This document shows positions 1 to 45,876 of a DNA stretch of 45,876 nucleotides, piece after piece. Position 1 is the stretch's first letter. Each line of letters opens with the position of its first letter. Both the position numbers and the translations under genes were made by a program. The notes below the pieces were generated by a model that had not been told where the DNA came from, did no database searches, and saw nothing but the letters and a program-made list of their open reading frames with translations. This stretch comes from Bacteroidota bacterium (GTDB taxonomy: Bacteria; Bacteroidota; Ignavibacteria; Ignavibacteriales; Ignavibacteriaceae): positions 1-45,876 of the forward strand of contig JAMCWE010000194.1 of NCBI GenBank assembly GCA_023475265.1, given 5' to 3'.

Positions 1-649
1 GCTTGTTATATTTTACTTTATAAGGAGTGTTGTCGGGAAGCGAGAGAATATCTTTGTGCTCTAAAATTTCAATCACCTTTCCGAAATCTTTATCAGACGA
101 ATTACCAGCATCATCTTTTTCTTTAACGCGTATTATTCTTCCATAAGAATTATCTTCTGAATTGCCTTCAAAAATTCCGGTTAGCACCATCATATCACTA
201 TTCGTTTTAACAAATTCAGAACGAAAACGTTTCATTGTTGCAGCATCGATTAGGCCCATATCGCCGGGCAGTACATAAACAATTCCGTCAAATAATTTTT
301 CATCAATCTTTTTCAACGCAACTTGAACAGCATGGCCGGTTCCATTTTGAGTCGCCTGATATGCGAATTCTGTAGCTTCGCGTTTTCCGACAACTTCCAT
401 TATATCTTTTGCTTTTATACCAACGACAAGAATAATATTAATATCATGACTTCCGTTTCTGCATGCATTATAAACACGTTCAACAGTTGGCACGCCCCAA
501 ATTTTATGTAGCATTTTTGATCTTTGAGATTTTATCCTTTTCCCATGACCGGCTGCAAGGATGATAGCAATTTCGTGAACATTATAGTTCAGTGGTGAAG
601 ATAAATTTTCAGCAATGTTTAAAATTTCCTGCTGTTCTTTTACTTCCAT
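1..649 (-). CDS. glmU: GlmU-like sugar-1-phosphate nucleotidyltransferase (partial, C-terminus outside window)
   Basis: The reading frame starts at ATG 649-647 and stays open to the window edge, giving about 216 N-terminal residues. After a leader of about 25 residues comes the nucleotidyltransferase signature 'LAAGHGKRIKS', then 'KMLHKIWG', 'QNGTGHAV' and 'VYVLPGD'. These match the uridyl-transferase half of GlmU (UTP + GlcNAc-1-P to UDP-GlcNAc) in order and spacing. The residues seen are the nucleotide-binding loop (G-x-G-x-R with K) and the metal-binding Asp of the PGD motif. It lies 21 bp downstream of the O-antigen-ligase-like gene, so it is probably the last visible gene of the envelope operon. 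The acetyltransferase beta-helix half cannot be seen. It could therefore be a single-domain nucleotidyltransferase instead of full GlmU. A second GlmU-type protein lies at 35050-36309. Confidence 0.75.
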   Translation of the reverse strand, partial: MEVKEQQEILNIAENLSSPLNYNVHEIAIILAAGHGKRIKSQRSKMLHKIWGVPTVERVYNACRNGSHDINIILVVGIKAKDIMEVVGKREATEFAYQATQNGTGHAVQVALKKIDEKLFDGIVYVLPGDMGLIDAATMKRFRSEFVKTNSDMMVLTGIFEGNSEDNSYGRIIRVKEKDDAGNSSDKDFGKVIEILEHKDILSLPDNTPYKVKYNK

Positions 650-670
650 TAAATAGTCCTTTTTTAATAA

Positions 671-2734
671 TCAAATATTAGTCTGACTAATTTGTTTTTT
701 GCTAAAGTAATATAAAGCTAAGTTGAAACCAAAGGTAAACCACACCAGAGTAATTATTTCTTGATCGCCAAAATTAAATTCGGTTAAACCTGAAACTAAG
801 AACGCACAAAAACCTCCAATAGCTCCCAGTGCGTATGACGAAATAAATGGTTTGTCCTTTGTCTCTCTATAAATTTTTAAGTCGATAATAATAATTTTTA
901 TAATTAAAAAGCAAAATGCAAGAAATCCAAACAGCCCTAATGTTGCAAGTTCATGAACGAAGTTATTGTGCATGTGGCCTTGAATTTCTTTATCATAATT
1001 GTGTTTGTATTTGATATACATTTGGCTCAAATCAATATCGCCCACTCCAAAGATTGGGTGATCCCGAAACATTTTCAGACCAGCTTTCCATAATTCTATT
1101 CGCACTCTGTTAGATGGATTATAAAAATCAAAAATGCTTAGCAACCTGCTTTCTTTTGCAAAAGTAAAAACAAGATTATCATTAATTTTTGCAATGCTTT
1201 CCGGTTGAGAACTTAATTTATCTTTAAATATTATTTTTATATTATTTCCAACCGGATATTGCAATTCATAAAAATTGCCTTTGGAGCTTGCAGCAAATAA
1301 TCTATTATCAGAAAAATTCCAAGTATAAATTCCTGAGATGGTTTTATTCTGATCAATCAATCTTAAACTATCATTCTCAATCGAAAACAACTTCAAACCT
1401 TGTTTATCTGATGCTAATATTTTCTTATCTATATAAAAGAAACGATCAATGTTGGATTTATCAGAATAATTTATAGATTCATTTACCGGCAAACCATTTT
1501 GTAATTTTAAAACTGTCAACGTGTTTGGTCTTTGAAACATTACCAAATAATTTGAATCAACACAAACCGCAGTATAACCATGGTAGCTACTTAATCTAAC
1601 CGTATCAGATAAGTTCAATGGATTTTTAAATATTGTAAGTCCGCTATCTAAATCCACAGTGTAGAAAAAATTATTTGCAGCGGCATAAGAAATTGTAAGT
1701 CCTGCAGTAAGAAATTCATTTTTGATTTTCAAATCATCGCCGGATTTTTGAAGAAGAAAAAATCTTGTATCCACCGATGAAGCTACAAAATAATTATCCC
1801 ACTTGGTTAGTGAATAAACTGGAGCAGGCAGTTTAATCTTTTTAATTAATGAGGTGTCTTTGTATACTAATATTCCCTCGGTAAAATCACTTATATAAGT
1901 TTTATTGCTGTCTGCCAGTGCGCTATAAGCAAAGCCTTTAGTTTTCACACTCCGTTCAAATTTCAATTTAGAATTATTGAAATTATAGAATTCTACTCTG
2001 CTAATGTTTTTAGAATAAAGAAATAAAAAAACTACAGCCAGGCATATAGGAATTAAAACTTTCCATTGTTTTTTCAATAAAAGAATTACAAAAATTCCTG
2101 CGGCTACGCCAATCCACCCGGTTCTTTTATAAGTTGATACAAGAGCAACAAGTGAAACTAGAAATCCAAGAGTTAAAAGAATTTTGTTCAGCAGTTTTGT
2201 TTTTTCGTTGATTGCAAAAGCAAATAAAAACAAAACGGTAAAGCTGGTAATTTCGCTTGCTGTTATTGGATACTGGAAAAGTGATGGGCCAGATTCTTTA
2301 ATGTTGTATAAATTATTGATGTAATATTTAAATGAAAAGAATAAATAAATTAAAACAGTTATTAAAGAAGCGCCGATATATATTTTAAAATATTTCTTCA
2401 CTCTTTCTTCATCTAATGCTACGGCAATTGCAGTATAGACTAATGGAATCAACAACGCTCGCTTGCTGAGATATAAATAAGCTTGCGGATTGTTCCCGGA
2501 AAAAATTGCGGACATAAGCTCTGCTAAAAGAAACCATACAAAAATTAATTCCAACCCGGTTTTCTTAAATTGATTTTCTTTTGTGAGGAAGTATCGAATT
2601 AAAATGAGGACCAAAGATCCGAAGTAACCAATTTGATTTACAAAAATTGAATTTGTTAGACTTAGCAGAAACAAAACGGTAAAGAAAATTATTAGCCGGT
2701 CGATTATTTTAATTTGTTTTTGATTTACTTCCAT
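671..2734 (-). CDS. O-antigen ligase/polymerase-like (Wzy_C) membrane protein with a large beta-propeller-like insert
   Basis: 687 residues. The N-terminal part (about 10-245) is a run of hydrophobic helices ending with 'TYKRTGWIGV', the Arg-bearing helix typical of O-antigen ligases. The conserved Wzy_C loop appears only at about 543-600 ('RIELWKAGLKMF', 'HPIFGVG', 'HMHNNFVHELATLG') and is followed by C-terminal helices (about 600-680). Between them sit about 290 residues (about 250-540; bases about 1114-1987) of short beta-strand-rich repeats with Asp/Ser turns, resembling WD40/LVIVD-type propeller blades. Ordinary family members are about 400-450 residues, so this is an insertion in the periplasmic loop. 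The family joins O-antigen or other polymers to a lipid carrier or lipid A core; the actual substrate is unknown. The start ATG overlaps the stop of the MsbA-like gene (TAATG), indicating translational coupling. Confidence 0.82.
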   Translation of the reverse strand: MEVNQKQIKIIDRLIIFFTVLFLLSLTNSIFVNQIGYFGSLVLILIRYFLTKENQFKKTGLELIFVWFLLAELMSAIFSGNNPQAYLYLSKRALLIPLVYTAIAVALDEERVKKYFKIYIGASLITVLIYLFFSFKYYINNLYNIKESGPSLFQYPITASEITSFTVLFLFAFAINEKTKLLNKILLTLGFLVSLVALVSTYKRTGWIGVAAGIFVILLLKKQWKVLIPICLAVVFLFLYSKNISRVEFYNFNNSKLKFERSVKTKGFAYSALADSNKTYISDFTEGILVYKDTSLIKKIKLPAPVYSLTKWDNYFVASSVDTRFFLLQKSGDDLKIKNEFLTAGLTISYAAANNFFYTVDLDSGLTIFKNPLNLSDTVRLSSYHGYTAVCVDSNYLVMFQRPNTLTVLKLQNGLPVNESINYSDKSNIDRFFYIDKKILASDKQGLKLFSIENDSLRLIDQNKTISGIYTWNFSDNRLFAASSKGNFYELQYPVGNNIKIIFKDKLSSQPESIAKINDNLVFTFAKESRLLSIFDFYNPSNRVRIELWKAGLKMFRDHPIFGVGDIDLSQMYIKYKHNYDKEIQGHMHNNFVHELATLGLFGFLAFCFLIIKIIIIDLKIYRETKDKPFISSYALGAIGGFCAFLVSGLTEFNFGDQEIITLVWFTFGFNLALYYFSKKQISQTNI

Positions 2735-4596
2735 TAGCTTTCTCTAAATTGCATTTCGTAAAATTTTCTATACAAACCATTTGTATCTTGAATGAGCTCA
2801 TCATGAGTCCCGGTTTGAATTATTTTTCCCCTATCCAGAACTATTATTCGCGAAGCGTTTCTAATAGTGCTTAACCGGTGCGCAATTACAAAAGTTGTTC
2901 TGTTAACCATCATTCTTTCGATTGCTTCCTGAACTAACAATTCCGATTCGTTATCAAGCGCAGAGGTTGCTTCATCGAAAATCATAACTTCAGGATTTTT
3001 TAAAATCGCTCTTGCAATAGAAATTCTTTGTCGCTGCCCGCCGGATAGCTTTAATCCGCGTTCACCAATAATGGTTTCATAGCCTTCAGGAAGCTCTGTA
3101 ATGAAGTTGTGTGCATTTGCGGTTTTTGCAGCTTCAATTATTTTTTCAATTGGATATTCTCCAAGACCGTATGCAATATTATTTTTAATTGATTCATTAA
3201 AGAGAATTGTTTCTTGAGTAACTATGCCCATCAACGAACGAAGGTTTTGGATTTTTACTTTTTTAATATCGTTTCCATCAATTAAAATCTTACCGCCGGT
3301 AGGATCATAAAATCTCGGAATCAAATCTACAAAAGTCGATTTGCCTCCGCCGCTTGGGCCAACAAGAGCAATTATCTCACCTTTGTTGACTGAGAAATTA
3401 ATATCAGTTAAAACAAGATCATCGGCATCATCGTAATGAAATGAAATATGATCAAATGAAATTGTATTATCAAAACATTTCAATTCTTTTGCATCTGGCG
3501 CATCCACTATAGCCGGTTTGTTGTCTAGGATTTCAAAAATTCTATCGCCCGCCGCACTTGATTCCTGGATTCGATTATTAACTGTACTTAGTTCTTTAAT
3601 AGGCGGCATCAGTTGGAAAATTGCAAAAAGAAATCCCATAAACTCGGCGGCTTTAAGAGATTGATTCTGTAATACTAAAACACCGCCGTAATAAATTATA
3701 ACCGCACCGACAATGACGCTTAAAAATTCAGTGATTGGAGAAGAAGCATTTCTTATTCTTACTATTCGCAGCATCATTCTGAAAAAGCTGTGAGTTTCAT
3801 TTGTGAATTTTTTATTCTCGTAATTTTCCATTCCAAATGCTTTTACAATTTTAACTCCCGAAATTGTTTCTTGAAGAATGCTGGTTATGTCCGCCATCTT
3901 AGCTTGAATTGCAGAGCTATATTTTCTGAGCTTCAGACCAATCCAGGCAATTATAAGCATTGAAAACGGCAAAATGATAAATGCTAACAAAGTTAGCTGC
4001 CAGCTTATGCTTAATGCAATTCCGATGAAAACTATTATTGTTAAAGGCTCGCGTATTAAATTTAAAAAAGCCGCTGAGATGCTGTTCTGAACAACGTTAA
4101 CATCATTCGTAATTCGTGAAATTAAATTGCCGACCCGTTCCTGCTTAAAGTAGCTCATCGGTAATTGATGAAGATGTTTGTAAGCAGCATCTCGAAGATC
4201 TTTCATTGAACCTTGTTCAACATAAGAAAGAAAATAAGCCTGAAGATAACCGAAAATATTTTTGAACAAGAATGCAAATACAACCAGCAGACAAATTTTA
4301 AAAAGTGCGTCAATCTTATCTCCGCTGAAAACAAAATTGTTGAAAGTATCAGTAACGCCTCTTTCCATTTTTATAATCCAATCAGGAAGAAAGCCTGTTG
4401 CAGTTTCTACTGTTGAGGGCTGAGTAATTTGTGCAGGTTGTTTTTGGCTTTCCTGGAATAAAGTATCAAGAAGCGGAATTGTAAGATAAACCGAGAGTCC
4501 ATTTAGAATTGCATATAGAATTGTGCAAACAATGGAAATGATTAAGTGTTTCCAGTAAGGAGTTACGTATTTTAATATTCTTAAATATGTTTTCAC
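2734..4596 (-). CDS. msbA: MsbA-like lipid exporter, ABC half-transporter
   Basis: Fused ABC exporter half-transporter of about 620 residues. An N-terminal six-helix transmembrane domain is followed by a nucleotide-binding domain with Walker A 'GPSGGGKST', signature 'LSGGQRQR', Walker B 'VMIFDEATSALD' and H-loop 'VIAHRLST'. The architecture and the 'SRITNDVNVVQ' coupling region fit lipid A-core flippases of the inner membrane, and an O-antigen-ligase-like gene directly downstream supports that role. I place the start at GTG 4596-4594, which shares one base with the TAG stop of the upstream lipoprotein gene. A longer in-frame ATG at 4641 would add 15 residues inside the lipoprotein gene and is less likely. 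Lipid specificity is inferred; multidrug export is the alternative. Confidence 0.85.
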   Translation of the reverse strand: MKTYLRILKYVTPYWKHLIISIVCTILYAILNGLSVYLTIPLLDTLFQESQKQPAQITQPSTVETATGFLPDWIIKMERGVTDTFNNFVFSGDKIDALFKICLLVVFAFLFKNIFGYLQAYFLSYVEQGSMKDLRDAAYKHLHQLPMSYFKQERVGNLISRITNDVNVVQNSISAAFLNLIREPLTIIVFIGIALSISWQLTLLAFIILPFSMLIIAWIGLKLRKYSSAIQAKMADITSILQETISGVKIVKAFGMENYENKKFTNETHSFFRMMLRIVRIRNASSPITEFLSVIVGAVIIYYGGVLVLQNQSLKAAEFMGFLFAIFQLMPPIKELSTVNNRIQESSAAGDRIFEILDNKPAIVDAPDAKELKCFDNTISFDHISFHYDDADDLVLTDINFSVNKGEIIALVGPSGGGKSTFVDLIPRFYDPTGGKILIDGNDIKKVKIQNLRSLMGIVTQETILFNESIKNNIAYGLGEYPIEKIIEAAKTANAHNFITELPEGYETIIGERGLKLSGGQRQRISIARAILKNPEVMIFDEATSALDNESELLVQEAIERMMVNRTTFVIAHRLSTIRNASRIIVLDRGKIIQTGTHDELIQDTNGLYRKFYEMQFRES

Positions 4597-5636
4597 TATG
4601 CGCTGTAATCCGGAATTTGTGGAACATTTCTTAAACCGCATCCGCCTTTAATTTTTATAGATTGAACAGGCTCAAGAGTTTTGTAATTATAAATTTGAAT
4701 GGAAGAATTTTTTCCGAATCCATCATCGAATATCAAGAAATTATTATTGATGAAAAAATTCTTTATGCCTCCGCCTTTAAAGGTTTTAATTATTTTTTTC
4801 TGCTTAAGATCGTAAACAAATAATTGTGAAGTGTCCGGCAGTTTGTCGTACAAAGTTTTATTTCTTGGGGTAATATCTATTGTGGAAAAAATTACAAATT
4901 TATTATCTGATGTCCATTCAACTTGATTCAGCTTTTGTTCCCCGGAAGTAATTACTGTTTCTTTGTTTTTTGATTTCAAATAAATCGAAGTAATTGATGA
5001 ATCTTTGTAAATAATTCTAAATTCATTTTTTGGAGAAAAAGCTTTTATCAATTTTTCAGGGGGTTTTGGATAACCATCTTTAGTTATGTCAAAAATTTTT
5101 GATTTATTCACAAGCTCTCTTCCAAACTCACTAAAAATAAATGTTTGTTGATTAACATAAGTTACAACGGTTCTATCAAATGAATTTAAAATAATCTTGA
5201 AAGTATTATCTGTTGTCCATGTAGTAAAAATTTGTAGTCCGCCGCCGATTTTTCTAACGAGTTTAACTTTTGAAGAATCCAAATTTATCAAATACAATTT
5301 GACATTTGAAATGAAAGGGAAAACACCTTTCTTACCAAAATCACTGGCAGTTAAAAAGAAAATATTTTTCCGGTTTGGAGCATATGAAAGTTCAACAATC
5401 TTTTCTTTTTTATTTGACCAAAATCGCGAAACAATTTTTTTTTCAGCATTAAATTTATAAAGCCCTGGATTTTCTCCGATCTTTCCAACGAAATAAAAAT
5501 CACTTAAAGTTGACGCAAGCTTTGCATCAGAAATTGATTCTTGGTTATCATCAGCTGCACTATTTGAGCCCTTATTTCCGCACCCGCAAATGAAAAAAAA
5601 AGCTGAAAATAAAATAATAATTCTTGCACTAAACAT
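4596..5636 (-). CDS. Lipoprotein with propeller-like repeats, function unknown
   Basis: 346 residues. A lipoprotein signal peptide is visible: a hydrophobic stretch followed by 'FFICGCG' with the acylatable Cys at about 19, then a Gly/Ser/Asn-rich linker. The rest is a series of beta-rich segments with aromatic/Asp turns ('NIFFLTASD', 'WTTDNTFKI', 'WTSDNKFVIFST') like WD40-type or TolB-type blades. No catalytic motif is evident. It should sit in the periplasm or outer membrane. The start overlaps the end of the M50 protease gene by 8 bases, and its stop overlaps the MsbA-like start, so it belongs to the envelope operon. Its propeller-like pattern parallels the insert in the O-antigen-ligase-like protein two genes on, which suggests a related periplasmic role. 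Function is not known to me. Confidence 0.7.
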   Translation of the reverse strand: MFSARIIILFSAFFFICGCGNKGSNSAADDNQESISDAKLASTLSDFYFVGKIGENPGLYKFNAEKKIVSRFWSNKKEKIVELSYAPNRKNIFFLTASDFGKKGVFPFISNVKLYLINLDSSKVKLVRKIGGGLQIFTTWTTDNTFKIILNSFDRTVVTYVNQQTFIFSEFGRELVNKSKIFDITKDGYPKPPEKLIKAFSPKNEFRIIYKDSSITSIYLKSKNKETVITSGEQKLNQVEWTSDNKFVIFSTIDITPRNKTLYDKLPDTSQLFVYDLKQKKIIKTFKGGGIKNFFINNNFLIFDDGFGKNSSIQIYNYKTLEPVQSIKIKGGCGLRNVPQIPDYSA

Positions 5637-6288
5637 TAAAAAAGCCTGCGGTTTTTACAAACAAACTTAATATTAAGTTAATGAATTTCATAAAATATGA
5701 CCACAACGGACTATATATAAAAAACATTAAAATAATAGAACCGTAAATACCGAGGTTCAATAATTTTGCAGTGACTTTGTTGGGGAAAAGATCAAAGAGA
5801 ATGTGTGAACCGTCCAGCGGCGGGATTGGCAAAAGATTAAATGCGAAAAGAAAAATATTTAGAAAAACTCCATACCAAAAGAAATTCAAAACGTATTGTT
5901 TGTATTCAACATTTATCTTTGCAAAGATTAAAAAGCAAATAAAAAATATTAACGATAAAATGAAATTAGAAAACGGACCAGCAAACGAAACAATTGCGTC
6001 GTCGCGAAAATGGTTTTTGAAATTTCTTCTATCTACCGGTACTGGTTTTGCCCAACCGATTAGTGCAATTCCGGTGGAGAAAGATGCAAGTGGCATAATG
6101 TACGTCCCGATTATATCCGCATGCTTGAATGGATTAAGAGTTAACCTTCCTAAATTCTTTGCCGTATTATCTCCAAGCTTTGATGCTGAAAACGCATGAG
6201 CAAATTCATGAATAGCCAGCGAGACAAAAAATACCGGAAGAAAAGTTAAGAATGAAATTAGTTTTTCGCTTATGTGAATGTTTGACAA
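5629..6288 (-). CDS. M50-family site-2 protease (intramembrane metalloprotease)
   Basis: 219 residues when started at TTG 6288-6286. This start lies five bases after the xerD-like stop and is preceded by AGAGGA as ribosome-binding site. An in-frame ATG at 6510 would add 74 residues wholly inside xerD and is rejected. Zinc site: 'HEFAH' at residues 27-31 in the first helix, and the third ligand in 'LPIPPLDGSHIL' near the C-terminus. The 'NPFKHAD' segment and 'GWAKPVPVD' are typical of the compact S2P/FtsH-like rhomboid-free M50 group. It is predicted to have about five membrane helices with the active site in the bilayer. The family cleaves membrane-spanning regulators or signal-peptide remnants; no substrate is apparent here. 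It overlaps the next gene by 8 bases. Confidence 0.85.
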   Translation of the reverse strand: MSNIHISEKLISFLTFLPVFFVSLAIHEFAHAFSASKLGDNTAKNLGRLTLNPFKHADIIGTYIMPLASFSTGIALIGWAKPVPVDRRNFKNHFRDDAIVSFAGPFSNFILSLIFFICFLIFAKINVEYKQYVLNFFWYGVFLNIFLFAFNLLPIPPLDGSHILFDLFPNKVTAKLLNLGIYGSIILMFFIYSPLWSYFMKFINLILSLFVKTAGFFNV

Positions 6289-6292
6289 TTTG

Positions 6293-7183
6293 TTATCCTC
6301 TTGGGTGAAAATCTTTGTGAACTTGTTTAATATATTCGCGGTCAATGTGTGTGTAAATTTGTGTAGTTGAAATATCCGAGTGCCCCAGCATTTCCTGAAC
6401 TGCACGTAGGTCGGCGCCGCCTTCCAGTAAATGTGTTGCGAATGAATGTCTGAAAGTATGCGGGTGAACTTCTTTCTGAATGCCGGCTTCACGAACGTAG
6501 CGGTCAACAATTTTCCATATGCCCATTCGAGAAAGTTTTGTTCCGTTATTATTAAGAAAAAGAAAATTACCGCTTTTCAATTTTTTTTCAAGCAAAGGCC
6601 TGCTCCTTAATAAATATTCTTTTATCCAATTTATTGCGCTGCTTCCGATCGGCACTAATCTTTCTTTGGAGCCTTTTCCGAAAACTCTAATAATTTCTTC
6701 GTCTAAAAAAAGATCGGAAATTGTTAAATTTATTAATTCAGAAACTCTAACTCCGCAAGCATAAAAAGTTTCAAGCGCTGCTTTATCTCTTAAACCTAAT
6801 TTATTTTCAATATCTGGTTTGGAAAGAATTGCATCAACTTCATTAATTGATAAAACTGTTGGTAAATTTTTCGCAAGTTTTGGAAGCGATACTTTCTCAA
6901 TCGGATTTGAAGTTATATATTTATTAGCAACCAGATAATTAAAAAATCCTTTTAATGATGAATAATATCTTGCTGCCGACCTGCTGTTTAAGCCGGTATC
7001 CTTTAATGCTTTGAAAAATTCGATTAGATTTTCGTATTTAATTTCCGAAGGATCTTGGATGTTATAATTTTCTAAAAACCTAATGAATGATGATAGATCA
7101 TTTTTATATGAAGCAATTGTATTTTCGGAAAGATTTTTTTCAAGCTTTAAAACAGATAAATATTCTTTCAAGAAGATGTTCAT
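6293..7183 (-). CDS. xerD: Tyrosine site-specific recombinase, XerD/XerC type
   Basis: 296 residues, the usual length of Xer recombinases. The N-terminal SAM-like core-binding domain (about 1-90, 'LSENTIASYKNDL') precedes the catalytic domain. The full tyrosine-recombinase set is present: Arg146 ('ACGVRVSEL'), Lys170 ('GKGSKER'), His242 and Arg245 ('HPHTFRHSF'), His268 ('MLGHSD') and nucleophile Tyr277. Together with a partner it resolves chromosome dimers at dif. XerD is preferred over XerC from the N-terminal motif, but the two cannot be told apart with certainty by eye. Its start overlaps the PgpH-like stop by four bases (ATGA), and its stop supplies the ribosome-binding site of the M50 gene. 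No mobile-element genes flank it, so a housekeeping role is more likely than an integrase role. Confidence 0.87.
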   Translation of the reverse strand: MNIFLKEYLSVLKLEKNLSENTIASYKNDLSSFIRFLENYNIQDPSEIKYENLIEFFKALKDTGLNSRSAARYYSSLKGFFNYLVANKYITSNPIEKVSLPKLAKNLPTVLSINEVDAILSKPDIENKLGLRDKAALETFYACGVRVSELINLTISDLFLDEEIIRVFGKGSKERLVPIGSSAINWIKEYLLRSRPLLEKKLKSGNFLFLNNNGTKLSRMGIWKIVDRYVREAGIQKEVHPHTFRHSFATHLLEGGADLRAVQEMLGHSDISTTQIYTHIDREYIKQVHKDFHPRG

Positions 7184-9390
7184 TGTTCGTCTTGTTTGTC
7201 GTCGATTCCTTTTTCCATCTCATCTTGCTTTGGATATCTTATTCTCCGATGATGCTGACCAATTAAAATATTTATAAATGCCTCTTTTATTTTGTTTAGA
7301 TCGCTGAAAGTAATTGGAGATTCGTCAAGCTGACCATCTTCAACACGATTTTGAAGAATACTTTCAATTAAGTTTTCTACTTTTACAGGATCCGGCTCTT
7401 CAATTGATCTTACTGCCGACTCGCATCCATCTGCAAGCATTATAATTGCAGTTTCTTTTGAGTTCGGTTTTGGTCCCGGATATTTGTACTCTCCAACATC
7501 AACTTTTTCTTCGCCGTAAAGTTTTTTAGCCTTTTCATAAAAATATGTCATAACCATCGTGCCGTGATGCATTGGAATGAAATCAATTATTTCTTGCGGG
7601 ATATCATTTTCTTCAGCAAGCGAAATTCCTTCCCGAACATGTTTTACAATCAAGCTGACACTTTCTTCCGGTGTAAGATTTTCATGAATGTTCTGATTGT
7701 TCAGCTGATTCTCGACAAAGTTATGCGGCGTAATTGTTTTCCCAATATCATGATAATAAGCTCCAACTCGTGCTAAAAGCGGATTTGCCTTAATGCTTTC
7801 AGCAGCGGATTCGGCGAGCGTTCCCATAGTCATTGAATGATTAAATGTTCCTGGCGCTCTTCGTGCAAGTTCTTTTAACAAAGGCCGGTCAAAGTTAGAA
7901 AGCTCGAGCAAAGTTAAATCAGTTGTAATTTTAAATAATCTTTCGAAAAAAATTAAAAGACCGTAAGTCAACACCGGGCTAATCAAAGCATTCGATCCAG
8001 CAAAGGCAGCTTCTATCAAAATGTTTTCTAACGATGCAAATCTTTCTAATCCAAATGCAAGTAAAGCAACTAAATATCCAATAAGAATATAAAGGAAAGA
8101 GCGAAATATCTGGGAGCGGTTTTTAATATCGCGGACTGTATAAACAGAAAGTGCGCCGGCAAATAAATTCATTGCAGCAAATGTATAATCATTTCCTCTT
8201 AATGCGCCTGTGATAAGAACAATTATTACGGTTGAATAAAATCCAACCCTTGAATCAAAAATAATTGTAAGAAGCATAGAAACGACGGGAATAAAAATTA
8301 AAAATTGAAGAGGCGCATCGATAGGAATCTGATCCACCAAAAATGTTATGAAAGAAATGAAGACAAAACTTATTAACAGAAGAAGGATCTTTTGGTTATC
8401 ATGAAATATTCTTTTCCTGAAAAGAAAAAGATAAATGGTTAGAAGAGTTAATAGAAATGCAACATGAAGAACCTTCCCTAAAAATTGAAGCAGATTTCCT
8501 TCGCCTCCAACTTGCTCGCCCTTTGCTAATTTGTAGGATTCAATTTTTAGCTTTGCTTCTTTTGTTACTCTGTCGTGCTTAGCGATTATTCTTTCGTTCT
8601 CATTTACAATTCCACTGTACCTGGAAACATTACTTTGTGCTTGATCAATTTCTTCTTTAGTTAATCTTTGACTAAATACTAAATTGGGAAAAACAAAATG
8701 TGTGGCATATTCAATAAGGGCTTGTTTTAGCTCTGTCTGAAAATTCATTTTACTTATAGAATTCCCAATGTCATCTTTAGCAGTTGAAAGATCGAGCATG
8801 CTGCTAAACTTTACTATACGATCTACGTTGCCTGTCCTTATTGCAATACTGTCGCGCAGAATTTGCGAAGAATCTTTGTTTAGGATTCCAAAACCGTAAA
8901 TAATATTTATTTCATCGCGAACAACATCAAATAATCTTGAGAGTGTAATGCGTTTACTCAAAAGCAAATTTCTTTCTTCCTTTTTTAAATTCTTGAACGT
9001 ATTAAAAGATGCGGTGCTTAAAAATGTCGGATTAAAATCTTTAAGTGTATCAGTTGTTAATACACTGTCTATTACGTGAATAAGAAATTGATTGTAAGAT
9101 TTAAGTGAATCACTAGCTATTTGAGTTTCATCATCTCTTTTAATGAATACCGGATAAATACTTGCCGCTGCACTTTTTAATTCAGCTTTGTATGCATCCG
9201 GATCTTTTAAAACGGGGAAGCTGATTGGCGCAATTAGGTCATCATGAATCCAAATCGATCCAATTGAAACTTCCGATTCAATCGATTCTCCTTTCGGAAA
9301 CATCAACGCAATTAATATAATTGCTGAAAGTGCGATCAACAATTTAACTCGTAAACTGCTTCTTAATTTTGATTGTTTCTTTTCCGGCAT
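7180..9390 (-). CDS. pgpH: PgpH-like 7TM-HD membrane phosphohydrolase (probable cyclic di-AMP phosphodiesterase)
   Basis: 736 residues. One N-terminal helix (about 15-31), a long extracytoplasmic domain (about 35-300), seven helices (about 305-490) and a cytoplasmic HD domain (about 510-660). Metal ligands seen are His518 ('FNHSM'), His547-Asp548 ('YYHDIGK'), His584 ('VKHV'), His608/609 ('MHHGT') and Asp654 ('LADGCES'). The architecture is that of 7TMR-HDED proteins, whose characterised members (Listeria PgpH, YqfF) hydrolyse cyclic di-AMP to pApA. The substrate here is inferred. It starts the envelope operon: about 257 bases without a gene lie upstream, and the xerD-like start overlaps its stop. 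Confidence 0.88.
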   Translation of the reverse strand: MPEKKQSKLRSSLRVKLLIALSAIILIALMFPKGESIESEVSIGSIWIHDDLIAPISFPVLKDPDAYKAELKSAAASIYPVFIKRDDETQIASDSLKSYNQFLIHVIDSVLTTDTLKDFNPTFLSTASFNTFKNLKKEERNLLLSKRITLSRLFDVVRDEINIIYGFGILNKDSSQILRDSIAIRTGNVDRIVKFSSMLDLSTAKDDIGNSISKMNFQTELKQALIEYATHFVFPNLVFSQRLTKEEIDQAQSNVSRYSGIVNENERIIAKHDRVTKEAKLKIESYKLAKGEQVGGEGNLLQFLGKVLHVAFLLTLLTIYLFLFRKRIFHDNQKILLLLISFVFISFITFLVDQIPIDAPLQFLIFIPVVSMLLTIIFDSRVGFYSTVIIVLITGALRGNDYTFAAMNLFAGALSVYTVRDIKNRSQIFRSFLYILIGYLVALLAFGLERFASLENILIEAAFAGSNALISPVLTYGLLIFFERLFKITTDLTLLELSNFDRPLLKELARRAPGTFNHSMTMGTLAESAAESIKANPLLARVGAYYHDIGKTITPHNFVENQLNNQNIHENLTPEESVSLIVKHVREGISLAEENDIPQEIIDFIPMHHGTMVMTYFYEKAKKLYGEEKVDVGEYKYPGPKPNSKETAIIMLADGCESAVRSIEEPDPVKVENLIESILQNRVEDGQLDESPITFSDLNKIKEAFINILIGQHHRRIRYPKQDEMEKGIDDKQDEQ

Positions 9391-9453
9391 TTATTAGTCA
9401 ATTGATAATTAAAAATATGAATTTTAGAAAACACAACCTTCTACAAATATGGC

Positions 9454-9469
9454 ATTCATGTTCATGAAT
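9454..9469. promoter_or_regulatory. Perfect inverted repeat upstream of the pgpH-like operon
   Basis: Two 7-base arms (ATTCATG / CATGAAT) separated by TT form a perfect palindrome. It lies 64 bases upstream of the pgpH-like start, within the 257-base gap before the next gene. No T-tract follows on the minus strand, so it is a better candidate for a protein-binding operator than for a terminator. No regulator can be named. The rest of the gap is A+T-rich without another recognisable element. Confidence 0.3.
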
Positions 9470-9647
9470 AAAAAATCAAAAGCTTAATTTCTTATTTGTA
9501 ATGTTTAACAAATTTATAGTTTTCTTGCTGTAATTTATAGCTTGTAGAATTAAATTGATAGAAAAATAATTACTAAAATTTTGGAAGTAAAATGTTCAAA
9601 TTATGAAATGAAAAATATATGGTATTTCATCAAAATTCTTTAACTTT

Positions 9648-10061
9648 TCATTGCGGTTGAGAGACTTTTGAATTTGGAACAATTGTAAAGCCATGAATGC
9701 CAACATCCGAAATAGAATTTCCATTTTTGAATGGTACCCAAAATAATCCTTGTGAACTGCCTGTTTTAGTTTCATTTGGTTTCAAAATTCCTTCAACTTT
9801 TATAATATGCTTTAAAGTATCGGAAAGAAAAATTAAATCGAATTTATAATTAACTTTAAAATTGTTAAGATTGACTAGCTTCACTACTACGCCGTCATTT
9901 TTATTATCCGCTTTTGCATACCAGATAAAATAAGCAGTTACACTGTCTTTTTGAAATAAGAATGTCCAAGGCCCATGTTCAGGCATAAGTTCCTGAGTAA
10001 AGCTTTTAGTATGCAGAAGGAAAGCCAGGACAAAAATAAATTTTATCCACCGGCTAAACAT
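9648..10061 (-). CDS. Small secreted protein of unknown function
   Basis: 137 residues. It has a clear N-terminal signal peptide (basic 'MFSRWIK', hydrophobic core, likely cleavage around residue 22 near 'TKSFTQ'). The mature part of about 115 residues alternates hydrophobic and polar residues as in a beta-sandwich: 'VVKLVNLNNFKVNYKFDLIF', then 'GILKPNETKTGSS', then 'LFWVPFKNG'. That pattern resembles small immunoglobulin-like periplasmic domains, but I recognise no family. It lies 31 bases downstream of the GH2 gene on the same strand and may be cotranscribed with it. Confidence 0.6.
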   Translation of the reverse strand: MFSRWIKFIFVLAFLLHTKSFTQELMPEHGPWTFLFQKDSVTAYFIWYAKADNKNDGVVVKLVNLNNFKVNYKFDLIFLSDTLKHIIKVEGILKPNETKTGSSQGLFWVPFKNGNSISDVGIHGFTIVPNSKVSQPQ

Positions 10062-10092
10062 TTTTTCTTTTTATTTAATTAATAAAAAATCT

Positions 10093-12711
10093 TTATTCTA
10101 CATTCCAGCCAGAAATTTTGATAGATGGTTTTTTACCATCTAAATCTTCTTTATAAACGTATCCGCGTATAATTCTGCTTTCACCAGGCAGAAGGGAAAA
10201 ATAATTATCATCAAGAAAAATAGGTAATACCGGTTCGCCATTTTTACCTTTATCAATCATTATTTCAATTTGAAATGCTAATTTGTCAGTAGGATTTTTC
10301 AAATTGATGGTGAAATAATCTTTATCCTCTTTGTTTGTAAATTCATTTTTAACTTCAAGTCTTGTTTTAGGAAGATTATTCAGTTCAGTTAAATTAGCAA
10401 ATCCTTTTTCGGGAGTAACGAAACCATTTGTCTTTGCTGTATCAAGATCATCAGCTTGAGGCGATAAACAATAAAAATTATTGCTGACGATTTTATTCTT
10501 ATCATATAATTTCAGATCAACAAAATAAGTTTTGCTTAAACCGGAAATATTTGGCAGCTGTACGACTTGCTTGGAAATATTTGCCGCAAGTTCAAAAAAA
10601 ATATTTTTAGAAAATTTATTAGAAAGATCAAGGTTTAAAACCTTAATTTCTGCTTTTAAGTCTTTATACTCATTAAGTGTATTATTTATTACATCAATTC
10701 CGTTTGTACCGTAATTATATTGAATGTGAATTGGTTCGCCGGCTTTTCTTGCGCCGTAAAAAGCTCCGGTTGGCATTAAATAATAATCGTATAGCTGCCA
10801 CCAAAGTTTTGGCCAAGCAGAATTGTACATCCATTGAATTACACCGGTTGAATTAAATTTATTTGCATCAAAAGCTTCATACATTGCTCGCATAGCTTCG
10901 TAATTTGTAAATTGAGCTTTGCGTTCATAATCTTCCAAACTCGATGGCGCGCCGAGTCTTCTATCAATTGCTTCATTATAAGTTGTAAGATTCTCAAATC
11001 TAAATCTGCTGCAATGATAAATCCATTCGCTGTTGATCGGCCATAACGAATCTTTCGGAATCATTTTCTCTAAACTTGAAACCGGAGGAACTTGTGGTCC
11101 TGGACCTGTTTCCGTATTAAAGCCAAACGCACCTCCGTCTTTTTTATCGATGTACCAATAATCAGGCGGAACATAATCATATGGACCGCGCATTTTAACA
11201 GCAGTCTTTCCTGTCAGCTCGCTTTTATGTTCTGCTGCCGAAGCAACATAAGGACGAGTTGGATCGTCGTTAGATAAAATTGCCAAATATTTTTTTTCAA
11301 GTTCAGGCCTCGGCAATTTGTCGCTTCCGTAAAGCCATAAAAAAATGCTTGGATGATTACGAAGCCACTTAATTTGATCTTTCCATGATTGGGCAATCAA
11401 TTGCATGTCTTCAGATGATTTTATTCCGCCAAATTGATCCGCCGGTTTTCCAAGAACTCCTTCCCATTCCCACTGAGCGCTCCAGCCGACCATAATCAGA
11501 ATTCCTTTTTCATCACAAAGATTGTAAATGTCCTCTCCTTCACCCCAGAAGCCTTCCATGCGGATGGTATTGAGGTTCATCTGTTTTGCATAATCGATTT
11601 GAGCAACTAAATTTTTGTAAGAATTATTGAGAAGCATGTTATCTGTCCAGCCGCCGCCGCGAATTAAGATTTTTTTCCCGTTCAATTTAAATCCGCGGAA
11701 ACCATCCGAAGTGAAATAATCAGAAACTTGCCTGATTCCGAATTTTAAATTCTTTTCATCAGAAATTTCATTTTTGATTTTGAAAGTTAGTGTTAAATCA
11801 TAAAGTTCTGGTTTGCCGAAATCGTGCGTCCACCATAGTCTTGGATTGTGAATTATGAATTGAGAAAATTCTTTCGGAGAAAAACTTATTAATTTTGATT
11901 CATTCGGTTCCAAAGAAACTTGCTTGGAAAAATTGATTGATCCGATTTTCCCTTCAATTATTCCGTTAACTTTTTTATCGCTGTTGTTCTGAATTTCCGA
12001 AGTAATTGTCAGCTCGGCTTTTTTCAAAGTAACGGTATCGACGTCAGTTTTAACAAAAGGGAAGTTGATAGAAACATCGCCGGATAATTCCAAACTAACC
12101 GGACGCCACAATCCCATATTTCTATCTGCCGGCTCAGGATTCCAATCAACAAATCCCATTGTCGGATCTCCTTTTACCGGTGGAATAATCTCGACTGCTA
12201 AAATATTTTTCGAACCAAACTTTGCAGCTTTGCTAATATTAATTTCAAACCTGCGAAAGCATCCTTCAACTGAATCTGACTTCGCTACCTGAATTCCATT
12301 TAGCCAAATATTTGCGCGATAATTTATTCCATTAAAAAATAATTTCGCTGTATTTATGTTTTTGTTCTTAGGAATTTCAAATTCAGTTCGGTACCACCAG
12401 GATTTCTTAAAGGGTTCCGGAGAAATCTTATCTAAATTTTTGTCGAAGAAAATATCATTATAGACTTTATTCTTTACCAATGCGGCTAAAACAGTTGTCG
12501 GAACTTCAGCATGATACCAGCCATTAGTATTAAAAGCCGGCGTGGAAATTTGTTCGCCGGTTTCTTTTATTTTTTCGGATGATTGAATGAACCAGTTATT
12601 TTTCAATTTCATTTTGTAATTAGTTTTATCTTTAGCATAGTTAAACGATGCAGTAAGGAAAAATATAATTAATAAGAAACTAGAAAATAGTCTATAACCG
12701 TATTTGAACAT
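10093..12711 (-). CDS. Glycoside hydrolase family 2, exo-beta-D-glucosaminidase-like, secreted
   Basis: 872 residues from ATG 12711, which has GGAG seven bases upstream and is followed directly by a signal peptide ('LFSSFLLIIFFLTASFNYA'). An in-frame ATG at 12813 would put 34 residues before the signal peptide and is rejected. Domains: GH2 sugar-binding beta-sandwich (about 30-210, 'WWYRTEFEIP'), immunoglobulin-like domain, TIM barrel (about 325-600), then C-terminal beta domains. Instead of the usual GH2 'NE', the acid/base motif is 'LYGSD' (Asp464) with a nucleophile Glu534 in 'NTETGPG'. Asp instead of Glu in this place marks the CsxA subfamily, which removes glucosamine from chitosan ends. 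Substrate is inferred from that motif; a mannosidase-like activity is the alternative. Confidence 0.85.
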   Translation of the reverse strand: MFKYGYRLFSSFLLIIFFLTASFNYAKDKTNYKMKLKNNWFIQSSEKIKETGEQISTPAFNTNGWYHAEVPTTVLAALVKNKVYNDIFFDKNLDKISPEPFKKSWWYRTEFEIPKNKNINTAKLFFNGINYRANIWLNGIQVAKSDSVEGCFRRFEINISKAAKFGSKNILAVEIIPPVKGDPTMGFVDWNPEPADRNMGLWRPVSLELSGDVSINFPFVKTDVDTVTLKKAELTITSEIQNNSDKKVNGIIEGKIGSINFSKQVSLEPNESKLISFSPKEFSQFIIHNPRLWWTHDFGKPELYDLTLTFKIKNEISDEKNLKFGIRQVSDYFTSDGFRGFKLNGKKILIRGGGWTDNMLLNNSYKNLVAQIDYAKQMNLNTIRMEGFWGEGEDIYNLCDEKGILIMVGWSAQWEWEGVLGKPADQFGGIKSSEDMQLIAQSWKDQIKWLRNHPSIFLWLYGSDKLPRPELEKKYLAILSNDDPTRPYVASAAEHKSELTGKTAVKMRGPYDYVPPDYWYIDKKDGGAFGFNTETGPGPQVPPVSSLEKMIPKDSLWPINSEWIYHCSRFRFENLTTYNEAIDRRLGAPSSLEDYERKAQFTNYEAMRAMYEAFDANKFNSTGVIQWMYNSAWPKLWWQLYDYYLMPTGAFYGARKAGEPIHIQYNYGTNGIDVINNTLNEYKDLKAEIKVLNLDLSNKFSKNIFFELAANISKQVVQLPNISGLSKTYFVDLKLYDKNKIVSNNFYCLSPQADDLDTAKTNGFVTPEKGFANLTELNNLPKTRLEVKNEFTNKEDKDYFTINLKNPTDKLAFQIEIMIDKGKNGEPVLPIFLDDNYFSLLPGESRIIRGYVYKEDLDGKKPSIKISGWNVE

Positions 12712-12874
12712 TGAAATCTCCAGTCTTAATTTTAATTGGTAAAAGAAAGTCCGCCGATAATTGAATGCTGAAATTTCACATTCCCTTAATTTTGATAATT
12801 GATTTACATACAACTTGAATGTTAATCTACAGATAAGAATTCAAATTGAAAAGTAATGCCACAATATAATTTTG

Positions 12875-13753
12875 TTAATTTTTTTCTTTGGCTTTTATCC
12901 AGCAATTTTTTATTGGTTCTACATTTTTACTCTCACCTGCAAAAGGCAAGTTATAAAAATCTTCAATTGTTCTAAGCACATAGTAATGATTAATTTTTTC
13001 AGAATAACTTCCGCCTTTTACCATTTCTCCGATAAAGAAAGTTGGTATATGGTTACCGTTGAGATCATTATCTTCATCGAAAGTAAAAATAATAAGTGAA
13101 TTATGTTTCAAGCTCCATTTAATTAATCCACTAAGATTTTTCTTAATCCATTTGTCGCCAAGAATTATTCGATCCGGATCTTTCCCGTCGTGCATATCAT
13201 TTTTAACATTTGGAATTACAAATGAAACCGTTGGAAGTTTTCGATAATCACTTGGAAAATCTTTAAATGAAAGATTTAGTTTTTTTGGTATTCCATTAAT
13301 TTTTGAATCCTGCCAGTTAACCCACGGATTATGGCGTCTTGCATAATTGCCTAAATAATTTCCGTTGTATCCTGTTGATGGTAGATCTTCCGAGTAGCCA
13401 GCGAATGAATAACTGTGCGATAATAATTCAGCGCCTAGATTTGGTTCAGAGAAAGGAAGATTCTTTGGGCGGTCATCATTGTCAATTCCACAAGTTGAAC
13501 CGGCAAAGAATGCCAAATAATTTGGCTGGCTTGGATGAGTTACTGCAAAACTATTTGTAAATAAAGCGCAGTGTTTATTATTAATAAGTGAATTTATATA
13601 AGGGGCTGCTTTAGATCCAATGATTTGTTCATATGCATGGTTTTCAAGAATGACCACCAGAACATGATCTGGCTTTTTAATTTGAGCTTCTGTTATCATA
13701 CTTAAAAAGAAAAACATAATCGGTAAAAAGTAATTTAGATATTTCGATTTCAT
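12875..13753 (-). CDS. Secreted phosphoesterase of the PF04185 (acid phosphatase/phospholipase C) family
   Basis: 292 residues with a signal peptide (residues 1-23, ending 'MITEAQ'). Metal- and phosphate-site motifs of the alkaline-phosphatase superfamily branch PF04185 are seen: 'VVILENHAYEQI' at the start, 'THPSQPNYLAFFAGS' with the nucleophile-region Ser/Thr, 'NDMHDG' and 'FTFDEDND'. Family members are acid phosphatases or phospholipases C that act outside the cytoplasm. The length fits the smaller acid-phosphatase type. It lies between the GH2 gene (163 bases) and the spermidine-synthase-like gene on the same strand, and may have its own promoter. Substrate is unknown. Confidence 0.85.
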   Translation of the reverse strand: MKSKYLNYFLPIMFFFLSMITEAQIKKPDHVLVVILENHAYEQIIGSKAAPYINSLINNKHCALFTNSFAVTHPSQPNYLAFFAGSTCGIDNDDRPKNLPFSEPNLGAELLSHSYSFAGYSEDLPSTGYNGNYLGNYARRHNPWVNWQDSKINGIPKKLNLSFKDFPSDYRKLPTVSFVIPNVKNDMHDGKDPDRIILGDKWIKKNLSGLIKWSLKHNSLIIFTFDEDNDLNGNHIPTFFIGEMVKGGSYSEKINHYYVLRTIEDFYNLPFAGESKNVEPIKNCWIKAKEKN

Positions 13754-13839
13754 CTAAGCCTCATTATATAAATTGTTGTTAGTGAATTTGCAAATTTATA
13801 TCTAAAGATTTATTAATTCACAACACATTTAGGCTGCTG

Positions 13840-16002
13840 TTAAATTAAAATAAGCGATAAGATTGATAAGATTCCAATAACATTTCCTGTTGTTAATAAT
13901 CCAAGCATTGGAATTAAGAAAAGACTTGCAGCGATTGATCCAGCCGATCCGCCCAAAAGATCAGCAGAGTAGAGTGGTGAAATTACTTTTAATTGATCTT
14001 TCACTTTAAGAAAACTTGAGTAAGCAAAAATTCCGGCAACTAAAAAACCGGTTAAAAATAAAATGAAAGATGTAATGCTTAAATCTGTAACTAAATTTCT
14101 TTTAATTAAAAATTCAAAAGAAAAATTTAACAAGGCAATTGATCCGATTAAGAATATGCCTAAGGCATAATCAGTGAAACGGCTTTTATTTTTTAAGTGA
14201 TAAAATTTATCAACCGAAAACGACCCAATGGTTAGTCCCGCCATGAAAGCAGTTAATAAAATTCCGATGTTTTGATATAGTATTCCGCTGTTGGTTTGGT
14301 AATTGAGGATAAGCATCGTCTCTGTAATCATACCGATAAATCCGGCAAGAAAAACCAGCAGCCATCGGCGCAAGATGATCCAAAATCTTCCTGCTATAAA
14401 AATAATTGAAATGATTATTAGCATTAACGTCATTGCAAAATAATTTTTGCTAAGGCTGCGGGTAAAATCAGATAAATCAGTTTGAATAAAATCCGGGAAA
14501 AATTTCGAAAGCCAAATTGAAGTTGTGTACTGATAACAAATTGGTTTTACATCCGTATTTATTGGGGCATTTTCTTTTGATAATAAATCCGAGATTTGAA
14601 TAAATCTGTCGTTGGTATAAATGTAGTGAACATATTGCGGGCTTACTAATTTTGTATTTAATTTTCGCGCGGTTAATCTTTCCGCAAGAATTTTATCATT
14701 TGTTTCTAGCTTATCATAAGAACCAATTATAATGTTTGTTGTACCCGGCAGAATGATAACATTCGGGAATACGGATTTTAATGCTCGATAAATACTTGCA
14801 TTTCTCTTTGTAAGCTGAAGCGTCCATAAATTTTCTGACGAGCGAAGACGAAGTGCAATTATTCCTTTGTCGTTCAGTTTTGCAAAACATTTTTCAAAGA
14901 ATTCTTTCGTGTAAAATCTATTAGTTAGACCGGAAGAAGGTTCAGGCATTCCGATTAAAATAACATCATATTCCAAACATGTATTTAGGAAAATTCTCGG
15001 GTCATCAATAATGATTCGAACATTTGAATTAGTTATTGATCTCTTAAAATCTTCCGGTAAATATTTTCTTGTAATATCAATTAATTTCTCATTCAACTCC
15101 ACATAATCTATTTTCTCAGGTTTATATTTTGAAAGCTCATAAATAATTCCTTCCATTCCTCCGCCGAGAACAAGCACCTTAGAAGGCTGCTGGTGATGCA
15201 TTAAAGTTAAGTGAACAAATTCTTCCGCCGAAGTACTTTCTGTTTCAAATGAAAGCGCATCATTTTCGAATACTGAAATTTGTCCTTCCAATGAAGTTAC
15301 TGTGATCCGGCTGTATGGCGTATCTTTTACTTCTACTAAATTCGGATGATTCTGTTTTGTCATTAAAAAATCTAAAGGAGAAGGAAATACTAAAGCAGCA
15401 ATTGAAATGATGATAAATAATGAAGCGACAAAACTAATTGCACTTTTGTTTTCTTTTCTTTTATGGAAAAGTATAAAGCTAAAAGTAATTAAACCGCAAA
15501 GAAGAATTGATTCAAAATTCTGAATGCCAAATATCAAAAATAAAGTAGAAGCAATTCCGCCAAGTATTCCTCCTGCGCTTTCGATTGCATAAGCTTTTGC
15601 AAGTGTTTTATTTTCTGCAACAAAAATTTTTGCGGTTTGTTGAAATAACACACCAACCAAAATGCTGATTGGAAGAATAGAAATTATAATTGCAATTAAT
15701 TGGATATAGAATGGTAAATAAGCACCTGGCATACCTAAAAAAATTAATCTAATTGAGCGGATAAAGATAACGTCTGCAAAAAATAAAATTCCCCAGATGA
15801 GAAATAAAAATTTTAATTGAGTTAGGTTAAGGAAAAATTTTCTTTTGCCGGTAAGCGAACCGATTGCGGTTCCTAATAACCAGAAGCCGAGACTAATAAT
15901 ATAAATTAATTCTATTCCGAAGAATGCTACATTCAATTCGCGGAGAATTAATACTTGTCCGAGAATTGAAATAAATCCTATAATTAGAAGATATATAAAC
16001 AC
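13840..16002 (-). CDS. Membrane-embedded spermidine-synthase-like protein with altered active site
   Basis: 720 residues in three parts: an N-terminal set of hydrophobic helices (about 1-210), a cytosolic Rossmann domain of spermidine-synthase type (about 225-495), and a second helix set (about 515-720). The nucleotide loop reads 'VLVLGGGMEGI' (273-283) and the acidic loop 'VELNEKLID'. Where aminopropyltransferases have the catalytic Asp in 'DVIIVDxxDP', this protein has 'DVILIGMPEP' (346-355): Gly replaces the key Asp and Glu replaces the second. It probably binds a decarboxylated SAM-like or SAM ligand but is unlikely to make spermidine in the canonical way. The stop codons and 12-base spacing put it as the third gene of the Memo/radical SAM operon, pointing to a joint pathway. 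The true reaction is unknown. Confidence 0.8.
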   Translation of the reverse strand: MFIYLLIIGFISILGQVLILRELNVAFFGIELIYIISLGFWLLGTAIGSLTGKRKFFLNLTQLKFLFLIWGILFFADVIFIRSIRLIFLGMPGAYLPFYIQLIAIIISILPISILVGVLFQQTAKIFVAENKTLAKAYAIESAGGILGGIASTLFLIFGIQNFESILLCGLITFSFILFHKRKENKSAISFVASLFIIISIAALVFPSPLDFLMTKQNHPNLVEVKDTPYSRITVTSLEGQISVFENDALSFETESTSAEEFVHLTLMHHQQPSKVLVLGGGMEGIIYELSKYKPEKIDYVELNEKLIDITRKYLPEDFKRSITNSNVRIIIDDPRIFLNTCLEYDVILIGMPEPSSGLTNRFYTKEFFEKCFAKLNDKGIIALRLRSSENLWTLQLTKRNASIYRALKSVFPNVIILPGTTNIIIGSYDKLETNDKILAERLTARKLNTKLVSPQYVHYIYTNDRFIQISDLLSKENAPINTDVKPICYQYTTSIWLSKFFPDFIQTDLSDFTRSLSKNYFAMTLMLIIISIIFIAGRFWIILRRWLLVFLAGFIGMITETMLILNYQTNSGILYQNIGILLTAFMAGLTIGSFSVDKFYHLKNKSRFTDYALGIFLIGSIALLNFSFEFLIKRNLVTDLSITSFILFLTGFLVAGIFAYSSFLKVKDQLKVISPLYSADLLGGSAGSIAASLFLIPMLGLLTTGNVIGILSILSLILI

Positions 16003-16014
16003 ATTATATTTTTA

Positions 16015-17550
16015 TTATCTAAATTCTGATTCTTCAAATACCTCTGCTTGAAATGTAAATAATTGTGCGTCTTTCCAATCATCTGATTGAAGTCCGGCTT
16101 TTCTGCAAAGATTTTCTAAAAGCTGTTCTTTGTTCCAATTCATTTCTGTTGCAACTTGTGGAAGGAAGACCGCCTGCCTGTTGTTTTTACGGATCACAAC
16201 TCCATCGCGCCCAAGAACAATTTCATCGGAACTGCCAATCAGCTTATAAGGAGTAAGCACTGAAATTTCTATTTGGGTTTTGAGTAATTCATCTAAAGTT
16301 AATGGATAAAATCTTGAATCGTTAAAAGCTGATTGAATTGCCATCGAACCAACAACTTCACACAATGGCAAATCTTCCTGCATGTAGCCGATGCATCCGC
16401 GCAGCTCTCCTTTGATTCTCAAAGTGACAAAAGCTCCAAGTTTATTTTCAAGCATCGCATTGAATCCACGTGCAAGCGGTACGGTTTCTGTTTCAAGATA
16501 TTGCCTAATCGATCTTCGAGTAAAAGTAAGAAGAGATTTCTTATCCGAATCTTTTAATTCAAATATCTTTTGTTCCGAACTTACTTCTGGAAAAACATCT
16601 TTTTGATGTTTTTCATTTCCAGATGAAAAAATTACCGAACCGTATCCAACTACTTTTTGCCGGTTGCCAATCAAACAATTCCCGGAGTTTGCATAGCTTA
16701 CAATTATTCCGTTATTAGCTCCAAGTCCTTTAGCGGCTGTCATTGCCGCAATTATTGGTCCTTCGCCGCATGCACATGTTACTAGGTTGGAAATATCTTC
16801 TGACATATTTGTACTAATTTCCTTTTCGAAATATTCTGTATTAAGCGATGAGGCGGCTTCAAGAGTTTTTTTATCAACATTTATTGCATCTTCAAATGCT
16901 GGATAATGTGAAAGGTCGGAGCTTGCAATAATTAATGCATTTCTGTTTTTTAAAATTTTTGATAAAGCATTTCCAAAGTTGGCGCAAAGCTTAATATTAG
17001 ATTCTCCGATAACAACCGGAAGAATTTTTACATTTGGAAATATATGCTGAATAAACGGAATCTGTACTTCAACGGAATGCTCTTTAGAATGAATTTCTTC
17101 ATTATAAACACAATCACTACCTTCTTTAATTAATTCTTCCGCTGCTTGTGTGTCTATCTCAGAAATTCCTAATGGAGTTTGAAAACCGGTGCCGGGATAA
17201 ATACCAATTTTATTGAAACCAGCGGTGGTATGGTTTGTACCAAGAATTACAATCAAATCATATTTGTAATTTTTAATTTGATTATATGAGTCGGCGATAA
17301 TTTGACCGGCATAAATGTAACCGGCATGAGGAGCAATCAAAGCAATAGGCTTTCCAAAATCATCTTTAACAGCGTCATCAAGAAAATAATCAATCGCCTT
17401 TGTAAGCTTTGATGAGTCGGCAGGATAAAACTGTCCTGCAAAAGCTGCTCGCCGGATTTTTGTATTAAGGTTATTCCCGCCGCAATGAACGTTGTTTGTT
17501 AAATTAAACGTTGTCATAATTAATACCAGATAAAAAAATTTAGTTCTCAT
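16015..17550 (-). CDS. AmmeMemoRadiSam protein: Memo-AMMECR1 fusion with signal peptide
   Basis: 511 residues. An apparent signal peptide (1-23) precedes a Memo domain (about 32-310) and an AMMECR1 domain (about 330-505). Memo residues equivalent to the human MEMO1 metal site are seen: His75 ('APHAGY'), His107 ('GTNH') and Cys261 in 'CACGEGPI'. The AMMECR1 hallmark 'LRGCIG' is at 383-388. Memo is related to class III extradiol dioxygenases; no biochemical role of the bacterial system is firmly established. It lies 34 bases downstream of the radical SAM gene and 12 upstream of the spermidine-synthase-like gene. The leader is odd because Memo proteins are normally cytosolic; it suggests export or membrane attachment. 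Confidence 0.88.
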   Translation of the reverse strand: MRTKFFYLVLIMTTFNLTNNVHCGGNNLNTKIRRAAFAGQFYPADSSKLTKAIDYFLDDAVKDDFGKPIALIAPHAGYIYAGQIIADSYNQIKNYKYDLIVILGTNHTTAGFNKIGIYPGTGFQTPLGISEIDTQAAEELIKEGSDCVYNEEIHSKEHSVEVQIPFIQHIFPNVKILPVVIGESNIKLCANFGNALSKILKNRNALIIASSDLSHYPAFEDAINVDKKTLEAASSLNTEYFEKEISTNMSEDISNLVTCACGEGPIIAAMTAAKGLGANNGIIVSYANSGNCLIGNRQKVVGYGSVIFSSGNEKHQKDVFPEVSSEQKIFELKDSDKKSLLTFTRRSIRQYLETETVPLARGFNAMLENKLGAFVTLRIKGELRGCIGYMQEDLPLCEVVGSMAIQSAFNDSRFYPLTLDELLKTQIEISVLTPYKLIGSSDEIVLGRDGVVIRKNNRQAVFLPQVATEMNWNKEQLLENLCRKAGLQSDDWKDAQLFTFQAEVFEESEFR

Positions 17551-17584
17551 TTTTAAATAAATATATATTCAAAAGTTTTTCTAT

Positions 17585-18838
17585 TTATTCCCAAACTCCG
17601 GCAATTGAATTTTTACAATAATCACATCTGCCATTTGTAATGTGTTCTTCGAGGACGAAAAAATTAGTTCGTCTAATTATTTCCTTTTTGCAAAATGGGC
17701 AGTAAGTGTTGTTGCCAGCATGCCCGGGTACATTTCCAATATAAACGTAATGAATTCCTTTATTCATTGCTATATGGCGCGCTCTTTCCAAAGTTGCAAT
17801 TGGTGTGGGCGATAAATTCAATAATTTATAATCAGGATGAAACCTGGTAAAATGAAGCGGTACATCAGGACCAATTTCACCGATTATCCATTCAGCTAAG
17901 CTGTTCAGCATTTTGTCGGAATCGTTCAAAGTAGGCACAACTAAATTAACGATTTCAAGATGAGTTTTAGTTCGTGCTATTTGTTTAATACTTCTTAGAA
18001 CCGGTTTAAGTTCCGCACCGCTTACATTTCTGTAAAAATCTTCGCTGAATCCTTTTAGATCAATCTTGATTGCGCTTAAAACATCGCACATTTCTGCCAG
18101 CGGTTCTTGATTCATAAAACCACAGCTTATCAAAACAGATTTTATATTTTTTTTATTTGCTACTTTCGCGATGTCAATCAAATATTCTGTGAATACCGTA
18201 GGCTCATTATATGTGAAAGCAATAATTGGAATTTTTTTTGTTAATGTAGATTCAACCACAGATTCAGGCGGAATAAATTTAGTCGAAAAATCTTCCGGCT
18301 TTGCTTGTGAGATTTCCCAGTTCTGGCAGAACTTGCAAGATAACGGACAGCCAGCAGTTGCCAGAGAATAAGCTTCTGCACCGGGCATGAAATGATAGAG
18401 CGGTTTCTTCTCGATCGGATCAACATGAACAGCTACAGGATGACCATAAACAAGACTTCTAAGTTCACCGTTGATGTTCATCCTTGCCCGGCATTTTCCG
18501 CGCTCGCCGTTTTTTATTAAACAGCCTTGTGCGCACAACAAGCATTTAATTATTTCTTCGTCGTGCTTATAAGTTTTATTTTTCGAGATTTCTTTTGCTG
18601 TGTGGCAATTTATGCAGTTAACGTTTTTTGTAGAAGTTGAAACCCAATATCTTGCAAGCGGCGCATTTTGCAGAATAGCTTCTTCAATAATAGTATCGAT
18701 AAATGAGTTTACTTTGTCTGAGGAAAGTGTGCGGGACATTATCGAATTGGAAAGTACAAGGCTTGCACCTCCAAATATTAGTCCGTATTGAGATGCCTTC
18801 TTAATGAATTCACGTCTTGAAAGATCTTGTGTATTCAT
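17585..18838 (-). CDS. amrS: AmmeMemoRadiSam radical SAM protein with TAT leader and CxxCH motif
   Basis: 417 residues. The N-terminus has a twin-arginine type leader ('SRREFIKKAS' then a hydrophobic segment, about 6-34). Radical SAM cluster ligands Cys164, Cys168 and Cys171 are in 'TAGCPLSCKFCQNWE', followed by the family stretch 'AFTYNEPTVF'. Upstream is the conserved Cys-rich region 'CLLCAQGC' (99-106) and 'GKCRARMN'. At the C-terminus are two Cys pairs ('YCPFC', 'CDYC') like a zinc ribbon. An additional 'CINCH' (75-79) fits the c-type haem-binding motif. Family: AmmeMemoRadiSam system radical SAM enzyme; substrate unknown. It is the first gene of a three-gene operon, with a 225-base gap upstream that holds the terminator of the next gene. 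Confidence 0.88.
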   Translation of the reverse strand: MNTQDLSRREFIKKASQYGLIFGGASLVLSNSIMSRTLSSDKVNSFIDTIIEEAILQNAPLARYWVSTSTKNVNCINCHTAKEISKNKTYKHDEEIIKCLLCAQGCLIKNGERGKCRARMNINGELRSLVYGHPVAVHVDPIEKKPLYHFMPGAEAYSLATAGCPLSCKFCQNWEISQAKPEDFSTKFIPPESVVESTLTKKIPIIAFTYNEPTVFTEYLIDIAKVANKKNIKSVLISCGFMNQEPLAEMCDVLSAIKIDLKGFSEDFYRNVSGAELKPVLRSIKQIARTKTHLEIVNLVVPTLNDSDKMLNSLAEWIIGEIGPDVPLHFTRFHPDYKLLNLSPTPIATLERARHIAMNKGIHYVYIGNVPGHAGNNTYCPFCKKEIIRRTNFFVLEEHITNGRCDYCKNSIAGVWE

Positions 18839-18983
18839 TTTTATACCGGAATGTTAAGAGGAAATAAATTCTGTTTTATCAAACCTCGAAACTTTTAGAG
18901 CAGCAAGTTTATTTTAAGCGACCCGTTTAAGTATAAATCTAAGCTAACCGAATTCTAAAAGATCAGCAGCTTGAATAAAAAAT

Positions 18984-19017
18984 AAAAACCACTCAAATAA
19001 TATTCGAAATGGTTTTT
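18984..19017 (-). terminator. Rho-independent terminator of the NADP-binding oxidoreductase gene
   Basis: On the minus strand, AAAAACCA and TGGTTTTT form an 8-bp stem around an A+T-rich 18-base loop that can add wobble pairs. A T-rich tail (ATTTTTTATT) follows. It lies 47 bases after the stop at 19064 and before the radical SAM gene, so it separates the two units. The A-rich opposite side would give weaker termination on the plus strand. Confidence 0.65.
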
Positions 19018-19063
19018 ACTTAATCAAGATAAAATATTTTCTGAAGATTTAACCGTGAAAAAA

Positions 19064-19711
19064 TTATCTTACAATTTTAAAATTGAAATTCGGTGTTTGC
19101 AAAACGCCCATTAGTCTGAGCCACAATGGCAATATCATTTCTGTACCGCGTGCGGCTGTAATATCGCCCAAATCAATTACGGTTTTCCATCCGAACCATT
19201 CTTTTAACATTGCCGCAACTTCCGATTTTGCTTCGGAGTTATTCCCGCACATAAAGACATCGTGGTCTTCGTCTAGTGCAGAAGGATCAACCATCAGTTT
19301 GCAGTTCATTGTGTTCAAAGCTTTCACAACTTTTACTTCGGGGAAAGATTTCTGTATTTGTTCTCCCAAAGAATCAGTGTTGCAGACAGTTAAAGAAGGC
19401 GGCATTCCTTTTGAGAAATCAAGTGGATTCGCTACATCAATTAATATTTTCCCATTTAAATTTTCTTTCCCGGCAAGGTTCAAAGCATCAAGCGATACGG
19501 CGCCTGAAGTGCAGTTAAATAAAATATTACCGAAGGCTGCTGCCTGTGCAAATGTTCCGTGCGATGCTTTAGAGCCGTTTTGTTTCGTCCATTCAATTGC
19601 TTTTTCGTTGTTTGGCATTCTTGAGCCAAGCATAACATCATTTCCAAGGTGAATAAGCTTGGAGCCGATTGTTTGCCCGACAATTCCTGTTCCTAAAATT
19701 CCAATTTTCAT
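19064..19711 (-). CDS. NADPH-dependent F420 reductase-like / NADP-binding oxidoreductase
   Basis: 215 residues. A Rossmann dinucleotide loop lies at the very start ('GILGTGIVGQTIG', residues 4-16), followed by a basic residue pattern 'LGSRMPNNEK' that favours NADP over NAD. Further family segments are 'ILIDVANPLDFSKGMPPSL' and 'VVKALNTMNCKLMVDP'. These match the COG2085 family, which includes F420H2:NADP reductases and many relatives that do not use F420. No F420 genes are visible here, so the substrate stays open. It is a monocistronic unit with its own terminator downstream; 577 bases without a firm gene lie upstream. Confidence 0.8.
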   Translation of the reverse strand: MKIGILGTGIVGQTIGSKLIHLGNDVMLGSRMPNNEKAIEWTKQNGSKASHGTFAQAAAFGNILFNCTSGAVSLDALNLAGKENLNGKILIDVANPLDFSKGMPPSLTVCNTDSLGEQIQKSFPEVKVVKALNTMNCKLMVDPSALDEDHDVFMCGNNSEAKSEVAAMLKEWFGWKTVIDLGDITAARGTEMILPLWLRLMGVLQTPNFNFKIVR

Positions 19712-20288
19712 ATTTATCTCCGGTTAATGTTAGTTATATTTTGTAATAAAATTTGGTGTGAGAATTTATCCGGTTAAAAGATCGCAAAATTAAATTTTAG
19801 TAACAAGGCGGGAAATCATTGTCAGCTAATCTATGATTGAAAAGGTAAGGACATAAATAAATAACCAGAAAAAGCATCGTAGAAAAAATCATTTGCCGAA
19901 GAGTATGATGAGTTCATTGTTCTTTCCGCCTCGGCTCGCCGAAGCGAGACAGGCAGGACGTGGGGAATAAAAAACACACGGAATTGGCTTCAGCCAAAAT
20001 TTTTTCTCAATTTCGATCTCGCTTTGTAAAATTATAACCTCTTATGTATATTATTAGCAGTTAATAGATGATTATATTTATATGTTAACAGAACAAATAA
20101 AAAATCAGATTAAGGAAAGGCTTCTGGAAAAGTTATACAATTAAAGAGGGAATAATTTTATATGAACGATGATAGAAAAGAATTTAAAGAGGGATTTTAG
20201 AAAAAGATGGACTTCATTCTAATCTCAAGCATGATAAATAATACATAATATTCTTTCAATACTTTTATTTATATAAATCGGGAGGATT
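19712..20288. other. Non-coding boundary of the accessory island with hairpins and a gene remnant
   Basis: 577 bases without an intact gene, where transcription changes from minus to plus. Three things can be seen. First, a strong hairpin at 19926-19957 (stem CTCGC/GCGAG with CGAA loop, outer arms CCGCCT/AGGCAGG). Second, a hairpin at 19984-19997 (TTGGC-TTCA-GCCAA) followed by six T at 20000-20005, a plausible plus-strand terminator. Third, a 20-codon frame at 20082-20144 beginning 'MLTEQIKNQIKERLLEKLYN', which resembles the start of a small MNT-type nucleotidyltransferase and then hits a stop. The remaining bases show nothing recognisable. Confidence 0.5.
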
Positions 20289-20837
20289 ATGAACTCGTTA
20301 CAAATAATATCAATTGAAAAAATAGAAAATAAAATATTTTTAATCCGAGAGCAAAAAGTAATGATCGATTCTGATCTTGCTGAATTATATGGAGTCTCAA
20401 CTAAAGTTCTTAATCAAGCAGTAAAGCGCAATATTGAAAGATTTCCTGTCGATTTTATGTTTGTCTTGAACAAAGACGAAAAAAACGAACTGGTCACAAA
20501 TTGTGACCACCTCAAAAAACTTAAGTTCTCTTCTGCCTTGCCAAAAGTATTTACAGATTACGGCGCTATCATGCTTGCTTCAATATTAAATTCCCAAAGG
20601 GCAGTTGAAGCAAGTGTATATGTAGTTCGTGCTTTTGTCAAATTGCGGGAAATATTATCCACACATAAAGAGCTTGGACAAAAGTTAAAAGAATTAGAAT
20701 TTAAAATAGAAACACATGATGAACAGATAACATCAATTATTGAGGCTATAAATCAACTGTTAGCTCCGCCGCCGGAACCGAAAAGAAAGATGGGATTCCA
20801 GGTGAAAGAGAAAAAAGTTTTGTATAAGAAAATTTAG
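20289..20837 (+). CDS. ORF6N domain DNA-binding protein (first of a tandem pair)
   Basis: 182 residues preceded by a good ribosome-binding site (GGGAGG, three bases before ATG). The N-terminal ORF6N domain (about 5-100) is recognised from 'ENKIFLIREQKVMIDSDLA', 'LYGVSTKVLNQAVKRN' and 'RFPVDFMFVL'. This domain is common in phage antirepressor-like regulators and in mobile bacterial loci. A helical segment (about 135-165) likely forms a coiled coil, followed by Pro-rich 'PPPEPKRKMGF' and the conserved tail 'VKEKKVLYKK'. It differs from its neighbour by having 'NELVTNCDHLKKLKFS' in the middle. It opens the plus-strand island, and its paralogue follows 13 bases later. The precise target is unknown. 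Confidence 0.85.
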   Translation: MNSLQIISIEKIENKIFLIREQKVMIDSDLAELYGVSTKVLNQAVKRNIERFPVDFMFVLNKDEKNELVTNCDHLKKLKFSSALPKVFTDYGAIMLASILNSQRAVEASVYVVRAFVKLREILSTHKELGQKLKELEFKIETHDEQITSIIEAINQLLAPPPEPKRKMGFQVKEKKVLYKKI

Positions 20838-20850
20838 AAAAGGAAAGTTT

Positions 20851-21369
20851 ATGAACAATGTACAAAGCATTCCAATTGAAGTAATTGAAAACAAAATATT
20901 TTTAATACGCGGGCAAAAGGTTATGCTTGATAGAGACCTAGCACAACTATATGGAACTGAAACCCGGACACTAAAACAAGCTGTAAAGCGGAATTTAAAA
21001 CGATTCCCGCCGGACTTTATGTTTCAGTTAAGTAAAGAAGAATTTACAAACTGGAGATCACAAATTGTGATGTCCAAATCTGATGAGAAGGGATTGCGCC
21101 ATCTTCCGTTTGCTTTTACTGAACAGGGTGTAGCAATGCTTTCTTCTGTATTAAATAGTGAACGAGCAGTTGAAGTAAATATCTTAATTATTCGAGCGTT
21201 TGTAAAGCTTAGAGAAATATTATCAACTCATAAAGAGCTTGCACAAAAACTAAAAGACCTGGAACTGAAATTAGAAACCCATGACGAGCAGATAACATTA
21301 ATTATAGCAGCAATAAATCAGTTGTTGAAACCGCCGCCGGAACAGAAAAAAAAATGGGATTTCAGGTGA
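20851..21369 (+). CDS. ORF6N domain DNA-binding protein, C-terminal tail frameshifted
   Basis: 172 residues in the frame as given, with AAAGGAAAG upstream of ATG. It is a clear paralogue of the preceding gene: 'ENKIFLIRGQKVMLDRDLA', 'LYGTETRTLKQAVKRN', 'RFPPDFMFQLSKEE', 'FTEQGVAMLSSVLNSERAV'. After 'PPPEQKKK' the frame passes an A9 run (21346-21354) and ends at once in 'WDFR'. Adding one A restores 'MGFQVKEKKILYKKA' and a stop at 21401, giving 183 residues against 182 in the paralogue. The lost tail is the conserved family C-terminus. Causes could be a real deletion, slippage of the A tract (phase variation) or a sequencing error. The DNA-binding domain itself is intact. Confidence 0.82.
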   Translation: MNNVQSIPIEVIENKIFLIRGQKVMLDRDLAQLYGTETRTLKQAVKRNLKRFPPDFMFQLSKEEFTNWRSQIVMSKSDEKGLRHLPFAFTEQGVAMLSSVLNSERAVEVNILIIRAFVKLREILSTHKELAQKLKDLELKLETHDEQITLIIAAINQLLKPPPEQKKKWDFR

Positions 21370-21597
21370 AAGAGAAAAAAATTTTGTACAAGAAAGCTTA
21401 ACTGATAGTAATAAATTTTATTTGCAGATTTTTTTTGCCTTTAATATTTGCTAAGTTAAATACCAGTAATCAATAATTTGTCCGGGGATTGATGAGTACT
21501 GACATTGTTACAATTAGCAAAATATTCTCAACGAAGTTATGCTTCAAAAGGGAAACCGATAGAAACACTTCGTTTTTACAAACCATCAAAATATTAA

Positions 21598-21783
21598 ATG
21601 AAAAATAAATTGATAAAAGAAAATAAATTTAATATTCATAACTCTACACAATATTTAAAGGACAATATTCCTCAAAAAGAACTAACCGCAACACGTCTCG
21701 GCAAGCTGCGTGTGGATATTAAAAAACATTTGGCGGAGGGGATGAGGGAGATTGATAAAGTGGTGAAGAACTTGATTAGTTAA
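21598..21783 (+). CDS. Small hypothetical protein, possibly a gene remnant
   Basis: 61 residues, basic and predicted helical, with no signal peptide or membrane segment. The start ATG follows directly after the stop of a plus-strand frame whose end reads 'RSYASKGKPIETLRFYKPSKY' in two pieces of ordinary-looking coding sequence (about 21508-21597). No good ribosome-binding site precedes it. The later part ('ATRLGKLRVDIKKHLAEGM', 'DKVVKNLIS') looks protein-like, but I know no family. It may be real or the end of a decayed gene, as the neighbouring island genes also carry lesions. Confidence 0.3.
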   Translation: MKNKLIKENKFNIHNSTQYLKDNIPQKELTATRLGKLRVDIKKHLAEGMREIDKVVKNLIS

Positions 21784-21918
21784 AATAAGAAATGAGGATT
21801 TACATATTTATATGACAGATTAATAAAAAATTTATAACCCAAGGAGAAACTATGAGATAAGTGTTTTAAAGAATATTTATCATAGTTAAAAAAATTAGTT
21901 TTTTATAGAGGCATAAAA

Positions 21919-23627
21919 ATGAAAATAAGAGCTATTGATAAAGATGTAAAAGACATCCTTACTTCAAACTATTATAAAATCCCAAGATTTCAACGTCCAT
22001 ATTCTTGGGAGGCAGAACATATAATTGATTTTTGGAACGATACAATAGTCAAAAGGTAGATGAAGAAGAATATTTTATAGGCGCTATAGTTATTTATGAT
22101 GATAAATATGGTTTTAAGGGAATAGTTGATGGACAGCAGAGACTTACAACAATAATAATAATGCTTTGCGCTTTGAGAGAAATATTTAAAAACGAAGGGT
22201 ATGATGATTTAAGTTTAGGAATTCAAAATATAATCGAACGTGCGAATATTAATAACGATAAACAATTTGTTATTAGTACCGAAACTTCATTCCCCTTTTT
22301 ACAAGAAAATATATTAAAATTTGACAAAAATAATTTTACAATTAATCCTGGGCCCGAAGAAAACAATATTGAATATGCATATAATTATTTTTTAAACAAT
22401 ATTACTCAAACAATTCAATCTTTAAAAGATAATCCTTCACTAAGTGAAAGTAATCTTTCAAAAAAGATTGAAAACCAACTGATATACATTAGAGAGTGTA
22501 TACTTAATTTAAAATTAATATTTGTTGAATTGGATAATGAAGATGATGCATATCTTATATTTGAAACTTTAAACACTCGAGGAAAAGATTTAAAAACTAA
22601 TGATTTATTAAGAAATTTTTTCACAAAAAATATTCATCCAACAAATAGAGATTCAGATTTAGTTAAATTAAAATGGAATAATATTTTATCAAATATAAAT
22701 GATTCTTCAGCTACTTTAGATTTGGATAAATACATATATAATCATTGGCTATCAAAATACAGTTATGTATCAGTAAAAAAATTATATAAAGAAATTAAAA
22801 GCAATATAAAAGGGAAATCAATAAATGAATATTTGGACGAATTAGAATCAAATTCTAAGATATATAGAAGTCTAAATGAAGTTACCTCATATAAATGGGA
22901 TAAAAGTGAAATCGAATTAAAAAATTCATTAATCGCTTTTGATATATTTAATGTAAAACAACACATACCTATAATTTTATCAGCTTTTCGCAATTATAAA
23001 GACGGTAAAATCAAGATAAAGCACCTAAGAAATTTGATGATAACAATTGAAGATTTTCATTTTATTTATACAGCTATTACTGCTTCCAGGTCAACTGGAG
23101 GAATGGCACAAATGTATTCTTCTTATGCCATAAAAATTGAAAAAGAAAAAAATGCAGTAAAGGTAGTGGATATAATTTTGGAATTTATCGAAAAATTAAA
23201 ATTAAAGATTCCATCAATTGAAGAATTCAAAATAAATTTTAATGAATTAATCTATACTGATAAATTTACAAAGTATAAGAATCTAGTTAAATATATTTTA
23301 CAAAAATATGATTGCTATATGAGAAAAGGAGATATTATTGATTATTCCAAAATGACAATAGAACACCTGATACCCCAAAATTCGAAGTCTCATAAGATTG
23401 AAGAAAATATTTTAGGCTCTATTGGAAACCTTATGTTAGTAGATGAAGATACTAATAGTAATAAATTAAAGAATAAAGTATTCTCGGAAAAGAAGAAAAT
23501 ATTAAAAGAATCAAATTATCCTTTAGATAATATTTTAATTAAGAATGATGAGTTGAGCAAGGATATAATTGTACAAAGAACAAATCATATTGCTGAAGTT
23601 GGGTATAATAAAATTTGGAAAATTTAA
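21919..23627 (+). pseudogene. GmrSD-like DUF262/DUF1524 restriction nuclease, frameshifted
   Basis: Reading begins at ATG 21919 with 'KIPRFQRPYSWEAEHI' and 'DFWNDTIVKR', then stops. The continuation is in the -1 frame from about 22053 ('VDEEEYFIGAIV', 'GIVDGQQRLTT'). Adding one A to the AAAA at 22051-22054 joins them into one protein of 569 residues. The N-terminal DUF262 domain (GmrS-like ParB/sulfiredoxin fold; 'DGQQR' nucleotide site) is followed by a C-terminal DUF1524 HNH nuclease with 'TIEHLIPQ' and 'IGNLMLVDEDTNSNKLKNK'. Such fused proteins are type IV restriction enzymes directed against modified phage DNA. The gene is visibly more A+T-rich than the core genes around it, which suggests transfer. 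A 531-residue product from TTG 22032 would lack the 'PRFQRPYSW' motif. Confidence 0.8.
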
Positions 23628-23678
23628 AGTTATTATTCTATCTGTATTTAATTTACTTATAAATTTGAAGAAGAAATA

Positions 23679-24262
23679 ATGTCAGATAACTCCAACCTAA
23701 TCCCGCCACACGGCGGTTACTGCAACTTAAAATCGTATCAAATGTCAGAAATAGTTTATGATGCCACAGTGAAATTTTGCGAACGATTCATAGATAAAAG
23801 ATCGCGAACCACTGATCAAATGATTCAAGCAGCCCGCAGTGGTAAACAAAACACTGCGGAAGGCAGCATGGCTTCCGGAACTTCAAAAAAAACTGAAATA
23901 AAGTTAGTAGGTGTTTCTCGCGCCAGTCTGGAAGAACTACTGATTGATTACCAGGATTATCTTAGACAGCATGGTTTACCATTGTGGGATAAAAATGATC
24001 CAAGAGTTTTGATCCAAGAGTTTTGAAGATTAGAAAAATTGGTTCTGAAGAAAATAGGTCGTATATGTCATATAAGACCTACGTTGAAGAAGGATCGTCA
24101 GAGACTGCTGCGAACACTATAATTTGTATTATCCACCAAACAAATTACCTTTTGGACCAATTGCTAAGAAAGCTTGAAGATGATTTTAAAAAAGAAGGTG
24201 GATTTACCGAACGATTGTATAACTATCGCAAAAACCATCGAGAAAAAGGGAATAATAATTAG
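23679..24262 (+). pseudogene. Four-helix-bundle suffix protein, split by a 14-bp tandem duplication
   Basis: The first frame (from ATG 23679) carries 'IPPHGGYCNLKSYQMSEIVY', 'QAARSGKQNTAEGSMASGTS' and 'DYLRQHGLPLWDKNDPR', then stops at 24026. The second frame carries 'SYKTYVEEGSSETAANT' and 'IHQTNYLLDQLLRKLE' to 24262. Together these give the full order of the 23S-intervening/four-helix-bundle suffix family. The break is a direct 14-base repeat, GATCCAAGAGTTTT at 23997-24010 and again at 24011-24024. Removing one copy yields one 189-residue frame ('NDPRVLKIRKIGSEEN'). The family is often found in variable intergenic islands; its function is not established. It follows the GmrSD-like gene by 51 bases. 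Confidence 0.85.
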
Positions 24263-24377
24263 GCCATGTGAAATAGTATTTTAGTTATTAACCTCTTTCA
24301 TCTTCAAAACACAAAAATAAGTGAACACCCCCCCTCAAAACAGCTTAAAAACGCACTTTTTTGTGTTCCGGAATTGT

Positions 24378-24629
24378 CCGGGAAAAGTCCTGAAACCTCC
24401 AGGACAATTCCTGGAGTCTCCAGGTCTAGACCTGGAAGATTCTGACAAAGTCCTGGGAGTTTCAGGTCAGTCCTGAAACATTCAGGGAAAGTCCTGGAGA
24501 GTTCAGATCTGGGTCTAAAACATTCCGGGAAAGTTCTGAAAAGTTCAGGAAAAGTCATGAAAGATTCCGGTCAGGCCTGAAACATTCTGATGAAGTCCTG
24601 GAAGAGCCAGGAAAAGTCCTGGAAACTTC
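24378..24629. repeat. Twelve-copy degenerate 21-bp palindromic tandem repeat
   Basis: The core CCTG (or a one- or two-base variant) recurs at 24389, 24410, 24431, 24452, 24472, 24493, 24514, 24535, 24556, 24576, 24597 and 24618: ten intervals of about 21 bases... two of them 20. The approximate unit is CAGGAAAGTCCTGGAAAATTC, written here as CAGG-N5/6-CCTG-N7. Each unit is itself a partial inverted repeat; the best is a 16-base perfect palindrome (CCAGGTC/GACCTGG) at 24420-24435. A separate diverged copy occurs at 24912-24932 near the GH3 gene. A minus-strand frame through it (24304-24558) reads as 7-residue repeats, which follows from the 21-base period. Spacing of two helical turns places every copy on the same DNA face. 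Confidence 0.8.
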
Positions 24630-24673
24630 TAAATAACTAAGCTAAGGAAAAATAGTAGTAACAATATTATAGA

Positions 24674-24923
24674 ACCCTTTCAGGGTACGATTATGTCTTA
24701 TTTAATTATTACCAAGGACGGTGCCCTTAGCTTAGATGTTTGTTCCATTCTGGAACTCTGAGAAGTATCAAGACGCTGAAAGCGTCTGATATTAAAGATT
24801 GGGACAACGTCCCAATATATAATATTCAGAATTTTTATTATTAACCCTGAAAGGGTGAAATAAGTCTTTGCATAACTTCAGGAAATAATTCTAATCTGGA
24901 TATGAAAGTTTCGGACAAAGTCC
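24674..24923. repeat. Series of six short hairpins with 3-base loops
   Basis: Downstream of the 21-bp array are six short inverted repeats with 4-7-base arms and a 3-base loop. They are 24674-24686 (ACCCT-TTC-AGGGT), 24742-24756 (GTTCCA-TTC-TGGAAC), 24772-24786 (GACGCT-GAA-AGCGTC), 24799-24815 (TTGGGAC-AAC-GTCCCAA), 24844-24856 (ACCCT-GAA-AGGGT) and 24913-24923 (GGAC-AAA-GTCC). Arm sequences differ while arm pairing and loop length are kept. They resemble the short palindromic intergenic elements of Bacteroidetes-group genomes. No coding region is seen in 24630-24937. Confidence 0.7.
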
Positions 24924-24937
24924 TACGAAATTCAAAA

Positions 24938-27900
24938 TCATTTCAGCATCAACATTTTCTTGATAAGATTTACTCCCGGCGAAGATAATCTGTAAAAATA
25001 TATTCCGCTTGGGAGATAATTTCCGTTGGCGTCTTTACCGCTCCAGGTAAAATTATATCTTCCCGGATTTAAATATGAATTTACCGGCGTGGAAATTAAT
25101 TCTCCGAGGCAATTGAAAATTTCTATCTTCACAAATCCGGCTTTCGCAACGTCGTATTCAATTGTTGTCGTCGGATTAAACGGATTTGGATAGTTATTGT
25201 ATAATACAAATTTAGTTGGAATGTTATCATCAATTTTATTTGGTTCAATCGAAGTTATGTTCGGATCATTATAAATTTCAACTTCGTATAATGAATATCC
25301 CCATTGTGTTGCTCTTTTGATTCCATAAATTCTCACGAAGCGGGCATTGCCCTGCAAAACAATTTTCTCAGTTCCGCCGGAACCGTTGGTAACATGCGAA
25401 AGAGTTATCCAGGTGACATCATCATTAGAAGTTTGAACTAAATATTCTTTGCCGTAAGCAGTTTCCCAAACTAAAATTATTTCATTAAACTGTTGAACAG
25501 AACCGAGATCAACTATTATGTATTGCGGGTCGCTGAACTGCGAAGACCAGCGCGTTGTTAAATCACCATCAACTGCATTGCTTCCGCCTAAAGTTGAATT
25601 CTCAATGGATGAAGCTGTAACTAGCTTTTTCAATGCAAGATTAACAGGCGGAGTGTTGTAAACTTTTAAAACTTTTGACGCGGTATTGTTTGTGTCTGTT
25701 GTTTCTGAAATTATGCCGCCGACATTTACAGTTGCTTGAACATTATAACTCCCAGTGTTAGCCGCAATCCAACTGTTGCTTCCATTGACAGAAGCGTTGC
25801 CGTACACAAGCGCCATTCCGCCTGCCGGAATAGAATGATTAAATTCTGTTGAAGTGCAAATTTCTTGTCCGTTCAAACTAAAAGTTACGTTGTGAATTAC
25901 TCCTTCGGGGCTTGCGCCGGTTCCGCGGTTTATAATCGTTGCAAGAAATTGAACAGTGTCGCTTTTAATTGGATATGGAGGAACGGTGTATATGTTGGCA
26001 ATTTTTAAATCCGGTTTCAAATCTGCTTGGGTAAGAGAAAAATTTCCGGTAAGAGGAAGATTATCTGATGATCCTCCAACCATTACCGAGTAAGTTCCGG
26101 GATGAACTTTATAAGCATTTGCAGTTTCATCAAAATAATAAAGCTCGTTAGGACTTATTTGGAATATAACTGTCTTCGTTTCTCCCGGCACTAAATTAAT
26201 TCTTTGGAATCCTTTCAATTGTTTTAGCGGCATTGTAATGCTGGTGGTTGTATCGCTTAAATATAATTGAACAACTTCATCGCCGCTTAACGAGCCGGCG
26301 TTTGTAACGTCAGCGCTTACGGAAATGATTTGTCCCATTGGAGCGGATGCAGGAGAAATTTGCAAATTACTGTAAGAAAAACTTGTGTAGCTTAATCCAA
26401 ATCCGAATGCGAATTGCGGAGTTAGATTCATTTTATCAAACCAGCGGTAGCCGCAGCCGTAATCATCATCGTAGTTCAGATTATAATCGGGAAGCTGTAA
26501 ATCTGAAAGCGGCATTGTTACAGGTAATTTACCGCCGGGATTGTAATCTCCGAAAATAACACCTGCAATAGCGTTACCGCCTTCCTGCCCTGGATAAAAT
26601 CCGTAGATCAGCCCTTTAATATTTTGGATGCAGTCATTCAATCCGCAGATGCCGCCGCTTTCAATTACACAAATCAAATTTTTGTTAACGGAACTAAGTC
26701 TATTAATTAAACTTTGCTGCTGACCCGGCAGGTTGATTGATCCACCCACTCGGTCAAATCCTTCGCCTTCCTGAGTGCCATCGAGTCCACCGACGTAAAT
26801 TACATAATCCGCCGAAGCAGCTTTGGAAAGTGCATCGGCAAAGCCGGAAGTATCGCTGCTGTTTATATCGCATCCTTTTGAATATAAAACTTTTGCTGAT
26901 CCAATTTTATTGATTAAGCCGTCAACAGGCGCAACAGAATAAAAAGGACTAACCCAGCTGCTTCCGCTTGCATCGGTTTGGCAGACAGCGGCGCTTGGCC
27001 CAACAACTAAAATCTTTTGTACTGTGTTTTTATTTAAAGGCAAAATGTTATTCTGATTTTTCAGCAGCACTAAGCTTTCTCTTCCGGCTTGAAGACAAAG
27101 CTGCTTGTGAGCCGTGCTGTTTACGTCAGCGGGATCGCCGGGTAAATATCCATTCATCATTCCGGCAAGAATTTTTGTTCGAAGAACTTTTTTAACAGCA
27201 TCATCAATCGTTGCAGTAGTAACTGAACCTCCGATAACAAGATTATATAAGTCAGTTTGATATTTGGAATCGCCCATATCGATGTTGCATCCGGCAATGA
27301 TTGCATTCTGACTGTTCCATATCGAACCCCAATCAGACACAACATAAAATGGAAATCCCCAATCATTTCTTAAAATTGTTGTAAGAAGATTATAATTTTC
27401 AGCGCACTTTTGTCCGTTAATTAAATTATAAGCATTCATTACAGAAAAAGCTCCGCCGTCTTGAACAGCGCTTCTAAAATTAATTCCAAACTCTTCTATT
27501 AAATTCCGTTGACTGATAATAACATTATTATTTGTCCGGTTATTTTCTTTTCCATTTGCGTTGTAATGTTTTGCCGTTGCCATACAGCCGACACTTTGTG
27601 CACCTTTAATTAGCGACAACGTAATTTGAGCCGTGAGATAAGAATCCTCGCCGCCGCTTTCAGGGCTTCTGCCGTATCTTGGATCGCGGCAAATATCCAT
27701 CGAGGGCCCGAGCATCTGATTTATTCCTTTGCCGCGGAATTCCTGACCCATTGCAGCGCCGACCTGATTGATCAAATTTGCATCCCACGTTGCCGCCATG
27801 CCGATGCTGACAGGAAAACTTGTCGCGTAACCATTTCTTACTCCGTGCGGCCCGTCGGACATAATTATGCCGGGAATATTCAATCGCGTGTTGTCGGCAG

Positions 27901-28081
27901 TGTTAAATCCGCCTTCCTGGTGAAGCTGAAGAATTTTTTCCTGCAGCGTCATTTGTGAAATGATTTGAGTGATGCGGTCTTCGACTGACTGCGCATTTAA
28001 TACAGAAGCAGCGAAAATAATTATTGAAGAAAATTTGAAAATGAATTTATAAAAGCCTGATATACTCCCTGAGCTTTTCAT
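24938..28081 (-). CDS. Secreted glycoside hydrolase family 3 beta-glucosidase with CBM32-like and type IX sorting domains
   Basis: 1047 residues. Signal peptide 1-30 (ending 'SVLNAQ'), GH3 N-domain (about 40-320) with 'KHYNANGKE' and the nucleophile Asp250 in 'VVSDWGS', GH3 C-domain (about 335-545) with acid/base region 'EGEGFDRVGG', and Fn3-like domain (about 580-680). Then come a CARDB-like beta domain (about 688-805), an F5/8 type C (CBM32-like) domain (about 812-937, 'AVDGDLTTRWSS') and a C-terminal sorting domain (about 955-1047) with 'NNYPNPFNPTT' and 'PSGIYFYRL'. It removes terminal beta-glucosyl (or related) residues from polysaccharide outside the cell, and is placed there by the type IX secretion system. 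The sugar is inferred, as GH3 also includes xylosidases. It forms its own unit next to a symporter gene; co-regulation is possible but not shown. Confidence 0.92.
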   Translation of the reverse strand: MKSSGSISGFYKFIFKFSSIIIFAASVLNAQSVEDRITQIISQMTLQEKILQLHQEGGFNTADNTRLNIPGIIMSDGPHGVRNGYATSFPVSIGMAATWDANLINQVGAAMGQEFRGKGINQMLGPSMDICRDPRYGRSPESGGEDSYLTAQITLSLIKGAQSVGCMATAKHYNANGKENNRTNNNVIISQRNLIEEFGINFRSAVQDGGAFSVMNAYNLINGQKCAENYNLLTTILRNDWGFPFYVVSDWGSIWNSQNAIIAGCNIDMGDSKYQTDLYNLVIGGSVTTATIDDAVKKVLRTKILAGMMNGYLPGDPADVNSTAHKQLCLQAGRESLVLLKNQNNILPLNKNTVQKILVVGPSAAVCQTDASGSSWVSPFYSVAPVDGLINKIGSAKVLYSKGCDINSSDTSGFADALSKAASADYVIYVGGLDGTQEGEGFDRVGGSINLPGQQQSLINRLSSVNKNLICVIESGGICGLNDCIQNIKGLIYGFYPGQEGGNAIAGVIFGDYNPGGKLPVTMPLSDLQLPDYNLNYDDDYGCGYRWFDKMNLTPQFAFGFGLSYTSFSYSNLQISPASAPMGQIISVSADVTNAGSLSGDEVVQLYLSDTTTSITMPLKQLKGFQRINLVPGETKTVIFQISPNELYYFDETANAYKVHPGTYSVMVGGSSDNLPLTGNFSLTQADLKPDLKIANIYTVPPYPIKSDTVQFLATIINRGTGASPEGVIHNVTFSLNGQEICTSTEFNHSIPAGGMALVYGNASVNGSNSWIAANTGSYNVQATVNVGGIISETTDTNNTASKVLKVYNTPPVNLALKKLVTASSIENSTLGGSNAVDGDLTTRWSSQFSDPQYIIVDLGSVQQFNEIILVWETAYGKEYLVQTSNDDVTWITLSHVTNGSGGTEKIVLQGNARFVRIYGIKRATQWGYSLYEVEIYNDPNITSIEPNKIDDNIPTKFVLYNNYPNPFNPTTTIEYDVAKAGFVKIEIFNCLGELISTPVNSYLNPGRYNFTWSGKDANGNYLPSGIYFYRLSSPGVNLIKKMLMLK

Positions 28082-28378
28082 TATTTACCTTGCAAGATTG
28101 ACTTACGAATAATCTAGATTAAATAAGAGATTCATCAAGATGAAAACTCTATAAATAAATCTTTCAATAATCAGACCACCAAATCAATTTTAATGGGATA
28201 AATTTATAAAGTAAAAACCTTTAATGTTATCTAAATTGAAATGGAAAAATTGTACAAAAATTTAAGCGAAAACTAAAAGCAGAAGTTTTATTAAAATGAT
28301 AAGTAGAGTTTTATCAAAACTATAAAATGTAGATTTGAAAACAAAAGATAGTAAAGTAATCCTATCCCAAATTAAAAA
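28082..28378. other. A+T-rich intergenic gap without recognisable elements
   Basis: 297 bases between the GH3 start and the end of the symporter gene. I see no open frame of useful length, no stable hairpin with a T-tract and no repeat. It presumably holds the promoter of the GH3 gene, but no convincing -33/-7 pair stands out. Confidence 0.4.
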
Positions 28379-29827
28379 TTAATTTTTGCTGTATCTATCT
28401 GAAAGAGCATTGAGAAGTCCGCCGATTAACAGCGTGGCAATAACACCAATAATTGTGTACCAGGTCCAAGCAACCAGTTTAAGAGAGATAACGGTAATCA
28501 TTATAAAAATTCCGGCAACGAATCCGGCAAGCGCATCTTCCTGCCGTGCCTTCTTAACAAATATTCCAAGAAGAAAAGTTCCCAGCAGTCCGCCGTAAGT
28601 GAATGATGCAATGCTTAAAGCAACTTCAACAACAGCGCGGGGAATTGCGATAAAGAAATTAGCAGCAAGCACCAAAAGTCCGCCCCACATTAAAGTGAAA
28701 AGGCGGGACATCCGTAATTGTTTTTTCTCATCATCGTTTTTTCCGAAGAACGGCATGTATAAATCATGCATAGTAGAAGAAGCAAGCGAACTCATCGAAC
28801 CGGAAAGTGTTCCAAGTGCGGCGGAGAAAAGCCCGGCAATAATAACTCCTCGCAATCCTGTCGGTAAAACATTTATAATGAACATCGGAAAAACTTCATC
28901 GGACTTAACATTCATCGGTCCGTAGTAAGCATAAAGCATAACGCCGACGAGCATAAAAATTGCCATTTGAATTATGACGATTACTCCACTTCCGACAATA
29001 GCCTTTTGGCTGTCCTTTAAAGTTTTTGTTGTCAATAATCTTTGTACAATTAATTGATCTGTTCCGTGAGAAGCCATTGAAAGGAATGCGCCGCCGATAA
29101 GTCCGCCCAACAAAGTGTAAGGCTGACTGAAAAATCCGGAAATTCCTTTGTCAAAACCTAAATTTAAAATATTAAATTTCCCTGTCGTACTTGCGGCAGA
29201 AACTACACTCGACCATCCGTTAGGCAGAAGATGCAGAATGAATATACTTGATAAAACTGCGCCGCCGAGATAAATAAACATCTGAATAACGTCTGTCCAG
29301 ATTACTCCTTTTACCCCGCCGATGTAAGTATAAAGCAAAGCGATACACGCAATGATTACAATTGCCGTTGGATAATTAATGTTCAACATTAGCTTTAATG
29401 GAATAGCGGTTGCAAAAAGTCTAACTCCGTCTGCAGCCATTCGCGTGAACAAAAATACGATTGATGCAAATGATCGTGTCTTTCCCCCGAATCTATTTTC
29501 AAGGAAAGTGTAAGCAGTTTTTAAATCGCCTTTACTGTACGCCGGAAGAAATACTAATGCTATTACCGTTCTTCCAATTAAATAACCCAAAGTAATTTGC
29601 AGAAAATTTAAATTTGTTAAGTAAGCGAGACCGGGAATGGAAATAAAAGTTAGCGTGCTGGTTTCAGTTGCCACAATTGAAAAGCAAACCGCCCACCACG
29701 GAACTACTTTAGATCCTAAAAAATAATCTTTAACTGATTTTTGTTTTCCCCCGGAAACAATTCCGATGGTAGCAATCCCGATTAGGTAGGCGACAATTAT
29801 GATGTAATCAACAATATTTTTATCCAA
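28379..29827 (-). CDS. Sodium:solute symporter (SSS family)
   Basis: 482 residues with about 13 hydrophobic helices. The family pattern is visible early ('YFLGSKVVPWWAVCFSIVAT', 'ETSTLTFISIPG') and again in 'GGLIGGAFLSMASHGTDQL' and 'AALGTLSGSMSSLASS'. SSS carriers take up sugars, amino acids, sialic acid or similar solutes with Na+. The substrate cannot be read from the sequence, though the secreted GH3 enzyme next door makes a sugar reasonable. It begins 9 bases after the STAS gene, the last of a chain of closely spaced genes from ligA onward. Confidence 0.9.
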   Translation of the reverse strand: MDKNIVDYIIIVAYLIGIATIGIVSGGKQKSVKDYFLGSKVVPWWAVCFSIVATETSTLTFISIPGLAYLTNLNFLQITLGYLIGRTVIALVFLPAYSKGDLKTAYTFLENRFGGKTRSFASIVFLFTRMAADGVRLFATAIPLKLMLNINYPTAIVIIACIALLYTYIGGVKGVIWTDVIQMFIYLGGAVLSSIFILHLLPNGWSSVVSAASTTGKFNILNLGFDKGISGFFSQPYTLLGGLIGGAFLSMASHGTDQLIVQRLLTTKTLKDSQKAIVGSGVIVIIQMAIFMLVGVMLYAYYGPMNVKSDEVFPMFIINVLPTGLRGVIIAGLFSAALGTLSGSMSSLASSTMHDLYMPFFGKNDDEKKQLRMSRLFTLMWGGLLVLAANFFIAIPRAVVEVALSIASFTYGGLLGTFLLGIFVKKARQEDALAGFVAGIFIMITVISLKLVAWTWYTIIGVIATLLIGGLLNALSDRYSKN

Positions 29828-29836
29828 TATTTTGCC

Positions 29837-30184
29837 TTATTCTTTTTCCAGGTCGGCAAAAGCTTCTTCAACGGTGCCGCAAACAGGAAGTACGCGATCG
29901 AGTTGAGTTATTTTAATTAGTGAATGAACTTTTTCCGATGGAGCCGCAAGCCGCATACTTCCTTCTGATGATTGGATAATCCGATTGGCAACAAGCAATG
30001 CGCTTAATCCGGAGCTGTCGCAAGTTTCAACTTCTGTCAGATCAACTATTAACTTATTAACGCCTTCAACTTTTAAGAGAATTGTAAATTCACCTTTAAC
30101 TAATCCCGAAATATTTGTATCGAGTCTTTTTTCATTTAATTTGAAGATTGTAATATCACCTACGCGCTTGGTCTCAAAATTCAT
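29837..30184 (-). CDS. STAS-domain anti-sigma factor antagonist
   Basis: 115 residues, a single STAS domain. The phosphorylation-site loop is intact ('TCDSSGLSALLVANR', with the conserved Ser near residue 58). Proteins of this kind (SpoIIAA/RsbV type) bind an anti-sigma kinase when unphosphorylated and so free a sigma factor. No kinase or phosphatase partner lies in this window. It sits 9 bases downstream of the DUF6913-like gene and just before the symporter gene, so it may respond to the same promoter. Confidence 0.88.
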   Translation of the reverse strand: MNFETKRVGDITIFKLNEKRLDTNISGLVKGEFTILLKVEGVNKLIVDLTEVETCDSSGLSALLVANRIIQSSEGSMRLAAPSEKVHSLIKITQLDRVLPVCGTVEEAFADLEKE

Positions 30185-30193
30185 ATTATACCT

Positions 30194-30724
30194 TTAAAAC
30201 ATTTGCAAACAATTTAATAAATTTTTATAAAATATCTCAGGATTATCTTCTAAATTATCAACCTGCAAGTTATAATATTTATCCGAATTATTTTTTCTAA
30301 ACCCAACTCTAACTTGCGAGCGAACCAAATTGGCAGTCAAACTATAAAATAAATTTTCTTCCTTATTCAAATCTAAAACCAAATCGAACTCAAATTCTTT
30401 TAATTTATTTTCCAATTCATTTGTTGGAAGATTTAATTTAGTAATATTTTCTATGCCGAAACTAATTGAAGAATTGCGGTATTTGATAGGAAGGAGATTT
30501 ACACGAAAGTCCCTTGTGAACACAGTGATATCCTTATCCAAAGCTTCGAAATATTTTACAATGTCGACAGCATGATGAAAGTGAACTTCATTATCCGGCA
30601 TTAGAATAAAAAAGCGTGTAGAGTTTTTAAGAAGAAAAGTGAAAGATTGTTTTTCAATTTTCTTTTGTTTTATTTTTTTATTAACAATATAACCGGCAAT
30701 CTTTTGTTTAATTGAGTTCAGCAT
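30194..30724 (-). CDS. DUF6913-like protein of unknown function
   Basis: 176 residues, no signal peptide or membrane segment. It begins with a basic helical part ('IKQKIAGYIVNKKIKQKKIE'). It then shows alternating strands and helices, with 'FDLVLDLN', 'FYSLTANLVRSQVRVGF' and 'YYNLQVD' in order. This fits the small Bacteroidetes-type family called DUF6913 and, more distantly, the N-terminal half of family 9 (heptosyl) glycosyltransferases. Half of such an enzyme would not be active by itself. It lies four bases downstream of ligA and so is cotranscribed with it. Assignment rests on memory of the pattern only. Confidence 0.45.
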   Translation of the reverse strand: MLNSIKQKIAGYIVNKKIKQKKIEKQSFTFLLKNSTRFFILMPDNEVHFHHAVDIVKYFEALDKDITVFTRDFRVNLLPIKYRNSSISFGIENITKLNLPTNELENKLKEFEFDLVLDLNKEENLFYSLTANLVRSQVRVGFRKNNSDKYYNLQVDNLEDNPEIFYKNLLNCLQMF

Positions 30725-30728
30725 GCTG

Positions 30729-32756
<2,028 letters not shown>

Positions 32757-33626
32757 TTAAAAGTTTAGAGGAGTTGTTAGATATTTTAAACCGGAACTAT
32801 CAACAGAAATGTATTTTACTTCATGTTTGTTCCCGGTGAAGTTCAAGTTCTTATTGTTTAAGTTAAATTGAACTGCTGCAGAGTTGCCAACAATGATTTG
32901 ATAATTTTTGAGCGTTTTAATTTCTTTAGTAGCGTGTGGTAAAAGCGTAAATTCTTCCGTCCTTGAACCGTCTAACAAAAATCTCACCCAGGAAGTATCA
33001 TTCGTTTCAAGCACCAGAGAAAGGCTATCTGACGAAGCAGCAAAAGTTGAATCAGTAGTTTGACGAGTTGGTGCTTCTTGTGTGAATCTTTGAGAATTGT
33101 CTTGCTGCACTTCCGAATACGGTTTTTCTGCAACAACAATTTCAGAACTTCCTTTTATGAAAACAAAATATATGATGAGAAAAATAATTACAACGCCTCC
33201 AGCTATAGCTGCAATCATCATATTCTTTTTGTCTATCTTAGATGATCTTTCTGCCGGCTGGCCGGCTGCTTCGCGCATTTCATAAGCAGGTATCGACGGA
33301 GGTGTCGGCTGCTGTTTTATTTTCGGTTCTTCCTTTTCAGGCTTTATTTTTTTCTGGTCATCTTCAGTATTGCCAAGTTCATCATATTGCTTACCTTTTT
33401 TTGCAGCGTCAAATTTTTTAAAAGATATTTGCTCATCTAAACCGACTATATTAAAGTATTCCCGAAGAAAAGCTTTTACATAAAGTTCAGGCAGAAAATG
33501 AAAATTGCCGTTTTCAATTGCTTCAAGAAATTTTAGATCAATTCGTGTTTTTGCAGCAATCTGCTCAAGTGTTATATCACTTTTTAATCGTGCTGCTTTT
33601 AGTTCTTCTGCAAATTTATTTAGCAT
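32757..33626 (-). CDS. rodZ: RodZ-like membrane protein with N-terminal helix-turn-helix
   Basis: 289 residues. The N-terminal helix-turn-helix domain (about 5-75) reads 'SDITLEQIAAKTRIDLKFLE' and 'LYVKAFLREY'. A charged, Pro-rich cytoplasmic linker (about 80-130) follows, then one transmembrane helix (about 138-160, 'AAIAGGVVIIFLIIYFVFI'). A periplasmic C-terminal part ends in a DUF4115-like domain ('SWVRFLLDGS', 'LNNKNLNFTGNKHEVKY'). This order is that of RodZ, which links MreB to the cell-wall machinery and helps set rod shape. No mreB is in the window. It is cotranscribed with ligA, seven bases on. Confidence 0.85.
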   Translation of the reverse strand: MLNKFAEELKAARLKSDITLEQIAAKTRIDLKFLEAIENGNFHFLPELYVKAFLREYFNIVGLDEQISFKKFDAAKKGKQYDELGNTEDDQKKIKPEKEEPKIKQQPTPPSIPAYEMREAAGQPAERSSKIDKKNMMIAAIAGGVVIIFLIIYFVFIKGSSEIVVAEKPYSEVQQDNSQRFTQEAPTRQTTDSTFAASSDSLSLVLETNDTSWVRFLLDGSRTEEFTLLPHATKEIKTLKNYQIIVGNSAAVQFNLNNKNLNFTGNKHEVKYISVDSSGLKYLTTPLNF

Positions 33627-33685
33627 GGCTTAAGTCAAATTTTAATTTGTTATTTCAAAATTAATATTTAAAATAATTATAATTC

Positions 33686-35053
33686 CTATTCTTCTTTAAC
33701 AAGCTTTGCGGCAAACGCTCCATCCATATGATGCACATGCGGGAGAGTTTGAATGCATCCGTTCTCATCAACAATTTCTTTTGTAAAAAATTCTGAAGCA
33801 TCTTTAAGCTTGAACTCTGGATGATCGTTTAGAAATCTTTTGACCATCTCAAAATTTTCTTCCGGTTCAATTGAACACGTGCTGTAAACAACCACACCGC
33901 CGCTGTTAACCAGCTGAGAAGCTTTGACAAGCAGTTCATATTGTAGATCGTTAATCTTCCTAAGATCGAATACATCTTTCTTCCATTTTATATCCGGCTT
34001 TTTGGAAAGAGTTCCTGAGCCGAGACAAGGGACATCAGCCAGGACACGATCAAACTTCGAATCTTCATATTCAAGCGCATTCACTTCAATGGTTTTAATG
34101 CTTTTAATTCCCAGCCGGTCCATATTTTTGCGCATAATATTTAATCTGCTTTCATATCTGTCTAAAGCTATGATTTCTCCTTCATCATGAATGAGCCCGG
34201 CAATATAAGTTGATTTTCCTCCCGGTGCCGCGCAGAGATCAAGAACTCTCATTCCTGGTTGTGCATCCAAAAGTCTGCAAGCAAGTCCGGCGCTTTCATC
34301 TTGGACATTAAAATATCCTCGAGAGAAATAATCCCACGCAGTTATATTCGTAAGGTTTTGAAGCTGGAAAAATTCCTCTAGATATCTGCCCTGGATAAAT
34401 TTAAGATTTACATTATTAAGAAGATGTTTAAATTCTTCTGGATTAGTTTTTAGCGCATTAATTTTAAGAGTTAAATATGGTTTTTCATTATTAGCCGTAA
34501 GAAGTTTTTCAGTAGCTTCACGGCCGAATCGTTCAAGATATCTTTTTACCATCCATGAAGGATGCGAATAATAAGCGCATAAATAGCCGATAAGGTCCTC
34601 TTCCGGGTCAGGATATCGGATAGCATTTTTACTTCTAATTATGTTTCGCAAAATTGCATTCGTTAAATCGGCAGGTTTTTGCCCCTGCAATTTTTTTACG
34701 AATTCTACCGCTTCATTTACAATTGCATGATCAGGTATCCGGTCAAGAAACATGATTTGGTATAAAGCTACTCTCAGTCCGTTTTTCAAATTCGGAATTG
34801 CTTTAGAAAATTGACCTTTATAAAATCCGTTTAAAACCCAATCAAGCCGTCCCATCCATCTTATAACGCCGTGGACTATTTCATACAACAGAGCTTTGTC
34901 CTGGCCGCTAAGTTCGCTGTTGCGCATTTCGTTGTCAAGAAGTTTTTCAAGATATGCGTCAGTCCTTTCAACACGGTTTAAAATTTTTACTGCGAGGCCT
35001 CTTACTCCTTCGTATAAATTTTCTACTTTATGTTCTTCAAGTTGTGTCATCAA
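33686..35053 (-). CDS. rsmB: 16S rRNA m5C967 methyltransferase RsmB
   Basis: 455 residues. The N-terminal NusB-like RNA-binding domain (about 15-150, 'RVERTDAYLEKLL', 'VNEAVEFVKKL') is joined to the NSUN-type methyltransferase domain. SAM site 'LDLCAAPGGKSTY' and two catalytic Cys regions, 'DVPCLGSGTLSKKPDIKWK' and 'YSTCSIEPEENF', are complete. It methylates C967 (E. coli numbering) of 16S rRNA with SAM. It overlaps the end of the preceding GlmU-like gene by four bases, a translationally coupled pair. The alternative (RsmF) is unlikely because the NusB-like domain is present. Confidence 0.94.
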   Translation of the reverse strand: MMTQLEEHKVENLYEGVRGLAVKILNRVERTDAYLEKLLDNEMRNSELSGQDKALLYEIVHGVIRWMGRLDWVLNGFYKGQFSKAIPNLKNGLRVALYQIMFLDRIPDHAIVNEAVEFVKKLQGQKPADLTNAILRNIIRSKNAIRYPDPEEDLIGYLCAYYSHPSWMVKRYLERFGREATEKLLTANNEKPYLTLKINALKTNPEEFKHLLNNVNLKFIQGRYLEEFFQLQNLTNITAWDYFSRGYFNVQDESAGLACRLLDAQPGMRVLDLCAAPGGKSTYIAGLIHDEGEIIALDRYESRLNIMRKNMDRLGIKSIKTIEVNALEYEDSKFDRVLADVPCLGSGTLSKKPDIKWKKDVFDLRKINDLQYELLVKASQLVNSGGVVVYSTCSIEPEENFEMVKRFLNDHPEFKLKDASEFFTKEIVDENGCIQTLPHVHHMDGAFAAKLVKEE

Positions 35054-36309
35054 TATGGGTAACCTCGTTTTCTTCTTTCCTTTTTCGTTATATCAAAAAT
35101 CTTTCTGAATAATTTTTCTTCTACATCATGCATAGTTTTTTCTCTTCTTACCAGAACTCTTTTTGCTGTTTCAATACTTCTTTCCAGATCGTAAGTTGTA
35201 ACAGCATCACTTCCGCCCCAAGAAAATGATGGAAGATATTTATCGGGGAAACCGGCGCCAAAAATATTACAAGAAAATCCCACAATTGTTCCCGTATTGA
35301 ACATTGTGTTTATCGCAGTTTTGGAATGATCTCCCATAATCAAGCCAAGAAATTGAGAGCCGCTATTTACTACTTCGCCATTTACATAAACTTTAACGCT
35401 GCCGTAATTATTTTTTAGATCGCTGCAATTTGTATCGGCGCCAAGATTTACCCAGCTGCCAAGATAAGCATGTCCGATAAAACCCGAATGCTGCTTGTTT
35501 GTTAAAGGAAGAATAATTGAATCTTCAACTTCACCGCCGACTTTTGAAATTTTTCCAATACTAACATTTTCATAAATCCTTGAGCAGCTTTTAATTTGTG
35601 CCGATTCACCTAAATAAACCGGGCCTTCTACCACTGCATTTGGAAAAACAGTTGCATTCTTATCTATAAAAATTGGACCTTCAGAAGCGTCTAAAATTGC
35701 GCCTGATTTTATTTGTGCACCTTCTTCAATAAATATATTTTCTTTTTCGATAAGGTGTGCGCCTTCTAAAATTGTTCCCTTTATTTTACCTTTGCCGTTT
35801 GAAGAAAAGTATCCATAATCAGAAATCAATTCTTTGCCATTATTATTTATCAAGTTCCATACATATTCAATATTTTTTATTTCTACTTTTTCAACAGGTA
35901 AACCGCTAAAGTTTGATTCACTAAGAAGCTCGTGCAATTGATTTTTAATTTCTTTTAATTTTTCTCCGGAAACATGAGCAGCTACAATGGTTTCGCCGTT
36001 TATGTAAAGAGTGTCTTTCTTGTTTTTCAGAGGAATAATTTCCGCTAAATTTTTTGGCGCTAAAATATTTCCGTTGATGAATAAACACTCATCATCATCA
36101 ATATTATTTATTTCAATTCCCGGATTTTGAAATCTTAAAAGCGCAGTTAAATAAGAGCGGCAATGAAGTGAATATTTTACGCCGGGATAAGCTCGTAATA
36201 TTTTTTCTCTTAACGAATTTATTCCGCAAACCAAATCATACGTCGGTCTCGAAAAGATTAACGGTTCGAGCTTCTCGTAGTTAATGTCTTCGAATATACA
36301 TAGTTGCAT
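35050..36309 (-). CDS. Alternative bacterial GlmU-family protein
   Basis: 419 residues. The start 'MQLCIFEDINYEKLEPLIFS' and 'RPTYDLVCGINSLREKI' fit the alternative GlmU group, which lacks the classic G-x-G-x-R loop. The second half is a left-handed beta-helix made of hexapeptide repeats (about 180-350, such as 'IKSGAILDASEGPIFIDKNA' and 'VVEGPVYLGESA'), with the acetyltransferase-type 'HAYLGSWVNLGADTNCS' and 'MGDHSKTAIN'. Such proteins are thought to make UDP-GlcNAc from glucosamine-1-phosphate in organisms without ordinary GlmU. This window also shows a classic-type nucleotidyltransferase at its left end. It lies upstream of rsmB in the same unit. Confidence 0.85.
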   Translation of the reverse strand: MQLCIFEDINYEKLEPLIFSRPTYDLVCGINSLREKILRAYPGVKYSLHCRSYLTALLRFQNPGIEINNIDDDECLFINGNILAPKNLAEIIPLKNKKDTLYINGETIVAAHVSGEKLKEIKNQLHELLSESNFSGLPVEKVEIKNIEYVWNLINNNGKELISDYGYFSSNGKGKIKGTILEGAHLIEKENIFIEEGAQIKSGAILDASEGPIFIDKNATVFPNAVVEGPVYLGESAQIKSCSRIYENVSIGKISKVGGEVEDSIILPLTNKQHSGFIGHAYLGSWVNLGADTNCSDLKNNYGSVKVYVNGEVVNSGSQFLGLIMGDHSKTAINTMFNTGTIVGFSCNIFGAGFPDKYLPSFSWGGSDAVTTYDLERSIETAKRVLVRREKTMHDVEEKLFRKIFDITKKERRKRGYPY

Positions 36310-36438
36310 AAATTTTTATCTGTTAAAATTTTGTGAAATAATTTAATACTTTTTGCGGTAAGAAACTTGAACGATCTTTTAACTTTAATCAATTTTCAAT
36401 TTAAGATTTGAAAAACCATTTATGTTTAAAAATCAAAA

Positions 36439-36456
36439 AGCCAGTAAAATCTGGCT
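36439..36456 (-). terminator. Rho-independent terminator after the L31 gene
   Basis: AGCCAG and CTGGCT form a 6-bp stem with a 6-base loop. On the minus strand it is followed by TTTTTGATTTTT. It lies 34 bases beyond the L31 stop codon and separates that gene from the alternative GlmU gene. Confidence 0.85.
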
Positions 36457-36490
36457 CTTTAATTTCAAAAAACTAACGAAACAATTAAAA

Positions 36491-36736
36491 CTATTTTTTT
36501 TGATATTTTCTCTTGAACTTCTCAACTCTGCCGGCAGTATCAAGTAATTTTTGTTTGCCGGTAAAGAAAGGATGAGAACCGCTGGAAATTTCCAATTTTA
36601 CCAAAGGATAAGTATTTCCATCTTCCCATTTAATTGTATCGCTTGTTTGAATTGTAGAGCGGGTTAAAATTACAAAATCGCATGATGCGTCTTGAAAAAC
36701 TACCGGTCTATAATTTGGATGAATTCCTTGTTTCAT
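36491..36736 (-). CDS. rpmE2: 50S ribosomal protein L31, type B
   Basis: 81 residues with the full type B pattern: '[20 protein letters not shown]' at the start, '[20 protein letters not shown]' in the middle and '[17 protein letters not shown]' at the end. The CxxC zinc ligands of the zinc-bound form are absent, so this is the zinc-independent type (RpmE2). It is part of the central protuberance of the large ribosomal subunit. It is monocistronic, with its own terminator downstream and 141 bases before the next gene upstream. Confidence 0.96.
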
Positions 36737-36877
36737 TTTAACTAACCTAAAATATTGTATTACTTTTTGAAAAATCGAGTCTAAATATAGAAAAGATAAG
36801 CGATAATTTCAAAAGAAATGGGCATATAAAAAAATTCTTAAATTAGGCTGATTCTCAATATTTTCGAACACTTCTTC

Positions 36878-37357
36878 TTATTTTTTTGAAACTGAATCCA
36901 TTTCCTTTTTAATTGCTTTGCTTAACTCGGCCTTTTTATTGTTTAATCCGGCTTTTGTTTCCTTATTAGAAATATTATTTTGATCGGAACTAGGCGCCGA
37001 TATGTTATTGTCTGAACTTGTTTGCGTTTTAACAGTCTCATCTATTTTGTTTTTTGATGTCGAATTAACTGAAGAATGATCAATTGGTTTTGAATTTGTT
37101 AAACTCGGATTATCTGATTTCACTTGTTCATTTAGTAAAAAAATTATTGCTACTACCATAATTATTGCTGCTGCCAAAATTGGAATCAGCTTGGACCAAC
37201 TATATCCATATTTAAAATTTATTCCTTTATTAATACTTGAAGAATTAAGTTTTAAAAGAACATTATGTTCAAAATTATCCGGTGCATTTATCTGCTTTAA
37301 TTGCTGAAGACTATTAATTAAATCCACATGCAGTTGATCGTAAATATTTTCTTCCAT
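36878..37357 (-). CDS. Putative anti-sigma factor, single-pass membrane protein
   Basis: 159 residues. A cytoplasmic N-terminal part of about 48 residues ('LHVDLINSLQQLKQINAPDN') is followed by one transmembrane helix (about 52-73, 'LIPILAAAIIMVVAIIFLL') and a Ser/Asn/Thr-rich, low-complexity periplasmic tail with a charged end. It follows the ECF sigma gene by nine bases, the usual place for the anti-sigma partner. The cytoplasmic part has no His/Cys zinc motif of ZAS type, and no family is recognised. So the role rests on position, size and topology. Confidence 0.6.
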   Translation of the reverse strand: MEENIYDQLHVDLINSLQQLKQINAPDNFEHNVLLKLNSSSINKGINFKYGYSWSKLIPILAAAIIMVVAIIFLLNEQVKSDNPSLTNSKPIDHSSVNSTSKNKIDETVKTQTSSDNNISAPSSDQNNISNKETKAGLNNKKAELSKAIKKEMDSVSKK

Positions 37358-37366
37358 CGTTTGCTT

Positions 37367-37954
37367 TTACTCCTTATAAATATTTTTCAATAATTTTTGA
37401 AGCTGAGCTCTTCCTCTGTTAATTCTTGATTTAACAGTTCCGACATTTATTTTCATAATTTCAGAAATTTCTTCGTATGACATTCCTTGTATGTCTCTTA
37501 AGATTACTGCTTCTCTATATGAAGCCGAAATTTTGAGCAAAGCTTTTTGAATTATTTCTTCTTTTAAGTCACTATCGGTAGTTACATCCGGCCTAAAGCT
37601 TTCATCTGGTATTTCGTATGGTTCGTTTTCATCCCATGTCGATTCAATTGAAAAAAAATTTCTTCTTTTTTTTCTTTGATATTCGGTTCTTGCCAAATTT
37701 CCCGCAATGGTGTAAATCCAAGTTGAGAACTTAGCAATTGATGAATAGGAATTCTTATACCGGTAAACTTTTATAAAAGTTTCCTGAACAATATCTACGC
37801 AAGCTTCATAATCCCCTAAGAACCGGTAAACATAATTCATCAAAGGATTTTTATACCGCTGAATAATAATTTCAAAAGCTTTGGAAACATTGTTCTGCTG
37901 AAATTCATTAATCAGCTCTTCGTCAGTTAGTTCATTTAATTTTTTTTCTAACAA
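37367..37954 (-). CDS. ECF-type RNA polymerase sigma factor
   Basis: 195 residues. Region 2 (about 20-95) contains 'YEACVDIVQETFIKVYRY' and 'KFSTWIYTIAGNLARTEYQR', the core-binding and -10 recognition parts. Region 4 (about 130-190) contains 'ISASYREAVILRDIQGMSYE' and 'MKINVGTVKSRINRGRAQL', the helix-turn-helix for -35 recognition. No extra domain is fused. The gene forms a pair with the membrane protein downstream, which is likely its anti-sigma factor. The signal and regulon are unknown. It is preceded by 137 A+T-rich bases that should carry its promoter. Confidence 0.93.
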   Translation of the reverse strand: MLEKKLNELTDEELINEFQQNNVSKAFEIIIQRYKNPLMNYVYRFLGDYEACVDIVQETFIKVYRYKNSYSSIAKFSTWIYTIAGNLARTEYQRKKRRNFFSIESTWDENEPYEIPDESFRPDVTTDSDLKEEIIQKALLKISASYREAVILRDIQGMSYEEISEIMKINVGTVKSRINRGRAQLQKLLKNIYKE

Positions 37955-38091
37955 TTTTTTATACTCTTGTTAATTTGAAAAGTTTCATGAACTTTGAAAT
38001 AAATTTCCTAAAAATCTATTTGAATATAAAGGACAAGGAATTATCTCAAAATTAATTTTTACGAAAAGAAGAGATTTAGGGTTTATTCTAT

Positions 38092-39105
38092 TTAGCTGAG
38101 AATTTCTGAAATAAGTATAACAAGAATTGTTTTTTCATCGGACGAAGTTGTTTTAACAGAAGTATCTGCTTTTAAAAGCGCTTGAACCGCTTTATAAAGA
38201 TCTTTATCGGAATAAACTGATCTTGCTTTCAGATAATCTTTGTAATAATAATAATGCGAACCAACAATTCTTGCTGCAGCTTCTACCGGAACTTTATTTG
38301 CTTGCAATTCGTTTATGCGTGAAAGTCCGGCAAAATATTTGGTAAGCATAGCTATTATTCCAATAATACCATCTCCGTTTTCTAATAAATTTAAAGCAAT
38401 CTTTAACGATGATGATTTATCCTTTTTGCCGATTGCATTCTGAAGATCAAAGATCGTGTATCTTTTTAATTTGGTTGAAAGAGATTTAATCGAATCGAAA
38501 GTAATTTCTTTTTCCTCATTAAGAAAAATAAAAATCTTATCAAGCTGATCTTCTATCATCTCGCGGTTTTCACCGACAATGTCAATCAAAAATCTCGCGT
38601 TTTCAGATGAAATTATTTTCCCTTTATTCTTTGTGAAAGCTACTAGCCAATCAACTAAATATTCTCCTTTTAATTCTTTCGCTTCAAAAATAAAATTTTT
38701 AGATATTAAAGTTTTAAAAGGTTCCGATTCAAGATTAGAAATCTTACCTTCATGAACAATTACAAGAACTGTAAAATCTGGTGGAGAATTAAGATAAGAT
38801 ATGAGCGACTTTTTATCTTTTATTTTTTCAAAGTCTTTAATAATTAAAAACTTTTTGCCCGAACCAAAAGGGAAGGCCGAAGCAACGTTTAAAATTTCAT
38901 TTAAGTTTTTATCTTCTCCGTAAAATGTTTCTTTGTCAAAGTCAGATGAAATGAATGGAGTTACCGCTTTGTCTATTAAAGCTAAACCTGCATCGAAGGA
39001 ATATGTATCATCACCAAAGAAAAAATAAACGGGAAGTATTTTTCCGTTCTTCAAATCTGCTGCAATTTGTCCAATTGCCGGTATGTTAAATTTAGGTTTT
39101 GCCAT
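38092..39105 (-). CDS. holA: DNA polymerase III subunit delta (HolA)
   Basis: 337 residues. Early motif 'VYFFFGDDTYSFDAGLALID' and 'ETFYGEDKNLNEILNVASAF' followed by 'PFGSGKKFLIIKDFEKI' are typical of the delta AAA+-like fold. The C-terminal collar domain includes 'YTIFDLQNAIGKKDKSSSLK' and 'RIVGSHYYYYKDYLKARSVY'. It has no Walker A motif, as expected for delta. The protein opens the beta clamp and loads it as part of the clamp-loader complex. The gene stands alone: 62 bases after the cyclophilin gene and 137 before the sigma-factor gene. Confidence 0.9.
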   Translation of the reverse strand: MAKPKFNIPAIGQIAADLKNGKILPVYFFFGDDTYSFDAGLALIDKAVTPFISSDFDKETFYGEDKNLNEILNVASAFPFGSGKKFLIIKDFEKIKDKKSLISYLNSPPDFTVLVIVHEGKISNLESEPFKTLISKNFIFEAKELKGEYLVDWLVAFTKNKGKIISSENARFLIDIVGENREMIEDQLDKIFIFLNEEKEITFDSIKSLSTKLKRYTIFDLQNAIGKKDKSSSLKIALNLLENGDGIIGIIAMLTKYFAGLSRINELQANKVPVEAAARIVGSHYYYYKDYLKARSVYSDKDLYKAVQALLKADTSVKTTSSDEKTILVILISEILS

Positions 39106-39167
39106 CTATCCCTATTTTATAAACTTAATCGAAGAAGATACTTAAAAAATATCAGCTTCATAAAAAA

Positions 39168-39746
39168 TCATTTCTTCGGTCTGTGTTCAATTTTTACCGA
39201 TTCCATTATAATAGGTTTAACCGGCATGTCGTAAGGTTTGGTTGTTGGAACTTTTCCTATTGCATTAACAACATCCATTCCGCCAATCACTTTTCCGAAA
39301 ATTGTAAAATGATAATTAAGCCAGGGTGTTGGTGCAAGTGTAATAAAAAATTGACTTCCGTTTGTATTCGGTCCTCGGTTTGCCATTGCCATTACACCGG
39401 CAGAATCAAAAGTAAAATTTTGATTAAACTCATCATCGAAAACGCCGCCCCAAATGCTTTGCCCGCCGGTTCCGTTCCCGTTCGGGTCGCCGCCTTGAAT
39501 CATAAATTTATCAATTACTCTGTGGAAAGTTAAACTGTCATAATATCCTCTTTCCGCTAAGCCCACAAAATTTTGTACGGCTTTCGGCGCGACTTCGGGA
39601 AGCAATTCACATTCGATTGTTCCCATGTTTGTGTTTATTACTGCTACTATTGTTGAATCATTCATTGAATTTTGTCCATTCGATTTTGATTGCTTGCATC
39701 CTAATACAAGCGAAGTTAATAAAAGAAATAAAAATATTTTTTTCAT
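39168..39746 (-). CDS. Cyclophilin-type peptidyl-prolyl isomerase lipoprotein
   Basis: 192 residues from ATG 39746, which has AGGAG five bases upstream; a GTG two codons earlier overlaps that site and is less likely. Signal peptide with lipobox ('LLTSLVLGCKQ', Cys near 18), then a cyclophilin domain from about 33. Active-site elements 'LTFHRVIDKFMIQGGDPNG' and 'MANRGPNTNGSQFFITL' are complete, and 'LNYHFTIFGKV' follows. It interconverts cis/trans prolyl bonds in the periplasm. The ribosome-binding site lies inside the uppP stop region, so translation is coupled to uppP. Confidence 0.93.
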   Translation of the reverse strand: MKKIFLFLLLTSLVLGCKQSKSNGQNSMNDSTIVAVINTNMGTIECELLPEVAPKAVQNFVGLAERGYYDSLTFHRVIDKFMIQGGDPNGNGTGGQSIWGGVFDDEFNQNFTFDSAGVMAMANRGPNTNGSQFFITLAPTPWLNYHFTIFGKVIGGMDVVNAIGKVPTTKPYDMPVKPIIMESVKIEHRPKK

Positions 39747-39754
39747 AATCACTC

Positions 39755-40603
39755 CTACGGAAGAATTACATGTGAAGAAAGTAAAACTAAAATTATAATT
39801 CCCAAAGCTATCCGGTAGTAAACGAAAACAAACGTAGTATTTTTTCGTAAATATTTTAAAAGAAGATCAATTGAAAGATAACCAAAGATGAAAGCAAATA
39901 TTGTTGCAAGCGCCATATGCACTGCCATGTCGTGATTCAAAAATTTTCTTGCTTCATAAAGTTCAAGCAAGCCGCTTGCCAGCACTGCGGGAATGCTTAA
40001 AAGAAAAGAAAATCTTGCTGCAGTTTCTCTATTCATCCCAAGGAATAACCCGCCGGTAATTGTTGTCCCTGATCTGCTTGATCCAGGAATAAGTGCAAAA
40101 CACTGCGCTACGCCGACCCAAAACGCATCCCACTTTGTTATGTCTTTCATTTCTTTTTTAAGCTTCGCTGTTTTTTCTGCAATTGCTAAAATAATTGCAA
40201 GCCCGATTAAGCTGAAAGCAATTACATAAAGATCTTTTGTTAATGTGCCTTCAATTATTTTTTTAAGCGATAACCCAATTACACCTACCGGAATTGATCC
40301 GGCGATAATCAGCCAACCTAATTTGGAATTTAGTTTTTGATCGGAAAATTTAACACGCTGTTTTAAATTTTGATTTATGAAATCAAAAATAATTTCCCAA
40401 ATATCTTTCCAGAAATAAATGACCACGGCAATTACAGTTCCAAGCTGAATAACCGCAATAAATGCAGTCCATTCTTCGGGATGCTGATCGGAAATAAGAT
40501 GCAGTAATTTTCCAACAACCGTAAGATGACCGGTGCTGCTGATTGGCAAAAATTCTGTTAAGCCTTGAATTATTCCGAGAAGAATTGCTTCAAAAATATT
40601 CAA
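39755..40603 (-). CDS. uppP: Undecaprenyl-diphosphatase UppP (BacA)
   Basis: 282 residues with about eight hydrophobic helices. Both signature regions are present: 'GIIQGLTEFLPISSTGHL' (11-28) with the essential Glu and Ser, and 'ALIPGSSRSGTTITGG' with the catalytic Arg/Ser. It removes phosphate from undecaprenyl pyrophosphate to recycle the lipid carrier of peptidoglycan and O-antigen synthesis, and can give bacitracin tolerance. It is followed closely by the cyclophilin gene. Confidence 0.96.
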   Translation of the reverse strand: MNIFEAILLGIIQGLTEFLPISSTGHLTVVGKLLHLISDQHPEEWTAFIAVIQLGTVIAVVIYFWKDIWEIIFDFINQNLKQRVKFSDQKLNSKLGWLIIAGSIPVGVIGLSLKKIIEGTLTKDLYVIAFSLIGLAIILAIAEKTAKLKKEMKDITKWDAFWVGVAQCFALIPGSSRSGTTITGGLFLGMNRETAARFSFLLSIPAVLASGLLELYEARKFLNHDMAVHMALATIFAFIFGYLSIDLLLKYLRKNTTFVFVYYRIALGIIILVLLSSHVILP

Positions 40604-40632
40604 ATAATCCTCCTTGCCTGCAGGTAAGCAGA

Positions 40633-41301
40633 CTAAAACAAATATGAAACTCCAAGCCGTATTCCGGCTGAAAGCGCATTAAAGTTTACGTTTTGTTTGT
40701 ATACATTATTTACAAAATATTGATTCCCGCTTTTAGGTTCGCCGTTAAAATCATATTTAAGATCAACACCGATGTTTGCATAAAGCTTGCCGCTTAATAA
40801 AGTGTTGCCGTCGGCTTTTAAAATTAATCCGAATCCTGTTGATGAATAAGTTTGTGCCGATGGTGTTCCGGGCAGTTGCTGAGTTGCGCTTACGAAACGA
40901 GGCCCGACACCGCCGCCGAATTTGAAATAAAATCCTTCGCCTTTAATAACATAATAATTTAATATCGAAGGCATTAGTATTCCATAATTCAATCTGTATT
41001 CGCCAAGACTGTAGGAATAATTATATGAATTGATCATGTAAGCGACTTCAATTCCAATCTCATAATGATCGTTTATTAAATATCCAGCTTCGCCGGAAAA
41101 ATTAACCGCTGATACAAATGTTCCAAGCTGTTGATTTGGAGCGGCAAAATTCAAATTTAAATAATCGGTTAAGGAAGGCATGCTGAGAAATGAAATTCCC
41201 ATTCCGCCGCGGATATCAAATTTATCTGACTGGTTATTATTTTGCGGAAATGAAACAACTGTCGTAAAGAATATTAAAATTAAAGTGCAAATGTATTTCA
41301 T
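40633..41301 (-). CDS. Predicted outer-membrane beta-barrel protein
   Basis: 222 residues. Signal peptide ('YICTLILIFFTTVVSFPQ', about 1-20). The mature part has repeated amphipathic beta-strands with aromatic residues at the ends, Gly turns ('GMGISFLSMPSLTDYLN', 'GGGVGPRFVSATQQ') and the last residues 'SAGIRLGVSYLF', where the terminal Phe suits BAM recognition. It fits small OmpA-type or OprF-type barrels of 8-10 strands. The start shares four bases with the LPG-synthase-TM-like stop, placing it in one unit with lolA. Function unknown. Confidence 0.75.
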   Translation of the reverse strand: MKYICTLILIFFTTVVSFPQNNNQSDKFDIRGGMGISFLSMPSLTDYLNLNFAAPNQQLGTFVSAVNFSGEAGYLINDHYEIGIEVAYMINSYNYSYSLGEYRLNYGILMPSILNYYVIKGEGFYFKFGGGVGPRFVSATQQLPGTPSAQTYSSTGFGLILKADGNTLLSGKLYANIGVDLKYDFNGEPKSGNQYFVNNVYKQNVNFNALSAGIRLGVSYLF

Positions 41302-42353
41302 AATTCTTCTAAATCTGTTTTCATTACTTTAAATAAATTCTCGTGCTGTTTGTTCAAAATGAAGAAGAAAAAAAGTGCGGTGAAGATAAATAAAAAATAG
41401 GAAAGTACGTGTGTTAAAATTGCGTAAGCTAAGCTGATTGATTCTCCGAACCCGAATAACAAAACCAGCGCTGCTTTTGTTAGAGCTTCGTATGAACCAA
41501 TTGCGCCAGGAGTTGGAATTACAACTCCGATTGCGCTTATACTCATCAGCACCCACGCCATTGAATAAGATACATGCTGGATGTTCTGCATTCCTAATGT
41601 TAAAAATCCAATGTACGCATTTAAAGCATAAACCATCATTATTAAAACGCTAAGGCCAAATGTATAAAAATAATTTTTTACTCCTTTAAGACTTGCAAAT
41701 CCCTGGGTAAGCATGTCAAAAATATATGCTGCTTTGTGTGCAAAGTTTGTTGAGAATTTGCCGATTACTTTTATTATCAATCCGTAAAATCTTTCCTTAA
41801 ATCTTACAAGCAAATAAACAAACGCAACAACAAATGCAATTAGAAATAATGTAATGTATATTGTTGACTTAAGCCAGGGAAAGCTGACGTACAATTTTTC
41901 GCTCCATATCAAAACGGAAATTAAAATGGCGAGGCCGAGAAAAATAACATCAATTATTCTTTCGAGAATTACCGTTCCAAACATTGACGAGCGTGATAAT
42001 TTTTCCCATTTGCCGATTACAACCGCACGTGAAATTTCTCCCATCCTTGGAACAACGCAGCTAACTCCGTAACCAACCATAAGCGCGCCGAAAAGATTTT
42101 TTATCGAAGTATCTTTTTTTACTGAGTTTAAAATTATTTTCCATCTCAAAGCACGAAGGTAATGAGAAAGAATCATGGAAATGATTAATACGATGATCCA
42201 AAAAATAGATGCTTCGGAAATAGTTTGAACTACGTGTCCAAAATCAACGCCACGAAAAGCAATGTATAAAAATATTCCTGCAAGCAGAAAGGAAAGCACA
42301 TATTTCAGCGAGTGAATTATTCGCCGTGTTGTTTGTTTTTTATCGGAGGTCAA
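41298..42353 (-). CDS. LPG-synthase transmembrane (PF03706/UPF0104) flippase-like protein
   Basis: 351 residues with about eight or nine hydrophobic helices. The family features 'GALMVGYGVSCVVPRMGEIS' with the conserved Arg, 'SRSSMFGTVILERIIDVIF' and 'AIGVVIPTPGAIGSYEAL' are clear. The domain occurs in lysylphosphatidylglycerol synthases and in stand-alone form, where it is thought to move lipids or lipid-linked glycans across the membrane. Stand-alone function is not settled. It overlaps lolA by 14 bases and the barrel gene by four, so the three are a coupled envelope unit. Confidence 0.85.
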   Translation of the reverse strand: MTSDKKQTTRRIIHSLKYVLSFLLAGIFLYIAFRGVDFGHVVQTISEASIFWIIVLIISMILSHYLRALRWKIILNSVKKDTSIKNLFGALMVGYGVSCVVPRMGEISRAVVIGKWEKLSRSSMFGTVILERIIDVIFLGLAILISVLIWSEKLYVSFPWLKSTIYITLFLIAFVVAFVYLLVRFKERFYGLIIKVIGKFSTNFAHKAAYIFDMLTQGFASLKGVKNYFYTFGLSVLIMMVYALNAYIGFLTLGMQNIQHVSYSMAWVLMSISAIGVVIPTPGAIGSYEALTKAALVLLFGFGESISLAYAILTHVLSYFLFIFTALFFFFILNKQHENLFKVMKTDLEEL

Positions 42354-42945
42354 TAACTTTACTTCCTTTTGGCGGGATAAATGTAAATGTTGAGTTATTT
42401 AATTTTTGATTCAGCTTGTAATTTGAAAATTCAATTTGAATAAGAGCATCATTCTGATCGGTTAAAATTATCTTCTGAACTAAATCCGATGAGTTGATAA
42501 ATATTTTAGCAATTTTAAAATTCATTCCCGGCTTTCCCGGCTTTAGAACTAGCACATTGTTCCCATTTTCTTTTTCATCGCTTACTTCACACTTGGCTGG
42601 ATAATCTTCAATTATTCTTTTAAGCGAAATAATTGACGGATCGCTTGGATCGTAATTGCTTATGATTACTTTATTCTCTTTCTTATTATAGCTCCAGTTT
42701 GTTGTCCCGTCGGAAACAATCATTAAGTTTCTTAATTCCAATCTCAAATCATTTTCTTTCTTGTAGAAAAACTTTCCTACAAGATTTATTCTGCCGTTTG
42801 TAGATTGTTTAAAATCCGCCGATAAATCGTTAATTGAATTGAATTTATTCTGCAATGATTTTAAAAGCATGTTGCTGTTGTTTTGAGAAAATGAAGTTGA
42901 GGAGATAAACAGCAAGCCGGTAAGGAAAAATATAATTCTTTTCAT
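42340..42945 (-). CDS. lolA: Outer-membrane lipoprotein carrier protein LolA
   Basis: 201 residues. Signal peptide ('IIFFLTGLLFISSTSFSQ', about 1-20), then the LolA beta-sandwich: 'SINDLSADFKQSTNGRINLV' followed by 'GKFFYKKENDLRLE' and 'SDGTTNWSYNKKENKVII'. LolA carries lipoproteins from LolCDE in the inner membrane to the outer membrane through the periplasm. A lipoprotein-rich window fits this role. It is the first gene of a minus-strand unit, divergent from the LuxR-type gene with 157 to 175 bases between them. Confidence 0.9.
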   Translation of the reverse strand: MKRIIFFLTGLLFISSTSFSQNNSNMLLKSLQNKFNSINDLSADFKQSTNGRINLVGKFFYKKENDLRLELRNLMIVSDGTTNWSYNKKENKVIISNYDPSDPSIISLKRIIEDYPAKCEVSDEKENGNNVLVLKPGKPGMNFKIAKIFINSSDLVQKIILTDQNDALIQIEFSNYKLNQKLNNSTFTFIPPKGSKVIDLR

Positions 42946-43120
42946 CTTTTTATAATTTAAATATTTAGCGATGGAAATTTATGAAATTTGAACGATAAAA
43001 TAACAGGTTAAAATTGAAACCTTTCCTATTGTCCACAAAATTAGACTACGTACTTGTACTGATGCGCTTTAATAAATCTTTACTTAGCTTGCCGGTATAA
43101 TAATGTTACGGGGAAATAGT

Positions 43121-43711
43121 ATGCGTAAAATAAAAACTTTATTCCTTTCAACACAGCCATCTGTTTTGGCTGCGCTGGTAAGCTTTTTTGCAAACGATCC
43201 GTTAGTATTACCGGACTATGATGATTATGACAATTATAATAAGCATCGTAAAAAATATGAAGTTGTTGTTTTTGACGACGGCTCATTAAAGAACAATGAA
43301 TTGGAATTAATAAAAAAGACATTGTTAATAAACAGTGCAGCTAAAAAGATATTGTACACACACAGTACAGATAAAGATTACCTGAGCTCTTTTGAAAGCA
43401 AAGGTATTGATGGCATTGTAAGCAAAAGGTCAGATACAAAAATATTGGAAGAAGCGATTATTAAAGTAGCTGAGGGTGAAAAATATAACTGCAAATATGT
43501 AAAAGATTTTCTTTCCGGAAGCGATTGCAATGCAGTGAAAATAAAATCGCTGTCTAAAAGAGAGAATGAAATATTGAAGCTTGTAAAAGATGGATTAAAG
43601 AATAAGCAAATAGCATGCAGTCTTAATTTAAGTATTAAAACAATTGAAGCGCATAAAGAAAATATAAAAGACGAGCTGAATTTGAAATCGTTAAAAGGTT
43701 TACGCGCATAA
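43121..43711 (+). CDS. LuxR-family response regulator
   Basis: 196 residues from ATG 43121, preceded by GGGGA at six bases; an ATG at 43103 is in frame but has no such site. The receiver-like domain (about 1-118) keeps the pattern with 'VVVFDDGS' as the acceptor Asp region, 'ILYTHS' and the conserved Lys in 'IVSKRSD'. The C-terminal GerE/LuxR helix-turn-helix reads 'LSKRENEILKLVKDGLKNKQ' and 'LNLSIKTIEAHKENIKDELN'. It ends soon after the recognition helix ('LKSLKGLRA'), about ten residues shorter than usual. No sensor kinase is visible. A strong terminator follows. Confidence 0.85.
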   Translation: MRKIKTLFLSTQPSVLAALVSFFANDPLVLPDYDDYDNYNKHRKKYEVVVFDDGSLKNNELELIKKTLLINSAAKKILYTHSTDKDYLSSFESKGIDGIVSKRSDTKILEEAIIKVAEGEKYNCKYVKDFLSGSDCNAVKIKSLSKRENEILKLVKDGLKNKQIACSLNLSIKTIEAHKENIKDELNLKSLKGLRA

Positions 43712-43723
43712 AATGAATATTAA

Positions 43724-43755
43724 AATTCCCCTATAAAAAAATAGGGGAATTCTTT
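43724..43755 (+). terminator. Rho-independent terminator after the LuxR-type gene
   Basis: A perfect 11-bp stem (AATTCCCCTAT / ATAGGGGAATT) with a six-base A loop lies 13 bases after the stop codon, followed by CTTT. The stem is the strongest hairpin of the region and separates the regulator from the lipoprotein genes. The short T run suggests it acts mostly through the stem. Confidence 0.8.
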
Positions 43756-43823
43756 GTGGTTAATTAGATTTTAATTTAATAGATTTCTTTAACTATTATT
43801 GAAAACATGTTGGGGTTACTTAC

Positions 43824-44327
43824 TTGAAAAATTATTATCTGATCTTCTCTCTTTTAATTTCTTTTATCTTAACCGGCTGTTCATCAACCTACACTCTAAA
43901 AGATTTTTCTTCCAAAGAAAAGTTTTATAATGACTTTAATAAATATATGAGTAATAAACCCGTTAAAGTCACTTTTGTTGATGACAGTTCTTTTGTAATT
44001 TCTGAAAATATTAAGATCTCAAATGATAGTATTTTATTGTTATTTACCGGGCAAAAAGCAATTAATAATTTTCCTCTTGAAAAAGTAAAAGAAATTAGAA
44101 ACTTACATATACACAATAATCAGCTAAATGGATTGTGGATGGGATCATCATTCTGTTTCTTATTAAGTATTCCAATTATTGAAGTAATTAGAGAGAGTTC
44201 AAATGACCCACCTTCTGCACTTCCAACTTTCCCGGCTAGTTTTGGTTTTGCAGGATTGGGAGGATTAATTGGGTTGGGAATAGGCAGCATTGTTGATAAA
44301 ACTTATATTTATAAATTCAATCCGTAA
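43824..44327 (+). CDS. Lipoprotein with C-terminal glycine zipper (first of a paralogous pair)
   Basis: 167 residues from TTG 43824, with GGGG upstream. Lipobox 'SFILTGCSS' (Cys 19). The next part, 'TYTLKDFSSKEKFYNDFNK', is nearly repeated in the following gene. A middle strand-rich section ends with a hydrophobic helix and a C-terminal Gly-rich segment ('AGLGGLIGLGIGSIVDKTYI'), then 'YKFNP'. Gly zippers of this kind occur in small outer-membrane proteins and in pore or oligomer-forming lipoproteins. The exact function is not known. The two genes, 21 bases apart, form a likely operon from a duplication. Confidence 0.7.
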   Translation: MKNYYLIFSLLISFILTGCSSTYTLKDFSSKEKFYNDFNKYMSNKPVKVTFVDDSSFVISENIKISNDSILLLFTGQKAINNFPLEKVKEIRNLHIHNNQLNGLWMGSSFCFLLSIPIIEVIRESSNDPPSALPTFPASFGFAGLGGLIGLGIGSIVDKTYIYKFNP

Positions 44328-44348
44328 ATAGTATAAAAGGGAATTAGT

Positions 44349-44978
44349 ATGAAAATTATTTATTTAGCTCTATCTGCTATTACAATATTATTAGTTGGCT
44401 GTTCATCAACCTACACAATAAAAAATTTCTCTTCCAAAGAAAAATTTTATGAGAACTTTAACAACTCCGCAAAGAATAAAACAGTTAAAGTAACTTTGTC
44501 TAATGACAGTTCGTTTACCGCACTCGAAGGCACAAACATAACTAATGATTCTCTTTTCTTTACAACACAAATTCTGAAAGAAGAAAAGATTGAATCAAAT
44601 GCAATAAGAAATATTAAATATCTTGAAAGCGGTTCTTCCAATCTTGCTGCAATAATAATTTTAAATAACGGTAAAGAGTTGAAAGCAAAAAAAGCTGACA
44701 TGCTTGAAGGTTCTTCTATTAATGCATTGATAATGGAAAACAAGAATGTAAATCTTCCGTTGAATGATATAAAGAAAGTCAGCTATAAAAATAGATTGTT
44801 AGGAACTTTGATTGGTTTTTTAATTGGAATACCTGCCGCATATTTAGTTGGTGAGCAGTTTTTTGTATTATTTGGTAGTGGAAATGAAATGGCGATTAGC
44901 CTTATTTCTTCTCCTATAATTGGAGGAATTATTGGCGCAATAACAGGCTATACTTATATCTATCAATTCAATCCCTAA
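44349..44978 (+). CDS. Lipoprotein with C-terminal glycine zipper (second of a paralogous pair)
   Basis: 209 residues. The ribosome-binding site AAGGGA precedes ATG 44349 by about eight bases. Lipobox 'ILLVGCSS' (Cys 18) and 'TYTIKNFSSKEKFYENF' mirror the upstream gene, as does the end 'GGIIGAITGYTYIYQFNP'. It is about 40 residues longer through an additional strand-rich section in the middle ('AAIIILNNGKELKAKKADML'), which resembles a second copy of the beta module. There are two hydrophobic segments near the C-terminus. Unknown function; an outer-membrane-attached structural or stress role is possible. Confidence 0.72.
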   Translation: MKIIYLALSAITILLVGCSSTYTIKNFSSKEKFYENFNNSAKNKTVKVTLSNDSSFTALEGTNITNDSLFFTTQILKEEKIESNAIRNIKYLESGSSNLAAIIILNNGKELKAKKADMLEGSSINALIMENKNVNLPLNDIKKVSYKNRLLGTLIGFLIGIPAAYLVGEQFFVLFGSGNEMAISLISSPIIGGIIGAITGYTYIYQFNP

Positions 44979-45020
44979 TCATCATCTGCATGTAACAAAA
45001 TTATCTGTAATATTTTTTAC

Positions 45021-45065
45021 TTACCTGTTTGCCCGCACTGCGGTGGTCCGAAGCTGATGGATTAA
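45021..45065 (+). pseudogene. Fragment of a zinc-ribbon C-terminus
   Basis: A plus-strand frame reads 'LPVCPHCGGPKLMD' then stop at 45063-45065. The CPxCGG pattern is typical of the zinc-ribbon ends of transposases (IS91 type) and a few other proteins. No start codon or long frame lies upstream, and the sequence before it is the end of the lipoprotein gene plus 40 bases. It looks like the tail left over from an excised or decayed element. Confidence 0.35.
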
Positions 45066-45161
45066 AGAGGTTGAATGCAAATCATTTTTCTTTGTTATCT
45101 GCCGTTTGATGTTTTATTTTTTGAAAGCTCCATGTATCTCCACTGAATATTATTGTGTCTT

Positions 45162-45476
45162 TTATTTAGGCTGAGCAGAACTTTGAATTCCAAACAAGTC
45201 ATATGGTTTTTTACTAAAAGTATTATTAAATAAAAAGACTTCAAGTAAAATGAATGCAACAAGTCCAAAGACAATAAGTATCTGAACTCCTGATGTTTTT
45301 TGAATATCTTGTTTCGATTTTACATCGCAAACTTCACCCGGGCAGTATTGCGCTTTTTCTTTATAAAACATTGAATAAAATTTAGGATTAACAAAGACAC
45401 GTATTATTAAATCTGTAAGGAATATAGTTATAACATACTTTATCAGTAAAAAATCCTCTTTAAATAAGATTAGCAT
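45162..45476 (-). CDS. Small two-helix membrane protein of unknown family
   Basis: 104 residues. Two hydrophobic helices (about 12-30, 'YVITIFLTDLIIRVFV', and about 68-87, 'ILIVFGLVAFILLEVFLF') flank a polar loop with 'YCPGEVCDVKSKQDIQ', a CxxxxC pair that may bind a metal or form a disulfide. The first helix with 'DLIIRVFVNPK' resembles part of DUF4395 proteins, but those are about 130 residues with more helices, so the match is not safe. A stop lies five codons upstream of the ATG in frame, and the ribosome-binding site is weak. It may be a complete small gene or a truncated one. Confidence 0.5.
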   Translation of the reverse strand: MLILFKEDFLLIKYVITIFLTDLIIRVFVNPKFYSMFYKEKAQYCPGEVCDVKSKQDIQKTSGVQILIVFGLVAFILLEVFLFNNTFSKKPYDLFGIQSSAQPK

Positions 45477-45509
45477 TAAAGAGACGGATTAAAGATGATA
45501 GTGGATATT

Positions 45510-45662
45510 TCACAAATAGATGTTTAGACCAAAACTAACGCCGGAACTGCTCAAGGTCCACCCTTTAGTTGATCCAGAACTACCAAGGTGATAAGGCGTA
45601 TAATTAGTATTTGAAGAAGAACGTTCATTATTTGTTGTGGATCCTTGGAATGATGTAGGGCG
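45510..45662 (-). pseudogene. C-terminal fragment of an outer-membrane beta-barrel protein
   Basis: A minus-strand frame ends at 45512-45510 with 'WTLSSSGVSFGLNIYL', a typical last barrel strand. Upstream are Ser/Thr/Asn-rich residues ('STTNNERSSSNTNYTPYHL'). It has no start codon of its own: the frame enters the end of the toxin gene. So it appears to be the tail of a gene lost by rearrangement, or a very short secreted gene with its start not recognised. Confidence 0.35.
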
Positions 45663-45667
45663 TTTAT

Positions 45668-45876
45668 TTACTCTCGTATTAATCTTTCTTCTAATAGTTT
45701 TTGCATATCTCTACGACCATCTAAAATACAATGGATGAAAACTACTTTTTCTATAATTTGATAAATAATACGATAAGGTTTACAGCTTATTTCTAGAAAA
45801 TCATCTATTCCAAGTAGACTTAATTCTGGAGGGACATGACCACGATTTGGATATTCTTGAAGGGACAAGCATTTCT
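45668..45876 (-). CDS. RelE/ParE-family toxin (partial, N-terminus outside window)
   Basis: About 69 visible residues, open to the window edge. Family motifs: 'SLQEYPNRGHVPPEL' (a common 'P..G...PEL' pattern), 'YRIIYQIIEKVVFIHCILD' with the conserved Arg and strand, and 'GRRDMQKLL' at the end. ParE/RelE toxins of type II systems act on gyrase or on ribosome-bound mRNA; which one cannot be told here. An ATG at 45868 is more likely internal, as these toxins are about 95 residues long. The antitoxin gene should lie to the right, outside the window. Confidence 0.85.
   Translation of the reverse strand, partial: KCLSLQEYPNRGHVPPELSLLGIDDFLEISCKPYRIIYQIIEKVVFIHCILDGRRDMQKLLEERLIRE

Follow-up and report, generated by a model that had tools for sequence, protein, structure and literature searches.

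The window analysed here, a 45,876-nucleotide stretch of Bacteroidota DNA, carries on its minus strand a three-gene cassette that we interpret, with a probability of roughly two in three, as a branch of the AmmeMemoRadiSam system that works outside the cytoplasm and coexists with the ordinary one. The cassette proteins very probably act outside the cytoplasm, their export being predicted from leader sequences. The radical SAM gene comes first, a Memo-AMMECR1 fusion second and a membrane protein gene third, with intergenic gaps of 34 bp (radical SAM/fusion) and 12 bp (fusion/membrane gene), and the coordinates given by a first-pass annotation of the window match exactly. The features of the cassette are as follows.

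17585–18838, minus strand: radical SAM protein (AmmeMemoRadiSam radical SAM enzyme, putative exported branch), 417 aa; TIGR04337
18797–18820, minus strand: twin-arginine motif SRREFIKK, residues 7–14, head of the predicted Tat-type leader; read from the sequence, kept across family members and other phyla
18602–18616, minus strand: CINCH, residues 75–79, motif of the CxxCH haem c type; 8/8 family members
18563–18565, minus strand: His92, proposed second ligand; a His follows CxxCH in the clade
18326–18349, minus strand: C164-x3-C168-x2-C171, radical SAM cluster motif; no variation across 46 aligned sequences
16015–17550, minus strand: Memo-AMMECR1 fusion, 511 aa; TIGR04336, TIGR04335, Pfam Memo and AMMECR1
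17482–17550, minus strand: predicted signal peptide ending at Cys23, lipoprotein-like; Cys in 8/8 family members, leaders on Memo relatives elsewhere
16633–17448, minus strand: Memo domain (Pfam PF01875) with His75 and His107
16036–16524, minus strand: AMMECR1 domain, residues 343–505 (Pfam PF01871)
13840–16002, minus strand: MFS-like membrane protein with 14 predicted helices and an inserted spermidine-synthase-like domain, 720 aa, GTG start
15388–15999, minus strand: transmembrane helices 1–7, from AlphaFold model helices and charge bias
14503–15351, minus strand: spermidine-synthase-like domain, residues ~218–500, predicted outside; Pfam PF01564, VIA-align and topology
13846–14442, minus strand: transmembrane helices 8–14, from the AlphaFold model, the last long helix divided in two by hand

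Within the host family the cassette occurs, in one gene order, in 8 of 80 genomes. The membrane protein is present in 9/80 and the exported radical SAM protein in 8/80, with an overlap of eight; in the ninth genome with the membrane protein the contig stops inside the Memo gene. The window's genome also keeps an ordinary AmmeMemoRadiSam set without such leaders at other loci, and all eight family genomes with the exported copy retain an ordinary copy too. No Memo, AMMECR1 or membrane-synthase genes lie beside the family's 21 ordinary copies, within flanks of up to ~8 kb (less at contig ends). For three ordinary copies (L134, L137 and L044) the first possible start is upstream of the shared start, and in L134 the longer possible start adds a hydrophobic stretch that is not common to its relatives. 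The branch to which the window belongs, here called the clade, is the single branch that contains the CxxCH motif and occupies 24 of 109 tree rows (support 99/81). The first-pass annotation had linked the third gene to the other two, and this linkage is borne out in the clade, where the gene is visible in 19 of 24 loci (a sample chosen by likeness to the window); four of the five exceptions reach a contig edge first and one, L050, has room for the gene and lacks it. All 19 loci showing the three genes have them in one order and on one strand. Linkage is weaker beyond the clade, with the membrane gene on the opposite strand in 19 cases and on the same strand in 12. A PF04185 phosphoesterase (12875–13753) was rejected as a fourth cassette member, since it adjoins in only three of eight family loci (the window, L037 and L039) and is absent, by eye, from the listed ORFs of other clade loci. 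A scan upstream of the operon was uninformative, with two promoter-like sites (shuffled sequence averaged 1.4) and no terminators.

Leaders were assessed by eye and with a simple motif rule, so that all Tat and signal-peptide calls are predictions. The radical SAM protein begins with a predicted Tat-type leader, MNTQDLSRREFIKK and a hydrophobic stretch, and the TAT leader proposed in the first-pass annotation is upheld by a motif found in 7/7 family members with a complete N-terminus, counting the window (a contig end truncates the eighth, G023), in other phyla, and in 22/22 clade radical SAM proteins whose N-terminus can be seen. A start downstream of the leader, which that annotation had held open, is unsupported for the window because the leader is kept across genera and phyla and is followed by a conserved extension. 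The motif and hydrophobic stretch, together with a host genome that encodes TatC and two TatA-type proteins, make the protein a candidate Tat substrate. The Sec-type leader earlier ascribed to the fusion also holds: its N-terminus, MRTKFFYLVLIMTTFNLTNNVHC, is a predicted signal peptide ending in a Cys that is present in 8/8 family members, the residues VHC in the window forming a non-canonical lipobox. Memo relatives in other phyla also have leaders, the call being doubtful for L121, with a weak Memo match (74 bits), while the Memo ORF of L052 is without a start, perhaps through a frameshift.

Behind its leader the radical SAM protein carries a CxxCH motif that is shared by 21 of 24 clade members. 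A His lies 11–13 residues past the motif in 21/21 CxxCH proteins, and the two features co-occur, 21 members having both and three neither (one of the three is cut by a contig end, and no later His was seen in any of them). The motif does not figure in the first-pass reading of this protein. Haem c attachment takes place outside the cytoplasm, and where a genome has cytochrome c assembly, a CxxCH on an exported protein usually marks haem c; the host genome has six PF01578 matches (cytochrome c assembly). The CxxCH and later His look like a haem c site, and the motif probably carries haem c. Membrane electron carriers (polyferredoxin, FMN or CcdA-type proteins) are encoded near 24/64 relatives outside the clade, 0/24 inside and 0/21 ordinary copies, counts that include weak HMM matches and a contrast that amounts to one branch; the families were confirmed on ten examples. 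The carriers near non-clade relatives point outside the membrane. A structural zinc site in place of haem, with the proteins exported and electrons drawn from elsewhere, is unlikely: two Cys and two His would suit zinc, and clade members L055 and L057 are without the site altogether, but the reading has to set aside both the usual meaning of CxxCH and the finding that electron-carrier genes occur only near relatives without it, a contrast resting on one clade. Haem, if present, is not essential, since L055 and L057 have neither the motif nor a visible electron carrier.

Relatives that bear a leader are spread over many phyla. Among 88 relatives we counted 66 Tat-type leaders (including L098 and L111, missed by the leader rule and assigned by eye), 12 of Sec/anchor type, seven without a leader and three cut by contig ends (L040, L059 and L119); the wider relatives are the best 80 of 584 confirmed matches, picked by likeness to the window, and the proportions are not prevalences. 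The seven leaderless proteins count against a general rule of export. In two of the loci, L066 and L075, a leaderless radical SAM protein neighbours a Memo protein that still has a leader, so the radical step may be cytoplasmic there. This pairing, and the cytoplasmic location of AdoMet and low-potential electron donors, would suit a split pathway in which the radical SAM step is cytoplasmic (preceding export, or in non-exporting lineages), the Memo-AMMECR1 and membrane steps take place outside and the MFS-like protein ferries an intermediate. We consider such a division unlikely for the window, given that the Tat leader is universal among clade proteins with a visible N-terminus, that a haem c site would be made outside, and that six of the seven leaderless forms fall in one nested clade (100/92; midpoint root), L066 being the seventh.

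The third protein was described in the first-pass annotation as a membrane aminopropyltransferase-like partner, of which the fold stands and the activity is doubtful. Pfam Spermine_synth scores 86.3 bits against a cut-off of 22.9 and is found in 19/19 membrane-protein members scanned, and the domain aligns with SpeE (3anx) at a VIA-align Z of 29.8. The model of residues 1–720 aligns with the MFS transporter 8pnl (Z 20.6, rmsd 3.9, 333 residues) and with GLUT1 (6tha, Z 20.7), in a match list dominated by the synthase domain in which the first MFS rows appear at rank 46. Pfam MFS_1 is detected in only 2/19 members (best E 0.0024), and the structural model suggests an MFS-like fold for the membrane part. 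Loop charge bias places the synthase-like domain outside in 29/29 homologues for the N half, 28/29 for the C half and 28/29 for both, so the domain is predicted to face outwards. The first-pass reading gives no orientation for this domain. Of the two Asp residues that we take to be catalytic in polyamine aminopropyltransferases, the first is replaced by Gly in the window and present in only 3/29 homologues, which makes the aminopropyltransferase label doubtful; at the second position the window has Glu, and 12/29 homologues have Asp. Glu302 and Asp334 are present in 27/29 and 29/29. Equivalog cut-offs for aminopropyltransferases are missed by a wide distance (PRK03612 118.4/472, PRK00811 101.8/260, speE 98.5/249.55 bits), and the fused MFS/spermidine synthase model NF037959 scores 30.2 bits, below its curated cut-off of 40. 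Polyamine aminopropyltransferase activity of the protein, with an aminopropylated envelope compound as the product of the operon, is therefore improbable despite the domain and its SpeE fold.

A misreading of chance hydrophobic starts on cytoplasmic proteins as leaders is very improbable: leaderless relatives do exist, but the leader is kept in many phyla, and chance is rejected on the background: with a minimum length of 200 aa, the loose Tat rule matches 36/836 other ORFs from these loci (Tat-type DUF362 neighbours are among them, and some of the ORFs are spurious) and 0/21 ordinary radical SAM copies in the family.

The conserved leaders, predicted outward domain, CxxCH-His pair and neighbouring electron carriers support the extracytoplasmic reading that the first-pass annotation had offered. 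For an extracytoplasmic branch we envisage that the radical SAM protein would fold in the cytoplasm with its Fe-S clusters and then be exported by Tat, haem c on the N-terminal CxxCH providing an electron entry point outside. The fusion would be exported by Sec and probably lipid-anchored beside it, and the third protein would be an MFS-type carrier with its synthase-like domain turned outwards. In that domain the nucleoside-pocket residues appear kept and the catalytic Asp mostly lost, which makes binding or handing over an adenosyl compound, or substrate transport, likelier than polyamine synthesis. Together the three proteins could carry out a radical modification of an envelope or periplasmic substrate. 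Transport of AdoMet, or of some related adenosyl compound, by this carrier is a tentative suggestion. Equally speculative, and in our judgement rather doubtful, is a complete AdoMet-radical pathway outside the inner membrane, in which the MFS-like protein exports AdoMet or an adenosyl compound, the outward domain passes it to the haem-c radical SAM enzyme and the lipid-anchored Memo-AMMECR1 protein processes the product.

For such a pathway there would have to be a pool of AdoMet outside the cytoplasm and a transmembrane electron supply dedicated to it (haem in the clade; polyferredoxin, FMN or CcdA-type proteins elsewhere). To find radical SAM chemistry there would be surprising, since AdoMet and strong reductants are generally placed inside the cell; AdoMet is not known from outside the cytoplasm. 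If the exported branch is real, it would restrict the candidate substrates in these lineages, setting aside ribosomal, tRNA and other cytoplasmic ones, and would allow direct assays of localisation, of haem on the radical SAM enzyme and of adenosyl binding by the outward domain. AmmeMemoRadiSam proteins are tied to anaerobes and have the human relatives MEMO1 and AMMECR1, and the literature searched gave no established function for them. In a table of PMC13386939, AMMECR1 stands first among anaerobic Pfams with values of 3.38 and 50.66, taken here as percentages of aerobes and anaerobes, and in PMC7159879 a related radical SAM domain occurs in conflict systems. Our searches found no title on an exported branch, and nothing on an exported twin-arginine radical SAM protein with AdoMet, a membrane spermidine synthase linked to AMMECR1, or periplasmic AdoMet with a SAM transporter; on radical SAM with Tat or periplasm, the excerpt of PMC10924467 concerns another subject. 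The exported branch is new relative to this literature only. A 2019 study of the Memo superfamily by Burroughs et al. may already describe Memo proteins that are secreted or fused.

Compared with the AmmeMemoRadiSam system as curated, the window has all three domains above cut-off (TIGR04337, 365.1 bits against 220; TIGR04336, 236.1 against 26; TIGR04335, 167.2 against 99) and keeps the CX3CX2C motif. It differs in that Memo and AMMECR1 are fused and bear a predicted signal peptide, in the putative Tat leader and ~90-residue extension carrying CxxCH on the radical SAM protein, and in the added membrane partner. The AlphaFold model of the radical SAM protein (pLDDT 91.2) has as its closest solved fold by Foldseek the pyruvate formate-lyase activating enzyme (3cb8; normalised by target length, the TM-score is 0.82), a protein of ~245 residues without a Tat leader or CxxCH. 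With NF037959 and PRK03612 the membrane protein shares the spermidine-synthase-like domain and, in its model, MFS-like helices, but it falls below both cut-offs, has mostly lost the catalytic Asp and has its domain predicted outside. Human MEMO1 (7kq8) is a sequence relative (64 bits); the window protein differs in being predicted to be exported and in its fusion to AMMECR1. The metal ligands named for MEMO1 in PMC11081632 include H49 and H81; these align with His75 and His107 of the window (chain numbering inferred from spacing), which are invariant in 22/22 sequences, whereas the third ligand position (C244) is, by eye, not conserved in the exported branch.

Judged by curated models, the proteins of the cassette are members of the AmmeMemoRadiSam system; the membrane protein falls below all six NCBIfam cut-offs listed for its matches. 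The 45,876-base window carries its three genes as follows.

18838-17585, minus strand: radical SAM protein, 417 aa; TIGR04337, 365.1 bits against a cut-off of 220
17550-16015, minus strand: Memo-AMMECR1 fusion, 511 aa; TIGR04336 (Memo), 236.1 against 26, and TIGR04335 (AMMECR1), 167.2 against 99
16002-13840, minus strand: membrane protein, 720 aa; Spermine_synth domain, 86.3 against 22.9

Directly downstream lies a PF04185 phosphoesterase gene with a signal-peptide-like start (12875-13753, minus strand), and such a gene adjoins the cassette in 3/8 family loci. Upstream, two adjoining genes with ORF6N domains and a restriction gene of GmrSD type (20289-21369 and 22032-23627, both plus strand) form a possible mobile or defence island.

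The cassette is the second AmmeMemoRadiSam set of its genome and stands beside an ordinary one. A second radical SAM copy, on another contig, scores 510.8 bits, higher than the cassette copy, and has no Tat-type leader; a third contig carries AMMECR1 and Memo as separate, adjoining genes, both leaderless. The genome also holds a third, more distant Memo relative with a signal-peptide-like start (L046:8298-9377, minus strand, contig G000:C25; 359 aa; Pfam Memo 87.7 bits), possibly another exported Memo. Within the family of 80 related genomes, the window's included, a long exported-type radical SAM copy is found in eight, at 601 to 965 bits in a scan where all remaining matches reached at most 331 bits, and all eight also have an ordinary copy. 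The membrane protein occurs in nine of the 80: these eight and G016, where the gene is split into three ORFs, through decay or assembly error, and adjoins a Memo-AMMECR1 gene inside which the contig stops (locus L153, G016:C126). At least two matches above the TIGR04337 cut-off, counted by score alone, are present in 45 of 50 genomes of other groups, reached via 50 of the 80 loci that represent the best 80 of 584 confirmed matches. We examined 21 ordinary family copies: that of the window genome and 20 more with flanks of up to ~8 kb. None has a Tat-type leader, and the available flanks (up to ~8 kb) contain no gene for Memo, AMMECR1 or the membrane synthase in any of the 21; a longer possible start exists in three (L134, L137 and L044), the added stretch being hydrophobic in L134.

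A tree of 109 radical SAM cores, built with leaders excluded and midpoint-rooted for drawing only, splits the 21 ordinary family copies from the 88 others with support of 100/100. The window lies in a branch of 24 rows (support 99/81; best 80 of 584 plus family) that includes all eight family members, tentatively Ignavibacteria-like, together with KSB1, Latescibacterota, Calditrichota, Acidobacteriota, Aminicenantota, Thermodesulfobacteriota and Chloroflexota, and further rows labelled Myxococcota or just 'bacterium'. Within this clade the cassette has one order on one strand in all 19 loci where the three genes are visible (best 80 of 584 plus family). Intergenic gaps are below 150 bp except for 217 bp (L040), 374 bp (L049) and 1101 bp (L062); the last, between the Memo-AMMECR1 and membrane-synthase genes, holds a gene whose product joins a nitroreductase to a membrane part resembling cytochrome b561 (L062:6119-7246). 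The membrane gene was not found in 5/24 clade loci, four at contig edges (L051, L053, L054 and L058) and L050, which has more than 6 kb available yet lacks it. Outside the clade it is present in 31/64 loci (best 80 of 584), on the same strand in 12 and the opposite strand in 19.

The Tat motif (L/I)SRRxF is found in all seven family radical SAM proteins whose N-terminus is complete; in the fusion, a Cys closes the signal peptide in 8/8 family members. A survey of 88 relatives (the window, seven family members and the best 80 of 584 confirmed matches) gave 66 Tat-type leaders, two of them assigned by eye (L098 and L111), 12 of Sec/anchor type, seven proteins with none and three cut by contig ends. 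For comparison, a loose Tat rule matches 36 of the 836 remaining ORFs that are 200 aa or longer; this background takes in some spurious ORFs as well as DUF362 neighbours of Tat type. Memo proteins could be scored 54 times in these loci (best 80 of 584 plus eight), 51 as AMMECR1 fusions, and leaders were scored present in 52/54 of this sample, one doubtful (L121); the two without a call are L052, which lacks its start, and L120, cut by a contig end. Six of the leaderless radical SAM proteins form a single nested branch (100/92), with L066 placed elsewhere. These seven, two of them near a leader-bearing Memo, count against export as a general rule.

The extension N-terminal to the radical SAM core contains CxxCH in 21/24 clade members (best 80 of 584 plus family), each with a His 11 to 13 residues further on. 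CxxCH is absent from L055, L057 and L059 (cut by a contig end), in none of which such a later His is visible, and the same pattern found it in the extension of 0/64 relatives outside the clade (best 80 of 584). The two elements are thus present or absent together, as expected for ligands of a bound cofactor. Haem c is the natural reading of this candidate site in a protein predicted to be exported, and the window genome has cytochrome c assembly matches (six to PF01578), TatC and two TatA-type proteins; the site may instead bind zinc.

Other possible electron carriers were sought by clustering neighbour genes and building HMMs from the clusters, and the families were confirmed by Pfam on ten examples. 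Counting weak HMM matches, the 64 loci outside the clade (best 80 of 584) include nine with CcdA/DsbD-type, 14 with FMN_bind+Fer4_5 and 17 with polyferredoxin neighbours, all of them membrane redox proteins; these overlap, at least one being present in 24/64 (best 80 of 584). The same scan of flanks found none of the three in the 24 clade loci or around the 21 ordinary copies. At L092:1744-3435 and L126:5585-7252, a single protein encoded beside the exported radical SAM gene combines FMN_bind and Fer4_5 with a membrane part of CcdA/DsbD type. DUF362 proteins are found in 24/64 loci outside the clade (best 80 of 584), mostly directly upstream of the radical SAM gene, and many are Tat-type. The one at L071:6896-7909 has no NCBIfam match at E 1e-10. 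The contrast between carriers outside the clade and CxxCH inside it, as alternative electron supplies, is suggestive only, since the clade is a single branch and flank lengths vary, and it is weakened by L055 and L057, both of which lack the candidate haem site and any visible carrier.

A confident AlphaFold model of the membrane protein (pLDDT 89.5) consists of seven helices, a synthase-like domain (about residues 218-500) and a second helical part, read as seven helices after we split its last long helix in two. Structural matches are SpeE for the domain (3anx, with Z 29.8 and 275 residues) and MFS carriers for the helices (8pnl, with Z 20.6 and 333 residues over model 1-720, and GLUT1 6tha, with Z 20.7). 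Lys and Arg counts in loops positioned from the model place the domain outside for the N half in 29/29 homologues, the C half in 28/29 and both in 28/29, so that it is predicted to face outwards. In MFS carriers with two additional helices between the halves, the loop connecting those two is outside, and the predicted placement agrees with this. The first catalytic Asp position is Asn in 13 of the 29 homologues, Gly in eight, Ser in three, Asp in three, Ala in one and His in one; Glu302 and Asp334, at nucleoside-pocket positions of SpeE, are kept in 27/29 and 29/29. With the catalytic Asp mostly replaced and these two retained, the protein could plausibly bind an adenosyl compound; that it makes polyamines in the ordinary way is doubtful.

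A likely mechanism for the exported cassette as a whole goes beyond what is shown, namely sequences, gene order, predicted folds and conservation. The folded radical SAM enzyme would be exported by Tat and would receive electrons from haem c or other carriers; the Memo-AMMECR1 putative lipoprotein would act next to it, and the MFS-like protein would transport a substrate or an adenosyl compound and display the transported compound outside. Literature listings, with the most relevant paper outside the search's reach, showed nothing on an exported form with a haem site and an outward-facing MFS-synthase partner. For known relatives, the metal ligands of MEMO1 and the anaerobe figures for AMMECR1 are those given in PMC11081632 and PMC13386939, respectively.
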